Source: Sideroxydans sp. (GTDB lineage: Bacteria > Pseudomonadota > Gammaproteobacteria > Burkholderiales > Gallionellaceae). Taken from it: a stretch of 64,000 bases of DNA. Under the pieces are notes generated by a model that saw only the letters and a program-made list of their open reading frames with translations, did not search any database and was not told the DNA's origin. Positions 1 through 64,000 of this stretch are shown piece after piece. Location of the stretch: assembly GCA_027310725.1 (NCBI GenBank), contig DAIDAG010000068.1:1-64000 (forward strand). Reading direction: 5' to 3'. Each line of letters opens with the position of its first letter. Within the stretch, counting starts at the first letter, position 1. Made by a program: the position numbers and the translations under genes.

Positions 1-33
1 TCAAATCTGTGTCCATGCTGTCCTCCGTGTAGT

Positions 34-936
34 CTACTTTTGTACGGTATTTTGCAAAGCGTGACGGATCGCTTCGGGAGCCTTCATGATGTTCATGAAG
101 CTGTTCTTGCCCATCATGCTCAGATCGGGGAAGTCGATCGCTATGCGAAAACGCGCATACAGCGCATAGACCTTGTTGCCCGAGACCAGCACTTCATATG
201 GCAGGTGCGCTGTCGATTTCACATCGTGAAAATCGATCTCGTTCATGATGAACTTGTCGTCCATGTACTTGTTGTCATCACTGCCTTTCATCCCGACGCC
301 GAACACGCTCTCCTTCTTGCCAGGAATATCGACGCGATAGACCTTGGACACACCATTCTTGTTGTTTCCCAGCTTGGCATCCACCGCCTGCACGGCTTCT
401 TCATAGCTGCCGTATTCCGCCAGCACGCTGGGATCATCGAAATACTCCATGCCGATGGTGTAATGGTATTTGCGCGCCTGTTTTGCCGTCATGCCCTGCG
501 CACCGAATTCCTCCACTTTGCCCAATGCAGTTGCCAGCGATGCTGCCACGCCGCCCAGGTCGCCCTGCATCCGATATACGTTCGACATGTAAACCGGGTT
601 GGTATAGCTCACCTGCACTTCTTTGCCGGCCTCGGTGATTGACACACGCTGCACTGCCCCGTATCCGCCGAAATCAGATGCTGCCGCATTCTTTTTCAAT
701 TCGTCGTTGGTGACGATGATAATGTCGGCACCGGCATAGGGCGCATATTCACCGACAACCGAGAAGCCGGCCGCAGTCAGTGCCGTTTTCACCTGAACCG
801 ATTTTTCGGCTATCGTTCCTGCGCTTTTCGAAGCCAGTACAAAAGGCTTGAGTATCACGTCGGAGGCCTGCGCGTTCGCGCTAATGAACAGAAACAACGC
901 TGGCAGCAACATACTTCTGATTGTCATACTCATCAT
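34..936 (-). CDS. secreted protein of unknown function, last gene of the dsr-cysG cluster
   Basis: ORF with N-terminal signal-peptide-like segment (MLLPALFLFISANAQA); same strand as cysG with a short gap. Confidence 0.7.
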   Translation of the reverse strand: MMSMTIRSMLLPALFLFISANAQASDVILKPFVLASKSAGTIAEKSVQVKTALTAAGFSVVGEYAPYAGADIIIVTNDELKKNAAASDFGGYGAVQRVSITEAGKEVQVSYTNPVYMSNVYRMQGDLGGVAASLATALGKVEEFGAQGMTAKQARKYHYTIGMEYFDDPSVLAEYGSYEEAVQAVDAKLGNNKNGVSKVYRVDIPGKKESVFGVGMKGSDDNKYMDDKFIMNEIDFHDVKSTAHLPYEVLVSGNKVYALYARFRIAIDFPDLSMMGKNSFMNIMKAPEAIRHALQNTVQK

Positions 937-974
937 CTATTCTCTCCCTGTTGTTATCGGACTTGGACTGCTTG

Positions 975-2354
975 TTATGATTTTTGCGGATGGAACCAGG
1001 CCAGTTTTTCTCTAAGCGCAACCACCCCGCCGACGATGATGAGAGTCGGTGCCTGCGGCTTCTCGCGTTCGGCAATGCCGGGCAATGTCGCCAATGTGCC
1101 GGTGAAGACGCGCTGATTTTGCGTGGTTCCCTGTTGCACGATCGCGATCGGTGTGGTGTCAGGCATGCCATGTTTGACGAGTTCGCCGCACAGGGTATCC
1201 AGTCCATGCAGCCCCATATACACCACGACGGTCTGCTTGGGCCGTGCCAGCGCATCCCAATCCAGATTCATCGTGCCGTCCTTGAGGTGACCGGTCACGA
1301 ACAGGCAGGATTGTGCATAGTCGCGATGAGTCAGCGGGATGCCCGCGTAAGAGGCCACACCCGAAGCCGCGGTGATGCCGGGCACCACCTGGAACGGAAT
1401 GCCCTCTGCTGCCAGAGTCTCGATCTCTTCGCCACCGCGGCCGAAGATGAACGGGTCGCCCCCTTTCAGGCGAAGCACGCGTTTTCCTTCCTTGGCCAGC
1501 CTTACCAGCAGTTCGTTGATCTCTTCCTGCCGCAATGTATGGTCGGCCCGTTTCTTGCCAACAAAGATGCGTTCTGCATCACGCCGGGTCATCTCGACGA
1601 TGGGCTTGGACACCAGGTTGTCATACACCACCACATCCGCTTTCTGCATCAGGCGCAATGCGCGGAAGGTCAGCAAGTCGGGATCGCCGGGGCCTGCGCC
1701 GACCAGATACACCTCGCCGCGCTGGATGTTGTCTTCATTGGCCAGCATCTTTTGCAGCATGGCTTCCGCGCCAGTTTCATCCCCGGTCAGCACCTTCTCG
1801 GCGACCACACCTTCCAGCGCGTTCTCCCAGAATATGCGGCGCTTCGCCGGATTGATGACACGCGTTTTGACCAGTTCGCGGAAGCGTTCGGCAAATGCGG
1901 CAAGCCGGCTGTAGTTTTGCGGAATGATCGTTTCCAGCTTGCCGCGCATCATGCGTGTCAGCACCGGCGATGCGCCGCCGCTGGAAAAAGCGATCATCAG
2001 CGGAGAGCGATCAAGGATGGCAGGCATGATGATGGAGCACAACTCGGGGTCATCGACCACATTGACCGGAATATTGCGCGCTTGCGCCAGCTCGGAGACC
2101 AGCTTGTTGACGCTACGATCATTCGTTGCGGCGATGATCAGCGTTACACCTTCAAGATGTGATGCGTCGAATCTCGCAACGACAGGTTGAACGCGCTGTT
2201 GCTTTGCCAATGCGGGATCGATCTCGGGAGCGACCACGCGCACGATCGCGCCTGCCTCCAGCAACACGCCTGCCTTGCGTTTGGCGACTTCGCCGCCACC
2301 GACCACAAGGCACAACTTGCCTTTGACGTTATGAAATACGGGCAGGAAATCCAC
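975..2354 (-). CDS. cysG: siroheme synthase (precorrin-2 dehydrogenase/ferrochelatase plus uroporphyrinogen-III methyltransferase)
   Basis: N-terminal [10 protein letters not shown] Rossmann motif; C-terminal [15 protein letters not shown] and [17 protein letters not shown] methyltransferase motifs. Confidence 0.97.
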
Positions 2355-2355
2355 G

Positions 2356-2958
2356 TTATCCCTTGACCGCTTTGAGAATCAAAGGCACCAGCGCTTCCGG
2401 CAAAGCGATCTTGCCTGCCAATGCGAAATCATGAGCGCGGGAAGACATCTTGTTCCAGGTCTTTCTGATGATCTCTATCCACTTGGCTTCGTCATACTCC
2501 GGATGGCCACTGGCAAAACCGATCATGTAATACTCGATGAACACCAGATCCACCACGTCTTCCATCAACTGCGTCTCCGGATTGACTTTGAGCGCCTTCT
2601 TGCCGACGATGGTCTTCACGCGCTCGATCATCTCGTCGTCGTAGCCGACCTGCTTCATCAGATTGCCGGCGGTCTCGGCGTGGAATTTGTACAGTCCGGT
2701 GCGCCATTGCAGATAGCCATTTCGATCCATGGGGAAGTTGCTGCGCGGGCTCTTCCAGCGCTGGATATGCTGGGCACGCACAGCCAGTTTCACCGCCTCG
2801 GATGCTTCCGGCGCATAACGTTCCTGCATCTCCGTCATGCGTTGCGCGTAGAGAAGTTCTTTCGGATATTCCTTGCCATTCGCCATTTCCTTGTTCGGAT
2901 CTTCTGCATTCGCCTTGTCAAAGGCCGCAATGGCGGCCTGATAGAGTTGCTGTGTCAT
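2356..2958 (-). CDS. DUF4202-like family protein
   Basis: Overall sequence character ([12 protein letters not shown]...[18 protein letters not shown]...[29 protein letters not shown]) and position beside siroheme/dsr genes. Confidence 0.75.
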
Positions 2959-4364
2959 AGTGCTTTCTCAGTGTTGGTTGATGTCGCGATTGCTTGCTGC
3001 TCCTTGCATCGCCGTACAAAAGCGACGAAGCGGGTAGCCCAATAGCAACTGCCGATGGTACGCAGGTGGGTATAGGACGCCAACAGGTTATGAACGATAA
3101 TTCCGTCCCGATCCCCGTCGATGCCGTATCCGCGCTCGACATGGTAAGCGAAGCGGCTATCCGGCGGAAGGTTCTCCAGGCTGGAATAATGAAACTCGTG
3201 CGCCTTGATCTGCTTGGCGGGCGTATTCGGCCGCGGCCAGGGATGCGCTTCATCCTCCTTAAGATGGACATAGCCGCGACCGATCGGTTTGTCGTGCATC
3301 TTCACATCGCCGGGGATCGCTCCGACCATCCGGTAAGTCTGTCCCTGATACTCGATACCGCGCGCCAGATACATCAATCCGCCGCATTCCGCATAGGCCG
3401 GCATACCGCCGTCGATGGCTTTTTTGATCTGGGAACGTAATGCCGCATTCGCTTCCAGTTCGGTAGCGCAGGTTTCCGGAAAACCCCCTCCGATATAGAG
3501 CCCGTCCACTTCCGGCAATTGTGCATCGCGCAAGGCATCGAACGGCACTAGTTCCGCCCCTGCGGCTTCCAATGCATCGAGATCGTCTGCATAGTAAAAG
3601 CCGAAGGAGCGGTCCCGCGCGATGCCGATACGCACCTTTTCGCCGCAGGGCAAGGGGCTCACTTCGGCCTTGTGCGGGATGGCCAGCGGTTCTTTTTTAG
3701 TCAGCACGAGCAATTTGTCGAGATCGACCTGCTCCGCAATGGCCTCGCCGATCTGCTTGATCTTGGACGTGGCCACATGAGACTCATTGCTGGGCATCAG
3801 GCCGAGATGGCGTTCGACGATGCTCAGTCGCTCGTCGTGATGGATCGCGCCGACCACCGGCACATCGGTGTAATGCTCAATGACGGCGCGCAGCTTGGAT
3901 TCGTGCCGGCTGCCGCCCAGATTGTTGAGGATGATCCCGGCGATATTGATGTCGCGGTCGAATGCCTGGTAACCGAGGATCAGCGGTGCGATGCCGCGTG
4001 TCATGCCGCGAGCGTCGATCACCAGCATAACAGGCAGGTCCAGCAATTTAGCCAGCGCTGCGTTGCTGTTGCTGCCGTCCAGCGCCAAGCCGTCGTACAG
4101 CCCCTTGTTGCCCTCGACCAGATTGACTTCCGCGCTATGGCGAGCGAAGGTGGCGACGATATCGTCGTTTTCCATCAGGTACAGGTCGAGATTGCGACAG
4201 GCATGGCCGGCGGCCTGGCTGAGCCACATCGGGTCGATGTAGTCGGGGCCCTTCTTGAACGGCTGCACAACATGGCCGCGCGCAGCAAGCGCCGCGCAAA
4301 GGCCAATACTGACCATGGTTTTCCCGGAGGATTTATGTGCTGCCGAGATCAGCATACGGTTCAT
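2955..4364 (-). CDS. dsrN: DsrN, cobyrinate a,c-diamide synthase-like amidase (siroheme amidation)
   Basis: ISAAHKSSGKTMVSIGLCAAL P-loop, GGGFPETCATELEAN, YAECGGLMYL glutaminase motif; located after dsrP. Confidence 0.92.
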   Translation of the reverse strand: MNRMLISAAHKSSGKTMVSIGLCAALAARGHVVQPFKKGPDYIDPMWLSQAAGHACRNLDLYLMENDDIVATFARHSAEVNLVEGNKGLYDGLALDGSNSNAALAKLLDLPVMLVIDARGMTRGIAPLILGYQAFDRDINIAGIILNNLGGSRHESKLRAVIEHYTDVPVVGAIHHDERLSIVERHLGLMPSNESHVATSKIKQIGEAIAEQVDLDKLLVLTKKEPLAIPHKAEVSPLPCGEKVRIGIARDRSFGFYYADDLDALEAAGAELVPFDALRDAQLPEVDGLYIGGGFPETCATELEANAALRSQIKKAIDGGMPAYAECGGLMYLARGIEYQGQTYRMVGAIPGDVKMHDKPIGRGYVHLKEDEAHPWPRPNTPAKQIKAHEFHYSSLENLPPDSRFAYHVERGYGIDGDRDGIIVHNLLASYTHLRTIGSCYWATRFVAFVRRCKEQQAIATSTNTEKAL

Positions 4365-4381
4365 GGCAGCCTCCTGCAGGG

Positions 4382-5563
4382 TCAATCTGCTACGTAGGGT
4401 TTGTCATGGGGCATGAAATCTAGCACGCGCACGCCAACAGTGGTGATCACGAAAGCGATTGCCAGACCGCCGATACCCAGCAGGAATTCGTAGATGGATG
4501 GATGATATGACGCAATCTGTCCGTCACCGAAGGTGCTTTTGACCTCGAAGCCCGGGAAGATGTCGAGCGGGAAAGCCTGTCCGCCGATGATGAATACATA
4601 CAACAGCGACAAGGCTCCCAGGACCACCAGCAGTGAAGCCGCCATGACACATTTGGCTTTCCCCAGACCGGGTACATAGATCAACAACAATGGCAGCAGA
4701 TTGCCGATCACGATGTACCCCCACCAGAACATATCCGGGAAAACACCACCATCGCGCAGGATGAAGTTCTCAAAAGCGGATTTGTGCGCGAAATACAGAT
4801 TGGTCATATGGTAAATGGTTACCATATACAACGAACCAATAATGAACACCCCGAGCAGGTTCTTCTTGCGGCGCAGGATGTCGGCATCAAGCGTCTTTTC
4901 GTTCCAGGCATAGATTACGGTCTGCACCACATGGAACACGGCCAAGCCCCAAGCGAACGACAACACGATGAACATCGGCGGCAGGATGGCCGAGCCGTAT
5001 GCCTGTCGCGCAGTCAAAAATGCAAAGATCAGGCCGGTACCGGTGGTCAGGATGAAACGCCAGGCAAAAACAGCCAATCCCGCTGTTTTGTTCCAGGGAT
5101 TCATACGGCGTTCCATCATCGTCCACAGATAAATGATCACGAGCGAGAACATGCCCGAGTACAACACCACATTCCAGGCAAATACGGAGGTGAGATTGAA
5201 ATTGGTCGCCGCCACGATAATGCGGTCCGGTCTGCCCAGATCCAGCATCAGCACGGTCAGGCCTCCCGCCAGCATGGCAATGGACAGCAGACTGGCCAGC
5301 GGTGCACGCGCCTTGTAGATAGCCTTGCCGAACACCGACCCGATGGAAGCGACGTTAAGCACCCCGGACGCGGCTACGATCAGAAAGATCGCGAACACAT
5401 GCGGCAGACCCCACACGATCTGGTTGTTCATGCCAGTGATGATGTGACCGTGCGATTCCATCATGTGCACGGCATATAGCCCGGCCAGAACGACCAGACC
5501 TGCAATAGCAAGCAGCACGTAGTACAAACGGTTCTTGGAACGCAATGCGTAAAGATCGGCCAT
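4382..5563 (-). CDS. dsrP: DsrP, NrfD-family integral membrane subunit
   Basis: Multi-TM NrfD-like ORF between dsrO and dsrN. Confidence 0.92.
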   Translation of the reverse strand: MADLYALRSKNRLYYVLLAIAGLVVLAGLYAVHMMESHGHIITGMNNQIVWGLPHVFAIFLIVAASGVLNVASIGSVFGKAIYKARAPLASLLSIAMLAGGLTVLMLDLGRPDRIIVAATNFNLTSVFAWNVVLYSGMFSLVIIYLWTMMERRMNPWNKTAGLAVFAWRFILTTGTGLIFAFLTARQAYGSAILPPMFIVLSFAWGLAVFHVVQTVIYAWNEKTLDADILRRKKNLLGVFIIGSLYMVTIYHMTNLYFAHKSAFENFILRDGGVFPDMFWWGYIVIGNLLPLLLIYVPGLGKAKCVMAASLLVVLGALSLLYVFIIGGQAFPLDIFPGFEVKSTFGDGQIASYHPSIYEFLLGIGGLAIAFVITTVGVRVLDFMPHDKPYVAD

Positions 5564-5565
5564 GT

Positions 5566-6282
5566 TTAAAGTCCTTGGTAACGGATGCCAGGATTCAACT
5601 GCATATCGGCACGTATCTGAACGGATGCGACGCTGCGCAACTTCTGGGCTATCTCGCTGTTCGCATCATTCAGATTACCGAACAGAATGGCTTTGTTCGG
5701 GCATGCTTGCGCGCAGGCAGGCTGCTGTCCCTTATCGACGCGATGTACGCATAGGGTACAGGACTCGACTGTTCCCTTGCCGCGCGGTACGTCCGGTTTC
5801 TGGTCATGCAACGGCTCGTGCACGAAAGAGCGGGCCTTGTACGGGCAGGCCATCATGCAATAGCGGCAACCGATGCAACGATGTCTGTCCACCAGAACGA
5901 TCCCATCTGCACGCTTGAACGAAGCACCGGTCGGGCACACATCCACACAGGGGGGTTCCTCGCAATGCTGGCACATCATCGGCAGCGACGTTTCGCGTCC
6001 GCTGCTGATGTCTTTGATATCGATCTTGCGCATCCATTGGGAATCGGTAGGCAACGTTCCTCCCGACAACCCATTCTCCTTGTTGCAAGCGGTGACGCAA
6101 TCGTTGCAGCCGGTCTTGCACTGCGCTGTATCAATCAGCATGCCCCAGCGCACTTTGCTGCTGTCGGCTTCCGTTTTACCGTGTGCCGTATCGAACAACA
6201 ACATGCCGGGCGCGATGGCAACCGCCGCAGCTCCCAGGGATGTCTTCAGGAATTGTCTGCGTTGTGTATCGTGATCGCTCAT
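5566..6282 (-). CDS. dsrO: DsrO, periplasmic ferredoxin-like iron-sulfur protein with Tat signal
   Basis: RRQFLKTSLGAAAVAIAPG Tat motif and repeated CxxCxxCxxxC clusters. Confidence 0.93.
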   Translation of the reverse strand: MSDHDTQRRQFLKTSLGAAAVAIAPGMLLFDTAHGKTEADSSKVRWGMLIDTAQCKTGCNDCVTACNKENGLSGGTLPTDSQWMRKIDIKDISSGRETSLPMMCQHCEEPPCVDVCPTGASFKRADGIVLVDRHRCIGCRYCMMACPYKARSFVHEPLHDQKPDVPRGKGTVESCTLCVHRVDKGQQPACAQACPNKAILFGNLNDANSEIAQKLRSVASVQIRADMQLNPGIRYQGL

Positions 6283-6647
6283 TTCTCATCCTTATTGACG
6301 AGCGCTACCCTGCGTTTGCTGGCGTGACATTCGAAGCAATCGATCTTTACCGCCTCGTAACGATGGCAACCGGCACAGAAACTGTCCTCCCGCGCGATCA
6401 CGCTGTCGTCCTTCAAACTGGCATGACATTCCACACAGTTCTTCAGGCTGATCTGCTCGTCGCGTATCCCCTTGCGCACCGCCTCGTCGCGTTGATGTAT
6501 GAGCAGGTGCATATGGTTCTTGCGCATCCACTGGGGATCTCGTACACACTGCCCGCCCTTGCCGATATCCAGCTTGGGCGCGTTCGCCTCGGTAGCCCAT
6601 GCCAACGGGATGCAAAGACAAAGCAGCAGAGATACGAGCAGTTTCAT
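6279..6647 (-). CDS. dsrJ: DsrJ, triheme c-type cytochrome
   Basis: Signal peptide plus three CxxCH motifs (CVECH, CAGCH, CFECH); start chosen at MKLLVSLL. Confidence 0.93.
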   Translation of the reverse strand: MKLLVSLLLCLCIPLAWATEANAPKLDIGKGGQCVRDPQWMRKNHMHLLIHQRDEAVRKGIRDEQISLKNCVECHASLKDDSVIAREDSFCAGCHRYEAVKIDCFECHASKRRVALVNKDEK

Positions 6648-8614
6648 TATTCGCCCAAGCCCATTTGGATATAGCCGGTCGGACATACGTCTGCACAAAT
6701 GTGGCAGCCGATGCACTTGTCATAGTCGGTAGCAACGTAGCGCCCCAAGGTAGACTCGGTCTTCTTGACGCGATACACGGCAGTCTGCGGGCAATACACA
6801 ACACAATTGTCGCACTCGAAACACATGCCGCAGCTCATGCAACGCTTGGCTTCTGCAACAGTCTGTTTCTCATCCAGCACTCCCAAACGATCCTGGAAGT
6901 TGCCCAATGCGCTTTCCTTATCGAGTGTGGTCACTGCTCGTTGGTTGCGAGCCACATAAGAGAAGTGTCCGAGGAACAGCTTGTCATGCGGGATGATGTA
7001 GCGGTCGGAACGGTTATCGAAATTGTGTACCGCGGCATTGGAATCGCACGTGCCGCGCATCGGCTCGTGATTTTCCTTGGGCTCGAGGCCTTTTTCCGCC
7101 AATTTTCTGATCAGGTCGAATTGGTGCGCGTCGATCTTGGGACGTTTTTCCAATTCCTGGCCGTTCATATAGTGATGGATACCGTCGGCCGCGATGGAGC
7201 CGTGTCCGATAGCGGTGGTGAGCAAATGCGGGCGAATCACGTCGCCGCCGGCGAATACACCGGGCTGTCCGTTCACCACGTAATTGCGGTCAGTCGAGAC
7301 GGCACCTTTGCCATTGTTGAATTGCTCCAGTCCGGTGAAATCGACCGCCTGGCCGATCGCAGAAACGATCAGGTCGGCTTCGATGTCATGTTCGCTGCCT
7401 TCGATGTTCTTGATCTCCAGCTTGCCGCCCGCCATCTTGGCTTCGCACTTCACCACTCGCAGTGCCGTGGCACGACCGTTGGCGTCGCGCACAAGGCCGA
7501 CAGGTGCCAGACTGCCGATGATCTGGATGCCTTCGGCCAGTGCCTGCTCTATTTCGTGTTTGTTGGCCTGCATCTTGTCGATGTTGAAAATCGAGGTCAG
7601 CGTGACTTCAGCACCTTGTTTGGCGGAAATATCCGCCACATCGTGTGCGAGTCTTCCGGCGATAGCGAGTTCGGCATCGGTCGGTTTGGCATGCTTGATG
7701 TGACCGAGACGGCGCGCTACTGTCGCCACGTCGATTGAAGTATCGCCACCACCCACCACTACCACACGCTTGCCGACATGCTGCAGACGCCCGTCATTGA
7801 AGGCTTTCAGGAAGGCTGTCGCAGTCACGACATTAGGAGCCGCACTGTCCGCGATAGGCAATGCACGGCCTGCTTGCGCCCCCATACCGAGGAACACTGC
7901 GTCAAATTCTTTACGAATCTGTTCCATGGTAATGTCGGTGCCGACGCGTGTCTTCATGCGCGTCTTCACACCCAGGTCCAGGATGCGCTGGATTTCCGCG
8001 TCCAGTACATCGCGCGGCGTACGGAAGCCGGGAATACCGTAACGCATCATTCCGCCCAGAAATTCATGCTCGTCGAACACAGTGACTTCATGTCCTTTCA
8101 ATGCCAGTTGATAGGCGCAGGACAAACCGGCCGGTCCAGCACCGAGGATAGCGACCTTCTTTCCTGTTGTTTGAGCAGGTTTGTTGAATTTGAGCTTGTT
8201 GGCGATCGCGTATTCGCCCAGGAAATGTTCGACCGAATTGATACCGACATGGTCTTCCACTTCGTTGCGGTTACAACCCGTCTCGCACGGAGCCGGACAG
8301 ACACGCCCCATCACCGACGGGAACGGGTTGGCTTCAGTCAAACGGCGCCACGCGTATTCCTGCCAGGGCATTGTCGGCTTGCCATCTGCGCCGACAGGCG
8401 GCTTTTCGGTACCGCGCACGATGGCCAGATAGCCGCGAATGTCCTCACCCGCCGGGCAGCTTCCCTGGCATGGTGGTGTGGACTGTATATAAGTCGGACA
8501 TTTGTAGGTATGGCTGGCCTGAAAAATCTGCTGGTTAAAGCGAACGGCTTTGCTATCGCCGTCCTTATAACGACGGAATGTGATTTTCAACGGGGTTTCG
8601 CTCACTACTGACAT
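6647..8614 (-). CDS. dsrL: DsrL, FAD-dependent NAD(P)H oxidoreductase with C-terminal ferredoxin domain
   Basis: GltD-like GAGPAGLSCAYQLALKGHEVTVFD; C-terminal CxxCxxC clusters; position between dsrK and dsrJ. Confidence 0.95.
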   Translation of the reverse strand: MSVVSETPLKITFRRYKDGDSKAVRFNQQIFQASHTYKCPTYIQSTPPCQGSCPAGEDIRGYLAIVRGTEKPPVGADGKPTMPWQEYAWRRLTEANPFPSVMGRVCPAPCETGCNRNEVEDHVGINSVEHFLGEYAIANKLKFNKPAQTTGKKVAILGAGPAGLSCAYQLALKGHEVTVFDEHEFLGGMMRYGIPGFRTPRDVLDAEIQRILDLGVKTRMKTRVGTDITMEQIRKEFDAVFLGMGAQAGRALPIADSAAPNVVTATAFLKAFNDGRLQHVGKRVVVVGGGDTSIDVATVARRLGHIKHAKPTDAELAIAGRLAHDVADISAKQGAEVTLTSIFNIDKMQANKHEIEQALAEGIQIIGSLAPVGLVRDANGRATALRVVKCEAKMAGGKLEIKNIEGSEHDIEADLIVSAIGQAVDFTGLEQFNNGKGAVSTDRNYVVNGQPGVFAGGDVIRPHLLTTAIGHGSIAADGIHHYMNGQELEKRPKIDAHQFDLIRKLAEKGLEPKENHEPMRGTCDSNAAVHNFDNRSDRYIIPHDKLFLGHFSYVARNQRAVTTLDKESALGNFQDRLGVLDEKQTVAEAKRCMSCGMCFECDNCVVYCPQTAVYRVKKTESTLGRYVATDYDKCIGCHICADVCPTGYIQMGLGE

Positions 8615-8628
8615 TTTTCATCTCCTCT

Positions 8629-10158
8629 TTATTTCGGTCCTAACTGGATCGCATTGCTCACCAGCTGATGCACGCCGCCCACCATCTTTCTGTCGAAGCC
8701 GTAGATGGGCATGATTTTGGTAAATTGTGCCTTGCAGATGGCGCATATAGTCGCCATAAAGTTGACGCCGTGCTCATCGACTGCCTGCTGCAACACTTCC
8801 ATACGCGGCAGAGCGCCCTTCACACGCAACTCAAGCAGATCGTCGGTAAGCAGTCCGCCGCCGCCGCCGCAACAGAAGGTCTGTTCTCGCGTGGTATTGG
8901 GCGCCATCTCGATGAAGTTGTTGGCCACCGCTCTGATGATGTTGCGCGGAATCTCGAATTGCCCGCCGGGCAGATCGCCCATGCTCGAGCCGCGCGCCAC
9001 ATTGCAGGAGTCGTGGAAGGTGATGATGTGCTTATCGTTGGCCGACTTGTCGAAGGTCAGACGATTATCCTGAATCATGTCCCAAGTGAATTCGCAGATA
9101 TGAGCCGGTTGCTTGTAGCGATGATCCAGTTGTTTTTGCAGCATCTGGGCGAAACGATCGTTGGCATCCGCACCTTCTCCAACCCCGGTCAGGGTATTCC
9201 AGAAGCTGTAGGCTACACGCCAGGCATGACCGCATTCACCGACCACAATACGCTTTACACCCAGCTCCAGCGCTGCCTGGCGGATACGCATGGCAATGGT
9301 GCGGAGCTGGTCGTAATTACCGATGAACATGCCGAAATTGCCCGCCTCGGACGACATCGACGATAGCGTCCAGCTGGTACCGGTGGCATGGAATACTTTT
9401 GCGTAACCGATCAGACTGTCGATATGCGGCTCTGCGAAAAAGTCGGCGGACGGCGTGATGAGCAGCACTTCCGCCCCCTTCACGTCCATTGGAAAACGCA
9501 CATCAATGCCGGTGGCATCCTTGACGTCTTCTTCCAGACCTTCCAGCGTGTCGAGCAACGCCGGGCCGGGCAGGCCGAGGTTGTTGCCGATTTTGTGTAC
9601 CTTGCCAATGATCTCGTTGGAATATTTCTGTCCGTAACCGACGGTATCGAGTATCTCGCGCGCGGCCATGGTGATTTCGGCAGTATCGATGCCGTAGGGA
9701 CAGAACACCGAGCAGCGGCGGCATTCGGAACACTGGTTAAAATAGTTGTACCACTCGTCCAGCACTTCGCGCGTCAGATCGCGCGCGCCGACCAGTTTTG
9801 GAAACAGCTTGCCGGGCAATGTAAAGTAGCGGCGATAGACGCTGCGCAGCAGGTCCTGACGCGCCACCGGCATGTTTTTAGGGTCTTGCGTGCCGATAAA
9901 ATAATGGCATTTGTCGGAGCATGCGCCGCAATGCACGCAGGCATCCATAAATACTTTTAGCGAACGGTATTTGGACAGCAAATCACCCATCTTGCCGATG
10001 GCGCGGTCATGCCAGTCTTCCACCAGTTGGCCGGGAAAACCGAGGGCTTCGTTGAGCTTTTCGCCTGCAACAAATGGCCCCTTTCCTTCCATCGCTCCCG
10101 GCTTCAATGCGGGGATGATGGGGAAAACGCGATAGGCCGGTGCTGTTATGTCCGCCAT
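8629..10158 (-). CDS. dsrK: DsrK, HdrD-like iron-sulfur protein
   Basis: CVHCGACSDKC, CSECRRCSVFCP and CCG domain (FCCGGGGG). Confidence 0.95.
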   Translation of the reverse strand: MADITAPAYRVFPIIPALKPGAMEGKGPFVAGEKLNEALGFPGQLVEDWHDRAIGKMGDLLSKYRSLKVFMDACVHCGACSDKCHYFIGTQDPKNMPVARQDLLRSVYRRYFTLPGKLFPKLVGARDLTREVLDEWYNYFNQCSECRRCSVFCPYGIDTAEITMAAREILDTVGYGQKYSNEIIGKVHKIGNNLGLPGPALLDTLEGLEEDVKDATGIDVRFPMDVKGAEVLLITPSADFFAEPHIDSLIGYAKVFHATGTSWTLSSMSSEAGNFGMFIGNYDQLRTIAMRIRQAALELGVKRIVVGECGHAWRVAYSFWNTLTGVGEGADANDRFAQMLQKQLDHRYKQPAHICEFTWDMIQDNRLTFDKSANDKHIITFHDSCNVARGSSMGDLPGGQFEIPRNIIRAVANNFIEMAPNTTREQTFCCGGGGGLLTDDLLELRVKGALPRMEVLQQAVDEHGVNFMATICAICKAQFTKIMPIYGFDRKMVGGVHQLVSNAIQLGPK

Positions 10159-10159
10159 G

Positions 10160-10888
10160 CTATTTCTCCGATTCCAACTTGGCAGCCCAAGCGCTCAGAT
10201 GGCGCTTCTCCCGCGAGTCGTCTTTCTGGTTGCGTGTCGGCGAAAAAAAGACTCCTGGCGCGTGCAGCAGTTTGCTGTTGGGGAACACGACCAGGAGTGA
10301 CACAACTAACGACAGATGAACCATTAACAACAGATCGGCAGGAAGCATTCCGACTTCAAAATGCATCAAGCCAAGGAAATATGTCTTCACTGCAATCACA
10401 TCGGTGTGTGCAGCGAACTTCATCATCAAACCTGAAGCGGCTATACCGATAAGCAACAGCAGCATCAGGTGATCAGACGGTGTCGAGATGTAACGGATGC
10501 GCTCGACGAACATGCGTCGCGCCCACAATCCGCACAATCCCAACAGCATGGTGATACCTGCATACATTCCGAACGGCTGGATGAATGCGACCCATTCCCA
10601 AACCGGTTCAGTGAAATAGCGCAGATGGCGCAGGATCACCAACAACAGACTGGCATGGAACAACCAGCCCAGACCCCATATCCACAAATTGGCCTTGAAC
10701 AGGCTTTCGAAGAACACCACCTCGCGCGTCATGCGCAACACGACTCCGCCGGTCGTTTTTGGCGCAGGCGTAGTCGGTATCTTCAGCGGAACCGGGGTGC
10801 GGGCGTAGGTGCTGATACGATAGAGCAGCCCTACGACAAGCAACAGCGTCGCGAGATAAAACAGGATCGCAAAAACGATGCTCGCCAT
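10160..10888 (-). CDS. dsrM: DsrM, cytochrome b (NarI-like) membrane subunit
   Basis: Multi-TM NarI-like protein upstream of dsrK. Confidence 0.93.
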   Translation of the reverse strand: MASIVFAILFYLATLLLVVGLLYRISTYARTPVPLKIPTTPAPKTTGGVVLRMTREVVFFESLFKANLWIWGLGWLFHASLLLVILRHLRYFTEPVWEWVAFIQPFGMYAGITMLLGLCGLWARRMFVERIRYISTPSDHLMLLLLIGIAASGLMMKFAAHTDVIAVKTYFLGLMHFEVGMLPADLLLMVHLSLVVSLLVVFPNSKLLHAPGVFFSPTRNQKDDSREKRHLSAWAAKLESEK

Positions 10889-10915
10889 GAGAGAGTCCCT
10901 ATAGCCTGACCTGAA

Positions 10916-11251
10916 TCAAACGCAACCGGTGGGCTTGGGCAGACCGGCAATCTTGCATGCCTGCTTGCCTGGACCGTAAGGAAACAGGCCATACAGGTAT
11001 TCGCTGTTGCCTTTTTCCGCACCGAGTTTCTTGCCGATAGCCTTGGTCAGAACACGCACTGCCGGAGCGATCTGGTATTCCTCGAAATATTCGCGCAGGA
11101 AGTTGACGACTTCCCAGTGCTGATCGGTCATGGTGACATTCTCAGTCTGTGCGATGTAATTCGCGACCTCGGTGTTCCAATCGGCCAGATTGGTCAGATA
11201 ACCTTCTTCATCAGTTTCGTAACTTTTACCGCCGACTTCGATTGTTGACAT
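10916..11251 (-). CDS. dsrC: DsrC sulfur carrier
   Basis: C-terminus GPGKQACKIAGLPKPTGCV with both conserved cysteines. Confidence 0.97.
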   Translation of the reverse strand: MSTIEVGGKSYETDEEGYLTNLADWNTEVANYIAQTENVTMTDQHWEVVNFLREYFEEYQIAPAVRVLTKAIGKKLGAEKGNSEYLYGLFPYGPGKQACKIAGLPKPTGCV

Positions 11252-11277
11252 GCTTTTCTCCTTCTATATGTTGCTGA

Positions 11278-11574
11278 TTAAAGCCAAGATTGGCAGGTTT
11301 TATTATTGCTGGTCAGATCGACGAACCCGCCGTAATCGACTGGTGAAACACCTTCGATGAGCCTGTCGCCCAGACCGCGCGCCTCGAGATCCGGCATCAG
11401 GACATGTACCTTGAAGCGCCCCATAGCGGCCCGGAGTTTTGCCTCAAAAGCGCTGCCTCGCGTCGCCGCATAGACACCATCTTCGATAAGCAGAATGTCC
11501 CCGCCCGTCGCCGTATTCAAACAACTTTCTAGCGAGACACTGGTCAGGGGCGATTTATTGATGATATGTAACAT
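11278..11574 (-). CDS. dsrH: DsrH (TusB-like)
   Basis: MLHIINKSPLTSVSLESCLNTATGGDILLIEDGVYA; dsrEFH order. Confidence 0.93.
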   Translation of the reverse strand: MLHIINKSPLTSVSLESCLNTATGGDILLIEDGVYAATRGSAFEAKLRAAMGRFKVHVLMPDLEARGLGDRLIEGVSPVDYGGFVDLTSNNKTCQSWL

Positions 11575-11583
11575 GCATTCCCC

Positions 11584-11949
11584 CTAGAAACTCAAGACCA
11601 CGTCTTGCTCATCCATCAGCTTGCCCATTTCGGCACGGCTGAGCAAAGTCACGGGTACCAGAAAATCTTCCTCGGTAAGGCCGCGTGCTTCCATGGCTTC
11701 CTTTTCCACATACAGTTTTTCAATGTCGTAGTCTTCCAGGGCACGATAAGCCGGCGAGAAATTCTTGGTTTCTATCCCTTTTGTCTGTTGCCCTTTTTTC
11801 AGCTGGTACACGCCGTCATCCAGAAATGCCAGCGACACATCCTGGTCAAAGGCGGCGGTAATCAATACCACCTCCAGCGACTCCAGCGCGTAGATCGTGC
11901 CGTAAGGCGCCTTGCGGTTGACGAACATGAATTTTTTAGCATCACTCAT
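11584..11949 (-). CDS. dsrF: DsrF (TusC-like)
   Basis: DsrF-type fold motif RKAPYGTIYALESLEVVLITAAFDQDVSLAFLDDGVYQL. Confidence 0.93.
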   Translation of the reverse strand: MSDAKKFMFVNRKAPYGTIYALESLEVVLITAAFDQDVSLAFLDDGVYQLKKGQQTKGIETKNFSPAYRALEDYDIEKLYVEKEAMEARGLTEEDFLVPVTLLSRAEMGKLMDEQDVVLSF

Positions 11950-11960
11950 TCCGTCTCTCC

Positions 11961-12320
11961 TTAATCGCCGAAGGTGACCAGACGGTCACACTTGATACCG
12001 GCTTCCACCAGCTGCCCCAGCCCCGAGATACGGAAACCCTGGGCCAGGTTCTCTTCCTTGATACCGCGACGCAGAGCAGCAGCGACGCAGACCACCAGAT
12101 CGACCTTGTGCTCTTCCGCCAACTTCGCCCAGCGATTCACGATATGCCGGTCATCCTGCGGCGGCTCGGTCAATTTGGACGCGTTGTTGACGCCATCGTG
12201 ATAGAAGAACACGCGCCACACTTCATGCCCTTTGGCGATTGCGGCCTTGGCGAACAGATAAGCCGAATCGCTGGCTTGATGCTGGTATGGCCCTTCGTTG
12301 ACGACGATTCCGAATTTCAT
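11961..12320 (-). CDS. dsrE: DsrE (TusD-like)
   Basis: MKFGIVVNEGPYQHQASDSAYLFAKAA and active-site region VDLVVCVAAALRRGI; start chosen downstream of the ORF-track start, after the dsrB stop. Confidence 0.93.
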   Translation of the reverse strand: MKFGIVVNEGPYQHQASDSAYLFAKAAIAKGHEVWRVFFYHDGVNNASKLTEPPQDDRHIVNRWAKLAEEHKVDLVVCVAAALRRGIKEENLAQGFRISGLGQLVEAGIKCDRLVTFGD

Positions 12321-12334
12321 CAAGAACTCCTCGC

Positions 12335-13426
12335 TTAGAAACGAATATGCGTCGAAGCGTTCAGGTTGGAACGCGAACCGCGCCAATCGTCGATCAGATA
12401 CTTGGTGAACGGCAAACCGGTCTTTTCAAAGAAACGCGGCCAGCCGATACGGTCGATCCAGTCGGCCATACGCTCCCAAGGACGGGCATCTGCCTTGTAA
12501 ACGCGAAGGATGTTCTTTACCGCTGCGCCGACTTCGGGCCAGCGCGGAGCATTGTTCGGATATCCGGATGCGACCATCTTCATGAAAGTCGGCTTGCCGC
12601 GTGCGTTGGAGTTTTTGCCGCCTACCCAGATCGCCAGCTTGGAATTCTCCGGGTCGTTGATCTGCATCGGCGGGCAGGGAGGATAGCAAGCGCCGCAGCA
12701 CATGCATTTTGACTCATCGATTTCCAGCGAAGGTTTGCCGTTCACCATTGCCGGACGAATCGCAGCTACCGGGCAACGCGCTACAACGGCCGGGCGTTCG
12801 CACACGTTGGCAACCAGGTCATGGTTGATGACCGGCGGCTTGGTGTGTTGCACGATGATGGCGATGTCGGCCTGTCCGCCGCAATTGATCTCGCAGCAGG
12901 ATGTGGACATATGCACACGATTCGGCATTTCTTCCTGCTTGAACTCTTCGATCAGTTCGTCCATCAGCGCTTTCACCACACCGGATGCATCCGTACCCGG
13001 AATGTCGCAGTGCAGCCAACCCTGGGTGTGCGCGATCATGGTCACCGAGTTTCCGGTGCCGCCAACCGGGAAGCCATGCTTTTCCAGTTCAGCGATCAGC
13101 GGTGCGACCTTCTTCTCGTCCGACACGATGTATTCGATGTTGGAACGAATGGTGAAGCGTACGCGCCCTTCGGCGAATTTGTCGGCGATATCGCAAAGCG
13201 TGCGAATGGTATAGACGTCCATCTGGCGTTGCGTACCGGCACGCACTGTCCATACCTCATCACCCGAGTGCGACACATGGTGTAGCACGCCCGGACGGGG
13301 ACGATCGTGATATTTCCAGTTGCCGTAGTTCTTTGCCAGCAACGGGTGCAGGTATTTCTTGTTGTCCGGTACGCCAGTCTCTTTAGGCTTGCGCATCTGT
13401 ACAGGTGCGGGTGCATTCATTTTCAA
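12335..13426 (-). CDS. dsrB: dissimilatory sulfite reductase beta subunit
   Basis: Siroheme/Fe-S motif STSCCEINCGGQADIA and ferredoxin domain CMCCGACYPPCPP. Confidence 0.97.
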   Translation of the reverse strand: MKMNAPAPVQMRKPKETGVPDNKKYLHPLLAKNYGNWKYHDRPRPGVLHHVSHSGDEVWTVRAGTQRQMDVYTIRTLCDIADKFAEGRVRFTIRSNIEYIVSDEKKVAPLIAELEKHGFPVGGTGNSVTMIAHTQGWLHCDIPGTDASGVVKALMDELIEEFKQEEMPNRVHMSTSCCEINCGGQADIAIIVQHTKPPVINHDLVANVCERPAVVARCPVAAIRPAMVNGKPSLEIDESKCMCCGACYPPCPPMQINDPENSKLAIWVGGKNSNARGKPTFMKMVASGYPNNAPRWPEVGAAVKNILRVYKADARPWERMADWIDRIGWPRFFEKTGLPFTKYLIDDWRGSRSNLNASTHIRF

Positions 13427-13431
13427 TCTCC

Positions 13432-14727
13432 TCAGGCAGCTTGCTTTTTGGCTTTGATTTTAGCGACTTCGTCATCCCATCCATCGGTACGGACGTAGGG
13501 GTTCATGCGTGGTGAATTGATCATCGCAGGATCGACTTCGACCTCCATTGCATCCAGGAAGTTGGCCAACCCGATACGCTCGATCATCTCGCCGGTACGC
13601 TCGTGTTCCAATGCGTTTTCGGCAAAGAAATCAATAGTGCGCTGCGCGAAATCGACCAGCTTCTCGACTTCTTCTTCAGTGTCCAGCTTCATGAACGGAA
13701 TGACCACGGTGCCCATCAGGCCACCGATCTTCAGGTGGCTCTTGCCACCAACCAGTACGCTTGCGCCCTTGTCCTTGCCTGGAGCCAATGCACCGGTCAT
13801 CACGTTGACACAGTGCATGCAACGCACGCAATCCTGATTGTCGATCTCGATCCCGTGTGTATCGCTCACTGCCACACTGGAAATATGCTCACCTTTTTTG
13901 ATCTTCTTGAGTTCCTTGACCTGGAAGGTCTTGGTCGGGCAACGTGCAACGATGTCGTTCACCAGCTCATCCATGCCGTGCTTGGCGAACCATTTCTTGG
14001 CCAACCCCTCATCGGTACGGATGTTATCGCGCCAAGTGCCGATCACGGCCATGTCGGAACGTTGAATTGCATTCATACAATCGTTCGGGCAGCCGGAGAA
14101 TTTGAACTTGAACTTGTATGGCAGCGAAGGACGGTGCAAGTCATCCAGGAAAGTATTCAGAACCGCACGGTGCGCATTTGCCTCGTCGTAGCAAGACTGT
14201 TCGCAACGTGCCGCACCTACGCAAGACATCGAGGTGCGTACCGCAGGGCCAGCGCCGCCGAGGTCAAAACCCATCTCGTTGATCTCGTCAAAGGCCTTTT
14301 GCACATTTTCGGTAGTGCAACCCTGGAACATGATGTCGCCGGATTGGCCATGGAACGCGATCAGGCCCGAGCCGTGCTTTTCCCAGATATCGCAGAATTT
14401 ACGCAGTGTATCGGTATCGTAGTGCATGCCGGGAGGAGGCATAACGCGCAAAGTGTGGAATTCTGCAGCATCCTTGTAGACGGCCTGGCCGTTCTCATCC
14501 TTGAGTTCGGTAAAGCGCGGAATCACGCCGCCGCCATAACCGAAGACGCCAACGGTACCGCCCTTCCAGTATCCCTTGCGAGTCTTGTACGATGTCTCAA
14601 GTTGCCCGAGCAGATCGACCATGAGGTCTTTGTCTTTGGCGAGCCGCTTCAGGCCAGTCACAAAACTCGGCCACTTACCTTTTTCCAGCTCATCCAGATT
14701 CGGAGTGTCATACATTTTTTTTGCCAT
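13432..14727 (-). CDS. dsrA: dissimilatory sulfite reductase alpha subunit
   Basis: TSMSCVGAARCEQSCYDEANAHRAVLNTFLDDLHRPSLPYKFKFKFSGCPNDC signature. Confidence 0.98.
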   Translation of the reverse strand: MAKKMYDTPNLDELEKGKWPSFVTGLKRLAKDKDLMVDLLGQLETSYKTRKGYWKGGTVGVFGYGGGVIPRFTELKDENGQAVYKDAAEFHTLRVMPPPGMHYDTDTLRKFCDIWEKHGSGLIAFHGQSGDIMFQGCTTENVQKAFDEINEMGFDLGGAGPAVRTSMSCVGAARCEQSCYDEANAHRAVLNTFLDDLHRPSLPYKFKFKFSGCPNDCMNAIQRSDMAVIGTWRDNIRTDEGLAKKWFAKHGMDELVNDIVARCPTKTFQVKELKKIKKGEHISSVAVSDTHGIEIDNQDCVRCMHCVNVMTGALAPGKDKGASVLVGGKSHLKIGGLMGTVVIPFMKLDTEEEVEKLVDFAQRTIDFFAENALEHERTGEMIERIGLANFLDAMEVEVDPAMINSPRMNPYVRTDGWDDEVAKIKAKKQAA

Positions 14728-14898
14728 GATATTTTCCTTTCAAGTCGCGTTGAGCTACATTGCCCGGCGGGGCCTGGAATTCCTAATGTCGTACGGGCTC
14801 TGGTACTGAAATCACAACCACCGACCCGGTTTCTTAATGGTTCCGCATGGTACGGCGCAATATCAAGCCTAACTATCACCCTTAGCGACTATCCAAAG

Positions 14899-14914
14899 TA
14901 ACCCTTAAGGGGGG
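14899..14914. promoter_or_regulatory. candidate 7-2-7 palindromic operator TAACCCT-TA-AGGGGGG between dsrA and the divergent Cas6-like operon
   Basis: Read directly; 15 of 16 positions identical to the site at 28563-28578 between soeA and sat. Confidence 0.6.
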
Positions 14915-15030
14915 TACTTTTCACATCCCCAGTAGTATTCCAATCAGGGCGGTAATAGCGCTAGACTTGGCGCATACATAGGACTAGTCGATTCTCGGTC
15001 CGGTGCTTTTAACTAAACTTAAGGGAAAAC

Positions 15031-15249
15031 ATGGCGAAAATCACGGAATTGAACAAGATCCATGTTCCTCTGGGGGGGCAACAAATCGAGCTGCAACAGG
15101 TCGACCATACGGAAGACGGCATGAGCATGTTGCGTGTTCGCATCCGCGAGGGCAAGCGATTCACCATCTTCGATATTGATCCGGCAACGGCAGGACAATG
15201 GGCGGCAACCATGTTGCAATGGGCCAACTCACAAGGCAATGACAAGTGA
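15031..15249 (+). CDS. small conserved-looking protein of unknown function
   Basis: 72-aa ORF; next ORF begins with a 4-bp overlap (GTG at 15246). Confidence 0.75.
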   Translation: MAKITELNKIHVPLGGQQIELQQVDHTEDGMSMLRVRIREGKRFTIFDIDPATAGQWAATMLQWANSQGNDK

Positions 15250-15848
15250 CAGCCCCGCACACTGAAATGATCGATGTGGTTTTCGAAATAAGCGGCGGAA
15301 CATTGCCCACCGCTTATCCCTATACATTATGGGACGAACTGGTCCGGCTCGTCCCGCAACTCGGGGAAGATGAAAATGTCGGCGTCATCCCCTTGCGCAT
15401 GGCCACAAGCAAGGAAGGAATGTTGCTCCCTAAACGCGCCAAGCTGGTGTTGCGGTTGCCGCATGCGCTTGCCGATATCGTTTCCGACCTGGCACAGAAA
15501 CAAATGCGTGTGGCAGATAGTCTGATACAGCTGGGTTCATGCAAAAAAAGGCCAATATCGCACTACCCTACCCTGCATTCACATTTGGTGACAGGCGCCG
15601 ATGATGAAATCGCATTCATGCAAGAAGTGGAATCGGCTCTCGCAGGGATGGGAGTCGAAGCAAAATTGATCTGCGGCCAACGCCTCACCCTGACAAACGG
15701 TGAACGCGCGATCAAAGGATACAGCCTGGTTTTGCATGATCTCAGTCCGGAAGATTCGTTACGCGTGCAATATTCCGGATTGGGCAAGGAACGGCGGCTT
15801 GGCTGCGGTATTTTCGTGCCGTACAAGGTCATCTCCGGTCTGGAGTGA
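15246..15848 (+). CDS. Cas6/Cmx6-like (type I-MYXAN Cas6 family) RAMP protein
   Basis: N-terminal VDVVFEISGGTLPTAYPYTLWDELVRLVPQL..GVIPLR and C-terminal Gly-rich GLGKERRLGCGIFVPYK resemble the Cmx6 family; 200 aa. Confidence 0.75.
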   Translation: MTAPHTEMIDVVFEISGGTLPTAYPYTLWDELVRLVPQLGEDENVGVIPLRMATSKEGMLLPKRAKLVLRLPHALADIVSDLAQKQMRVADSLIQLGSCKKRPISHYPTLHSHLVTGADDEIAFMQEVESALAGMGVEAKLICGQRLTLTNGERAIKGYSLVLHDLSPEDSLRVQYSGLGKERRLGCGIFVPYKVISGLE

Positions 15849-15876
15849 CGTTTTATTGAGAGAAAGGGAAAGAAAG

Positions 15877-16206
15877 ATGGGATACACAGTTGCAGGAAAC
15901 GAATTGGAAACCAATGATGACGGTTTTCTGTTGGAACCGGATTACAGCGAGGAAGCGGCAAACGTGATCGCGGCGGCTGAAGGGATCGAACTGACCCCCA
16001 AACACTGGGAAGTCATTAACTACATGCGCGAGCAGTATCGCGAACATGGCCACACACCCAATTTTCGCAACATGCTGAAAGACATCAACGAATTCTGGCC
16101 GGAAGCCGACAGCAAGGCATTGTACGATCTGTTTCCGATGGGTCCAGCCAAACAGGCTGCAAAGGTCGCCGGATTGCCGCAACCTCTGGGCAAAGGCGGC
16201 TACTGA
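15877..16206 (+). CDS. DsrC/TusE-like protein lacking both C-terminal cysteines (RspA-like)
   Basis: DsrC-like core GNELETNDDGFLLEPDYSEEAANVIAAAEGIELTPKHWEVINYMREQY; C-terminus GPAKQAAKVAGLPQPLGKGGY has no Cys. Confidence 0.88.
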   Translation: MGYTVAGNELETNDDGFLLEPDYSEEAANVIAAAEGIELTPKHWEVINYMREQYREHGHTPNFRNMLKDINEFWPEADSKALYDLFPMGPAKQAAKVAGLPQPLGKGGY

Positions 16207-16344
16207 AACGACGCATCAGCAAGGGTGCACCGTGTCCGTACCCAGATGCGGGCAATTGACTAGGCAAAAAGTCGCGAACGGAATCGGCACTACCAAAAGC
16301 AGTGAACCGACACCAGCCAAATCGCTGGTTATAAGGAGATGAAG

Positions 16345-16824
16345 ATGGGAATGGATATGGTCAACGTCGTACTCGACATGAAGGGGCTTTCCTGCCCCAG
16401 GCCGCTCATCGGGGCGAAACGCATGGTCGATGAGCTTGCCGCAGGGCAGGTGTTACTGCTGGTGTCGGATTGTCCTGGAACACAGGATGATCTGTTCGCC
16501 TGGGCGAAACTGACCGGCAACCAGATACTGAAAACCGAAAAGATGCCGGATGGCGGAACCGGGTATCACATCCAGAAAGGCAAAGGCCATGCACACAACG
16601 CCAACGTCACGCTGGACATACGCGGCGCAGTCTGTCCCGGCCCCATCGTCGAGGCCAAAAAGCTTCTGAACGGGATGCAAACAGGCGAAGTGTTGAAACT
16701 GGTCAGCGACTGCCCGGGCGTACAGTCAGACATCGGCGGCTGGGCTTCCGCCACCGGCATGACTTTACTGGAAACCGTTGAATCTGCGGCCGGCGTGCAC
16801 GAGTTCTACATTCGTAAAGGCTGA
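16345..16824 (+). CDS. tandem TusA-domain protein (TusA-TusA fusion)
   Basis: Two TusA repeats: DMKGLSCPRPLIGAKRMVDEL and DIRGAVCPGPIVEAKKLLNGM, each followed by LVSDCPG. Confidence 0.92.
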   Translation: MGMDMVNVVLDMKGLSCPRPLIGAKRMVDELAAGQVLLLVSDCPGTQDDLFAWAKLTGNQILKTEKMPDGGTGYHIQKGKGHAHNANVTLDIRGAVCPGPIVEAKKLLNGMQTGEVLKLVSDCPGVQSDIGGWASATGMTLLETVESAAGVHEFYIRKG

Positions 16825-16827
16825 GCC

Positions 16828-17424
16828 TTGCGCATCAAAAGCAGCTGGTTCAAGGATGGCCGCGAACGTACTCCGCAAGAGATATCGGACGCGCTGGCGT
16901 TCGTCGTCTCGCGTATTGCCGATAATGCCCTGAAGAACACGCGGAAGGCGAAATTCGAAATTGAAGTCGGTCCCCAATATTTCGAGTTCCTCGCCGAATT
17001 CTCGCTCTTCCTCATCATTTCCGCAGACCGTATTGTCTACGGCAAACTTTCGGAGGCAGACAGGTTCGTTTTTACCAGCAATCTGGCGAACCGCGTGGCA
17101 GAAACCTATGCCGAGAATCGCAGCCGCCTGCTCGTCGAAGACATTAAAGAGTGCAAGCGGCGCTTCATCGATCTGCTCAACCAGCGCGCAGGCGAATACG
17201 CCGAATTCGGCTACGATGAAAACGGCCCCGCTTATACCTTCTATCGCTATCTCGCCTATTGCATCGGCGAGATCATGACCGATGAAGACAGCGGCTGGAT
17301 CATCGACCAGATCATCAGCTTCGAAGCGCCCGAGGCAATACAGATGATCGAAAAGACCCTGCGCGGCTTATATGAAGCCGAACCGAAGAAGACGCGCCGC
17401 CGCACATCGACCAGCGGGGACTGA
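16828..17424 (+). CDS. protein of unknown function, mostly helical
   Basis: 198-aa ORF (TTG start), 3 bp after the TusA-TusA stop and directly abutting the TauD-like gene. Confidence 0.7.
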   Translation: MRIKSSWFKDGRERTPQEISDALAFVVSRIADNALKNTRKAKFEIEVGPQYFEFLAEFSLFLIISADRIVYGKLSEADRFVFTSNLANRVAETYAENRSRLLVEDIKECKRRFIDLLNQRAGEYAEFGYDENGPAYTFYRYLAYCIGEIMTDEDSGWIIDQIISFEAPEAIQMIEKTLRGLYEAEPKKTRRRTSTSGD

Positions 17425-18297
17425 ATGAAAAGCCCGTTCGATCTGAGTGATACCGAAAGTTACCTGCGCTGGCGCGAGCAGAAACTCGCTTCCGCGCCGA
17501 AATCGGTGAATGAACTCATCGTCGAAGTGCATGATCCGCGCGCACTGACGCCGCTTGAACACAATGCGCTGGCCGAGTGTGTTCGCCGTAGCAACATGGC
17601 GATCTACGCCAGCCCCTTCCACGATGCCGACACCGAAATCCCGCGCTTGCTGGGCGCCCAATTCGGTCTGGAAAGCCTTGATGCCAACTGGCTGGCGGGC
17701 GAAGACGGCATCTCCGAGATCCGCGTATTCGATAACGGTACGCGCCAAAATTACATCCCCTACACCGACAAACCGATCAAGTGGCACACCGACGGATATT
17801 ACAACCCGCCGGAACGCACTATCCGCGGCATGGTGCTGCATTGCGTGCGCACGGCCAGCAGTGGCGGAGAAAATCAACTGATGGACCACGAGATGGCATA
17901 TCTGCAGTTGCGCGACGAGAACCCGCAACACATCCTGGCATTGATGCAAGCAGATGCGATGACCATTCCGGATCGGGTGGATGAGACGGACGGAGTGCGT
18001 ACCGCACAGAGCGGCCCGGTGTTCTCTCTGGACAGTGGCGGAAATCTGCATATGCGCTACACCGCCCGCACCCGCAGTATCGAATGGAAAAAGGATGCGG
18101 CAACCTTGGCCGCGGTGGCTGCATTGGAACGGCTACTGGCATCCGATACGCCGCACATCTTCCAAGCCCGCCTCGATCCCGGCATGGGTCTGCTATGCAA
18201 CAATGTGCTGCATGACCGCAGTGCATTTATCGACGACCCCGGCCAGCCTTCGCGTTTGCTTTATCGCGCACGTTATCTGGACAGGATGAACACTTGA
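17425..18297 (+). CDS. TauD/TfdA-family Fe(II)/2-oxoglutarate-dependent dioxygenase
   Basis: KWHTDGYYNPPERTIRGMVLHC metal-binding motif and distal NVLHDRSAF histidine. Confidence 0.88.
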   Translation: MKSPFDLSDTESYLRWREQKLASAPKSVNELIVEVHDPRALTPLEHNALAECVRRSNMAIYASPFHDADTEIPRLLGAQFGLESLDANWLAGEDGISEIRVFDNGTRQNYIPYTDKPIKWHTDGYYNPPERTIRGMVLHCVRTASSGGENQLMDHEMAYLQLRDENPQHILALMQADAMTIPDRVDETDGVRTAQSGPVFSLDSGGNLHMRYTARTRSIEWKKDAATLAAVAALERLLASDTPHIFQARLDPGMGLLCNNVLHDRSAFIDDPGQPSRLLYRARYLDRMNT

Positions 18298-18390
18298 GAA
18301 CCTGCTAAAGCTTTCACGATTCAAGTCGATACCCTTACAGGCAGGCTCGCTTTTAATTCAATTGAAGAAATCCCACTGTAAAGGATATCC

Positions 18391-19578
18391 GTGACCACCC
18401 ATTCACCTTCAATTCTCAGGCAACTCAAATATTCCTTTTTAGGCTTCGGCCTGACCATGGGTTTGGTTTTTCCGCTGTATGCCAACTTCTTCGTTAACTG
18501 GAAAGAAGGCATGCTGGTCTGGTTCTGTCTGGGCTGCATCGTCGCCGGCATTACAATCGGCATCTCCAATCATAAGCTGCTCGAATGGCTGCTCGTACGC
18601 AAATTGCGCATGGTTGCAGTCGCATCAGAGCGCATCCGCAAGGGCGATCTACGTGAAGGCTGCGGCGTGCGCAGTTCGGATACAGTCGGCGAGATCACTG
18701 AGGGCTTCGACGCCATGGCCTCCAGCCTGCGCGAGACTATGGGCGAAGTGGCCAAGTCTGCCGATTCTGTCGACACCACTGCACGCGAAATCGGATCGTC
18801 CATGCAAACGCTGGGGGACGACATGGATAAATATCGCCAGGATGCACAGGAGATTATCAAAGTCATCAATGGAATGGCCGATGCTGCCGACACCATCCTC
18901 ACTTTGTCGGATGCCGCACGAAATAGCGCATCTTCTGCCGATGAGCTCGTGCACAACGGCGTATCTCAAGTGGCCAATACCGAAAAGGCCATTTCCGTAC
19001 TTGATGAAGCCAGTCGCAAAATATCAGCCAATGCAGGCAGTCTTGCGCTCAGCGCCAAAGAGGTCGAGACAGCCGTGTCGGCCATACGCGCCATCGCCGA
19101 GCAAACCAATCTGCTGGCCCTCAATGCCGCCATAGAGGCTGCACGTGCGGGTGAACAAGGCCGCGGGTTCGCTGTCGTGGCAGACGAGGTCAGAAAGCTG
19201 TCTGAACAGGCCGCGCAAGCCACCACACGCATCGATGCCGTTCTCAAAAGAGTCAGTCTCGATGTCGCTTCCACAGTCAGCATTTCGGAAGAGAACGCCA
19301 TCGCAGTCCAGGATGGACTCCGGGCAGCCAAATCATCTTCTGAAATATTCGATCAGATTGAAAAAGCGACTGTAGACATGAGGCACTCGGTCGAGGCTGT
19401 GCGTGAAGCCGCAGACGATCAACAGATGCTGGTGGGCATCGTTCTCTCGCGCATGTCGGAAAGTGAATCACGCACGGAAAGTGTCGCCGATCTCACGAAG
19501 GCTTGTATCAAAGAGGCAGGCCGCATGATTCAGGTGGCGCAAGATCTTAATTCAACTACCAGGAAATTTGTAGTGTGA
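18391..19578 (+). CDS. methyl-accepting chemotaxis protein
   Basis: [39 protein letters not shown] hairpin signature; two N-terminal TM segments. Confidence 0.95.
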
Positions 19579-19643
19579 GCTTTGGTAAGCTTTTATAAGA
19601 AAGAATCACCCCCTTCGATTGTGTAAAACAAATTCTGCTCGTT

Positions 19644-19672
19644 AAAAAGCCCGCCATTAAGGCGGGCTTTTT
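19644..19672. terminator. bidirectional rho-independent terminator
   Basis: AAAAAGCCCGCC ATTAA GGCGGGCTTTTT between convergent genes. Confidence 0.9.
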
Positions 19673-19704
19673 AATTCAAGTCAGACTATTAGTACTAGCC
19701 AGTA

Positions 19705-20967
19705 CTAGTACCAACCGAAAGACAGGCTGAGCGAATCCTCGTGCATGCTGATGTTCGCATTGCCACCACCCAATCCTGGGATAATGGTTCCGCTGACGGT
19801 CTGATTGAAGGCATGGATGTAGGCAAACGTCACTTCTTGCTTGTTTGCGAGTTTCCATGTGCTGCCCAGAGACAGGTGGTTTTGAACAACGCCTGGAGCC
19901 AATACGTTCAATAAAGTCTGGCTGCCCGGAATTTGCTGGTTGTTATGGTTATAACCGGCACGCAAAGTCAGCGTCGAGTCGTAAGCATAACTAACCCCGA
20001 GTTTGACTACCGTCATGTCTTGCCAGCCGAAACCAGGACCACCGGTCGCACCAAGCGGAAGACCAGTACCGCCAGCTGTAGTAGGCAAAGCCGTAAACGA
20101 GTTACCTACGGAGCCAACTCCACTGTAATTGATACGCTCGACATCGAAAGCTACCGTGGTCTGTTGGGTAGCTTTGACTGCTGCACCAAGACCATAGTTG
20201 GACGGTATATCGAAACTTCCTTGATCAGCAAACAGGCCTTTGTAATTGCTGAATTTGCTCATCTTGGTCTTGGTCTGGTAGGTAGCACCCAAGGTCACCA
20301 TGGGGCTAACTTCTCCAGTCCAGCCGATCCTTAATCCATAACCCGTCGATGTATCCGTTCCTTTATTGGTTACAAAACCTGGATTGCTGGAAAAGAATGC
20401 ATTATCGAAAGCCTGCAATCCGGTTGCGCTGAACATCTGATAGGCCAGGTTCAAGGAAACACCAACTGAGTTGTTTGCATTGATCTTCTGTGACCAGGTT
20501 GGCGCGATGAAGAGTTGTTCCAGATTGATACCTAACGGCCCCGTTCCTCCCAGGAAATTGGTATCGTACTGGGTGTTCATGCCGCCATTGCCAAATACCG
20601 AGACACCGACTGAAGTGTCAGCGCTGATCAATTTGTTATAGCCGAACGACGGAATATAGAACATGCTCCTGCCGTTTCCGTCAAAATTGCCATTCGTAAA
20701 ACCAGGATTTTGGGCACCACTTATTTCTGCGCTGCGAGTTGGCTTGAAAAAGATCAGTCCGACATCAACACGATCTCCGACCATCACCATACCGGCTGGA
20801 TTATTCGCAGCCGCAAGTGAATCCATGGGCAGCGCAATACTTGCTCCGCCCATACCTTCGTTTTGCGAGCCATAGCCGATTGGAAAATAACCATTGGTGG
20901 CATTCGCCAACGGCGATGCCACCATACCCAACGAAAACAATGAAGCTACGATCTTTTTGATTCTCAT
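19705..20967 (-). CDS. FadL/OMPP1/TodX-family outer membrane transporter
   Basis: Signal peptide ending ANATNGYFPIGYGSQNEGMGGASIALPMDSLAAANNPAGM; terminal aromatic LSFGWY. Confidence 0.9.
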   Translation of the reverse strand: MRIKKIVASLFSLGMVASPLANATNGYFPIGYGSQNEGMGGASIALPMDSLAAANNPAGMVMVGDRVDVGLIFFKPTRSAEISGAQNPGFTNGNFDGNGRSMFYIPSFGYNKLISADTSVGVSVFGNGGMNTQYDTNFLGGTGPLGINLEQLFIAPTWSQKINANNSVGVSLNLAYQMFSATGLQAFDNAFFSSNPGFVTNKGTDTSTGYGLRIGWTGEVSPMVTLGATYQTKTKMSKFSNYKGLFADQGSFDIPSNYGLGAAVKATQQTTVAFDVERINYSGVGSVGNSFTALPTTAGGTGLPLGATGGPGFGWQDMTVVKLGVSYAYDSTLTLRAGYNHNNQQIPGSQTLLNVLAPGVVQNHLSLGSTWKLANKQEVTFAYIHAFNQTVSGTIIPGLGGGNANISMHEDSLSLSFGWY

Positions 20968-21041
20968 GCTTCTCTCCCCTGATTGTGAAAATGCCCCTAT
21001 GGCATCTCAAGTTACAACACCCTGATACAACAAACCTCGTC

Positions 21042-21512
21042 TTATATGAACAGACAGATATCCGTGTCTCCGGCGAAGCCCATGAACGTGGCTGCACCGC
21101 CGTATTCGCACTGTTCGATGAACTCGCTCTTGTCGAATTCAAACAAATCGACGGTCATCTGGCAAGCAACGAATTTCACATCCGCTTCCAGGCAAAGGTC
21201 ACGCAATTCCTGCAGCGAAGCGACACCATGCTTCTTGAGCTTCTGCTTCATCATCATGGTCGCCATGGATTCCATGCCGGGCAGCATCTGCACCATCACC
21301 GGCATCGGTATCGGCATCGGCATCGCCGGGTTGGCGAGCGGGCTGATCATCACAGTCGACAGATCCTTGCGCAGCAATTGCAGGCCGTAGAAGGTAAAGA
21401 AAATCTGTACGTCATAACCCAATGCAGCGGCTGTCGAAGCCAGAATGAACGGCGGATACGCCATGTCCAGTGTGCCTTTGGTGGCGATGATCGCCATTTT
21501 TTTGGTAGCCAT
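21042..21512 (-). CDS. dsrE2: DsrE2-like membrane-associated sulfurtransferase
   Basis: DsrE-family N-terminus, PMPIPMP linker, VKFVACQMTVDLF; adjacent to tusA. Confidence 0.88.
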   Translation of the reverse strand: MATKKMAIIATKGTLDMAYPPFILASTAAALGYDVQIFFTFYGLQLLRKDLSTVMISPLANPAMPMPIPMPVMVQMLPGMESMATMMMKQKLKKHGVASLQELRDLCLEADVKFVACQMTVDLFEFDKSEFIEQCEYGGAATFMGFAGDTDICLFI

Positions 21513-21549
21513 TCTTGCCCCTTAATATGTTTGGTTGCAGGTGATTCGA

Positions 21550-21777
21550 TTACTTCTTCTTCATGTAAAACACGTATTCGCCATTGACTTCTTCCTGGCT
21601 CAATAGCGGGTTGCCAGTCTGCTCGGCAAATGCGGCCATATCTTTCACCGAACCGCAATCGGTCGAGATGACCTTGAGGACCTGATTGGAAGTCATGTCT
21701 GCAAGCGCCTTCTTGGTCTTCACGATGGGCAAGGGGCAAGACATACCGCGCGCGTTCAGTTCTTTATCAAAATTCAT
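21550..21777 (-). CDS. tusA: TusA sulfur carrier
   Basis: ARGMSCPLPIVKTKKAL CPxP motif; start chosen at MNFDKELN. Confidence 0.93.
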   Translation of the reverse strand: MNFDKELNARGMSCPLPIVKTKKALADMTSNQVLKVISTDCGSVKDMAAFAEQTGNPLLSQEEVNGEYVFYMKKK

Positions 21778-21879
21778 TATTTCTTCTCCCACGAGTGAAT
21801 TAAAACTACTACCGAAAAAAGTGCGTCGCCGCACATAACTTGAGTTGCATTATAGGGATAAGCAACCCTACAACGTCCA

Positions 21880-21918
21880 TAGCCACCAAGGGTAAAATAC
21901 GATAGCTCTTTAGGGTTA
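21880..21918. promoter_or_regulatory. two candidate 7-2-7 operator sites upstream of tusA (TAGCCAC-CA-AGGGTAA; TAACCCT-AA-AGAGCTA on the minus strand at 21903-21918)
   Basis: Read directly; about 125 bp upstream of the tusA start. Confidence 0.5.
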
Positions 21919-22097
21919 TCTTTAAGCATCTGCTTATATATGGTCCCGCCGGCGACAACAATCGTACTCCCAATCTTAAACTACTCCCAGCATCAGGAAT
22001 ATCGCACGGCCCAGTCGGTATCTTGCCTACCCGCGCGAAAAGCGCGCGTGTGAGTCAATAGAGTTCAATATCTACGGCTCAAATGAAATACACGGCT

Positions 22098-23795
22098 TCA
22101 ATGGAATTCAGTCTGCCGGTCCAGACGCAGGCAGATTTCATCGATCGCCATCCTGTCGGTCGCAAAAATGTTTTCCGCGCTGATTTTATCGGTCAGACCC
22201 GTTCTATCCATCACGTCGGATACTTGCTTCTTTAACCCGCTGAACGTCAGCTTGATCCCGCTCTTCTGGAAACGCTCAAGCAGATTGCGCAGCATCTCGA
22301 TACCAGATGCATCGATCTCGTTGATGCCGCTCGATTGGACGAGAATGCATTCCATCTCCGGGTTCTCCCGTTCCAGCTTCAGCAGCGCATCTTCAAAATA
22401 CGAGACGTTCACGAAACGCAATGCGCCGTCAAAACGGATCGCTCCCAGCTTCGGGTGCAACGGAGGCAGGTTGTGGCGTACGGCATCGCGCAGGGTGGTG
22501 TCGCTATGCAGACCCAGCACGGCTATCCTTGGACGCATCATGCGATAGAGCAACAGCGAGAGAGACAGGATGATGCCGGTGAGGATACCGTTTTGTATAT
22601 TCGGCGCAAAAGCCAGGGTCGCTGTAAAAGTGACAATCGCGGCAATGCCATCATCCCGGCTTGCCCTCCACGCGTTCCTGACGGACTGGAAATTGATGAG
22701 ATTGATGACTGCCATCATGATGATGGCGGCAAGAACCGGCTTAGGCAGATGGAAAAGCAAAGACGTAAAGAAGAGTAATGTGAGAAGCACGAAAACTGCA
22801 GAGATGATGGATGACAATGGCGTCCTGGCATCCGATGCGAGGTTGAGCGCCGATCGGGAGAATGAGCCGCTCACCGGCATCGATTGGCAAAATGCAGCCG
22901 CCACCTTGGCCAGCCCCTGCCCGATCAGTTCCTTGTTCTCATCCCAGGGTTGGCGGGTCTTGATGGCGATCACCTTGCAGCTCGACATGGCTTCCATGAA
23001 ACTGATCAGGGCAATCACGAAACTGGCGGGCAAGAGCGCGACAGTCGCGTGCCAATCCAAAGGCGGAAGGCTCAGGGTCGGCAGGCCTTGTGGCACGACC
23101 CCGACTACCCTGCCCCCCAAATTGGCATAGTCGATCACATAGCTGATCCAGGTCAGTGAAGCAACCGTCATCAACACGCCGGGCAGCTTGGGTGCAAATC
23201 TCTTGAAGCCAAGCAGCATGAAGATGGCGGATATGCCGAACCCGATCGAAAGCGCATGTGCGGTATCTATATGCATCAGCACCCGGCTAATATCGAGCAA
23301 AAAATGTTCCGACTGCGCGGCCGGGATGCCCAATAAAGTCGGCAATTGCGACAGCCCGATAATGATTGCCGCGGCATTGATAAATCCCATCAGCACCGGA
23401 TTGGACAAAAAATTGAGCAGAACGCCTACCCGAAACAGTCCGAACGCAATTTGAAACAAGCCGGAAACCAACGCCAATAAAATTGCATAGGAGTAGAACA
23501 GCTCACTGCCATGTCCTGCCAGCGGCGCGATACTGGCTGCTGTCAGCAGGGATGTCATTGCAACAGGACCGGTCGACAATTGATTGGACGAACCGAACAA
23601 GGCGCCAATCACCGTTGGAATCAATGCAGCATACAAGCCGTAATAAGCCGGAACTCCCGCAAGTTGTGCATAGGCCAATGACTGTGGGATCGCAACCAGG
23701 GAGACCGTGATGCCGGCAACCAGATCGGCCTTAAGAGTGCCGGCCCGCATGTCAAAACGCCCAACAAAATTGCGCCAAATTGCCTGCGGGTTCAT
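22098..23795 (-). CDS. SulP-family sulfate/anion permease with STAS domain
   Basis: SulP signature PQSLAYAQLAGVPAYYGLYAALIP; C-terminal STAS SSGINEIDASGIEML. Confidence 0.95.
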   Translation of the reverse strand: MNPQAIWRNFVGRFDMRAGTLKADLVAGITVSLVAIPQSLAYAQLAGVPAYYGLYAALIPTVIGALFGSSNQLSTGPVAMTSLLTAASIAPLAGHGSELFYSYAILLALVSGLFQIAFGLFRVGVLLNFLSNPVLMGFINAAAIIIGLSQLPTLLGIPAAQSEHFLLDISRVLMHIDTAHALSIGFGISAIFMLLGFKRFAPKLPGVLMTVASLTWISYVIDYANLGGRVVGVVPQGLPTLSLPPLDWHATVALLPASFVIALISFMEAMSSCKVIAIKTRQPWDENKELIGQGLAKVAAAFCQSMPVSGSFSRSALNLASDARTPLSSIISAVFVLLTLLFFTSLLFHLPKPVLAAIIMMAVINLINFQSVRNAWRASRDDGIAAIVTFTATLAFAPNIQNGILTGIILSLSLLLYRMMRPRIAVLGLHSDTTLRDAVRHNLPPLHPKLGAIRFDGALRFVNVSYFEDALLKLERENPEMECILVQSSGINEIDASGIEMLRNLLERFQKSGIKLTFSGLKKQVSDVMDRTGLTDKISAENIFATDRMAIDEICLRLDRQTEFH

Positions 23796-23811
23796 TGTTC
23801 CATCTCCACGT

Positions 23812-24783
23812 TCAACCTATGGTTTGATAGTAAAGATTTTGCGGGTGATTGGCTTGCGCGAAGAAGAACCAGCGCTCGGCAAGGAGTCCGATGTACTGCA
23901 GCGCAAACGCGAGACCGAGAAGCGATGGAGTAAATATGCCCAGTGCCAGCAAAAGCAGCGGCATCACAAAAGCCAGAAGCAGAAAGGCCGGTTTGATCGT
24001 ACGCAGGAATGCCGGACTCTTGCCATGGAAGAATTCGCGGGTATTGAACGAGCCCCCCATGGCGCCCATCGAGCGTTGCACGATGTGCGGATGCTTTACG
24101 CCGATGGCAGTCTGCATCGTGGATTTCGGTTTGAGGCGCGCGTTGCGTATCAAGGATGCGATGCGTCCGACGAATGCAAGCAAAGTGATGATAATCGCCC
24201 AGCCAACGAAGAAATAGGTCTGTGACGGTGCTGCCAATGCCGCATAAAAAGCCGCCAGTATGAAACCGGAAGATCCTCCCATCAGGATATAGTTGATGAC
24301 CGTCAGCGGAGAGTACCATTCGCGGAGAAAGCGCAGGCAGGCGTAGACCATACCGGTACAGACGAACAGCACGAACGCCAGAAATGTACCGATGTAGCCT
24401 ATCACGACTGACAGATCGATAAGCAGGCCGCTCGGCAAGGTCACCACTTCGGGTCGCAATCCGGCCAGGTGAGAGACGCCATAAGCGAATATCGCCCCCA
24501 TGAATATCGGCAATGCAATCACTTCACGCGACAGCCAGGAGGTACGCCATTGCGACGCTGCGCGCCATGCACGCTCCGGCCTACCAAGGTGAAAGAACGA
24601 AGCGATCAACCCTCCTCCCAGAAGCAGCAGCGCAATGGCGCTTCCATAACCATAGAAGGCATCCGACTGCATCGGCAGAAGGCCGAACAGGGCATAAGAT
24701 TGATGTGTGAACAGCGCTAGGAACAAGCCTTGCCCGGCACCGAGCAAGGTCGTCAAAAAAATCACGGAAAAAGCAGGTTTCAT
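23812..24783 (-). CDS. soeC: DmsC/NrfD-like membrane anchor, SoeC
   Basis: DmsC-like multi-TM protein following the iron-sulfur and molybdopterin subunits. Confidence 0.88.
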   Translation of the reverse strand: MKPAFSVIFLTTLLGAGQGLFLALFTHQSYALFGLLPMQSDAFYGYGSAIALLLLGGGLIASFFHLGRPERAWRAASQWRTSWLSREVIALPIFMGAIFAYGVSHLAGLRPEVVTLPSGLLIDLSVVIGYIGTFLAFVLFVCTGMVYACLRFLREWYSPLTVINYILMGGSSGFILAAFYAALAAPSQTYFFVGWAIIITLLAFVGRIASLIRNARLKPKSTMQTAIGVKHPHIVQRSMGAMGGSFNTREFFHGKSPAFLRTIKPAFLLLAFVMPLLLLALGIFTPSLLGLAFALQYIGLLAERWFFFAQANHPQNLYYQTIG

Positions 24784-24792
24784 AATTCCTCG

Positions 24793-25524
24793 TTACCAGG
24801 CAGAAGCATCGTCCATTGACGGCGCACCCTTTGCAGGTTTGGGCAGTTGGCCGTCCACTTTGAGCGGATTGTCCGCACGTTCCAGCTCGTCCATGTGTAT
24901 CTTGAGCTTGGTCTTGCGGCGCGGCAAATAATGATTGGCGGGATGCGTACCCCACTCCGGCATCAGCGGATAGCCGCCGTCCTCGCGTATCGCTTGCGAT
25001 ATCTCGGATTCGGGATCGTGGATATCGCCGAACAGACGTGCACTGGTCGGACACGCTTTCACGCAGGACGGTTTGCGGTCGATCTCGGCCAGCGACTCGT
25101 CGTAGATGCGATCCACACACAAGGTGCATTTTTTCATCACCTTCTCTTTTTCATCGAATTCACGAGCGCCGTACGGGCAGGCCCAGGTGCAATACTTGCA
25201 GCCGATGCACTTGTCGTAATCCACCAGTACGATGCCATCCTCCTTGCGCTTGTATGACGCACCGGTCGGGCACACCGGCACACAGGGCGGATCTTCGCAA
25301 TGCAGGCAGGATTTTGGGAAATGCAACGTCTCGCTGTTCGGATATTCGCCGATCTCGAAAGTCTGCACGCGATTGAAGAACGTGCCGGTCGGATCGGCGC
25401 CATAAGGGTTCTCGTCGCACAACGGTCCGGCCGAACCGGAGGTGTTCCATTCCTTGCAACTGGTCACGCAGGCATGACAACCGACGCAGACGTTAAGGTC
25501 GATCACAAGTGCCAATTGGGTCAT
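24793..25524 (-). CDS. soeB: iron-sulfur subunit of sulfite:quinone oxidoreductase, SoeB
   Basis: CVGCHACVTSCKEWN, CLHCEDPPCVPVCPTGA, CIGCKYCTWACPYGARE. Confidence 0.92.
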   Translation of the reverse strand: MTQLALVIDLNVCVGCHACVTSCKEWNTSGSAGPLCDENPYGADPTGTFFNRVQTFEIGEYPNSETLHFPKSCLHCEDPPCVPVCPTGASYKRKEDGIVLVDYDKCIGCKYCTWACPYGAREFDEKEKVMKKCTLCVDRIYDESLAEIDRKPSCVKACPTSARLFGDIHDPESEISQAIREDGGYPLMPEWGTHPANHYLPRRKTKLKIHMDELERADNPLKVDGQLPKPAKGAPSMDDASAW

Positions 25525-28436
25525 TTTGCACCGCCCTTCTTTTTGCCGCCGCCGAAATAGGCCAGCAAGCTCGGATGTACTTTCATGCCGGGATATTTTT
25601 TCATGGGTTCGAATTGCGGCGAGGTCTGTTCTGGCTCGCCCTCTTCCGCCTTGTAGATGCGTACACGCACGTCGTACCAGGCTGCCTGCCCGGTGACCGG
25701 GTCGGAGTTGGAAAAGCGCTTGCCGCTCGCTTCCGGCGGCAGTTCTTCCGAGATGACGTGATTAAGCAGGAAGCCCTGCTGCGATTCGTTAGCATCGGGA
25801 GACAGATTCCACGCACCGGCTGCCTTGCCAATGGCATTCCAGGTCCACACGGTACCGGGTTCCACAGACTCGCTATAGCGTGCCATGCAGCGTACCTTGC
25901 CCCATTGCGATTCGACCCATATCCAATCGCCGTCTGCGATACCCGCATCCTTTGCCGTCTTGGAATTGGCATACAGGTAATTGTGCGCGTGGATCTGGCG
26001 CAACCAGGCATTCTGCGAATCCCAAGAGTGGTACATCGCCATCGGTCGTTGCGTCAGCGCCGACAGCGGATATTTGCGCTTGTCGCAGGTCTGGGTTTCC
26101 AGCGGCTCGTAATAGAACGGCAGCGGATCGAAGAAGGTCTCGATACGTTTGGCCAGATGCGCCGGAGGTTGACGTGTAATGCTCTTGCCCTGTGCAGCGA
26201 GGCGGAATTTTTGCAGCACCTCAGAATACAGATGGATCAGGATCGGTTCGGCATAGCGCGTAATGCCGCTGCGCTGCGACCATTCGAGATATCCCTTGTT
26301 CCAGTTGCGCATGTACTGGTAGGAGCGCGGCAATACATGGTGATGCACGCAATCGTTTTTGGCGTACATCTCCCACTGGTTTGGATTCGGCTCGCCGCGG
26401 ATTGATTTCTCCCCGCCCTTGCCGCGCCATCCCATAAGGAAACCGATGCCGGAACCCGGCGCCGTTTCCCAGTTGACGATGAAGTCGGGATAGTCGCGAT
26501 ATTTGCGTTGACCTTCCTTGGTGACAAAGGCCGGCAGTTTGAGACGCGTGCCGAGTTCGATCAGCACTTCCTGGAACGGCTTACATTCACCCGTCGGGGG
26601 CAGCACCGGAATACGCACCGAATCCACCGGACCGTCAAATTCGGAAATCGGGCGATCGAGCATGGACATCACGTCATGGCGCTCGAGATAAGTCGTATCC
26701 GGCAGGATCAGATCAGCAAACGCGGTCGTTTCCGAATGGAAGGCATCGCATACCACGATGAACGGGATCTTGTATTCACCATCTTCTTCCTTGTCGACGA
26801 GCATCTTGCGCACTTCGCCGGTATTCATGCTCGAATTCCAGGCCATGTTCGCCATGAACAGCATCAGCGTATCGATCTTGTACGGGTCGCCGCGCCAGGC
26901 ATTGGTGATGGCGTTATGCATCATCCCGTGTACAGACAGCGGATATTCCCAGGAAAATGCCTTGTCGAGACGCACCGGACTGCCGTCGGCATTGACGAAC
27001 AGGTCGTCCGGGTCGGATGGCCAGCCCAGCGCCATACCGTCCAGCGGCGTATTCGGTTGCACTGCACGCGGATCGTTCGGCGTACGTGCACAGGGTGGAA
27101 TCGGGCGCGGAAACGGAGTCTTGTGGCGGAAACCACCCGGACGATCGATGGTGCCCAAAAGTGTCATCAGGATTGACAGCGCACGTATGGTGTGGAATCC
27201 GTTGGAGTGCGCCGCCAGACCGCGCATGGCGTGGAACGACACCGGATTGCCGGTGACTGTGTCGTGCTCTTTGCCCCATGAATCGGTCCAGGCAATGGGT
27301 AGTTCGATCTTCTGGTCGCGTGCCGTGATACCCATCTCATGCGCCAGACGGCGAATGGTTTCGGCGGAAATGCCGGTAATCTGCTCCGCCCACTCCGGCG
27401 TGTAATCTTTCACGCGTTCCTGTAGCAATTGGAATGCGGGCTTGACCGGCGTGCCGTCCGCCAGCTTGAATTCGCCGAACAGGTAAGGATCGGCACCTTC
27501 AGTATGGGTAACGACTGCTTTTTCAGTATTGCGATCCCACCACAGCTTGTTCTGCGGGTCGTAGCAGCCCTCTTCCTGCGGTACTTCCGTACGCACGAAC
27601 ATGCCGAACTCGTCATGCGCGGCATCGAGATTCACCAGCTGCCCGGAATTGGTATAACGCACCAGAAAGTCGCGGTCGTACAAACCGAGCGCAATGATCT
27701 CGTGGATCAGTGCGAGCATCAGCGCTCCGTCGGTACCGGGACGGATCGGCACCCATTCGTCGGCAATGGCTGAATAGCCGGTACGCACCGGATTGATGGA
27801 AATAAAGCGGCCGCCCTCGCGCTTGAACTTCGACAGCGCGATCTTCATGGGGTTGGAGTGATGGTCTTCCGCCGTACCTATCATGATGAACAGCTTGGAG
27901 CGCTCCAGATCGGGCCCGCCGAATTCCCAGAACGAACCTCCGATGGTATAGATCATGCCGGCTGCCATGTTGACGGAACAGAAGCCACCGTGCGCAGCAT
28001 AATTGGGTGTGCCGAACTGGCGCGCAAACAAACCTGTCAGCGCCTGCATTTGGTCGCGTCCGGTAAACAGTGCGAACTTCTTCGGGTCGGTCGCGCGTAT
28101 CTTGCCCAGGCGCTCGCCGAGAATGGAGAAAGTCTCTTCCCAACTGATCTCCTCGAAATCGCCTGCGCCACGTTCCGAACCCGGTTTGCGGCGCAAGGGC
28201 TTGGTCAGCCGTGCCGGCGAATACTGCTTCATGATGCCGGACGAACCCTTGGCACAAATCACGCCATTATTAAGCGGATGGTCCGGATTGCCGTCGATGT
28301 AGCGCACTTCACCGTTGCGCAAATGCACACGAATGCCACAACGGCAGGCACACATATAGCAAGTAGTATTGCGAACTTCGATTTTTGCATCCGCAACTGG
28401 CGGTGCAAGCGGGTCGTGCAATGGAGTCGATGACAT
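25521..28436 (-). CDS. soeA: molybdopterin subunit of sulfite:quinone oxidoreductase, SoeA
   Basis: CYMCACRCGIRVHLRNG Fe-S motif, molybdopterin oxidoreductase domains, soeABC order, sulfur-oxidation context. Confidence 0.9.
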   Translation of the reverse strand: MSSTPLHDPLAPPVADAKIEVRNTTCYMCACRCGIRVHLRNGEVRYIDGNPDHPLNNGVICAKGSSGIMKQYSPARLTKPLRRKPGSERGAGDFEEISWEETFSILGERLGKIRATDPKKFALFTGRDQMQALTGLFARQFGTPNYAAHGGFCSVNMAAGMIYTIGGSFWEFGGPDLERSKLFIMIGTAEDHHSNPMKIALSKFKREGGRFISINPVRTGYSAIADEWVPIRPGTDGALMLALIHEIIALGLYDRDFLVRYTNSGQLVNLDAAHDEFGMFVRTEVPQEEGCYDPQNKLWWDRNTEKAVVTHTEGADPYLFGEFKLADGTPVKPAFQLLQERVKDYTPEWAEQITGISAETIRRLAHEMGITARDQKIELPIAWTDSWGKEHDTVTGNPVSFHAMRGLAAHSNGFHTIRALSILMTLLGTIDRPGGFRHKTPFPRPIPPCARTPNDPRAVQPNTPLDGMALGWPSDPDDLFVNADGSPVRLDKAFSWEYPLSVHGMMHNAITNAWRGDPYKIDTLMLFMANMAWNSSMNTGEVRKMLVDKEEDGEYKIPFIVVCDAFHSETTAFADLILPDTTYLERHDVMSMLDRPISEFDGPVDSVRIPVLPPTGECKPFQEVLIELGTRLKLPAFVTKEGQRKYRDYPDFIVNWETAPGSGIGFLMGWRGKGGEKSIRGEPNPNQWEMYAKNDCVHHHVLPRSYQYMRNWNKGYLEWSQRSGITRYAEPILIHLYSEVLQKFRLAAQGKSITRQPPAHLAKRIETFFDPLPFYYEPLETQTCDKRKYPLSALTQRPMAMYHSWDSQNAWLRQIHAHNYLYANSKTAKDAGIADGDWIWVESQWGKVRCMARYSESVEPGTVWTWNAIGKAAGAWNLSPDANESQQGFLLNHVISEELPPEASGKRFSNSDPVTGQAAWYDVRVRIYKAEEGEPEQTSPQFEPMKKYPGMKVHPSLLAYFGGGKKKGGAK

Positions 28437-28562
28437 GGGCAGTTGGCTGAATTAATAGTTATAGAGGCAATGCCGCCTCACCAAAATAGTCGGCTTTATC
28501 AGGGTCGCAAGTATGCGTATCCCTTGCCAGTACTGCCATAGCTGTGATGAGGGATTAAAGCA

Positions 28563-28603
28563 TAACCCATAAGGGGGGTGCGCCCCTCAACCCATGAGAG
28601 CTA
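28563..28603. promoter_or_regulatory. two candidate 7-2-7 operator sites between soeA and sat (TAACCCA-TA-AGGGGGG; CAACCCA-TG-AGAGCTA)
   Basis: Read directly in the divergent intergenic region. Confidence 0.55.
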
Positions 28604-28689
28604 TCGCGGACAGGATGAGCTTGCTCTAGTGTGCGGTACCTGAGAAATCATAAGTACCTGACTAGATTACTAGATTATAGGAGACGCAT

Positions 28690-29904
28690 ATGGCATTGGT
28701 AAACCCGCATGGTGGAGGCGAACTCAATCCCTTGTTGCTGGATGGCCCCAGCCATAAGACGGAACTCGAGAAAGCCAAGAAGCTGACTCAAGTCAAAGTC
28801 AGTTCGCGCGAAAAGGGCGATATCATCATGCTCGGCATCGGTGGCTTCACCCCATTGAACGGTTTCATGACCCATGCCGACTGGCAAGGTGTCTGCGACG
28901 GCATGACCATGACCAACGGCCTGTTCTGGCCCATCCCCATCACCCTCTCCACCGACAAATCCACTGCCGACGCCATCCCTACTGGAAACGAGATCGCGCT
29001 CATCGACCCCGAAGACGGCAGCATTCTTGCCACGATGAAAGTCACCGAAAAGTACACCATCGACAAAGGGCACGAATGCGCCACTGTGTTCGGTACCACC
29101 GACATCGAACACCCCGGGGTGAAGATGGTCATGGAACAAGGCGACGTAAATCTTGCCGGTCCGGTAAAGGTGTTGTCGCAGGGCGGCTTTCCGGAGAAAT
29201 ACGGCACGTTGTTCATGACGCCGAAAGAGACGCGCGCACTCTTCAACGAATTGGGGTGGAGCAAAGTTGCAGCGTTCCAGACCCGCAACCCGATGCACCG
29301 TTCGCACGAATATCTGGCCAAGGTCGCCATCGAAGTTTGCGACGGAGTGCTTATCCATTCGCTGCTCGGCAACCTCAAACCCGGAGACATCCCGGCCGAA
29401 GTGCGTACCCATGCCATCATGGCGCTGACCAAACATTATTTTGTCGCCAAGACCATCGCCCAGGCAGGTTATCCGCTCGACATGCGTTACGCCGGTCCGC
29501 GGGAAGCCCTGTTGCATGCGCTGTTCCGCCAGAACTACGGCTGCTCGCACCTCATCGTCGGGCGCGATCATGCCGGGGTCGGCAGCTATTATGGCCCGTT
29601 CGACGCGCATCACATTTTCGACAAGATTCCCAAGGGCTCGCTCGAAACACAAGCGCTCAAGATCGACTGGACTTTCTGGTGCTACAAGTGCGGCGGCATG
29701 GCCTCCGCGCGTACCTGCCCGCACGACGATAAAGAACGTCTACTGCTCTCGGGTACCAAGTTGCGCAAGATGCTTTCCGAAGGATCCGATGTACCACCGG
29801 AATTCAGCCGTCCCGAAGTGCTGGAGATATTGCGCAAGTACTATGCGGGGCTGCAAGAGCATGAGAAGGTAGAAGTAAAACTGACTGGGCATTCCGCGAA
29901 GTAA
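28690..29904 (+). CDS. sat: sulfate adenylyltransferase
   Basis: [14 protein letters not shown] and [20 protein letters not shown] motifs. Confidence 0.97.
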
Positions 29905-29966
29905 GGCCAGCGGATATTCCGGTTATGTAGGATGGTCATTCGTCTGCAATTTTTGAGGAGAAACTA

Positions 29967-30791
29967 ATGTTCACAAGCAATCCCTTTGCCGGACTTTCGG
30001 CATCGATTCCAACCGTCTACATGCAAGGGTATATCGTCGTGATGTTCCTGCTGGTCATGGGCGGGACGATACTTGACATGCTTCATAAGAAAAGCGCGCA
30101 GTACTTTTTCGCAAATGCGGAAAAAGCACAGAAGAGTGCAAAACGCGAAGTGAGCGGTGGTGAAAAGGTGGCGATGGCCACTGCCGTGCTGGTCAAGGAA
30201 GTGCTGACCTCCGGCGAATTCGACAATCCGCGCCGCAGGATTTCCCATCTGTTGACCATGTGGGGAACCATCATCTTCATCGTGACGACCGCGATCATGA
30301 TCTTCTCGCCGGGGTCCACCTCCACCCTGCTGCCACAGCTGTGGCACATCGGTGCGCTGATGCTGGCTGTCGGCGGATACTGGTTCTGGTTCTTTATCCG
30401 CGCTGATGTGGCTGCGGAAGGCCTTTCCAGCTTCCGGCTCGAGCGTGCGGATCTGTTCATTCTCTCGCTTCTGGCTACCTCGACCTTCGCATTGGCCTGG
30501 TCGTTCACCGGCGGCGGCGTGGGCGTGCTCTTCGCCCTGTTCATCCTGTCCAGCACCGTGCTCTTCGGCGGCGTGTACTGGTCCAAGTTCGCCCACATGT
30601 TCTTCAAGCCCGCTGCAGCCTTCCAGAAACGCGTCATCATGGCCGACGGTGGCCGCGAGAATCTGCCTCCCGACTATGATCTGACGGATCCTGAAGTGCA
30701 GCGCAAGTTTCCGGATGTGCCTCAGTACATGGGCAAGAACCCGCCCAACATGGGGCTTTGCATCAAGGCCGAAAGAGCCAACCATTACTAA
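29967..30791 (+). CDS. aprM: AprM, membrane protein associated with APS reductase
   Basis: Multi-TM ORF between sat and aprB, C-terminus of the expected type. Confidence 0.87.
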   Translation: MFTSNPFAGLSASIPTVYMQGYIVVMFLLVMGGTILDMLHKKSAQYFFANAEKAQKSAKREVSGGEKVAMATAVLVKEVLTSGEFDNPRRRISHLLTMWGTIIFIVTTAIMIFSPGSTSTLLPQLWHIGALMLAVGGYWFWFFIRADVAAEGLSSFRLERADLFILSLLATSTFALAWSFTGGGVGVLFALFILSSTVLFGGVYWSKFAHMFFKPAAAFQKRVIMADGGRENLPPDYDLTDPEVQRKFPDVPQYMGKNPPNMGLCIKAERANHY

Positions 30792-30834
30792 TGCTGTCTT
30801 GACTAATTTTCTATAAGAAATAGAGGAGTATCGA

Positions 30835-31317
30835 ATGCCAACCTTTGTATATATGACACGTTGTGATGGTTGCGGAGAATGCGTTGACATCTGCCCGTCC
30901 GACATCATGCACATCGACAAGAAGCTGCGTCGCGCTTACAACATCGAACCCAGTATGTGCTGGGAATGCTATTCCTGTGTAAAGGCATGCCCGCACCAGG
31001 CGATCGATGTGCGCGGTTATGCCGACTTTGCTCCGCTTGGACACAGTGTTCGCGTGATCCGTGATGAAGAGAAAGGCACGATTGCGTGGCGCATCAAGTT
31101 CCGCAACGGCAAGAAAGACATGGAATTGCTGGCGCCGATCACGACCAAACCCTGGGGTTCTGCGACACCGGACCTCGCTAAGGTGCCTGCCCCCAGCAAG
31201 GAGATGCGCGACAGCCAACTGCTGTTCAATGAGCCTAAGTACATCCGTATGGATGACGGCGGACTGCACACACTGCAATCCAATGGCTTGGAAATCAAAA
31301 AAGGGGTGCAATACTAA
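30835..31317 (+). CDS. aprB: adenylylsulfate reductase beta subunit
   Basis: MPTFVYMTRCDGCGECVDICPSDIMHID; CWECYSCVKACPHQAIDVRGYADFAPLG. Confidence 0.97.
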   Translation: MPTFVYMTRCDGCGECVDICPSDIMHIDKKLRRAYNIEPSMCWECYSCVKACPHQAIDVRGYADFAPLGHSVRVIRDEEKGTIAWRIKFRNGKKDMELLAPITTKPWGSATPDLAKVPAPSKEMRDSQLLFNEPKYIRMDDGGLHTLQSNGLEIKKGVQY

Positions 31318-33209
31318 TGAGCTACTCGACAATTATTGAAGACAATATCGACATCCTGGTTGTCGGTGCGGGCCTGGGCGGAACGGGTGCGGCATTCGAA
31401 GCAAGATATTGGGGTCAGAACAAGAAGATCGTCATCGCCGAAAAGGCAAACATCATGCGTTCCGGCGCCGTCGCCCAGGGCCTGTATGCGATCAACTGCT
31501 ACATGGGTACACGCTTTGGCGAGAACAATCCCGAAGATCACGTGCGCTATGCGCGTATCGACCTGATGGGTATGGTGCGTGAAGACCTGCTGTTCGACAT
31601 GGCACGCCACGTAGATTCCGCTGTGCATAACTTTGAAGAATGGGGCCTTCCCATCATGCGCAACGAGAAGAAGGGTTCGTATCTGCGTGAAGGTCGCTGG
31701 CAGATCATGATTCATGGTGAATCCTACAAGCCTATCGTTGCTGAAGCCGCCAAGAAGTCGGCGGACAAGGTTTTCAACCGCATCTGCGTGACTCACCTTC
31801 TGATGGACGAATCCAAAGAGAACCGTGTTGCCGGTGCCGTGGGCTTCAATGTCCGCACGGGTAACTACCACGTGTTCAAGTCCAAGACTGTTATCTGCGG
31901 TGCCGGTGGCGCTTCCAACATCTTCAAGCCGCGCTCTGTCGGCGAAGGTGCGGGTCGTGTCTGGTACGCACCGTGGTCTTCAGGCTCTGCATATGGCCTG
32001 ATGATCGAAGCCGGTGCCAAGATGACACAAATGGAAAACCGTATCGTGCTGGCTCGTTTCAAGGATGGTTACGGCCCTGTCGGTGCCTACTTCCTGCACC
32101 TCAAGACCTATACCCAGAATGGCTACGGCGAAGAGTATGAGTCCAAGTGGTTCCCGGCACTGCAGCAAATGGTGGGCAAGGAATACCTGGACCCGGAAGT
32201 TTCGCACAGAACCCACAGGCCCATTCCGACCTGCCTGCGTAACCACGCGATCATCAACGAGGTTAATGCAGGTCGCGGCCCGATTCACATGGTCACCATG
32301 GAAGCCTTCCAGGATCCTCACCTTGAAGAGATCGGTTGGCACAACTTCCTGGGCATGACCGTTGGTCAGGCGGTACTTTGGGCAGCCACAGACGTTGATC
32401 CCAAGTACGAGAATCCTGAGCTGACCACCTCTGAGCCTTATGTTATGGGTTCACATGCTACCGGTTGCGGCGCCTGGTGTTCAGGTCCGGAAGATCTCTC
32501 TCCGCCGGAGTACTTCTGGGGTTATAACCGCATGACGACTGTTGAAGGTCTGTTCGGTGCCGGAGATGCGGTAGGCGGCACACCTCACGCCTTCTCATCG
32601 GGTTCTTTCACCGAAGGTCGTCTGGCTGCCAAGGCTGCCTGTAAATATATCGATGATGGCAAAGCAGAAGGCATCCGTGTTTCTGACGCTCAGATCAATC
32701 GTCGCAGGGAACAGATCTACAAGCCCTTGGAAACTTACCGTGTTTTCAGTAATGAGGTGGTTGCCGGTACCGTCAATCCCAACTTCATCAATCCAAGACA
32801 GGGCCTTGATCGTTTGCAGAAGATGATGGATGAGTACTGTGGTGGTTTTGGTGTCAACTACATGACCAACGACAAGCTCCTGAACATCGGCCTGAAGAAG
32901 ATGTCGATTCTGGGGGAAGATCTGGAAAAGGTTGCCGCGTCAGATATCCATGAACTGCTGCGTGCATGGGAGCTGAAGCATCGTTTCCTGACTTCCGAAA
33001 GCGTGTTCCATCATACGCTGTTCCGTAAGGAGACACGTTGGCCGGGTTACTATTACCGTGGTGATGTCATGAAGCTGGATGACAAGAACTGGCACGTGCT
33101 GACAGTTTCGCGTCGTGACCCCAAGACGGGTGAGTACACGATGGAAAAAGCACCGCTCTACCACCTGGTAGGTGATGTAGAGAAAGCGGCGCCGGTAGAC
33201 CACCACTAA
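31317..33209 (+). CDS. aprA: adenylylsulfate reductase alpha subunit
   Basis: ILVVGAGLGGTGAAFEA FAD motif; QGLYAINCYMGTRFGENNPEDHVRYARIDLMGMVREDLLFDMARHVD. Confidence 0.98.
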   Translation: MSYSTIIEDNIDILVVGAGLGGTGAAFEARYWGQNKKIVIAEKANIMRSGAVAQGLYAINCYMGTRFGENNPEDHVRYARIDLMGMVREDLLFDMARHVDSAVHNFEEWGLPIMRNEKKGSYLREGRWQIMIHGESYKPIVAEAAKKSADKVFNRICVTHLLMDESKENRVAGAVGFNVRTGNYHVFKSKTVICGAGGASNIFKPRSVGEGAGRVWYAPWSSGSAYGLMIEAGAKMTQMENRIVLARFKDGYGPVGAYFLHLKTYTQNGYGEEYESKWFPALQQMVGKEYLDPEVSHRTHRPIPTCLRNHAIINEVNAGRGPIHMVTMEAFQDPHLEEIGWHNFLGMTVGQAVLWAATDVDPKYENPELTTSEPYVMGSHATGCGAWCSGPEDLSPPEYFWGYNRMTTVEGLFGAGDAVGGTPHAFSSGSFTEGRLAAKAACKYIDDGKAEGIRVSDAQINRRREQIYKPLETYRVFSNEVVAGTVNPNFINPRQGLDRLQKMMDEYCGGFGVNYMTNDKLLNIGLKKMSILGEDLEKVAASDIHELLRAWELKHRFLTSESVFHHTLFRKETRWPGYYYRGDVMKLDDKNWHVLTVSRRDPKTGEYTMEKAPLYHLVGDVEKAAPVDHH

Positions 33210-33289
33210 GCAAATGCAGGCCCGATTTACCGATTTTGTAAAATCAGGCCTGCGAAAATATATTTGCCATAACTTGTTAGTATGTTAGA

Positions 33290-33322
33290 AAGGACCGGCA
33301 TATTTTTGTTGGTCCTTTTTTT
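33290..33322 (+). terminator. rho-independent terminator after aprA
   Basis: AAAGGACC...GGTCCTTTTTTT hairpin with T-run. Confidence 0.8.
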
Positions 33323-33392
33323 ATCTAACCGGCGAGTAGTGTGACATCGCTATAGATAAAATCATGAAACACTGTGTAGTGTGAGATATTTT

Positions 33393-33743
33393 ATGAACAT
33401 TATTGAAAAAACAGATGAAGAGATTTTAGAATTGGCCCACCCGATGTGGGCTGATCTTATCAAGTACTCTAATGAAGGAAACTACGGCGCTTTCACGCGT
33501 AATTTTTCAAGCTCTTTTATTGCGGGTGCCAATGAGGTTGAAATGGGTAAGCAGTTTGCGAGAAGCGACCTTGCGAAAAACCTGTCAGAGGATTATTCCT
33601 ATCTGGGCATGATACGCCGTGGGGAATATGTCACTGTTCTGTACAAAGTGATAAACAAAAAAAATCAAAGTGAATGGCTGGGAAGACTGGTGCTGGGTTA
33701 TGAAAAGGACAAGGTAAGAATTTTCGGCGCTACGTTGTTCTAA
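33393..33743 (+). CDS. small protein of unknown function
   Basis: About 116-aa ORF, start chosen at MNIIEKTDEE. Confidence 0.65.
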   Translation: MNIIEKTDEEILELAHPMWADLIKYSNEGNYGAFTRNFSSSFIAGANEVEMGKQFARSDLAKNLSEDYSYLGMIRRGEYVTVLYKVINKKNQSEWLGRLVLGYEKDKVRIFGATLF

Positions 33744-33775
33744 GAAAACTTTATCATTATCAGGGCGTTCCAGTC

Positions 33776-34285
33776 ATGTCAGATACGATTGAAGACGAAA
33801 AATTCGTTGAACTAAATTACAAGGTCATCGATAACAAAACCGGTGACGTATTGGTTACTGTGGATTATCCGCTGGCTTATGTTCATGGCGTGAATGATGT
33901 GATGTCTGAAGAAGTGACAAAGGAACTGTATGGAAAAAAAGTCGGCGACATCATAGAAGTGCCAATAGACACTACGAAGTTATACGGCGAGAGAGATGAA
34001 TCGCTGGTATTTACCGATCGTTTAGAAAATGTCCCGGAAGAATATCGGGAAATCGGTATGACCATCACCATGGAAAATGAACAGGGTGAGCCCAGAGACT
34101 TCATCGTTACCCGATTCGACGACAAGACATTGACTGTAGATGGCAATAATCCCCTTTGCGGCAGAGAGGTCACTTTCATGCTGGAAGTCTTGTCTATACG
34201 CGAAGCTACCGAGGAAGAGATCGAGCTTGGCGGAGCGGTCGGGGCCGATCCTGACCTGAATGAAATACTCGATCGGGCAAAATGA
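33776..34285 (+). CDS. SlyD-like FKBP-type peptidyl-prolyl isomerase family protein
   Basis: VELNYKVIDNKTGDVLVTVDYPLAYVHGVNDVM..ELYGKKVGDIIEV; NPLCGREVTFMLEVLSIREATEEE. Confidence 0.85.
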   Translation: MSDTIEDEKFVELNYKVIDNKTGDVLVTVDYPLAYVHGVNDVMSEEVTKELYGKKVGDIIEVPIDTTKLYGERDESLVFTDRLENVPEEYREIGMTITMENEQGEPRDFIVTRFDDKTLTVDGNNPLCGREVTFMLEVLSIREATEEEIELGGAVGADPDLNEILDRAK

Positions 34286-35349
34286 ACCACTCAATCAATT
34301 ACATTATTTCCCTGCCGAACAAGGCTCTGGAACGTGCAATAGCGAATTCTATTGGCATACTAAGTGAAGAGTTGGCCGCAGCGGCTGTTCCGGATACCAA
34401 AGTTGCTGTAGCGGATAATTTTCGTTACGCTCGGGGAAATTATGAGCAGCACCGTTTCAGTTCTCGAATCTATGAGAGTTTACGCGAGGCACTTGAGGCA
34501 TCGCTGACAGACGCTACCGATACAGGTGGTCTTGCTGCAAAGATCAGTCGCGCACGAGAGCCATTGGTCTGGGCAGAGACGCAGAACAATCTCGGAAACA
34601 TTCTTGCCGCACTGGGGCAGCAGCGCAGAGATGCAACGTTGTTTGAACGGGCTATCCAATGTTTCAGCAAGGCATTGGAGGAGTTCACACACGAAAGCGC
34701 TCCCGAGGAATGGGCAGCCACGCAATATAACCTGGGCACAGCCAACCAGGCGCTTGGTCGGTTACTTGAATCTACACAGCCTTTAAAGATCGCTGTAGAT
34801 GCATACACCAATGCTTTGCTGGTTTGGACACGAGAAAAGTCACCGGAAAACTGGATGTACAGCATGCATCAACTGGGGGCCACCTTACATACGTTCGGCA
34901 AACTGCTTAAAGGCAACCGTCAATTTCAAAAGTCCGTTGTTGCCTATAAGAATGCCCTTGCCGCACTGGACGCAGACAATTACGCATTGGAGCTGACTGC
35001 CACCCATAACAATCGGGCTGCCGCTTTGCATCATCTCGGTGAGTCGGAAGAAAACCCTGATCGCTTAAAAGAAGCGATCAATTCCTACGAATTGGCATGG
35101 ACCGTCAGCATGGAGCAGCAGTTGCCTATCCATTTGGCAGTCATCTGCCGAGTGAACAAGGCGACAGCACAAAATGTACTGGCTCAATTAACAAATGACG
35201 CTATGCTTGCAGAAGAGATCGCGGATGAATTCGAGGTGATCATCGAATGTTTTCCTCACGCACTACAACCACTCTGTTTGAAGCATTGCGAGGAACAGCT
35301 GAAAATGGCGCAGGCACAGCTGCAAGCGATTAACAGCCAGATTGCTTGA
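34282..35349 (+). CDS. TPR-containing protein
   Basis: Repeated WAxTQxNLGxxxxxLG-type helices; start overlaps the upstream stop. Confidence 0.85.
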   Translation: MNHSINYIISLPNKALERAIANSIGILSEELAAAAVPDTKVAVADNFRYARGNYEQHRFSSRIYESLREALEASLTDATDTGGLAAKISRAREPLVWAETQNNLGNILAALGQQRRDATLFERAIQCFSKALEEFTHESAPEEWAATQYNLGTANQALGRLLESTQPLKIAVDAYTNALLVWTREKSPENWMYSMHQLGATLHTFGKLLKGNRQFQKSVVAYKNALAALDADNYALELTATHNNRAAALHHLGESEENPDRLKEAINSYELAWTVSMEQQLPIHLAVICRVNKATAQNVLAQLTNDAMLAEEIADEFEVIIECFPHALQPLCLKHCEEQLKMAQAQLQAINSQIA

Positions 35350-35362
35350 GAGAGGACTGAAA

Positions 35363-35779
35363 TCAAATCCGCTCGGAAAGTTTATTTTCCACCTCAATGA
35401 ATGAGCCGGTATCCGCCAGGAAACGGATCGTTCTGGCGCCGAACCCGACTTCGGGGCTTGATTCACTTTTATCGATAGATAAAGTCAGCGTCACGCCCAA
35501 CCTTGGAGATAGATTGTGACTTTTACAGACTTCAACGATTTTTTCTTTAATCGGTTCCAGCTGCTTAACGATGATATCCGTCAAGGCAAATACGTTCACC
35601 TCTCCGGAAAGGGTCTCCGTGGATAACTCCCAGGAACTTATGACGGGTTTATCAAGGCCGCTGTATGCGCCAGCAGCATTGACGGAGGTGGGTTCTATCC
35701 CGAGCAGGCGTGTGATGTCGTCGGGGTTGAAATGATAACCAAGCAGTGCAAAGTAAGCTCGTCCTTTATTCGATGCCAA
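35363..35779 (-). CDS. DUF4279-like protein
   Basis: YFALLGYHFNPDDITRLLGIEPT..SSWELSTE pattern. Confidence 0.75.
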   Translation of the reverse strand: MASNKGRAYFALLGYHFNPDDITRLLGIEPTSVNAAGAYSGLDKPVISSWELSTETLSGEVNVFALTDIIVKQLEPIKEKIVEVCKSHNLSPRLGVTLTLSIDKSESSPEVGFGARTIRFLADTGSFIEVENKLSERI

Positions 35780-35821
35780 GATAGTTTCCTCGTTAACAAG
35801 ATTATGTGTCGAAGTATAAAG

Positions 35822-35968
35822 TATAGGGAGCCTCTAAAATCCAAATTTCGTCGCAATACTGCGTTGCTCACAAAAAATTACTCCTTACATATCACTCATA
35901 TGCTGCGTCGTAATTTTTTGCTCGCGCCTTGTCTTGCTTAGAACTTTGAATTTTGGAAACTCCCTATA
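35822..35968. repeat. 147-bp MITE-like palindromic element with imperfect terminal inverted repeats
   Basis: Left end TATAGGGAGCCTCTAAAATCCAAATTTC, right end reverse complement TATAGGGAGTTTCCAAAATTCAAAGTTC; internal arms around CAAAAAATTAC/GTAATTTTTTG. Confidence 0.75.
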
Positions 35969-35989
35969 GATTGAACCGGAGGTGTTCTG

Positions 35990-36403
35990 TTGTCGTCTGA
36001 AGCCACACAAGAGAAGAAAAGAGACCCCAATGATCCATGCCTGTTTTGCAAAGATCCGCGTGGGGTATCGATACAGCATGAACTTGCTTACAGTGCTCGT
36101 GACTCATACCCGGCGAGTCCCGGGCACACCGTGGTCATCCCACGTCGGCACGTATCCAGCTTTTTCGACCTGACGCCGGAAGAAGTGGCTGCCTGCATGG
36201 GCCTCATCAAAGAGGAAAAAAAACTCATCGACAAGGAATTCAATCCGGATGGCTACAATATCGGCGTCAATGTCGGACCAGCGGCCGGGCAAAGCATTTT
36301 CCATGTCCATATTCACATCATCCCCCGCTACAAAGGGGACGTTGAGAATCCCCAAGGGGGTGTGCGGCATGTGATACCAAAGAAGGCATATTACACACGC
36401 TGA
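35990..36403 (+). CDS. HIT-family hydrolase
   Basis: CLFC...HTVVIPRRHV...GQSIFHVHIHIIPRYKGD histidine triad. Confidence 0.92.
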   Translation: MSSEATQEKKRDPNDPCLFCKDPRGVSIQHELAYSARDSYPASPGHTVVIPRRHVSSFFDLTPEEVAACMGLIKEEKKLIDKEFNPDGYNIGVNVGPAAGQSIFHVHIHIIPRYKGDVENPQGGVRHVIPKKAYYTR

Positions 36404-36502
36404 ATAGTATAATTTCAGCAGCAAAATGGGAGGGGTCGATATGCCTGTTTTCATACTTCCCGTTTTCAACCACCACTTTTTTTAACCCAAGGAGATAGGA
36501 TC

Positions 36503-36673
36503 ATGAGTGATGATAAGAAACCTTTTATGCGCCCCAAGATTCCAGATGGCCACGCATTTCGCGTAACTACCCGTCAGAAAGAAATTGTACCTGGGCAGTT
36601 TTTTGTAGGCTATGAAACTATCTGGGAACCGCACCAAAAAGAAGTGCCCTACACCACTCCCAAGAAGCCCTAA
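36503..36673 (+). CDS. 56-aa small protein of unknown function
   Basis: ATG preceded by AAGGAGATAGG; translation MSDDKKPFMRPKIPDGHAFRVTTRQKEIVPGQFFVGYETIWEPHQKEVPYTTPKKP; followed by a terminator; below the ORF-track cutoff. Confidence 0.65.
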   Translation: MSDDKKPFMRPKIPDGHAFRVTTRQKEIVPGQFFVGYETIWEPHQKEVPYTTPKKP

Positions 36674-36696
36674 AGTAATCAGCAAAGAATAACTCT

Positions 36697-36728
36697 GCCG
36701 CGCGAGCCTGAATGGTCGCGCGGCTTTT
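36697..36728 (+). terminator. rho-independent terminator
   Basis: GCCGCGCGA...TCGCGCGGCTTTT. Confidence 0.8.
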
Positions 36729-36982
36729 ACGTTTTAGAGTTATTGTGTGGTACCCGGGATTACTGCCAAGCTGTAGTTCGCTATCGGCCAGTTGCGACGT
36801 CACGACCTTGCCTTAACGCTCCAGAAGCAAGGTCGAGACGCGTTTTTGATCGCTGTTGGGGAAATCAAAAATGCTAATTTATGTTTGAGCTCAGGGAAGC
36901 CCATCAAACCGCCAGCTATTGTGGGGAGTTGCGATGGCGACTGTCGTCGAGTTCGCCCTCGAATCCGCGCGAGACGTTATAG

Positions 36983-37357
36983 CCCCTTTTCAGCCCCGAA
37001 TTTTCCAGCATCTCTCGCCCCAGCATCGGCAAGCCGACCAAGCGCAGCTTGCAACTGTTCTTCATGGTCTGTTACGACACCGAACGTTTCCGAGAATTCT
37101 TGGTCAGCGAAGGCAGCTCCGCGACATCCCACCGATGAGATGAAGAACTGCTCTCCGACGACACCGAACTCATGCTGTTCGGTTTCCGCTTCCTCAAGCA
37201 GATGCTGTTCGGCGAGAACACCGTCAAGATCCACGAAGAGACCGCGGCCAGGCGTATGGAGATCGCTGAGAAGAAACTGCAACAACTCGAAGCCGAGGCT
37301 CGCGAGAGACGTGCTGCAGACGGAGATGGGATGTATGATGATGAATCGTGGCTATAG
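36983..37357 (+). pseudogene. possible degraded ORF interrupted by an in-frame TGA at 37136-37138
   Basis: The same frame is open on both sides of the TGA (..FFMVCYDTERFREFLVSEGSSATSHR* / DEELLSDDTELMLFGFRFLKQMLFG..DDESWL); no clear intact start. Confidence 0.5.
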
Positions 37358-37396
37358 AGAGTTAGTGCATTAACGCCATTTTCAAAAGGAATTTCG

Positions 37397-37765
37397 ATGT
37401 CAGATCTCAATGATCCAAGAGTCTTTTTTGCTGCCGAGCGCACCTTGCTTGCATGGAACAGAACCAGCCTCTCCCTGATGGCATTCGGCTTCGTTATCGA
37501 GCGGTTCGGCCTGTTTGTGCACATCCTTTTGCCCAAACATGACATGCCTCTGCAGCGTGGACTGTCCTTCTGGATTGGATTGATTTTTGTGTTACTGGGA
37601 GCGGTCACCGCCGCCTTTTCCACAGTGCAATACAGGAAAGTTCTCGACACCCTCAAACCCGTTGAAATCCCGGTTGGTTACCGCACTGATCCCGGAGTCA
37701 TCAGCAACCTGATCATCTCGGTGCTGGGCATCGTTCTGACGATCTATTTCTTCCAGGGCGTATGA
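37397..37765 (+). CDS. DUF202 (YidH-family) membrane protein
   Basis: DPRVFFAAERTLLAWNRTSLSLMAFGFVIERFG. Confidence 0.9.
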   Translation: MSDLNDPRVFFAAERTLLAWNRTSLSLMAFGFVIERFGLFVHILLPKHDMPLQRGLSFWIGLIFVLLGAVTAAFSTVQYRKVLDTLKPVEIPVGYRTDPGVISNLIISVLGIVLTIYFFQGV

Positions 37766-37793
37766 TCGGACAAATAAGGTCACCATCGGCTAC

Positions 37794-37821
37794 AAAAAAG
37801 CCGCCCGAAATTTCAGGCGGC
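37794..37821 (-). terminator. rho-independent terminator (minus strand)
   Basis: Minus-strand GCCGCCTGAAATTTCGGGCGGCTTTTTT downstream of the DUF2892 gene. Confidence 0.8.
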
Positions 37822-37856
37822 CTCAGCATCGCATTCACACTGGCAAGCAAACTCGA

Positions 37857-38066
37857 TTAGCACATTTTTTTCACACCAAGTCTGGCAAGAATGCTGTCAA
37901 GCGGGCAAAACCTGGTGATCCCGCTTTGGAACAAATTGAAACCGACAAACGCAGTAAACAGCAAGAAATAGCTGCTGACGAAAACAGGGCTGCTCTGGAC
38001 ACCCAACGCCAGTGACAACATGACAAATGTTCCTGCAACAATACGAACGATACGTTCTGAATTCAT
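37857..38066 (-). CDS. DUF2892 (YgaP-TM-like) inner membrane protein
   Basis: NSERIVRIVAGTFVMLSLALG...FVGFNLFQSGITRFCPLDSILARLGV. Confidence 0.88.
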   Translation of the reverse strand: MNSERIVRIVAGTFVMLSLALGVQSSPVFVSSYFLLFTAFVGFNLFQSGITRFCPLDSILARLGVKKMC

Positions 38067-38096
38067 TACTACTCTCCTGTAAAAATTGGTAAATAT

Positions 38097-41000
38097 TTAC
38101 GATACTTTTTTGTACAGTACCGCGTAATACAAGACCGGAATGACGATCAGTGTCAGCAATGTCGAGACGAGTATGCCGAATATCAAGGACAGCGCCAGAC
38201 CGTTGAATATCGGGTCATCAAGGATGAATAGCGCCCCCAGCATGGCGGCCAGACCGGTCAGGACGATGGGTTTGGCACGCGCTGATGCCGCATTGATGAC
38301 TGCATGTTGCAGGTCAATGCCGTCACGCAATTGCAGATTGACGAAGTCCACCAGCAATATCGAGTTGCGCACGATAATGCCGGCCAAAGCAATCATTCCG
38401 ATCATCGATGTCGCGGTAAACTGGGCGCCGAACAATGCATGACCGGGCATCACGCCTATGATCGTGAGCGGGATCGGCGCCATGATGACCAGCGGCACGA
38501 CATAACTCTTGAACTGCGCCACCACAAGCAAATAGATCAAGATCAGCCCGACGCCATAGGCAATACCCATGTCTCGGAAAGTCTCGAACGTCACCTGCCA
38601 TTCTCCATCCCACTTCAGCGCATAGCTCGCGTAGGGATCTGAGGGCTGCTTGAAGAAATATGACTTCAGCGAACCTCCCTGCTCCAGTTGCATGCCGCTG
38701 GTCTTGCCGTTGATGCCGAACATGCCGTACAGCGGGCTATCCAGCTTGCCCGCCATGTCGCCGGTCACGTATACCACCGGCAGCAAGTCCTTGTGATAGA
38801 TCGGGTAGTCGCGCTGAATCTGCAGTACCTGTACCACTTCGGACAAGGAAACCAGGGCACCGTCTCGCGCTCGCACTTTTAGCTTCAGCACATCGTCGAT
38901 GCGGCTGCGCTTCTCGGCAGGCAAACCCAGGCGCAATGGCGGAGCATATTTGGCATTGGCATCATGCAAGGCCGTCACGTCTTGTCCGGACAATGCGACT
39001 TGCACTGCGTCCACAATATCGCGCTGTGCGACGCCAAGCAAGGCAGCCTTGCTCTGCATCACGTGCAAAATCATCTTGGGCGCGACTTCACTCACGGTAT
39101 CATCGATCCCGACGATATCCGGAGTGGCGACAAACTGTTCGCGCACTTTTGTAGCCACCTGGCGCGCACCCTGATAATCCGGCCCGTAGATCTCGGCCAC
39201 GATAGGCGACATAACCGGCGGACCCGGCGGCACTTCAACGACTTTTACCTTGGCTCCCCATACCTTGGCGATCTTTTCGATCGGCTCACGCACCGAGGTT
39301 GCGATCTCGTGACTGCTGCGCGAACGATGATGCTTGTCCTGCAGATTGACCTGGATATCACCCTGCTCGGATGCGCTACGAAGATAGTACTGGCGCACCA
39401 GTCCGTTGAAATTGATGGGCGAAGCAGTTCCGGCATAGGCCTCGTAATCCGTCACTTCCGGCACGGTCGCCAGATAAGCGCCGATCTCATGCATCACCCC
39501 GGAGGTCTGTTCCAGCGCTGTGCCGCTGGGCATATCGATCACAACCTGAAATTCGGACTTGTTGTCGAATGGTAACATCTTCAACACAACCAGCTTGACC
39601 ACGGCCAGCGATACCGCGAACAGCAATGCACCCAATATTCCCAGCCACAGCTTGCGTCTAGCCGGTTTTCCATGCGCCCCGTTCAGAAATGGCGTCAAAC
39701 GATTGCGGAAGAAACGGGCTATTTTGGTGTCGCGCTCGTCCTTGATCACCGCGTGATGCGCATCAGCCAATTTGAGCGCCAACCAGGGGGTGATGATGAA
39801 TGCGATGGCCAATGAGATCAGCATACCCATGCTGGCGTTGATCGGGATCGGGCTCATGTACGGCCCCATCAGGCCGCTGACAAAAGCCATCGGCAACAGC
39901 GCAGCGATCACGGTAAAAGTCGCGAGTATGGTCGGACTCCCAACCTCATCAACCGCCTCTGGAATGATCTCGGACAGCGGTTGATGCTGCGCCAGTTCGC
40001 GACGGCGATGTATGTTCTCTACTACAACAATGGCGTCATCCACCAGGATACCGATTGAGAAGATGAGCGCAAACAGCGACACTCTGTTCAGCGTAAAACC
40101 GTATGCCCACGAAGCAAACAGCGTCGCTGCCAGTGTCAACAATACCGCAACTCCGACTATGACCGCTTCGCGCCGTCCTAGGGCGAACCACACCAGCGCG
40201 ACCACGGCAAATGTGGCGAAGAACAGTTTCTTGATGAGCTTCATCGCCTTGTCGTTTGCGGTTTCACCATAGTTGCGGGTAGTGGTCACCTGCACATCGG
40301 AGGGAATCACACTGCCTTTGAGTTCTTCCACTCGCTGGAGCAATTTATTGGCCACATCCACAGCGTTCTCGCCCGGCTTCTTGGTCACTGCGAGGGTTAC
40401 CGCGCCGAATTCACCATGTGCCTTGATGCTCTTGTCGCCCGCGGCCGCACCCGTACCCAGCCACACGTAGCTAGTGGGTTGATCGGCTCCATCCAGCACT
40501 TCAGCCACGTCGCGCAAGAATACGGGCTTGCCGTCTGTCACACCGACGACCAGCTGGCTGACCTCCTTCGCATCGCTGAGGAAATTGCCGGTCTGCACCA
40601 GCACTTCACGATTGTTCTGTACCAGGCTCCCCGCGCTGTGCGACACGTTGGACGCCTGCAATGCCGAACGAACTTCCTGCACCGAGAGCTGATGTGCGTT
40701 CAATGCTTCAGGATCCAGCAACACGCGCACAATGCGCGGAGTTCCGCCCAAGGTAATCACTTCGCGCGTACCGTTGACGCGCTTCAACTCGGCTTCGATG
40801 GCATGCGCGACCTGGGTCAGCGCCACACCGCCTGCTGCCTGTTCGCGCCACAAGGTGAGCGCCATGATCGGCACGTCATCGATGCCTTTGGCCTTGATGA
40901 TGGGCTGCATCACACCCAGCGTGGGCGGCAACCAGTCGGCATGCGAGTTAATCACATCGTAGAGTTTGACCAGCGAAGGTACGTGCTGCTCGCCGACCTT

Positions 41001-41300
41001 GAACTGGATAGTTAGCACGGCCATGCCCGGCTGCGATACGGAATAGACGTGATCGACGCCTGCGATCTGCGACAGCACCTGTTCAGCAGGCGTTGAGACA
41101 GTATTCGCCACATCTTGGGCGGAGGCACCAGGATAGGCGATCAGCACGTTGGCCATGGTGACGTTGATCTGCGGCTCTTCCTCGCGCGGGGTCACCATCA
41201 CTGCAAACAAGCCGAGCAATACTGCCACCAGCGCCAGCAACGGCGTCATCTGCGAATGCAGGAAGGTCCTAGCGATACGGCCGGATATGCCCATGCTCAT
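38097..41300 (-). CDS. RND-family efflux transporter permease
   Basis: 1067 aa AcrB/HAE-like protein with duplicated TM architecture (FSIGILVDDAIVVVENIHRR; MIGMIALAGIIVRNSILLVDF). Confidence 0.93.
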   Translation of the reverse strand: MSMGISGRIARTFLHSQMTPLLALVAVLLGLFAVMVTPREEEPQINVTMANVLIAYPGASAQDVANTVSTPAEQVLSQIAGVDHVYSVSQPGMAVLTIQFKVGEQHVPSLVKLYDVINSHADWLPPTLGVMQPIIKAKGIDDVPIMALTLWREQAAGGVALTQVAHAIEAELKRVNGTREVITLGGTPRIVRVLLDPEALNAHQLSVQEVRSALQASNVSHSAGSLVQNNREVLVQTGNFLSDAKEVSQLVVGVTDGKPVFLRDVAEVLDGADQPTSYVWLGTGAAAGDKSIKAHGEFGAVTLAVTKKPGENAVDVANKLLQRVEELKGSVIPSDVQVTTTRNYGETANDKAMKLIKKLFFATFAVVALVWFALGRREAVIVGVAVLLTLAATLFASWAYGFTLNRVSLFALIFSIGILVDDAIVVVENIHRRRELAQHQPLSEIIPEAVDEVGSPTILATFTVIAALLPMAFVSGLMGPYMSPIPINASMGMLISLAIAFIITPWLALKLADAHHAVIKDERDTKIARFFRNRLTPFLNGAHGKPARRKLWLGILGALLFAVSLAVVKLVVLKMLPFDNKSEFQVVIDMPSGTALEQTSGVMHEIGAYLATVPEVTDYEAYAGTASPINFNGLVRQYYLRSASEQGDIQVNLQDKHHRSRSSHEIATSVREPIEKIAKVWGAKVKVVEVPPGPPVMSPIVAEIYGPDYQGARQVATKVREQFVATPDIVGIDDTVSEVAPKMILHVMQSKAALLGVAQRDIVDAVQVALSGQDVTALHDANAKYAPPLRLGLPAEKRSRIDDVLKLKVRARDGALVSLSEVVQVLQIQRDYPIYHKDLLPVVYVTGDMAGKLDSPLYGMFGINGKTSGMQLEQGGSLKSYFFKQPSDPYASYALKWDGEWQVTFETFRDMGIAYGVGLILIYLLVVAQFKSYVVPLVIMAPIPLTIIGVMPGHALFGAQFTATSMIGMIALAGIIVRNSILLVDFVNLQLRDGIDLQHAVINAASARAKPIVLTGLAAMLGALFILDDPIFNGLALSLIFGILVSTLLTLIVIPVLYYAVLYKKVS

Positions 41301-42316
41301 TGCTTGTTCTCCGACGCGACCATACCCGCCTTGACTGCATCACGCGCCACTCGCTCCCCGATATTCAATCCGGCCAGCACTTCGATCTCGTTTTGTTCAT
41401 TGGCGTCGCCGAGACGAACCTGGCGCAGATGTGGCATATCCTTCTCGTCCACCACATACACCGCAACTACTTCACTTCGGCGCAGTACCGCGCTCACCGG
41501 AATCAGCAGTTTGCTGACCTTGCCCACCACAAAATGCGTACGCACGAACATGCCCGGATAAACGTTTGATTGATTGGCAGGCAGTTCGACACGCACTTGT
41601 GTACTGTGCGTGCGTACATCCGCTGAAGGCTGCACCGTGACCGATGCGGCCTTGATCCAGCGACTCAAGGAAGGTACCTCAACAGTTACATTCGGATGAC
41701 TACCGATGTCCTTCAATTTATCTTGCGGCACATTGGCGATGACACGCAGCTGCGACGGATCGAAACCTGTCATCAGGGGTTTGCCTACCGTGACCATCTC
41801 GCCCATCTCGACCATGCGCGCCGACACAACGCCCGCATAAGGTGCAATGACTGCGGTATAGCTTTGCGTCAACGCCGATTGCTGCGCACCTGCCTCGCTC
41901 GCAGCCGCCTGGGCCTGCGCGACATCGAAATCCGATTTGGCTTTGTCCAGCGCGGCCTGGCTGATGAATTTCTGCTCGAACAACTGTTTTGAACGCTCAT
42001 AGTTCAAACGCGCGTTCTGCAATGAAGCCTCGGCCTGCGACAATTGCGCCTTGCTACCGGCCAGGGCCTGGTTAGCTTCGCGCTCGTCAATACGCAGAAT
42101 TACCTGCCCTTTGCTCACGCGGTCACCCACGTCGAAAAATATGCCTTTCACCCGCCCGGAAATTTGCGCCGACACGGTTGATTGACGAGTTGCCTCGACT
42201 ACACCGTCAATGCTGTATGTCTGCTCGACCTCACGCATTTGAACCGGGGTAGTCGCCAGCGGTTCAGCCATAGATAGTGGGGCAACAATCAATAACATCA
42301 AGCCAATAATTTTCAT
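41297..42316 (-). CDS. RND efflux periplasmic adaptor
   Basis: HlyD-like QISGRVKGIFFDVGDRVSKGQVILRID; signal peptide; overlaps the permease start. Confidence 0.92.
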   Translation of the reverse strand: MKIIGLMLLIVAPLSMAEPLATTPVQMREVEQTYSIDGVVEATRQSTVSAQISGRVKGIFFDVGDRVSKGQVILRIDEREANQALAGSKAQLSQAEASLQNARLNYERSKQLFEQKFISQAALDKAKSDFDVAQAQAAASEAGAQQSALTQSYTAVIAPYAGVVSARMVEMGEMVTVGKPLMTGFDPSQLRVIANVPQDKLKDIGSHPNVTVEVPSLSRWIKAASVTVQPSADVRTHSTQVRVELPANQSNVYPGMFVRTHFVVGKVSKLLIPVSAVLRRSEVVAVYVVDEKDMPHLRQVRLGDANEQNEIEVLAGLNIGERVARDAVKAGMVASENKQ

Positions 42317-42396
42317 CATTAATCTCTCTTCCATCGTCATCGGGTAACTTAATATCTTCTATTACGTAAATGATTTTCTGGATGATTTAGAACTCA

Positions 42397-42690
42397 TCAC
42401 ATAGAACAAAACACATCCCGCACCATACTTACCAGGTTAAGAGTGCGCGAATCGCTGATGCGGTAATACACACGATTGGCATCTTTTTGCGTTGCAAGCA
42501 AGTTTTTGTATCTCAATATGGCTAAATGCTGTGAAATATTACTCTGCGTCGACCCTACCCGTTCCACGATATCCTGCACGCTCAATTCGCTGTCAGCCAA
42601 CGCACACAAGATCTTGAGACGCAAGGGATGCGAGATAGCCTTGAATGAGGCCGCTGTGATGATGAAGTCCTCGTCCTTATCAATCAGCAT
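42397..42690 (-). CDS. ArsR/SmtB-family regulator with BigR/SqrR-like cysteine pair
   Basis: SHPLRLKILCALADSELSVQDIVERVGSTQSNISQHLAILRYKNLL; Cys in ILCAL and C-terminal VRDVFCSM. Confidence 0.88.
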   Translation of the reverse strand: MLIDKDEDFIITAASFKAISHPLRLKILCALADSELSVQDIVERVGSTQSNISQHLAILRYKNLLATQKDANRVYYRISDSRTLNLVSMVRDVFCSM

Positions 42691-43083
42691 ATTTGCCCGT
42701 ATCTTCCCATTGCAACAGCCATTTTGAACATGTTAGCGAAATCGGTAAAATCATTCCGCCAATTACACATTTTCAGTATAACACAATATAAGCATATTCT
42801 AACATATTGAACATCGAATCATAATTATACATTTGTATTCAATAGATTACCGTTTTACGCCCTATACAATCCCGCTATATTTGAAAGTGTTCGGTCTATG
42901 ACTAGACCAGCAAAAGTCCAAAAATGCTCGTCGTCTCTGAGACTGGCTGCTGTGGCGCCTGAGGAAACATTCGCAAGCTGGCGTTCATGGTCAGCCTGGA
43001 CTTGCAGTAAGGTCAGAACGCAATTCTCCAGATTGTCATATTCGTCCCTGCCAGTGCCATATTGCTCGACTTCGGGGTCGATG

Positions 43084-43470
43084 TTAGGTCTGGGCCCAAG
43101 GCAGGCCGTCGAAACGCCAGCCGTTATGTGAATTGCGATGATGCGTATCGTCCAGGTCTCCTTCGAAACCGTGAGCAACGTTATAAATGTCACTCAATCC
43201 GGCATTTTCCAAAACGAGTCCCGCATCTGCAGAGCGGCGTCCCGAACGGCAAATAAGCACTATAGGACGATTGACGCTGGCAGCCTTGCGCACGTGCGCT
43301 ACGAAATGGGGGTTGATCTCCCAATCAGGCCCGTCCACCCAAGGAATAAGGATAGAACCGCGTGGATGCCCGACGAACATGTGCTCCATCTCGCTACGCA
43401 CATCGATGAAAACCGCCTCAGGATTGGCTTGCAGGAAGTCATATGCCTCCTTGGGGTTAAGGTGCCGCAT
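43084..43470 (-). CDS. rhodanese-like sulfurtransferase
   Basis: FIDVRSEMEHMFVGHPRGS and active-site loop CRSGRRS. Confidence 0.9.
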   Translation of the reverse strand: MRHLNPKEAYDFLQANPEAVFIDVRSEMEHMFVGHPRGSILIPWVDGPDWEINPHFVAHVRKAASVNRPIVLICRSGRRSADAGLVLENAGLSDIYNVAHGFEGDLDDTHHRNSHNGWRFDGLPWAQT

Positions 43471-43521
43471 GGTATCCGCCCTCCAGGTTGATTTGTTCTG
43501 AAGGTTGGATTATAGCGCCCA

Positions 43522-43580
43522 GAACGGGCTGATGTATTAAAGCCCTGTCCATCTATCTGGACGAACGGGCTGATGCATTA
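43522..43580. repeat. 18-bp direct repeat GAACGGGCTGATGYATTA (copies 43522-43539 and 43563-43580)
   Basis: Read directly; one mismatch; second copy overlaps the stop of the hdrB remnant. Confidence 0.7.
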
Positions 43581-43799
43581 CTTGCCTGCGATATCCTTCA
43601 ATTTCTTCGGCTGAATGACATGCCCGTTCAGCACTGCTTCTTTCGCACTGCCGCCATAGGCTACGCTCATCAATTGTGAATAGTAAACCACCGGAATGGC
43701 GAATTTAGTAGCCTACTTTTTGTTGATCTCCGACTGGTAAATCTCGACGTTGGCTTGGCACAACTGGCAGGGAGTTACGATCATTTCAGCACCACGATC
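43578..43799 (-). pseudogene. relict C-terminal fragment of an HdrB-like protein (CCG domain) with an internal stop
   Basis: Minus-strand translation DRGAEMIVTPCQLCQANVEIYQSEINKK*ATKFAIPVVYYSQLMSVAYGGSAKEAVLNGHVIQPKKLKDIAGK*. Confidence 0.85.
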
Positions 43800-44342
43800 T
43801 CAAGCCTCCGATTCAGAATGCTGCAAGGTTCGTATTTCAAAATTCATTTGTTCCAGATCGCCCAGTATCCATGTTGATATGGCATCAACACCGGGGGCAT
43901 CGATGCCCGCAACCGAGCCGGGGTTGACAAGCCAGCTATGTCCGCCGGTAATGTTCGTTTGCTTCCCGACATGGGCGGTATGACTGTGTCCATGACAAAC
44001 CAGATCGTACTCTCCGGTACAGGCGAAAGCCTGCCCGTGATGCGGCATGTGCGTAACGAATATCTTGCGCCCGCCAAGTTCCAGCGCCGCTTCCTGTCCG
44101 TAATAAGTAAACTGTCCGTTGGATTTCGTCATCATGCGGTACAGTGCCGCGACATCCCCAATATTGTTGCCATGTACGGCATGGATAGGAATACCCAGCT
44201 TGACAGAAGCGCGCAAGGTATTGACGCCGATCAGGTCACCACAGTGGATGACCGCTTGTGCCCCGGCAGCCTGTGCTTCTACAATAGCCTCCACAAGGGG
44301 ATCTGAGCGGTCATGGCTGTCGGAAACAATACAGATCTTCAT
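43800..44342 (-). CDS. metallophosphoesterase (YfcE/MJ0936-like)
   Basis: MKICIVSDSHDRSDPL, VIHCGDLIG, HGNNIGD, CHGHSHTAHVG, VNPGS motifs; start chosen at MKICIV. Confidence 0.92.
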   Translation of the reverse strand: MKICIVSDSHDRSDPLVEAIVEAQAAGAQAVIHCGDLIGVNTLRASVKLGIPIHAVHGNNIGDVAALYRMMTKSNGQFTYYGQEAALELGGRKIFVTHMPHHGQAFACTGEYDLVCHGHSHTAHVGKQTNITGGHSWLVNPGSVAGIDAPGVDAISTWILGDLEQMNFEIRTLQHSESEA

Positions 44343-44427
44343 ACCTAAATTTGTGTCGCGTGGGTTCCATCTATTAGGCAAAATTCATGCTCGGAGTGTC
44401 TATAACCACATCGGGTGGGGGCTGCCA

Positions 44428-44508
44428 TAGCCCTGAAGGGGTAGTATTTAAAAATTCAGCAAGGTTATGTTGATATTAAAGGGAAAGCGGCATACCCTAG
44501 TATGGCTA
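44428..44508. promoter_or_regulatory. two candidate 7-2-7 operator sites (TAGCCCT-GA-AGGGGTA at 44428-44443; TACCCTA-GT-ATGGCTA at 44493-44508)
   Basis: Read directly upstream of the NarX-like kinase. Confidence 0.55.
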
Positions 44509-44569
44509 TTTGGAATATCAGCTTACAGTTATTTTCAGGCAAAAATTAGGACTTTCGGACATTTTATCG

Positions 44570-45799
44570 ATGGATGTTATGGATACAAAGTTCAAGTCAA
44601 CAAATGAGTCGGCCAACGTGGATTTCTACTGGACACGCGACCCTGAGTTGGTGTTTCCCGGCAAGAATGGCGGGCTGGAGGCTTGCGTAGAGCAGGAATT
44701 CACTGCATCCCGCACCAGTGACCTCAAGACACTGCTGAACACTTTCCTGGAAACAGCCACCAGTTTTATCAAGGCCAAGGCCGCTGTGGTGCGGGTTTTG
44801 CTCCCTGACGAGCAGACCCTGCAAGTTATCAGCGCAGTCGGACTGACCGGGGAAGAACTGGAAGCCGAGCGCATCGTCGAACTGGCCTGCGAAGATTGCG
44901 GCAAAGACGCTTTCAAACATGGCCTCTGCTCAACCAACATCGAGAGTTGCACTACCCGAAGCGGCGACCAGCCAAGACAGTTTCGTTCTGTGATCTCCAT
45001 TCCACTCGTATGCCGCAACACCCCTGAAGTTGTGCTCGGTGTTTTCACGCTTTTCTTTGACACGCCCCAATCCTCATCCGGCAATTCGGCAACCATGGCG
45101 AGCAGTTTCGCCGACCTGCTTGGTTCTCTAATCGAACACATCAAATCCACACGCGAAGCCAAACGGGAAGAATTGTTGATGGAACGTCAATCGATAGCAA
45201 ACGATATCCATGATTCGCTTGCACAGACCTTAAACTATGCACGCATGAGTACTACGCTGCTGAGTGACGCGATACGTAACAACAATGAAGTGATGGCAAC
45301 AAAATATGTTCGCGATATCGATGAGGCTCTCGAAATCGGTCAAAAATCCGTTCGTACGCTGATCACTGATTTTCGCAGCGATATGGATCCGGCCGGCCTT
45401 CTGCATGCACTGCAGACCCTTGTCGAGCAGTTTGTCCTGAAGCATTACATTGTTCTTGATTGTTCTATCCGTGTCGCCGATCTAGACCTACCCCTGGAAC
45501 ATGAGATTCAGACGTATCACATCGTACGTGAGGCACTCTCCAACATTGCAAAACATTCCAGCGCGAGCCATGCACGGTTGATAGTCGATCATCTATGCGG
45601 CTACTATGTATTCACAATTGAAGACAATGGCGTTGGAACATTTTCACCATTGGAAGGGCATTACGGGATCATCATCATGCGCGAACGCGCACAACGTATC
45701 GGCGGTGAAATTAAAGTGGAAAGCACGAAAGGATTGGGAACCTGCGTACAACTGTTCTTCCCTGAACCCGAGTTGAACTGGAGAACTGCGCATGGATAA
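44570..45799 (+). CDS. soluble NarX-like sensor histidine kinase with GAF-like, cysteine-rich sensor region
   Basis: HisKA_3 H-box ERQSIANDIHDSLAQTLNYARM, HATPase motif REALSNIAKHSSASHARL; CEDCGKDAFKHGLCSTNIESC; start uncertain. Confidence 0.88.
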   Translation: MDVMDTKFKSTNESANVDFYWTRDPELVFPGKNGGLEACVEQEFTASRTSDLKTLLNTFLETATSFIKAKAAVVRVLLPDEQTLQVISAVGLTGEELEAERIVELACEDCGKDAFKHGLCSTNIESCTTRSGDQPRQFRSVISIPLVCRNTPEVVLGVFTLFFDTPQSSSGNSATMASSFADLLGSLIEHIKSTREAKREELLMERQSIANDIHDSLAQTLNYARMSTTLLSDAIRNNNEVMATKYVRDIDEALEIGQKSVRTLITDFRSDMDPAGLLHALQTLVEQFVLKHYIVLDCSIRVADLDLPLEHEIQTYHIVREALSNIAKHSSASHARLIVDHLCGYYVFTIEDNGVGTFSPLEGHYGIIIMRERAQRIGGEIKVESTKGLGTCVQLFFPEPELNWRTAHG

Positions 45800-46499
45800 C
45801 AAACTAAAGATCGTGCTGGTAGACGACCAGGGCCTGTGTCGGCGCGGCCTAAGCGAACTGCTCACGCACTGTTACGATTTCAACGTACTCGGCGCAGTCG
45901 GTTCAATCGAAGATTTGCGCGTTCTTATTCAGGAGCAGCCGGACCTGTTGGTCATGGACCTGCGTATGAAACCGATGGACGGTCTAGCCATGCTTGAGCA
46001 GCTGCGCAAGGAAGGCTGCACCATTCCTGCCGTGATGTTGACCATGAGTGATTCAGAAACGGATCTGGGCAATGCGATACGTGCGGGGGTGCGTGGCTAT
46101 CTGCTCAAGGATATGGCACCGGAAGAAGTGGTGGATGCCATTCGCCGCGTTGCTGCCGGCGAATTGGTGGTCGCACCGACCATGACGGTGAAGATGATCG
46201 AAATGCTGCGCGGAGATCAGCCGGGGCAGGAGCCGAAGAATTCACTCAAACTACTGACCGAGCGCGAACGCGAAATCCTGCAATTGCTCTCTCGCGGTGA
46301 AAGCAACAAGGCCATCGCTCTCACCCTGTCGATCAGTTACGACACCGTAAAGCAACATGTGCGTCACATCCTGAACAAGCTCAACCTGTCGTCGAGAGTG
46401 AAGGCTGCTGTGCTTTTTGCCAAGGAACAAGGGACACCGGAAAACAGCGAATCGTCATCGAATATGCAGATCAGCTCAAAGAAGCAAGGAAGCAAGTAA
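45792..46499 (+). CDS. NarL/FixJ-family response regulator
   Basis: Receiver domain KIVLVDDQGLCRRGL..DLLVMDLRMKPMDG; LuxR-type HTH LTEREREILQLLSRGESNKAIALTLSISYDTVKQHVRHILNKL. Confidence 0.93.
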   Translation: MDNKLKIVLVDDQGLCRRGLSELLTHCYDFNVLGAVGSIEDLRVLIQEQPDLLVMDLRMKPMDGLAMLEQLRKEGCTIPAVMLTMSDSETDLGNAIRAGVRGYLLKDMAPEEVVDAIRRVAAGELVVAPTMTVKMIEMLRGDQPGQEPKNSLKLLTEREREILQLLSRGESNKAIALTLSISYDTVKQHVRHILNKLNLSSRVKAAVLFAKEQGTPENSESSSNMQISSKKQGSK

Positions 46500-46543
46500 A
46501 CCAGGCATTAGTTCCATTAATAAACAAACAGAGAGGAAATAAC

Positions 46544-47815
46544 ATGGCACACATCGTCATTATGGGAGCAGGTCTTGGCGGCATGCCGGCGGCATACGAA
46601 ATGCGAGACAAATTGGACAGCAAGCACAAGGTTACGGTTGTCTCAAACACCGAGAACTTCCATTTTGTCCCATCCAACCCGTGGGTAGGTGTGAGGTGGC
46701 GTGACCGCAAGCAGATCGAGTTTCCCGTGCGCACTTATCTGGAGCGCAAGGGCATCGAATTCATCTCCACTGGCGTCAAACGTGTTCATCCCGACAAAAA
46801 CCAGCTCGAATTGAACGATGGCAAGAGCGTCGATTACGATTATCTGGTGATCGCCACTGGCCCCAAGCTGGCGTTTGACGAAGTCGAGGGACTGGGTCCG
46901 AACGGCGGCCACACTTATTCTGTATGTCATGTAGACCACGCGATGAAATCGCACGATGAGTGGGAAAGCTTCTGCGAAAATCCCGGCCCCATTGTCGTCG
47001 GTGCTGTGCAGGGCGCTTCCTGTTTTGGCCCGGCTTACGAATATGCCTTCATCATGGATACCGATCTGCGCAAGCGCAAGATTCGCACAAAAGTGCCGAT
47101 GACCTTCGTCACTTCTGAACCTTACGTCGGCCACTTGGGACTGGGCGGCGTGGGTGACTCCAAGGGCATTCTCGAGTCCGGCATGCGCGATAAGGGTATC
47201 AAATGGATATGCAATGCCAAGGTCACCAAGATTGAAGCAGGAAAAATGTTCGTCACCGAACATGACGACATGGGCGTGGAAAAAAAGAAACACGAGCTAC
47301 CGTTCAACTACAGCATGATGCTACCCGCCTTCAAGGGAGTCGATGCGGTGTTCGGAATAGACGGGCTGGTACAGGCGCGTGGCTTCGTCGTCGTGGACAA
47401 GCACCAGCGCAATCCGAAATACAAGAATGTCTTCGCAGTTGGTGTGTGTGTCGCAATCCCTCCAGTGGAAGCCACTCCGGTTCCATGCGGCACGCCAAAA
47501 ACCGGCTACATGATCGAATCCATGGTGACCGCCACTGTGCATAACATCCATGCAGATCTGGTCGGCGAACCTGCTGACAAGGAAGCAACATGGAATGCAG
47601 TTTGCCTGGCCGACTTTGGTGAAAGCGGAGTAGCGTTCGTTGCCATTCCGCAAATTCCACCGCGCAACGTGAACTGGTTCTCCGAAGGAAAATGGGTGCA
47701 CCTTGCCAAAGTCGCTTTCGAGAAATACTTCATCCGCAAGATGAAAAAAGGCACGTCTGAACCATTCTACGAAGGCAGTATTATGAAAATGTTGGGAATC
47801 GAAAAGCTGAAATAA
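46544..47815 (+). CDS. sulfide:quinone reductase-like FAD-dependent oxidoreductase
   Basis: IVIMGAGLGGMPAAYEM, YDYLVIATGPKL, C-terminal YKNVFAVGVCVAIPP. Confidence 0.87.
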   Translation: MAHIVIMGAGLGGMPAAYEMRDKLDSKHKVTVVSNTENFHFVPSNPWVGVRWRDRKQIEFPVRTYLERKGIEFISTGVKRVHPDKNQLELNDGKSVDYDYLVIATGPKLAFDEVEGLGPNGGHTYSVCHVDHAMKSHDEWESFCENPGPIVVGAVQGASCFGPAYEYAFIMDTDLRKRKIRTKVPMTFVTSEPYVGHLGLGGVGDSKGILESGMRDKGIKWICNAKVTKIEAGKMFVTEHDDMGVEKKKHELPFNYSMMLPAFKGVDAVFGIDGLVQARGFVVVDKHQRNPKYKNVFAVGVCVAIPPVEATPVPCGTPKTGYMIESMVTATVHNIHADLVGEPADKEATWNAVCLADFGESGVAFVAIPQIPPRNVNWFSEGKWVHLAKVAFEKYFIRKMKKGTSEPFYEGSIMKMLGIEKLK

Positions 47816-47835
47816 TTCCAGCTGCAGAACCAACC

Positions 47836-47865
47836 AAAAAGCCCCGGAATCCCGGGGCTTTTTTT
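47836..47865 (+). terminator. rho-independent terminator
   Basis: AAAAAGCCCCGG AAT CCCGGGGCTTTTTTT. Confidence 0.9.
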
Positions 47866-47879
47866 CTGAGCCAATTTCC

Positions 47880-48803
47880 TTATTTGCCCGACCTGGCGGC
47901 CACGTCGCGCAATAATGGCAAGTACTGCGGCCAGCGCGCAACTGGGCCGATGTTGGAAAACACTACGACACCATGTTTGTCCAGAATATACGTGGTGGGG
48001 AAAGCTGGGGCAATGTCGCGATCCCGTATCTTCATGCCATTTCCCAAAGATAGCATACTCATCTCCTTGGCCCTTATTCCCGAATCAGACAACGGTAGAT
48101 TCAAATGTTGTTCCAACATCCACTGGCTAGATTTTTGGAAATCTTCTTGCACCTGAAGCAAGACCATCTGTATATCTGCTAAAGGTTCCAATGATTTATG
48201 CAGACGCTGCAAATCAGGCATTTCGCTGCGGCAATGTGGGCACCAGGAACCCCAGAAATGTAGCAAAACCACTTTGCCGCGCAATTCGGATAACGTTATG
48301 CCCCTCCCTGATGCATCCGTGAAAGCCAGATTGAAAAATCGCTCGCCGCGATTCAGTCCGACATGAGCGCGGTTAGCCTGGTCAAGATTCAGGTACGGGC
48401 CCCAAAGCCGGGCCCAAGCATGAGCATCAAATACCACCTGATCATCCAGTGCATAGACGATACATGTTTGGCCGCTATCATCCCTGCAAGTCTGCAAGGC
48501 GCGGTCGGAAGCGGATTGGACAGTGGCTTCTCCGCTTTTCCAAGACCATGCACCACCCGGCGCGATGGCGAAAGCCCTGTGTTTTCCGGACGCAAGAAAT
48601 TCACTGTAGGCATCCTGTCCTGCACTGTCCAGATGTGGAACCGCCTTGATGTTGCCCAATGTCGCCGAAAGCCCAGTCAATGGAAATAAACAGATCAGGA
48701 TCGATAGCGCAGGCCATATTACGGTTCTGGAAATATCAAGACCGAACATTGATGTTGTCGACTCGGTACGCATTCCATCGACGCCAGTCGAATGTTCGTG
48801 CAT
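47880..48803 (-). CDS. TlpA/redoxin-domain protein with an additional N-terminal domain
   Basis: VVLLHFWGSWCPHCRSEMPDLQRLH thioredoxin-like active site; N-terminal AFAIAPGGAWSWKSGEATVQSASDRALQTC; start uncertain. Confidence 0.8.
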   Translation of the reverse strand: MHEHSTGVDGMRTESTTSMFGLDISRTVIWPALSILICLFPLTGLSATLGNIKAVPHLDSAGQDAYSEFLASGKHRAFAIAPGGAWSWKSGEATVQSASDRALQTCRDDSGQTCIVYALDDQVVFDAHAWARLWGPYLNLDQANRAHVGLNRGERFFNLAFTDASGRGITLSELRGKVVLLHFWGSWCPHCRSEMPDLQRLHKSLEPLADIQMVLLQVQEDFQKSSQWMLEQHLNLPLSDSGIRAKEMSMLSLGNGMKIRDRDIAPAFPTTYILDKHGVVVFSNIGPVARWPQYLPLLRDVAARSGK

Positions 48804-48874
48804 GACTTTCGTATCATCACCGCAACAAACGCCGCTACTTGTAGCGGTGTTTGTTGGCGCCGAAAGCGGCAGGT

Positions 48875-49480
48875 TCACTCCACTTCTTCCCAACCTGTGA
48901 TCATCGTCTTGATGTGCGCAGTGGGCTTATGCCCTGTGGTTGTCAGATAGACGTGTGCAATAAAGAAAACCAGCATCATGAAAGCCCCGGCCGTATGCAC
49001 GAGCGCCACGATTTCGAGACTCAGATAGGTATCTACACCCCAGATTTTCCAATAGGCGTAGAAAAGGTAGAACAGGCCTGAACCCCAGATGATAGGCGAA
49101 AGTACCGACAGTAGCGCGAGGTACGCCAATCGTTGCAACGGATTGTGCTTTTTCTCTGCAGTTTTATGAAATGGATTCGGTGCGTCGCGGAAAATGCCGA
49201 AGGCGTAGTAACGAACCATCGTATCCACTTTCTTCAGCGTCGGGATGTATTGCCTCCATTCACCAGTGGTGAATTGCCAGAAAATGGTGAGGGCCCAGAG
49301 AACCAGCAAAGTCCAGGCAAAGATGGTGTGGAGGTTTACCGCCTGTTCGAAACCGAACAAATTGTATGTGCCGTGCACTTCGAAGCCGGTGACCATCATG
49401 GCGATGACGAGTGCGGCCTGTGACCAGTGCCAGAAACGTTCATAGCGTTTGTAGAGATAGATACGGTTCTCTGCGTTCAT
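48875..49480 (-). CDS. cytochrome b561/b6-type membrane protein
   Basis: RYERFWHWSQAALVIAMMVTGFEVHG; 4 TM with conserved His. Confidence 0.87.
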   Translation of the reverse strand: MNAENRIYLYKRYERFWHWSQAALVIAMMVTGFEVHGTYNLFGFEQAVNLHTIFAWTLLVLWALTIFWQFTTGEWRQYIPTLKKVDTMVRYYAFGIFRDAPNPFHKTAEKKHNPLQRLAYLALLSVLSPIIWGSGLFYLFYAYWKIWGVDTYLSLEIVALVHTAGAFMMLVFFIAHVYLTTTGHKPTAHIKTMITGWEEVE

Positions 49481-51135
49481 TTGTTTTGCCCTTTTTTCTT
49501 ACTGGTATAAATACGAAGGCCACCGTGAATCATTATTCCTATCAGCGACAGCAGAACCAGCGTCCACCCCGCCATATCGAGCAACCGGTTGCTGTCGCGG
49601 GAGGGCATATACACACCCTCTATACCCTTCAAACGCCCGTTTTTGCTGTGGCATTGAGCACAGGATAAAGCGTCCTCTTCGGGCGCAACCATATGGGTGA
49701 TCGGCCAGGTCATCTCGGTGTTGACGAATCCGTACTCGCCACTGTATTTCAGGCCAGCAGCCTTCATTCCGGCACCGATTGCTTTCTGCCAATCGTAGTT
49801 GTGCCACAGGGCCGTCTCGTCCTCTCCTGCCGTATGTTGTACGGTCAGGATGCTATTCACCTTGTCATAGGGTTGTTTGCCGCGATGAACCTTGGTAGGC
49901 CAGATGCGTGAGCCGGGATCGTTCGGACTGCCACCCACTTCATTGATCTGCACGGTCTTGCTCGGATCGATCTTGTCTCCTATCACCTTGTAAGTCGAAA
50001 CGCCATTGAACCAACGGTATTCGGGTATGACGTAGGAATCCCACACCCATGCACCCTTTTTTGAGTCGAAAGCCCGACGCCCCGCACTATCCTTGCGCGA
50101 TATCGGATTGCCATCCGGTCCCATGGTGGTAGCTTGGGACCAGTCCCAACTCAACTCGGTGCCGATATCGTCGCGTGCGTACTCCGGAATATGACAAGTC
50201 TGGCAAGCGACTTTTTCCGTGTGCTGGTTAAGAATAGCCATAAAGCCATGGTGTGGTTTGTCGCCGTGACATGATTGGCAGGATGCAGGTGATTCGTCCG
50301 TTTTGCCACGAATATGTGCCGGGCCGCTGACTGCCGCCGCAACGTTGTAGCGACTCCCAGAAATCTGATGACTGGATGTGGCGTGGCACGTTACACAGGT
50401 GAAATTCAGACCTTTTTCATCCATGTGCACGTCGAGATATTTGCCAGGGTGCTGCAACGAACTATCGAGATCGCCGTGTTTCGCACCGTTAGCACCTGCG
50501 CCGAAGAAATGGCAGGAACCGCAGTTGCTGCGGCTTGGCCTGCCGATGCTCTGCGCCACTTTCTTGAGATCAGCAGGTTCAACGAACTTGCCTGATCCCT
50601 TCGGAAACTCAACGCGCTTGTACACCGGGCGTCCGGCGTCACCCGGCAGCTTGCGGTAAGTACCGGTCGTGTCGTGGCATACCAGACAATCGACGTTCTT
50701 TTCGACACTGAAGTCGAAACTGCTGTCTTTCCAACCGTAACCCGCATGACATGCCATGCAATCCTTTTCATTTGAAATCGGAGAGGTGCAGTAGTTGTTG
50801 ATGATATTTTTCTTGCCGCGCTTCTGCCCGGTCTTGGGATCGACCGATTCCCAGGTCCAGTGCTTGGTGTGCTGAACTTGCTTTGCAGCCTCGGTGTGAC
50901 AGATCAGGCAGGCTTGCGTCACTTCCGGACCGGTCTTGAAATTTTTCTGCAGTTCTTTGAATTTACTGTGGTCTGCCGTGGAAGCGTCTTTGGACTTGCT
51001 GGTTGAAGCGGTTTGTTGCACCGCTTGCGGAGCGATCGCCGCATCTTGCTTGGCGGGCATAGCGAAGGCGGTCAGCGTTGTTAGTACCATGCCGGTGGTC
51101 AATACCGGCAAAGTCATTCTGAATCTAGATGACAT
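49477..51135 (-). CDS. octaheme c-type cytochrome, OTR (octaheme tetrathionate reductase) family
   Basis: Eight CxxCH motifs (CLICH, CMACH, CLVCH, CGSCH, CVTCH, CQSCH, CQTCH, CAQCH), signal peptide, C-terminal TM. Confidence 0.88.
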   Translation of the reverse strand: MSSRFRMTLPVLTTGMVLTTLTAFAMPAKQDAAIAPQAVQQTASTSKSKDASTADHSKFKELQKNFKTGPEVTQACLICHTEAAKQVQHTKHWTWESVDPKTGQKRGKKNIINNYCTSPISNEKDCMACHAGYGWKDSSFDFSVEKNVDCLVCHDTTGTYRKLPGDAGRPVYKRVEFPKGSGKFVEPADLKKVAQSIGRPSRSNCGSCHFFGAGANGAKHGDLDSSLQHPGKYLDVHMDEKGLNFTCVTCHATSSHQISGSRYNVAAAVSGPAHIRGKTDESPASCQSCHGDKPHHGFMAILNQHTEKVACQTCHIPEYARDDIGTELSWDWSQATTMGPDGNPISRKDSAGRRAFDSKKGAWVWDSYVIPEYRWFNGVSTYKVIGDKIDPSKTVQINEVGGSPNDPGSRIWPTKVHRGKQPYDKVNSILTVQHTAGEDETALWHNYDWQKAIGAGMKAAGLKYSGEYGFVNTEMTWPITHMVAPEEDALSCAQCHSKNGRLKGIEGVYMPSRDSNRLLDMAGWTLVLLSLIGIMIHGGLRIYTSKKKGQNK

Positions 51136-51195
51136 GATGTTCCCTTGATTTGACTGGGTGTGAAAATTACATGGACGCAGATCGCGATGTCTGTA

Positions 51196-51747
51196 TTAGC
51201 AGCCGCCCGCCGCGCCAGCACCTGAACCGCCGCTAGCTCCGGCACCGGGAGTGCCCTTGATCATTGCGGGCGCAGGTTTGCTCGGATCGAACTGGATGAA
51301 TTTGGCCTGATCTGCGGCGACATGACTCATGGTCTCGCCCACCATGGAACCGAACATCCCTCCCATGAATCCTGCGTTCATCATGCCAATATAGGTTTTA
51401 CCATCGTTTTTCTTATAGACCGATATCTTGCAAGGCATCAGGTTGGAGAGGAAACGAACCGAATCATCCTTGAGAATCGGTCCGGAATATTTTGTACTGC
51501 AAGCTTCGATCAAGAGCACCGGCAAGGTGTTCCCGCCATCCGCCTCGACTGCCTTTCCCGGATTGCGCAGGCCGGATAGCGCCCAGCCATTGCCTGTATT
51601 CTGAATATTTTGCTGAATGCGAGCGACAGTCTCTTCCACACCGAATGGACTTTGTACTTCCCTGAACATCATGCTCCCCATGAAGTTGTAAACGAGCACT
51701 CCGAAAAAACACGCTCCCGCGATAAAACCACCGACGACTTTCAACAT
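51196..51747 (-). CDS. DUF302-domain protein with N-terminal membrane anchor and Gly/Ala-rich tail
   Basis: DUF302 pattern (VEETVARIQQNIQNTGNGWALSG...VLLIEACSTKYSGPILKDD). Confidence 0.75.
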   Translation of the reverse strand: MLKVVGGFIAGACFFGVLVYNFMGSMMFREVQSPFGVEETVARIQQNIQNTGNGWALSGLRNPGKAVEADGGNTLPVLLIEACSTKYSGPILKDDSVRFLSNLMPCKISVYKKNDGKTYIGMMNAGFMGGMFGSMVGETMSHVAADQAKFIQFDPSKPAPAMIKGTPGAGASGGSGAGAAGGC

Positions 51748-51850
51748 CCTGGAACCCTCCCTTTAGCGTCATTTAAAATAATTAATGAATGAATGCAGAC
51801 CAGTTAACAGCATGTATGGCCCGTTCCGTCGCGATGCGTAGATAGCCTCA

Positions 51851-52237
51851 TTAACAAATGCAACCACCCCCTCCAGGAAGCTTATGCTGCCTCTGGATCC
51901 TGTAGTTATGTGAGATAGCAGGCTTGATCACACCATTGAGGAAGTTGCACACCGCTTTTCGCGGATCGCTTTCACCACAGGTGATCACTTGAATACCACG
52001 CTGGGCCAGCTTCTCGACGAATCCTTGACTGGCATTCGCCGTAAGAATGACATCCATATCGTCCAGCGGATGTTTGCCTCCAGAGAACGCATGGAAAGAC
52101 ATTTTTATGGGAAGATCGAGCCACACTATCGCAGGGACATCGCAAGGGGTACCGACCTCGAAGATGATGAAGCGACGACTCTTTCCGGCATCTCCAGTAA
52201 CGCTCTTGAAGTTTTGGCTGGTAATCGCAATTTTCAT
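51851..52237 (-). CDS. NifX/dinitrogenase iron-molybdenum cofactor-like domain protein with C-terminal GGGGCIC
   Basis: MKIAITSQNFKSVTGDAGKSRRFIIFEV...DDMDVILTANASQGFVEKLAQRGIQVI; start chosen at MKIAIT. Confidence 0.82.
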   Translation of the reverse strand: MKIAITSQNFKSVTGDAGKSRRFIIFEVGTPCDVPAIVWLDLPIKMSFHAFSGGKHPLDDMDVILTANASQGFVEKLAQRGIQVITCGESDPRKAVCNFLNGVIKPAISHNYRIQRQHKLPGGGGCIC

Positions 52238-52271
52238 ATCGTTTATTCCAGTTACAAGACTCTTGAAAAAG

Positions 52272-52529
<258 letters not shown>

Positions 52530-52663
52530 TCACTCCTAAAACTTGATCCATTTGTTTTCTCGCACCGCAAAAGCAATGCAAACCTGTTCACATCCTCAAT
52601 GAAGCTCACCTCGTGATTCCAATGACCGGCGCAAGTGAGGACGTCTTGCACACCAAAAAAATA

Positions 52664-52686
52664 CCTGTGACGCTTCGCGTCACAGG
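52664..52686 (-). terminator. stem-loop terminator for transcription on the minus strand
   Basis: Perfect 10-bp stem CCTGTGACGC/GCGTCACAGG; T-rich tract follows on the minus strand. Confidence 0.65.
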
Positions 52687-53172
52687 AAGAGTCTGAATGG
52701 AGGGAGTATCCAATCAGTGAGGCGTCAAACTGCTTTCATTGCAAACAAGTTGTATGCAATTCCTATTGAGCAACCATCATGCCAGTAAGGTAAATTATTA
52801 CCTTTGATTTTATTTTTCAAAAAGATATGAATAAATGCTATTGACAATGAATTGATTGATACGCCATAAGTGACATTCAATACCCGCCGTGACTGCCACA
52901 AATGACACCATACTCAACCCGTTCAAAGAATCGGGAGATATGTTCAACTTGCTGATTAGCTTCGTGCGGTGGTAGAAAAAAATGGGGCGCCACGCCATCG
53001 ACGATATGAGCTCGTGGCATCTGCAACTTTAGTGGCGTTGGAATGAGCCGGTCCGACCAAAACCATGCTCGAAAGTGAAATGTTCAGTTACAAAAAACGC
53101 ATTCACCGGCCCTTGCGGTCGCGAACTGGTGGAAACAGTCCGTAGTAACAGACGTCGGTGAAAATCCCTGTC

Positions 53173-54942
<1,770 letters not shown>

Positions 54943-54952
54943 GTCGTGTTCC

Positions 54953-55399
54953 TCAAACGTTCAGAAATTCCGCCAGAATGCGGTATTGCGCTGCGCTTTC
55001 GGCATTGTCGGTGCCGCGACCGGCAGCGATGCTCTCGCTGGTTCGCGCCATGCGTGCGTGCATCGCGGCATTCCATGCAGGGCTGTCGCCTGGCTCGGCA
55101 GGCTTGAGGCTGGCTACCGCGGCCTGCGCAACAAAATGACCAGCCTGACTATTCCAGTCGCACTCTTTTCCGCACTGGGTAAAACTGTCCACGCTGGCTT
55201 TTTTGGCCGATTGAGCAGCGGCGGCAAGCTCGTCCTCGGTAATGTCTGCGCGCTTGGCTGCGTTGATCGCGCCTTTTACTCTGGGATCTTTGCTCAGCAC
55301 CAGCACGTTTTCTGCAAAACGCGCCGCGACCAAGCGCTGCCCTGCCCTGGACAGTTTGCTCAAGGCGGCCTTGAAATCGCTGTCGTTATCGATGGCCAT
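54953..55399 (-). CDS. protein of unknown function within the hydrogenase operon
   Basis: 148-aa ORF between isp2 and hupL. Confidence 0.75.
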   Translation of the reverse strand: MAIDNDSDFKAALSKLSRAGQRLVAARFAENVLVLSKDPRVKGAINAAKRADITEDELAAAAQSAKKASVDSFTQCGKECDWNSQAGHFVAQAAVASLKPAEPGDSPAWNAAMHARMARTSESIAAGRGTDNAESAAQYRILAEFLNV

Positions 55400-55402
55400 C
55401 GT

Positions 55403-56674
55403 CTATTCTCCTTCCGTCAGGTGATCGGCGATCATCTCGGTAAGCCCTACCACTGGAATATTCATGTGGTAGTGCTCCAATCCTTCCTCCAGCACGATGC
55501 GGCAATTGGCACAGGCAGTCACCAGAGTCTTCGCGCCGGTCTCTTCCAGTTGCGATTTCTTCTTCTTGAACGCCTGCAGTCGTAATGGTTCTGCTTCTTC
55601 GATAGCACTCACGCCACCTCCGCCTCCGCAGCACCAGTTCATCTGCCCGTGGTCGGTCGTATCCACAAAATTCTTCGCCACCATCTTCAGCAGGTTGCGC
55701 GGTTGCTCCAGTACGCCTCCGCGCCGCACCAATTGGCAAGGGTCGTGGAAGGTAAGCAGCGCATCCTCGAAGCCCGTGGTCTTCAGCAGCCCGGCGCTGC
55801 GGAAGCCGTCCAGCACTTCCAGGATATGCAGTACGTCGAAGGTATACGGACGCCCCACCAGATTTGGGCCCTCCCAGCGCAATGCCGTATAGGCGTGGCC
55901 GCACTCCGGGCTGATCACCGTTTTGACCTTGAGCTTTTCCGCGCCATCGACGATGCGCTGCACGAGTATCTTGGCGATGTCGGAAACACCGATCTGAATT
56001 CCGCTGTTTGTGGCTTCGAACGCTTCAGAGCACAGCGTCCAGGTCTTGCCGGCCTGCTTCATGATCTTGGCTACCGCGGCAAGGTATTCCGGAAAGTTGA
56101 TGATCTCCATCGAGGACATCAATACCAGGTATTCCGCACCTGCCACGTCCAGCGGGATCTCGATGCCGGTGTCTGCCTGCACATGCTTCATCTGCGCCTT
56201 CACCGCAGGCAGGCGTATGCCCATGGGACTGCCGATCTCTACAGAACGCGTGCTTGCCCCGATCAAATCGGCCGGAGCGTGGCCTGAAGCGGCCATGCCT
56301 TCACGCATCTTGCGGATCATGTAGGTCATGTCGTTGCCTACCGGGCAAGCCATGGCACAACGGGAGCACATGGTGCAACTGTTGTAAACAAGAGGCTTCC
56401 ATTCCTCAAGTTCTGCATCGGTGACCGGCTTGGACAGGCCGAGCATTTTTCCCAGCTTGCCCAGCAAGGTATATTCCTGCTTCCAGACGCGGCGCAACGG
56501 CTCAAGTTTGTGGATGGGAGTGTATTGCGGGTCGCCGGTTTCCGTGTAGAACAGACAAGCTTCTGCACACAGTCCGCAATGCACGCAGCTTGAAAAGAAA
56601 CTGGCGATCGGCGCATCGATCACTTCCTTGAAGGCATTGATGCCTTTGGCGAGGTTCACACTCATATTGATGCC
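55403..56674 (-). CDS. isp2: Isp2, HdrD-like iron-sulfur protein of Isp-type hydrogenase
   Basis: CVHCGLCAEACLFY, CTMCSRCAMACPVG, CCG motif WCCGGGGG; located between isp1 and hupL; start taken at MSVNLAKG. Confidence 0.88.
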   Translation of the reverse strand, partial: GINMSVNLAKGINAFKEVIDAPIASFFSSCVHCGLCAEACLFYTETGDPQYTPIHKLEPLRRVWKQEYTLLGKLGKMLGLSKPVTDAELEEWKPLVYNSCTMCSRCAMACPVGNDMTYMIRKMREGMAASGHAPADLIGASTRSVEIGSPMGIRLPAVKAQMKHVQADTGIEIPLDVAGAEYLVLMSSMEIINFPEYLAAVAKIMKQAGKTWTLCSEAFEATNSGIQIGVSDIAKILVQRIVDGAEKLKVKTVISPECGHAYTALRWEGPNLVGRPYTFDVLHILEVLDGFRSAGLLKTTGFEDALLTFHDPCQLVRRGGVLEQPRNLLKMVAKNFVDTTDHGQMNWCCGGGGGVSAIEEAEPLRLQAFKKKKSQLEETGAKTLVTACANCRIVLEEGLEHYHMNIPVVGLTEMIADHLTEGE

Positions 56675-56705
56675 TCCTTTCGACCGGCAGTGCTCCACGA
56701 ACTCG

Positions 56706-56889
56706 GGCGTCGGCCTCCGGCGTCACTCGCGGACGCTCTCATCCCCGCTGTGCGGGGCCCCTGATCGCTGCTCATGACTCGGCCTCTTGTGCTTTCGGCT
56801 GTAAACCTCAATTTCAGGCGTCGGCCTCCGGCGCCACTCGCGGACGCTCTCATCCCCGCTGTGCGGGGCCCCTGATCGCTGCTCATGAC
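56706..56889. repeat. two 73-bp direct repeats (56706-56778 and 56817-56889, one mismatch) between isp1 and isp2
   Basis: Both copies read GGCGTCGGCCTCCGGCGYCACTCGCGGACGCTCTCATCCCCGCTGTGCGGGGCCCCTGATCGCTGCTCATGAC. Confidence 0.95.
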
Positions 56890-57542
56890 GCCACCCCCTT
56901 CCGCCCGAAAATATCGCCGTTGTACCAGCGGGAAATGAACAGGGAGAATGTGTGGAACAGTTTGGTGAATGGCAGCAGTACGAGCAGCAACTCGACCGAG
57001 AACAGATGCAGCGCCAGCATCAGGGTGTATTCCACAAACAGGTGGTGATAAGCCATGTAGCCGGTCAACAAGGGAAGGAATGTCACCGCCCATGCAAGAT
57101 AATCACCGATACCCGACAGCATGCGTTTCACCGGATTATTGAGCCGGTGCGCCAGCAGTACACCCAAAGCCACCATCGCCGCCACTACCGATGCGTCGAC
57201 CAGCGGCGTTGGAAGATTCGGCCAGCGCAACCCCGTCATGCTGCGGAAGAATTCGATATGCGGAGCCAGGAAGAAGATGGCCAAAAATAGTCCCAGGTGA
57301 AAAACATAACCGCTGATATAGGTCACTGGATCGCGTTTCAACATCCCTTCCGCCGGTAATGACCGGGTAAATACGGTGCGCCAACCGCTGCCGGGCGAGT
57401 TGGCGCGAGGCTTGGAAAGATCGGCTTTGCGACCGAGGCTGAATATCTCGAACAGGCGCAATACGACACCTGCTGCAAACAACATCAACGCCCAGTTCAA
57501 CGCATTACCGCGCGCGAAAGTCAGAAGTTCAAGATGGTTCAT
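56883..57542 (-). CDS. isp1: Isp1, NarI-like cytochrome b of Isp-type hydrogenase
   Basis: Multi-TM ORF with HLFSVELLLVLLPFTKLFHTFSLFISR NarI-like region. Confidence 0.87.
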   Translation of the reverse strand: MNHLELLTFARGNALNWALMLFAAGVVLRLFEIFSLGRKADLSKPRANSPGSGWRTVFTRSLPAEGMLKRDPVTYISGYVFHLGLFLAIFFLAPHIEFFRSMTGLRWPNLPTPLVDASVVAAMVALGVLLAHRLNNPVKRMLSGIGDYLAWAVTFLPLLTGYMAYHHLFVEYTLMLALHLFSVELLLVLLPFTKLFHTFSLFISRWYNGDIFGRKGVAS

Positions 57543-58654
57543 TTTTCCTCCCGCGCTAGATCCTGCACCGTCACTGTTTCGTGAGACGCTTTGGCCGCAG
57601 CCTTGGTCGAACGATTGTGCCAGGTGATGGCCACACCGGCAGCTGCGCCGGCTGCGACAGATGCACCCAGCATCGCAGTTGTTGCCGAGACCGGCATCGA
57701 TAATGCTTTGTAGAATGGGCCTGCGTCCCAGAACTTCGGCTCCGAGCAGCCGATGCAGCCATGACCGGATTCGATGGGGAAACTTGTACCGTCATTCCAC
57801 TTTGTCGTCGCACAGGCATTGTGGGTCACCGGCCCCTTGCAACCGAGCTTGAACAGGCACCAGCCATTCCTCGCCGCCTCGTCGTCGAAAGTCTCCGCGA
57901 ACTTGCCCTGATCGTAGAATGGGCGGCGATAGCAACGGTCATGGATGGTCTCGCCGTAGAAGGATTTGGGCCGGCCCAGTGCATCCAGTTCGGGTATCCC
58001 GCCAAAAGTCAGGAAGTGGGCCAAAACACCGGTCATCACCACAGGGATGGGCGGACAGCCCGGCACGTTGATGATGGGTTTGTCCTTGACGATGTCGCTC
58101 ACCGAAACGGCGCCCGTCGGATTTGGATCGGCCATGGGAATGCCACCGTAAGTCGCGCAAGTTCCTACCGCCACGATGGCTGCCGCGCCTTTGGCGGTTT
58201 CCACCAGCATATCGTGATTGCTAATCCCGGCGATGACGGAATAGCCGGGATTGCCCATCGGGATCGAACCGTCGACGATCAACAGGTACTTGCCCTCGTT
58301 GTCCTTCATCGACTGCAAGCGGGCATGCTCGGCAGCCTCTCCGGAAGCAGCTTGCAGCGTATGGTGATAATCGAGGGAGATCATGTCGAAGATCAGGTTT
58401 TCCAGCGTCGGCGAATGCGAGCGAGTAATGGACTCTGTACAGCCGGTGCATTCCTGAAACGAGAGCCAGATCACGGATTGCCGTCGCGCTTTACTGATGG
58501 CCTCTGCCATCACGCTGGCCATCGCTGGCGGCAATGCCAACAACGCCGCCAACGAGGTACAGTATTGGAGAAATTCGCGTCGGGTGACCCCGCGCTGTGC
58601 CAAACCCTCACCCACTGTCCCGGGCAATATTTCCGTCTTCTGCGTTTTTTTCAT
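57539..58654 (-). CDS. hupS: NiFe hydrogenase small subunit with Tat signal
   Basis: TRREFLQYCTSLAAL; WLSFQECTGCTESITRSHSP; C-terminal TM anchor. Confidence 0.96.
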   Translation of the reverse strand: MKKTQKTEILPGTVGEGLAQRGVTRREFLQYCTSLAALLALPPAMASVMAEAISKARRQSVIWLSFQECTGCTESITRSHSPTLENLIFDMISLDYHHTLQAASGEAAEHARLQSMKDNEGKYLLIVDGSIPMGNPGYSVIAGISNHDMLVETAKGAAAIVAVGTCATYGGIPMADPNPTGAVSVSDIVKDKPIINVPGCPPIPVVMTGVLAHFLTFGGIPELDALGRPKSFYGETIHDRCYRRPFYDQGKFAETFDDEAARNGWCLFKLGCKGPVTHNACATTKWNDGTSFPIESGHGCIGCSEPKFWDAGPFYKALSMPVSATTAMLGASVAAGAAAGVAITWHNRSTKAAAKASHETVTVQDLAREEK

Positions 58655-58725
58655 GTCAACTCCCTGCGTTCAATGAACCACGGAATGTGCGAGAAATTTC
58701 GCGCGACCGATTTTGCTTACTCAAC

Positions 58726-59220
58726 TCACCCCATAAGTACTTGTTGTGACCGACTCCCTGCGAAACGCCTGATTATTTCAGATGCGGTGCTGCATATTTC
58801 CGGCAGAGCTGCTGCTACCGAAGGTGTCAACGCATCTCCCCATCCAACAAAAGCTGGCTGAACACCTATCAGCGCGCGCTGTTGCGGCCAGTATCCGGTC
58901 AGGAGCGAGATGGCGCGCAGATCGAGCAATCCGACTTCATGCACGGTACTCTTCCGGTTCTCACCCAGAAAACGGTCCATTTCTTCGCCTTCGAAACTGT
59001 GCATCGTACCCGGCAATTCACCAAGTTCGGCCGCATCGATCACCAGCAGTGCGTCGCATTCGCTGATTGGTACAGCCAGCGTAAAAGACAACGTACCACC
59101 GTCGATAAAATCCATGTCCTCGCTCGTGCCGAATCGTGTTTCCAGTTCGTTCATGGCAACAATACCCACCCCTTCATCGGCGAGCAACGTGTTACCAATT
59201 CCCAGAACAAGTATCCTCAT
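58726..59220 (-). CDS. hupD: hydrogenase maturation protease
   Basis: ILVLGIGNTLLADEGVGIVAMNELE motif. Confidence 0.93.
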   Translation of the reverse strand: MRILVLGIGNTLLADEGVGIVAMNELETRFGTSEDMDFIDGGTLSFTLAVPISECDALLVIDAAELGELPGTMHSFEGEEMDRFLGENRKSTVHEVGLLDLRAISLLTGYWPQQRALIGVQPAFVGWGDALTPSVAAALPEICSTASEIIRRFAGSRSQQVLMG

Positions 59221-59537
59221 GCTGTCTGCTCCGGCTTGAACGGCAGGGACGGCGCAATGTCAGGCAACATTGATGTGGTTGAAGAAGAGGGGAAGTAAGC
59301 ATCCAGATTGGTCTCACCCTGCAAAGCTGCAGCAAGACCATCGAGCGCCAGGTTAATCTCGTCGGCATGTTGAGGAGTGATTATTTCGCGAGCCTGCCCC
59401 AGAGTTGCGTAGACCCAATCGCCGGGAGAAAGCTCCTCCAGCAAAAGCGCATTCAGCCGTTCACGTCGACCGCGTCCTTCGCACCAGGCGAATACACCGT
59501 CGAGTTCGATGACATGCATGGGTATGCCAATACACAT
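59217..59537 (-). CDS. hypC: HypC/HupF-family hydrogenase maturation chaperone
   Basis: MCIGIPMHVIELDG N-terminus with essential Cys; LLEELSPGDWVYATLGQAREIITPQHA. Confidence 0.9.
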   Translation of the reverse strand: MCIGIPMHVIELDGVFAWCEGRGRRERLNALLLEELSPGDWVYATLGQAREIITPQHADEINLALDGLAAALQGETNLDAYFPSSSTTSMLPDIAPSLPFKPEQTA

Positions 59538-59572
59538 ATTGAATATCCTATCAGCTATCCGTGACAATGACA

Positions 59573-59588
59573 TGACCCATATGGGTAA
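59573..59588. promoter_or_regulatory. candidate 7-2-7 operator TGACCCA-TA-TGGGTAA upstream of hypC
   Basis: Contains perfect 12-bp palindrome ACCCATATGGGT; 36 bp upstream of hypC. Confidence 0.5.
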
Positions 59589-59927
59589 GACTAACGTCCC
59601 AATCGTATCCGGACAACTTTCCAAGGCGCATATTCTCTTATTCGCGATCAAGAGTTACCATCCGGTAGGCATTCTAATACGAGTCGAAATCAAAATAACA
59701 TGAGAGAAATAGTGCGGTATTATCGATATGACATCACTTGCATATATCTATATTACTCCCTTGCTTTCGACATTGCCCATTAGGGGTTAAATCCTGACGT
59801 AACTCAAAACTGCACGGCATCCGGGAATCCACCAAGCCCAAATAGCCGGCTGTTTGGAATAAGGCTTGATGCTTGAGAATCAAAGCGCGATATGCGCCAT
59901 ACAAAAGAGAAAGAGAAGGAGAGTTAC

Positions 59928-60116
59928 ATGTTCAAACTGCCAATGGTAATCATCTATATGATCATCGCGTTTAATATCACCGCGTTTACCGCAATATTGC
60001 TGTTAAATGTGCTGATCATCAATTCGCCCATCGCCAAAGTCATTGCATGCGCATTGACAATCGGCGCTTGGGCTCTTGCATATATCAATCGGGACAAGGT
60101 CGTGACAATATTTTGA
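59928..60116 (+). CDS. small two-TM membrane protein
   Basis: ATG preceded by AGAAGGAGAG; MFKLPMVIIYMIIAFNITAFTAILLLNVLIINSPIAKVIACALTIGAWALAYINRDKVVTIF. Confidence 0.65.
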   Translation: MFKLPMVIIYMIIAFNITAFTAILLLNVLIINSPIAKVIACALTIGAWALAYINRDKVVTIF

Positions 60117-60196
60117 TGAAGCGTCGTGGTAGTTCCGCTAGTTGACCTGCACAGGTTGTGTGGCCGGCTCAACGCCAAATTCAAAGGAGGAAAATC

Positions 60197-60319
60197 ATGA
60201 ATCCGACTGCTCAAGCGTTCGGTATAGGAATCATTCTGGGCATAATCCTGTTTTTCGTACTCGCACGTGCCGGCTTGATTGATAAATTGCTTGCATCAAT
60301 GAACAAATGGTTCAAATAG
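60197..60319 (+). CDS. 40-aa single-TM small protein
   Basis: Strong RBS AAAGGAGG; MNPTAQAFGIGIILGIILFFVLARAGLIDKLLASMNKWFK; below ORF-track cutoff. Confidence 0.6.
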   Translation: MNPTAQAFGIGIILGIILFFVLARAGLIDKLLASMNKWFK

Positions 60320-60418
60320 GGGCGACTCGCCATACGAGCACTTCGCCCGTGCACTAGTCACCGCATAACACTGATACAGTGGCAGAGGTTGCGCTTTATT
60401 CGGACTGTGGAGAAAATC

Positions 60419-61774
60419 ATGCGTGTCGCGATTATCGGTTCCGGTCCTTCCGGTTTCTACGCCGCAGAGGCGCTCCTCAAACGTACCGATGAAATTGTAC
60501 ATGTCGATATGTTCGACCGCCTCCCAACCCCTTATGGTCTCGTACGCGGAGGCGTCGCACCAGACCATCAGAATATCAAGGCCGTCACCCGCGTTTATGA
60601 AAAGACTGCTGCACGCCCGACATTCAGGTTCTTTGGAAATGTCCGCCTCGGAACTGACATAACTGTGGATGACTTGCGCCGGCACTACCATCAGATCGTC
60701 TATGCCGTGGGCAACGAGGCTGACCGCCGACTCGGCATTCCGGGGGAAGGCGTTCCGCGTTGTACCCCCGCAACAGTCTTTATAGGCTGGTACAACGGTC
60801 ATCCGGACTACCGTCATGCAAAGATCGATTTGTCGGTGTCGCGTGTTGCGGTGGTGGGAAATGGAAATGTGGCACTGGATGCCGCACGGATTCTGCTGCG
60901 AACACCCGCCGAGCTTGAAAAAACAGACATCGCCGCACACGCTCTGGACGCTCTGCGCAAAAGCCGGGTACGCGAAGTCTTCATTCTCGGCCGGCGCGGC
61001 CCCGAGCAGGCTTCATTCACGGCGACTGAGCTTGAAGAGCTCGGCGAGATGGAAGATGCCGAACCGGTCGTTGCACCAAGCGAACTTGTCGGTCTGGTTA
61101 TCCCGGAAGCCGCGCGCAACAAGCAGCAACAGAGAATCCTTGAAATTCTTCAGTCCTTTGCGACGCGGCAGGCCAGTGTGAAATCCAGAAAGCTTCACCT
61201 GCGGTTCCTTCTTTCCCCGACAGAGATAATCGGCGGTCCTGATGGCGGTGTGTCGGGCCTTAAACTCGAAAAGAACCGACTTGAGGTGCAGGCTGACGGC
61301 ACGGTCACCGTACGCGGTACTGGCGAAACTGAAGTCCTCGATATCGGAATGGTGTTGCCTGCGATCGGATTCAGCGCAGAGCGGATCGCAGGTGTTCCCT
61401 ATGACGAAAAGGCGCGCATCGTTGCCAACGAGGATGGTCGGGTCGTCGATCCCGTCATCCGCTCTGTAATTCCAAATGAATATGTCGTCGGCTGGGCACG
61501 TACCGGACCGCAAGGCCTTATCGGATCGCACAAGGCCGCATCTGCGCATGTTGTCGCACACATGATCTCCGATGGCGCCGGGCTTGCAACCCGGGTGCTG
61601 CCAGACCGTAATGCGATCATCGGCATGTTGCATCAGCGGGACGTGAAAACAGTCTCATTCGACGACTGGAAACAACTCGACGAGGTCGAGATGGCTCGCG
61701 GGGTGCGGCGCGACGCTCCACGCGACAAAATCGTCGATGTGGAGGCGATGCTCGCGATCCTGGGCCAGCATTGA
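60419..61774 (+). CDS. FprA/adrenodoxin-reductase-like ferredoxin-NADP reductase
   Basis: VAIIGSGPSGFYAAEALL, PTPYGLVRGGVAPDHQNIKAV, VVGNGNVALDAARILLR. Confidence 0.92.
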   Translation: MRVAIIGSGPSGFYAAEALLKRTDEIVHVDMFDRLPTPYGLVRGGVAPDHQNIKAVTRVYEKTAARPTFRFFGNVRLGTDITVDDLRRHYHQIVYAVGNEADRRLGIPGEGVPRCTPATVFIGWYNGHPDYRHAKIDLSVSRVAVVGNGNVALDAARILLRTPAELEKTDIAAHALDALRKSRVREVFILGRRGPEQASFTATELEELGEMEDAEPVVAPSELVGLVIPEAARNKQQQRILEILQSFATRQASVKSRKLHLRFLLSPTEIIGGPDGGVSGLKLEKNRLEVQADGTVTVRGTGETEVLDIGMVLPAIGFSAERIAGVPYDEKARIVANEDGRVVDPVIRSVIPNEYVVGWARTGPQGLIGSHKAASAHVVAHMISDGAGLATRVLPDRNAIIGMLHQRDVKTVSFDDWKQLDEVEMARGVRRDAPRDKIVDVEAMLAILGQH

Positions 61775-61820
61775 TCTATTGGCCGATCCAACAAACTGGG
61801 ACGGCAGCCGTTTTAACAGT

Positions 61821-62294
61821 CTATCGGGTCGGTTTCGGTTTTCGCTGCTCCGGTCGAAGCCGCGGTGCGAGCAGCACATCGCCGGTATCCGCATCTATCG
61901 CTTCTCCGTTCGCATTCACCAAGAGCAACTCGCTGTCGTTCCAGCCACGCACCCCGGTCTTGAGCGAAGCCACATTGGTGAACCCCATCCGCATCAGCGT
62001 ATCTGCTGCCAGAACCGAACGCTTCCCGGAACGGCAGATGATCACGATCTCCAGTTCGCGCCCGGCCGCCAATTCCGGCACAGTTTCATCGTAATCCCAT
62101 TCACAGGACTGCTCCAGTACCCCACGCGGCACGTTGACGGAATCGGGAATGCGCAGCATGGCGAACTCTGACGGTTCGCGCACATCGAGCAGGAGCGGTT
62201 TGCTGCCTGCAGCGATCGCCCTGCTCAAATCCCAAGGCATGATCTCTTTCACACCCACGATCACTTCCGCAATCAGTTCATCGTAGTTTTTCAT
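61821..62294 (-). CDS. rhodanese-like domain protein
   Basis: LLLDVREPSEFAMLRIPDSVNVP; IICRSGKRSVLAADTL. Confidence 0.92.
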   Translation of the reverse strand: MKNYDELIAEVIVGVKEIMPWDLSRAIAAGSKPLLLDVREPSEFAMLRIPDSVNVPRGVLEQSCEWDYDETVPELAAGRELEIVIICRSGKRSVLAADTLMRMGFTNVASLKTGVRGWNDSELLLVNANGEAIDADTGDVLLAPRLRPEQRKPKPTR

Positions 62295-62372
62295 TCGATG
62301 TTATTTCCCATTTTGATTTGGTCGGATGAAATGCTGCCAAAAAGATAAATTGAACAGTTGCCAAGCCATGGA

Positions 62373-63629
62373 TCAGAAAAACAGCGGCGCCAGGCCAAAT
62401 GCAGCCAGGGCCAACAAGAAGACCAGGCTCATTGTGCCTGTCCGTCGGGAAGACAAGGCAAAGGCATAAATGCCCTTGATGACATTGTTGCTGGACGCAG
62501 CAATCAGGATACCGGACGACGCCACATGCAATGGCGTAAGCGTTGGTGTTGCCTGGGTCAGGCCCATGATGAACGGATCAACATCCGTGACTCCCATAAC
62601 AGCGGCAAGGGTGTACACGCCCCCCTCTCCCAGGTACGCGATGGCAAAATGAGTCGCGATCAGCATAACCACGAAAAGCAGGGCAAAGAGAAGCGCTGCA
62701 CTTATTTCGAGCGGATTCTTTGGTTTGGACTCGCTGATCAACTTCAACTCGCTTTCATCCCTCCGCCTCGACCACAGCCAGCCGACACCAACGGCAAAAA
62801 TACCTAGCCCCAAAAATGGAAGCGACAATCTTGCCATCAATTCCTGATTGAATAGCGCCAACAGGACTGCAAGGCGCAGGTACATCATTCCAGAGGCAAT
62901 CAATAATCCCCCAGAAAACAGATGGGGTTGATTTTCGCTTTTCGACCTCCTCGCAAGCGCTACTGTCGTAACCGTGGACGAATACGCTCCTCCCAGAAAG
63001 GCGGCAAGGATGATGCCGCCTTGTCCCCTGGTCAATCTCTGGAGCACGTAGCTGCCATATGAGATCGCACTTACCGCCACAACGACGAGCCATGTCTTGA
63101 AGGGATTGATCTGGAATTGGCTGAACTGGGCATCGGGCAGCAACGGCAAGATTACGGACGAGAGGAGCAGGAATTTGGCAAAAGTAAGAATGTCGGTCGT
63201 CTCGATGCGTTTTGCCAGATTTTCCAGTCCTGCCTTGAGTTCAAGCAGGATGATGCTGGACACCGTAAGTGTGGTGGCGATCCAGAACATCTGGTGATAT
63301 ACAAGTGCGCCCACCAGATAGGTGGTAAGACCCGACATCTCGGAGGTCACGCCGGAATACGTGGATGAGGTGAGCTTATGCCAGTAGGAAATCATCAGGA
63401 ATCCGGCCACTACTGCAAAACCCAGCGCCTGCGGCAAGAGTTCTCCTCCGGATATCAAGCCCATGGAATAGCCAATAAGTCCTATCAGCGGAAAAGTGCG
63501 CACCCCCCCAAACGAATAATGGCCTTCGCTGTCCTTACGTTCCTCGCGCTCCAGTCCGATCAGAAAAGAGAGAAACAGTACAAAAAGAACTTGTACCCAT
63601 TCGGGTGACATCCATTCCAGGTATTTCAT
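62373..63629 (-). CDS. MgtC/SapB- and DUF4010-domain membrane protein
   Basis: FLIGLEREERKDSEGHYSFGGVRTFPLIGLIGY MgtC-like N-terminus; multi-TM. Confidence 0.88.
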   Translation of the reverse strand: MKYLEWMSPEWVQVLFVLFLSFLIGLEREERKDSEGHYSFGGVRTFPLIGLIGYSMGLISGGELLPQALGFAVVAGFLMISYWHKLTSSTYSGVTSEMSGLTTYLVGALVYHQMFWIATTLTVSSIILLELKAGLENLAKRIETTDILTFAKFLLLSSVILPLLPDAQFSQFQINPFKTWLVVVAVSAISYGSYVLQRLTRGQGGIILAAFLGGAYSSTVTTVALARRSKSENQPHLFSGGLLIASGMMYLRLAVLLALFNQELMARLSLPFLGLGIFAVGVGWLWSRRRDESELKLISESKPKNPLEISAALLFALLFVVMLIATHFAIAYLGEGGVYTLAAVMGVTDVDPFIMGLTQATPTLTPLHVASSGILIAASSNNVIKGIYAFALSSRRTGTMSLVFLLALAAFGLAPLFF

Positions 63630-64000
63630 GTCGCGTCTAAAAAATCAGGAGTGTGAATTAACAATATATGCCATTTTAACAATGGCTGTAATGAACCTGA
63701 CGGGAATGCGTGTAAAAATCCCGGTTCAGCACGTGATCAATTGATTCAGCCCTTACGTAATAAGCGTTTCACCGGGCATCGTTGAACGCACTGACCCGAT
63801 GCTCGACTTGGTTGAGGCGCCGCCATAAATCAATATCATCAAAAATCTACTTTGAGTATTCAGGCAACCATTTCGCAGCAATACTGAATGGCAGTCGAAT
63901 CAAAAGCCGAAATAACTGCCATAATTAGCCTCTTGTTTTGCTGGCCGGGACGAGCATTCACCATCCAACATAACATATTGATTAATATAAGATGACTGTA

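Follow-up and report, generated by a model that had tools for sequence, protein, structure and literature searches.

Genomic context

The DNA analyzed here, referred to as the window, is a 64,000-nucleotide stretch from the genome of a Sideroxydans species (3.0 Mb, 65% complete). It contains a dsrABEFHCMKLJOP cluster whose first gene, dsrA, lies on the reverse strand (13432–14727; TIGR02064, 492 bits, above cut-off). An operon on the forward strand diverges from dsrA. It opens with a small DUF6967 protein of 72 residues (15031–15249; PF22295, 106 bits), whose gene overlaps the start of a Cas6-like gene (15246–15848) by four bases. The DsrC-like gene that is the subject of this study follows (15877–16206), and then a TusA-TusA fusion with both CPxP motifs retained (16339–16824; PF01206, 127.7 bits in two stretches), an all-helical protein of 198 residues (16828–17424) and, as the last gene, a TauD-family dioxygenase-like protein (17425–18297; PF02668, 66.9 bits) that is linked in dsr loci throughout the class. 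The earlier note had placed the DsrC paralog opposite dsrA in a divergent operon, and this location is borne out, with the operon starting one gene earlier, at DUF6967.

The 198-residue protein was modeled with AlphaFold2 at a pLDDT of 88.6. None of its 28 orthologs has a match in Pfam, and the search of the PDB gave no fold match at E <0.001. It represents an undescribed family that is conserved in dsr loci, and these loci are found in both beta- and gammaproteobacteria.

Alignment of 11 intergenic regions from the family revealed a non-coding element between dsrA and the operon (14868–14975) that is conserved and contains inverted repeats; it reads TATCACCC...AACCCTTAAGGG...GTAGTATTCCAA...TAGACTT. 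This element, which includes the palindromic AACCCTTAAGGG, is likely a regulator site. Promoter and terminator scans performed no better than on shuffled sequences.

An intact DsrC fold without cysteines

The DsrC-like open reading frame extends from an ATG at 15877 to a TGA ending at 16206 on the forward strand and encodes 109 residues, none of which is a cysteine, with a calculated pI of 4.6. Its C-terminal end is AKQAAKVAGLPQPLGKGGY / KQAAKVAGLPQPLGKGGY, the last residues being GKGGY. Membership in the DsrC/TusE superfamily is established by matches above the cut-offs of both Pfam DsrC (PF04358, 118.8 bits; cut-off 24.9) and NCBIfam TIGR03342 (99.4; cut-off 53.5), and by a Foldseek E-value of 3.7e-9 to the structure of Allochromatium vinosum DsrC (PDB code 1yx3). 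The AlphaFold2 model has a pLDDT of 90 and falls below 50 only at residues 106–109. Its closest solved structures are DsrC proteins, with 1yx3 at the top (TM-score 0.87). The DsrC fold and the arm motif KQ..KxAGLP are thus retained despite the loss of both C-terminal cysteines, as the earlier note had recognized from the sequence when it described a paralog with a well conserved fold and neither redox cysteine. The protein has no cysteine and is hence not a DsrC proper, which carries a penultimate CysA together with CysB; it belongs with the RspA-type DsrC proteins, in which both C-terminal cysteines are missing. TusE was considered as an identity and was ruled out, since there is no penultimate cysteine and the NF008562 score of 90.7 compares with a cut-off of 191.

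Orthologs are found throughout the sulfur-oxidizing beta- and gammaproteobacteria, with sequence identities of 75–97% within the Gallionellaceae and approximately 50–77% across the order. Pairwise comparison with seven relatives gave dN/dS values of 0.03–0.10, similar to those of DsrC itself; several of the dS values exceed 1, so that these ratios are rough. The purifying selection and the wide occurrence of orthologs show that 15877–16206 is not a chance reading frame. Pseudogenization in relatives, named in the earlier note as refuting evidence, was not seen at these dN/dS values and at 75–97% identity across the family, and the pseudogene reading is ruled out. The gene therefore encodes an intact, selected protein of the DsrC fold without either redox cysteine.

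Relation to other DsrC-family proteins

A canonical DsrC, which the earlier note had also reported in the window, is encoded at 10916–11251 on the reverse strand (PF04358, 159 bits). It ends GKQACKIAGLPKPTGCV / ACKIAGLPKPTGCV, with both cysteines present. The two proteins share the fold, the C-terminal arm motif and approximately 44% sequence identity within the genome, whereas the protein at 15877–16206 lacks both redox cysteines, has a KGGY tail and falls in a separate clade. It shares the DsrC family with TusE, but TusE keeps the penultimate cysteine.

The host genome contains five DsrC-family genes. One of them (L004, at G000:C48:23800-24090) is a second paralog without either C-terminal cysteine; its tail, SDPSFGWAG, is different, and it lies outside the KGGY clade, so that "Cys-less DsrC" is not one kind of protein. 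Of two further paralogs (L003 and L005, on G000:C12 and G000:C71), one has a cysteine at the CysB position only and one has the penultimate cysteine only, as in TusE. Every combination of the two cysteines is therefore present in this genome. Four extra DsrC-family genes, whose role is unresolved, are known from the A. vinosum genome (PMC3368242), and SUP05 phages carry a DsrC that is missing one cysteine (PMC4164917). The phage dsrC_1 group resembles the present protein in being a DsrC homolog that lacks a C-terminal cysteine; it differs in having lost the second C-terminal cysteine alone, in an insertion of 7–8 residues and in its viral context (PMC4164917).

The protein at 15877–16206 and RspA are alike in the absence of both redox cysteines and in their occurrence in sulfur oxidizers. 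They are not coextensive as groups: ten of the KGGY proteins described below have a cysteine at the CysB position, whereas another Cys-less paralog of this genome falls outside the clade. RspA is reportedly the label applied to Cys-less DsrC proteins by Venceslau et al. 2014.

A C-terminal KGGY tail defines a clade

The region that would contain CysA is replaced by the tail KGGY (16192–16203, forward strand), which corresponds to the unstructured residues 106–109 of the model (pLDDT <50). KGGY forms the C-terminus of all 162 distinct orthologs collected and is invariant in their alignment, and no high-scoring member without it was found. The CysB position is occupied by a cysteine in 10 of the 162. 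The scan of genome contigs used the KGGY pattern, and the loci from that scan are biased toward it; no such restriction applied when 369 genomes of the class were searched with a profile. In the phylogenetic tree, all KGGY proteins fall on one side of a branch with moderate support (89/45), and this side is split from the two-cysteine DsrC proteins with support of 98/87. The protein at 15877–16206 has both the KGGY end and a position within the clade. KGGY may thus be used in annotation as a diagnostic C-terminal motif that tells the clade apart from the sulfur-carrying DsrC proteins.

A viral origin was also considered. Three of the five matches in a scan of viral contigs are KGGY proteins (IMG/VR contigs L223, L224 and L225), with no Cas6-like or dsrAB gene adjoining in the DNA examined; the L225 protein is adjoined by a canonical DsrC and a TusA. 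These contigs may represent host sequence or viral metabolic genes. In another genome (locus L239, G181:C58), the KGGY gene is directly upstream of dsrL and the Cas6-like gene is on a different contig.

The Cas6-like neighbor

The gene directly upstream, whose stop codon (15848) is separated by 28 bases from the DsrC-like start, encodes a Cas6/Cmx6-family protein of 200 residues on the forward strand. The label "Cas6-like" in the earlier note proved correct and is its most informative clue. The protein matches PF09559 with 192 bits, passes the curated cut-off of TIGR02807 (140.9 versus 98.85), is recognized by the Cas6 models of PADLOC and is homologous to the Cas6 of a type I-B CRISPR complex (PDB 8fcj, chain B; E-value 8e-18).

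The dsr-linked proteins were aligned with CRISPR-type Cmx6 sequences, for which a small set of five plasmid-encoded cyanobacterial proteins, most of them beside cas3, was used. The glycine-rich loop Q..G.G..R..GCG.F, in Cas6 an RNA-contact element, is nearly invariant in the dsr-linked proteins. A histidine following helix 1, which is presumed to be catalytic in CRISPR-type Cas6, is present in all five CRISPR members, whereas other residues dominate at this position in every dsr-linked group (Gly40 in the present protein). A second histidine (position 24 here) is kept in 39/39 distant members of the class and is a tyrosine in 68 of the 70 Gallionellaceae-group sequences. The Cas6-like gene also evolves faster than its neighbors, with dN/dS values of up to 0.39. 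In view of the altered active site and the faster sequence evolution, the protein may no longer act on RNA.

The similarity to Cas6/Cmx6 of type I-MYXAN systems and to the I-B Cas6 of 8fcj thus covers the full length of the sequence and includes the glycine-rich loop; in contrast to these proteins, the neighbor is linked to dsr genes, has no array within the window, is not linked to Cas1 and lacks the CRISPR-type histidine.

Pairing of the two genes across genomes

The DsrC-like and Cas6-like genes are present in identical sets of the 150 genomes of the family (84 and 84). A strong dsrA match was found in 81 of these 84 genomes, and the sole dsrA-containing genome of the family without the pair (G005) has a contig that ends approximately 520 bases past dsrA. 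Among 369 genomes of the class, 106 contain both genes, 12 the Cas6-like gene only, 4 the KGGY gene only and 247 neither (odds ratio 545, p = 7e-73), such that a KGGY protein is present in 106 of the 118 genomes with PF09559. In the same genomes, the presence of PF09559 is unrelated to that of Cas1 (odds ratio 1.4, p = 0.13). These counts treat the genomes as independent and are made optimistic by relatedness; it is the contrast between the KGGY and Cas1 tests that matters. In 89 of the 95 cases in which one contig carries both genes, the DsrC-like gene directly follows the Cas6-like gene in the same orientation, with a median gap of 137 bp.

All 20 family loci sampled share this arrangement of the Cas6-like, DsrC-like and helical genes with dsrA. 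The DUF6967 gene is present in 20 of 20 family loci and was found in none of 20 loci from distant members of the class, where the typical order is TauD-like, Cas6-like and DsrC-like, again opposite dsrA. The linkage of the pair to dsr is retained even in genomes of approximately 1 Mb (L213, L214 and L221). The association with neighboring genes proposed in the earlier note therefore stands for the Cas6-like gene, as a near-obligate pairing; for the TusA-TusA fusion it is common in the family and order and fails as a universal rule.

The pair is not strictly obligate, since orthologs lacking PF09559 exist (G726, and G893 outside the class). Eight dsrC-dsrM-dsrK loci sampled outside the class have canonical DsrC only, and the module is thus not needed for every Dsr pathway. 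Both observations indicate that the module was added to the oxidative Dsr pathway in particular lineages and does not belong to its core. Genetically, the DsrC-like protein and a non-CRISPR Cas6-family protein evolve together as a pair, within an operon divergent from dsrA. Conserved linkage is in itself no proof of a complex. The near-constant pairing suggests an unrecognized module, linked to RNA, that would control sulfur oxidation or be accessory to it.

Functional implications

The holding of persulfide or trisulfide by DsrC depends on its cysteines, and the Cys-less protein, having none, cannot carry either. A regulatory role, as envisaged in the earlier note, is plausible. In the reading that we favor, and hold tentatively, the protein is a redox-inert mimic of DsrC that couples sulfur-relay partners to an RNA-binding Cas6-like protein. 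The retained fold and arm motif argue that DsrC's partners are retained as well, the invariance of the new tail points to a novel contact at the tip, and the Cas6 fold of the partner argues for RNA. From DsrC the mimic would have kept the C-terminal arm and the surface that binds partners, and it would bind a relay partner (DsrAB, DsrEFH or TusA) or compete with DsrC for one. It would work with the Cas6-like protein, which would bind RNA, probably a structured element of the dsr transcripts, and both together would tune dsr expression, or the way in which the oxidation machinery is assembled, to the load on the sulfur relay. A more far-reaching form of this proposal, which we regard as somewhat doubtful, is a CRISPR-independent ribonucleoprotein that regulates dissimilatory sulfur oxidation in sulfur oxidizers of the beta- and gammaproteobacteria. 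A domesticated Cas6-fold RNA binder and a redox-dead KGGY DsrC would make up a conserved complex, which would sense how far the sulfur relay is occupied and control dsr mRNA.

Ranking close behind the redox-inert mimic, although itself rather unlikely, is a modulator that acts at the protein level only. The DsrC-like arm would insert into DsrAB, or the protein would dock on DsrEFH, DsrMK or DsrL, and it would thereby serve as chaperone, decoy or brake; the fold of the Cas6-like protein would have been put to another use, with RNA binding lost. The kept arm motif and fold agree with this, as do the new invariant tail at the place of CysA, which in DsrC reaches the DsrAB active site, the KGGY gene beside DsrL in one genome, and the absence of the CRISPR-type histidine from the dsr-linked Cas6 proteins; the near-invariant glycine-rich loop of these same proteins argues against it. 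An incidental link of DsrC to a genuine crRNA-processing Cas6 would explain the good scores with PF09559, TIGR02807 and the PADLOC models, but there is no CRISPR array within the window, no Cas1 was found in the 65% complete host genome, PF09559 shows no association with Cas1 across the 369 genomes, the CRISPR-type histidine is missing, and the two genes are adjacent in 89 of 95 pairs. We regard the CRISPR reading as ruled out, with a negligible residual probability.

A transcription regulator that binds DNA between dsrA and the operon through a helix-turn-helix is less likely than either the redox-inert mimic or the protein-level modulator, and we consider it improbable. The conserved intergenic element with its inverted repeats would suit such a protein, and A. 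vinosum DsrC was reportedly found by Grimm et al. 2010 to bind upstream of dsrA. However, the Cys-less protein is acidic in all 21 orthologs checked (pI 4.6–5.7), its winged helix-turn-helix similarity to LexA and Zur is weak and below threshold, with the LexA-type match common to canonical DsrC, and DNA binding leaves the kept arm and the invariant C-terminal tail unexplained. The direct DNA binding via a DsrC-like helix-turn-helix suggested in the earlier note thus finds little support. Still less probable is a role of the KGGY tail as a substrate, which would be conjugated, cleaved or modified so that the protein serves as a signal of sulfur load. The tail is absolutely invariant, disordered and contains GG, as do the ends of the sulfur-carrier proteins ThiS and MoaD, but it ends in GGY rather than GG, and the Pfam and NCBIfam profiles revealed neither an E1-like nor a protease gene in the operon.

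Cys-less DsrC proteins (RspA) have been noted before; we know of no description of RspA that includes a Cas6-like partner, the KGGY hallmark or the whole operon. A literature search on RspA, on Cas6 with dsr and on Cys-less DsrC, with most subscription journals outside its coverage, returned no description of the Cas6-family pairing or of the KGGY hallmark, and the novelty of both is provisional. The control of dsr genes in sulfur oxidizers is poorly understood, and a Cas6-family protein that dozens of genera conserve in their dsr loci, even in genomes of approximately 1 Mb, is a clear candidate for a component of this control.

Solitary dsr-linked PF09559 proteins match the Cas6 models of PADLOC and, in the case of the window, exceed the TIGR02807 cut-off, so that pipelines can be expected to report false CRISPR components. 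Because automatic annotation labels such proteins as CRISPR in this way, it is probable that many of the "type I-MYXAN Cas6" calls made on solitary genes in Gammaproteobacteria are incorrect.
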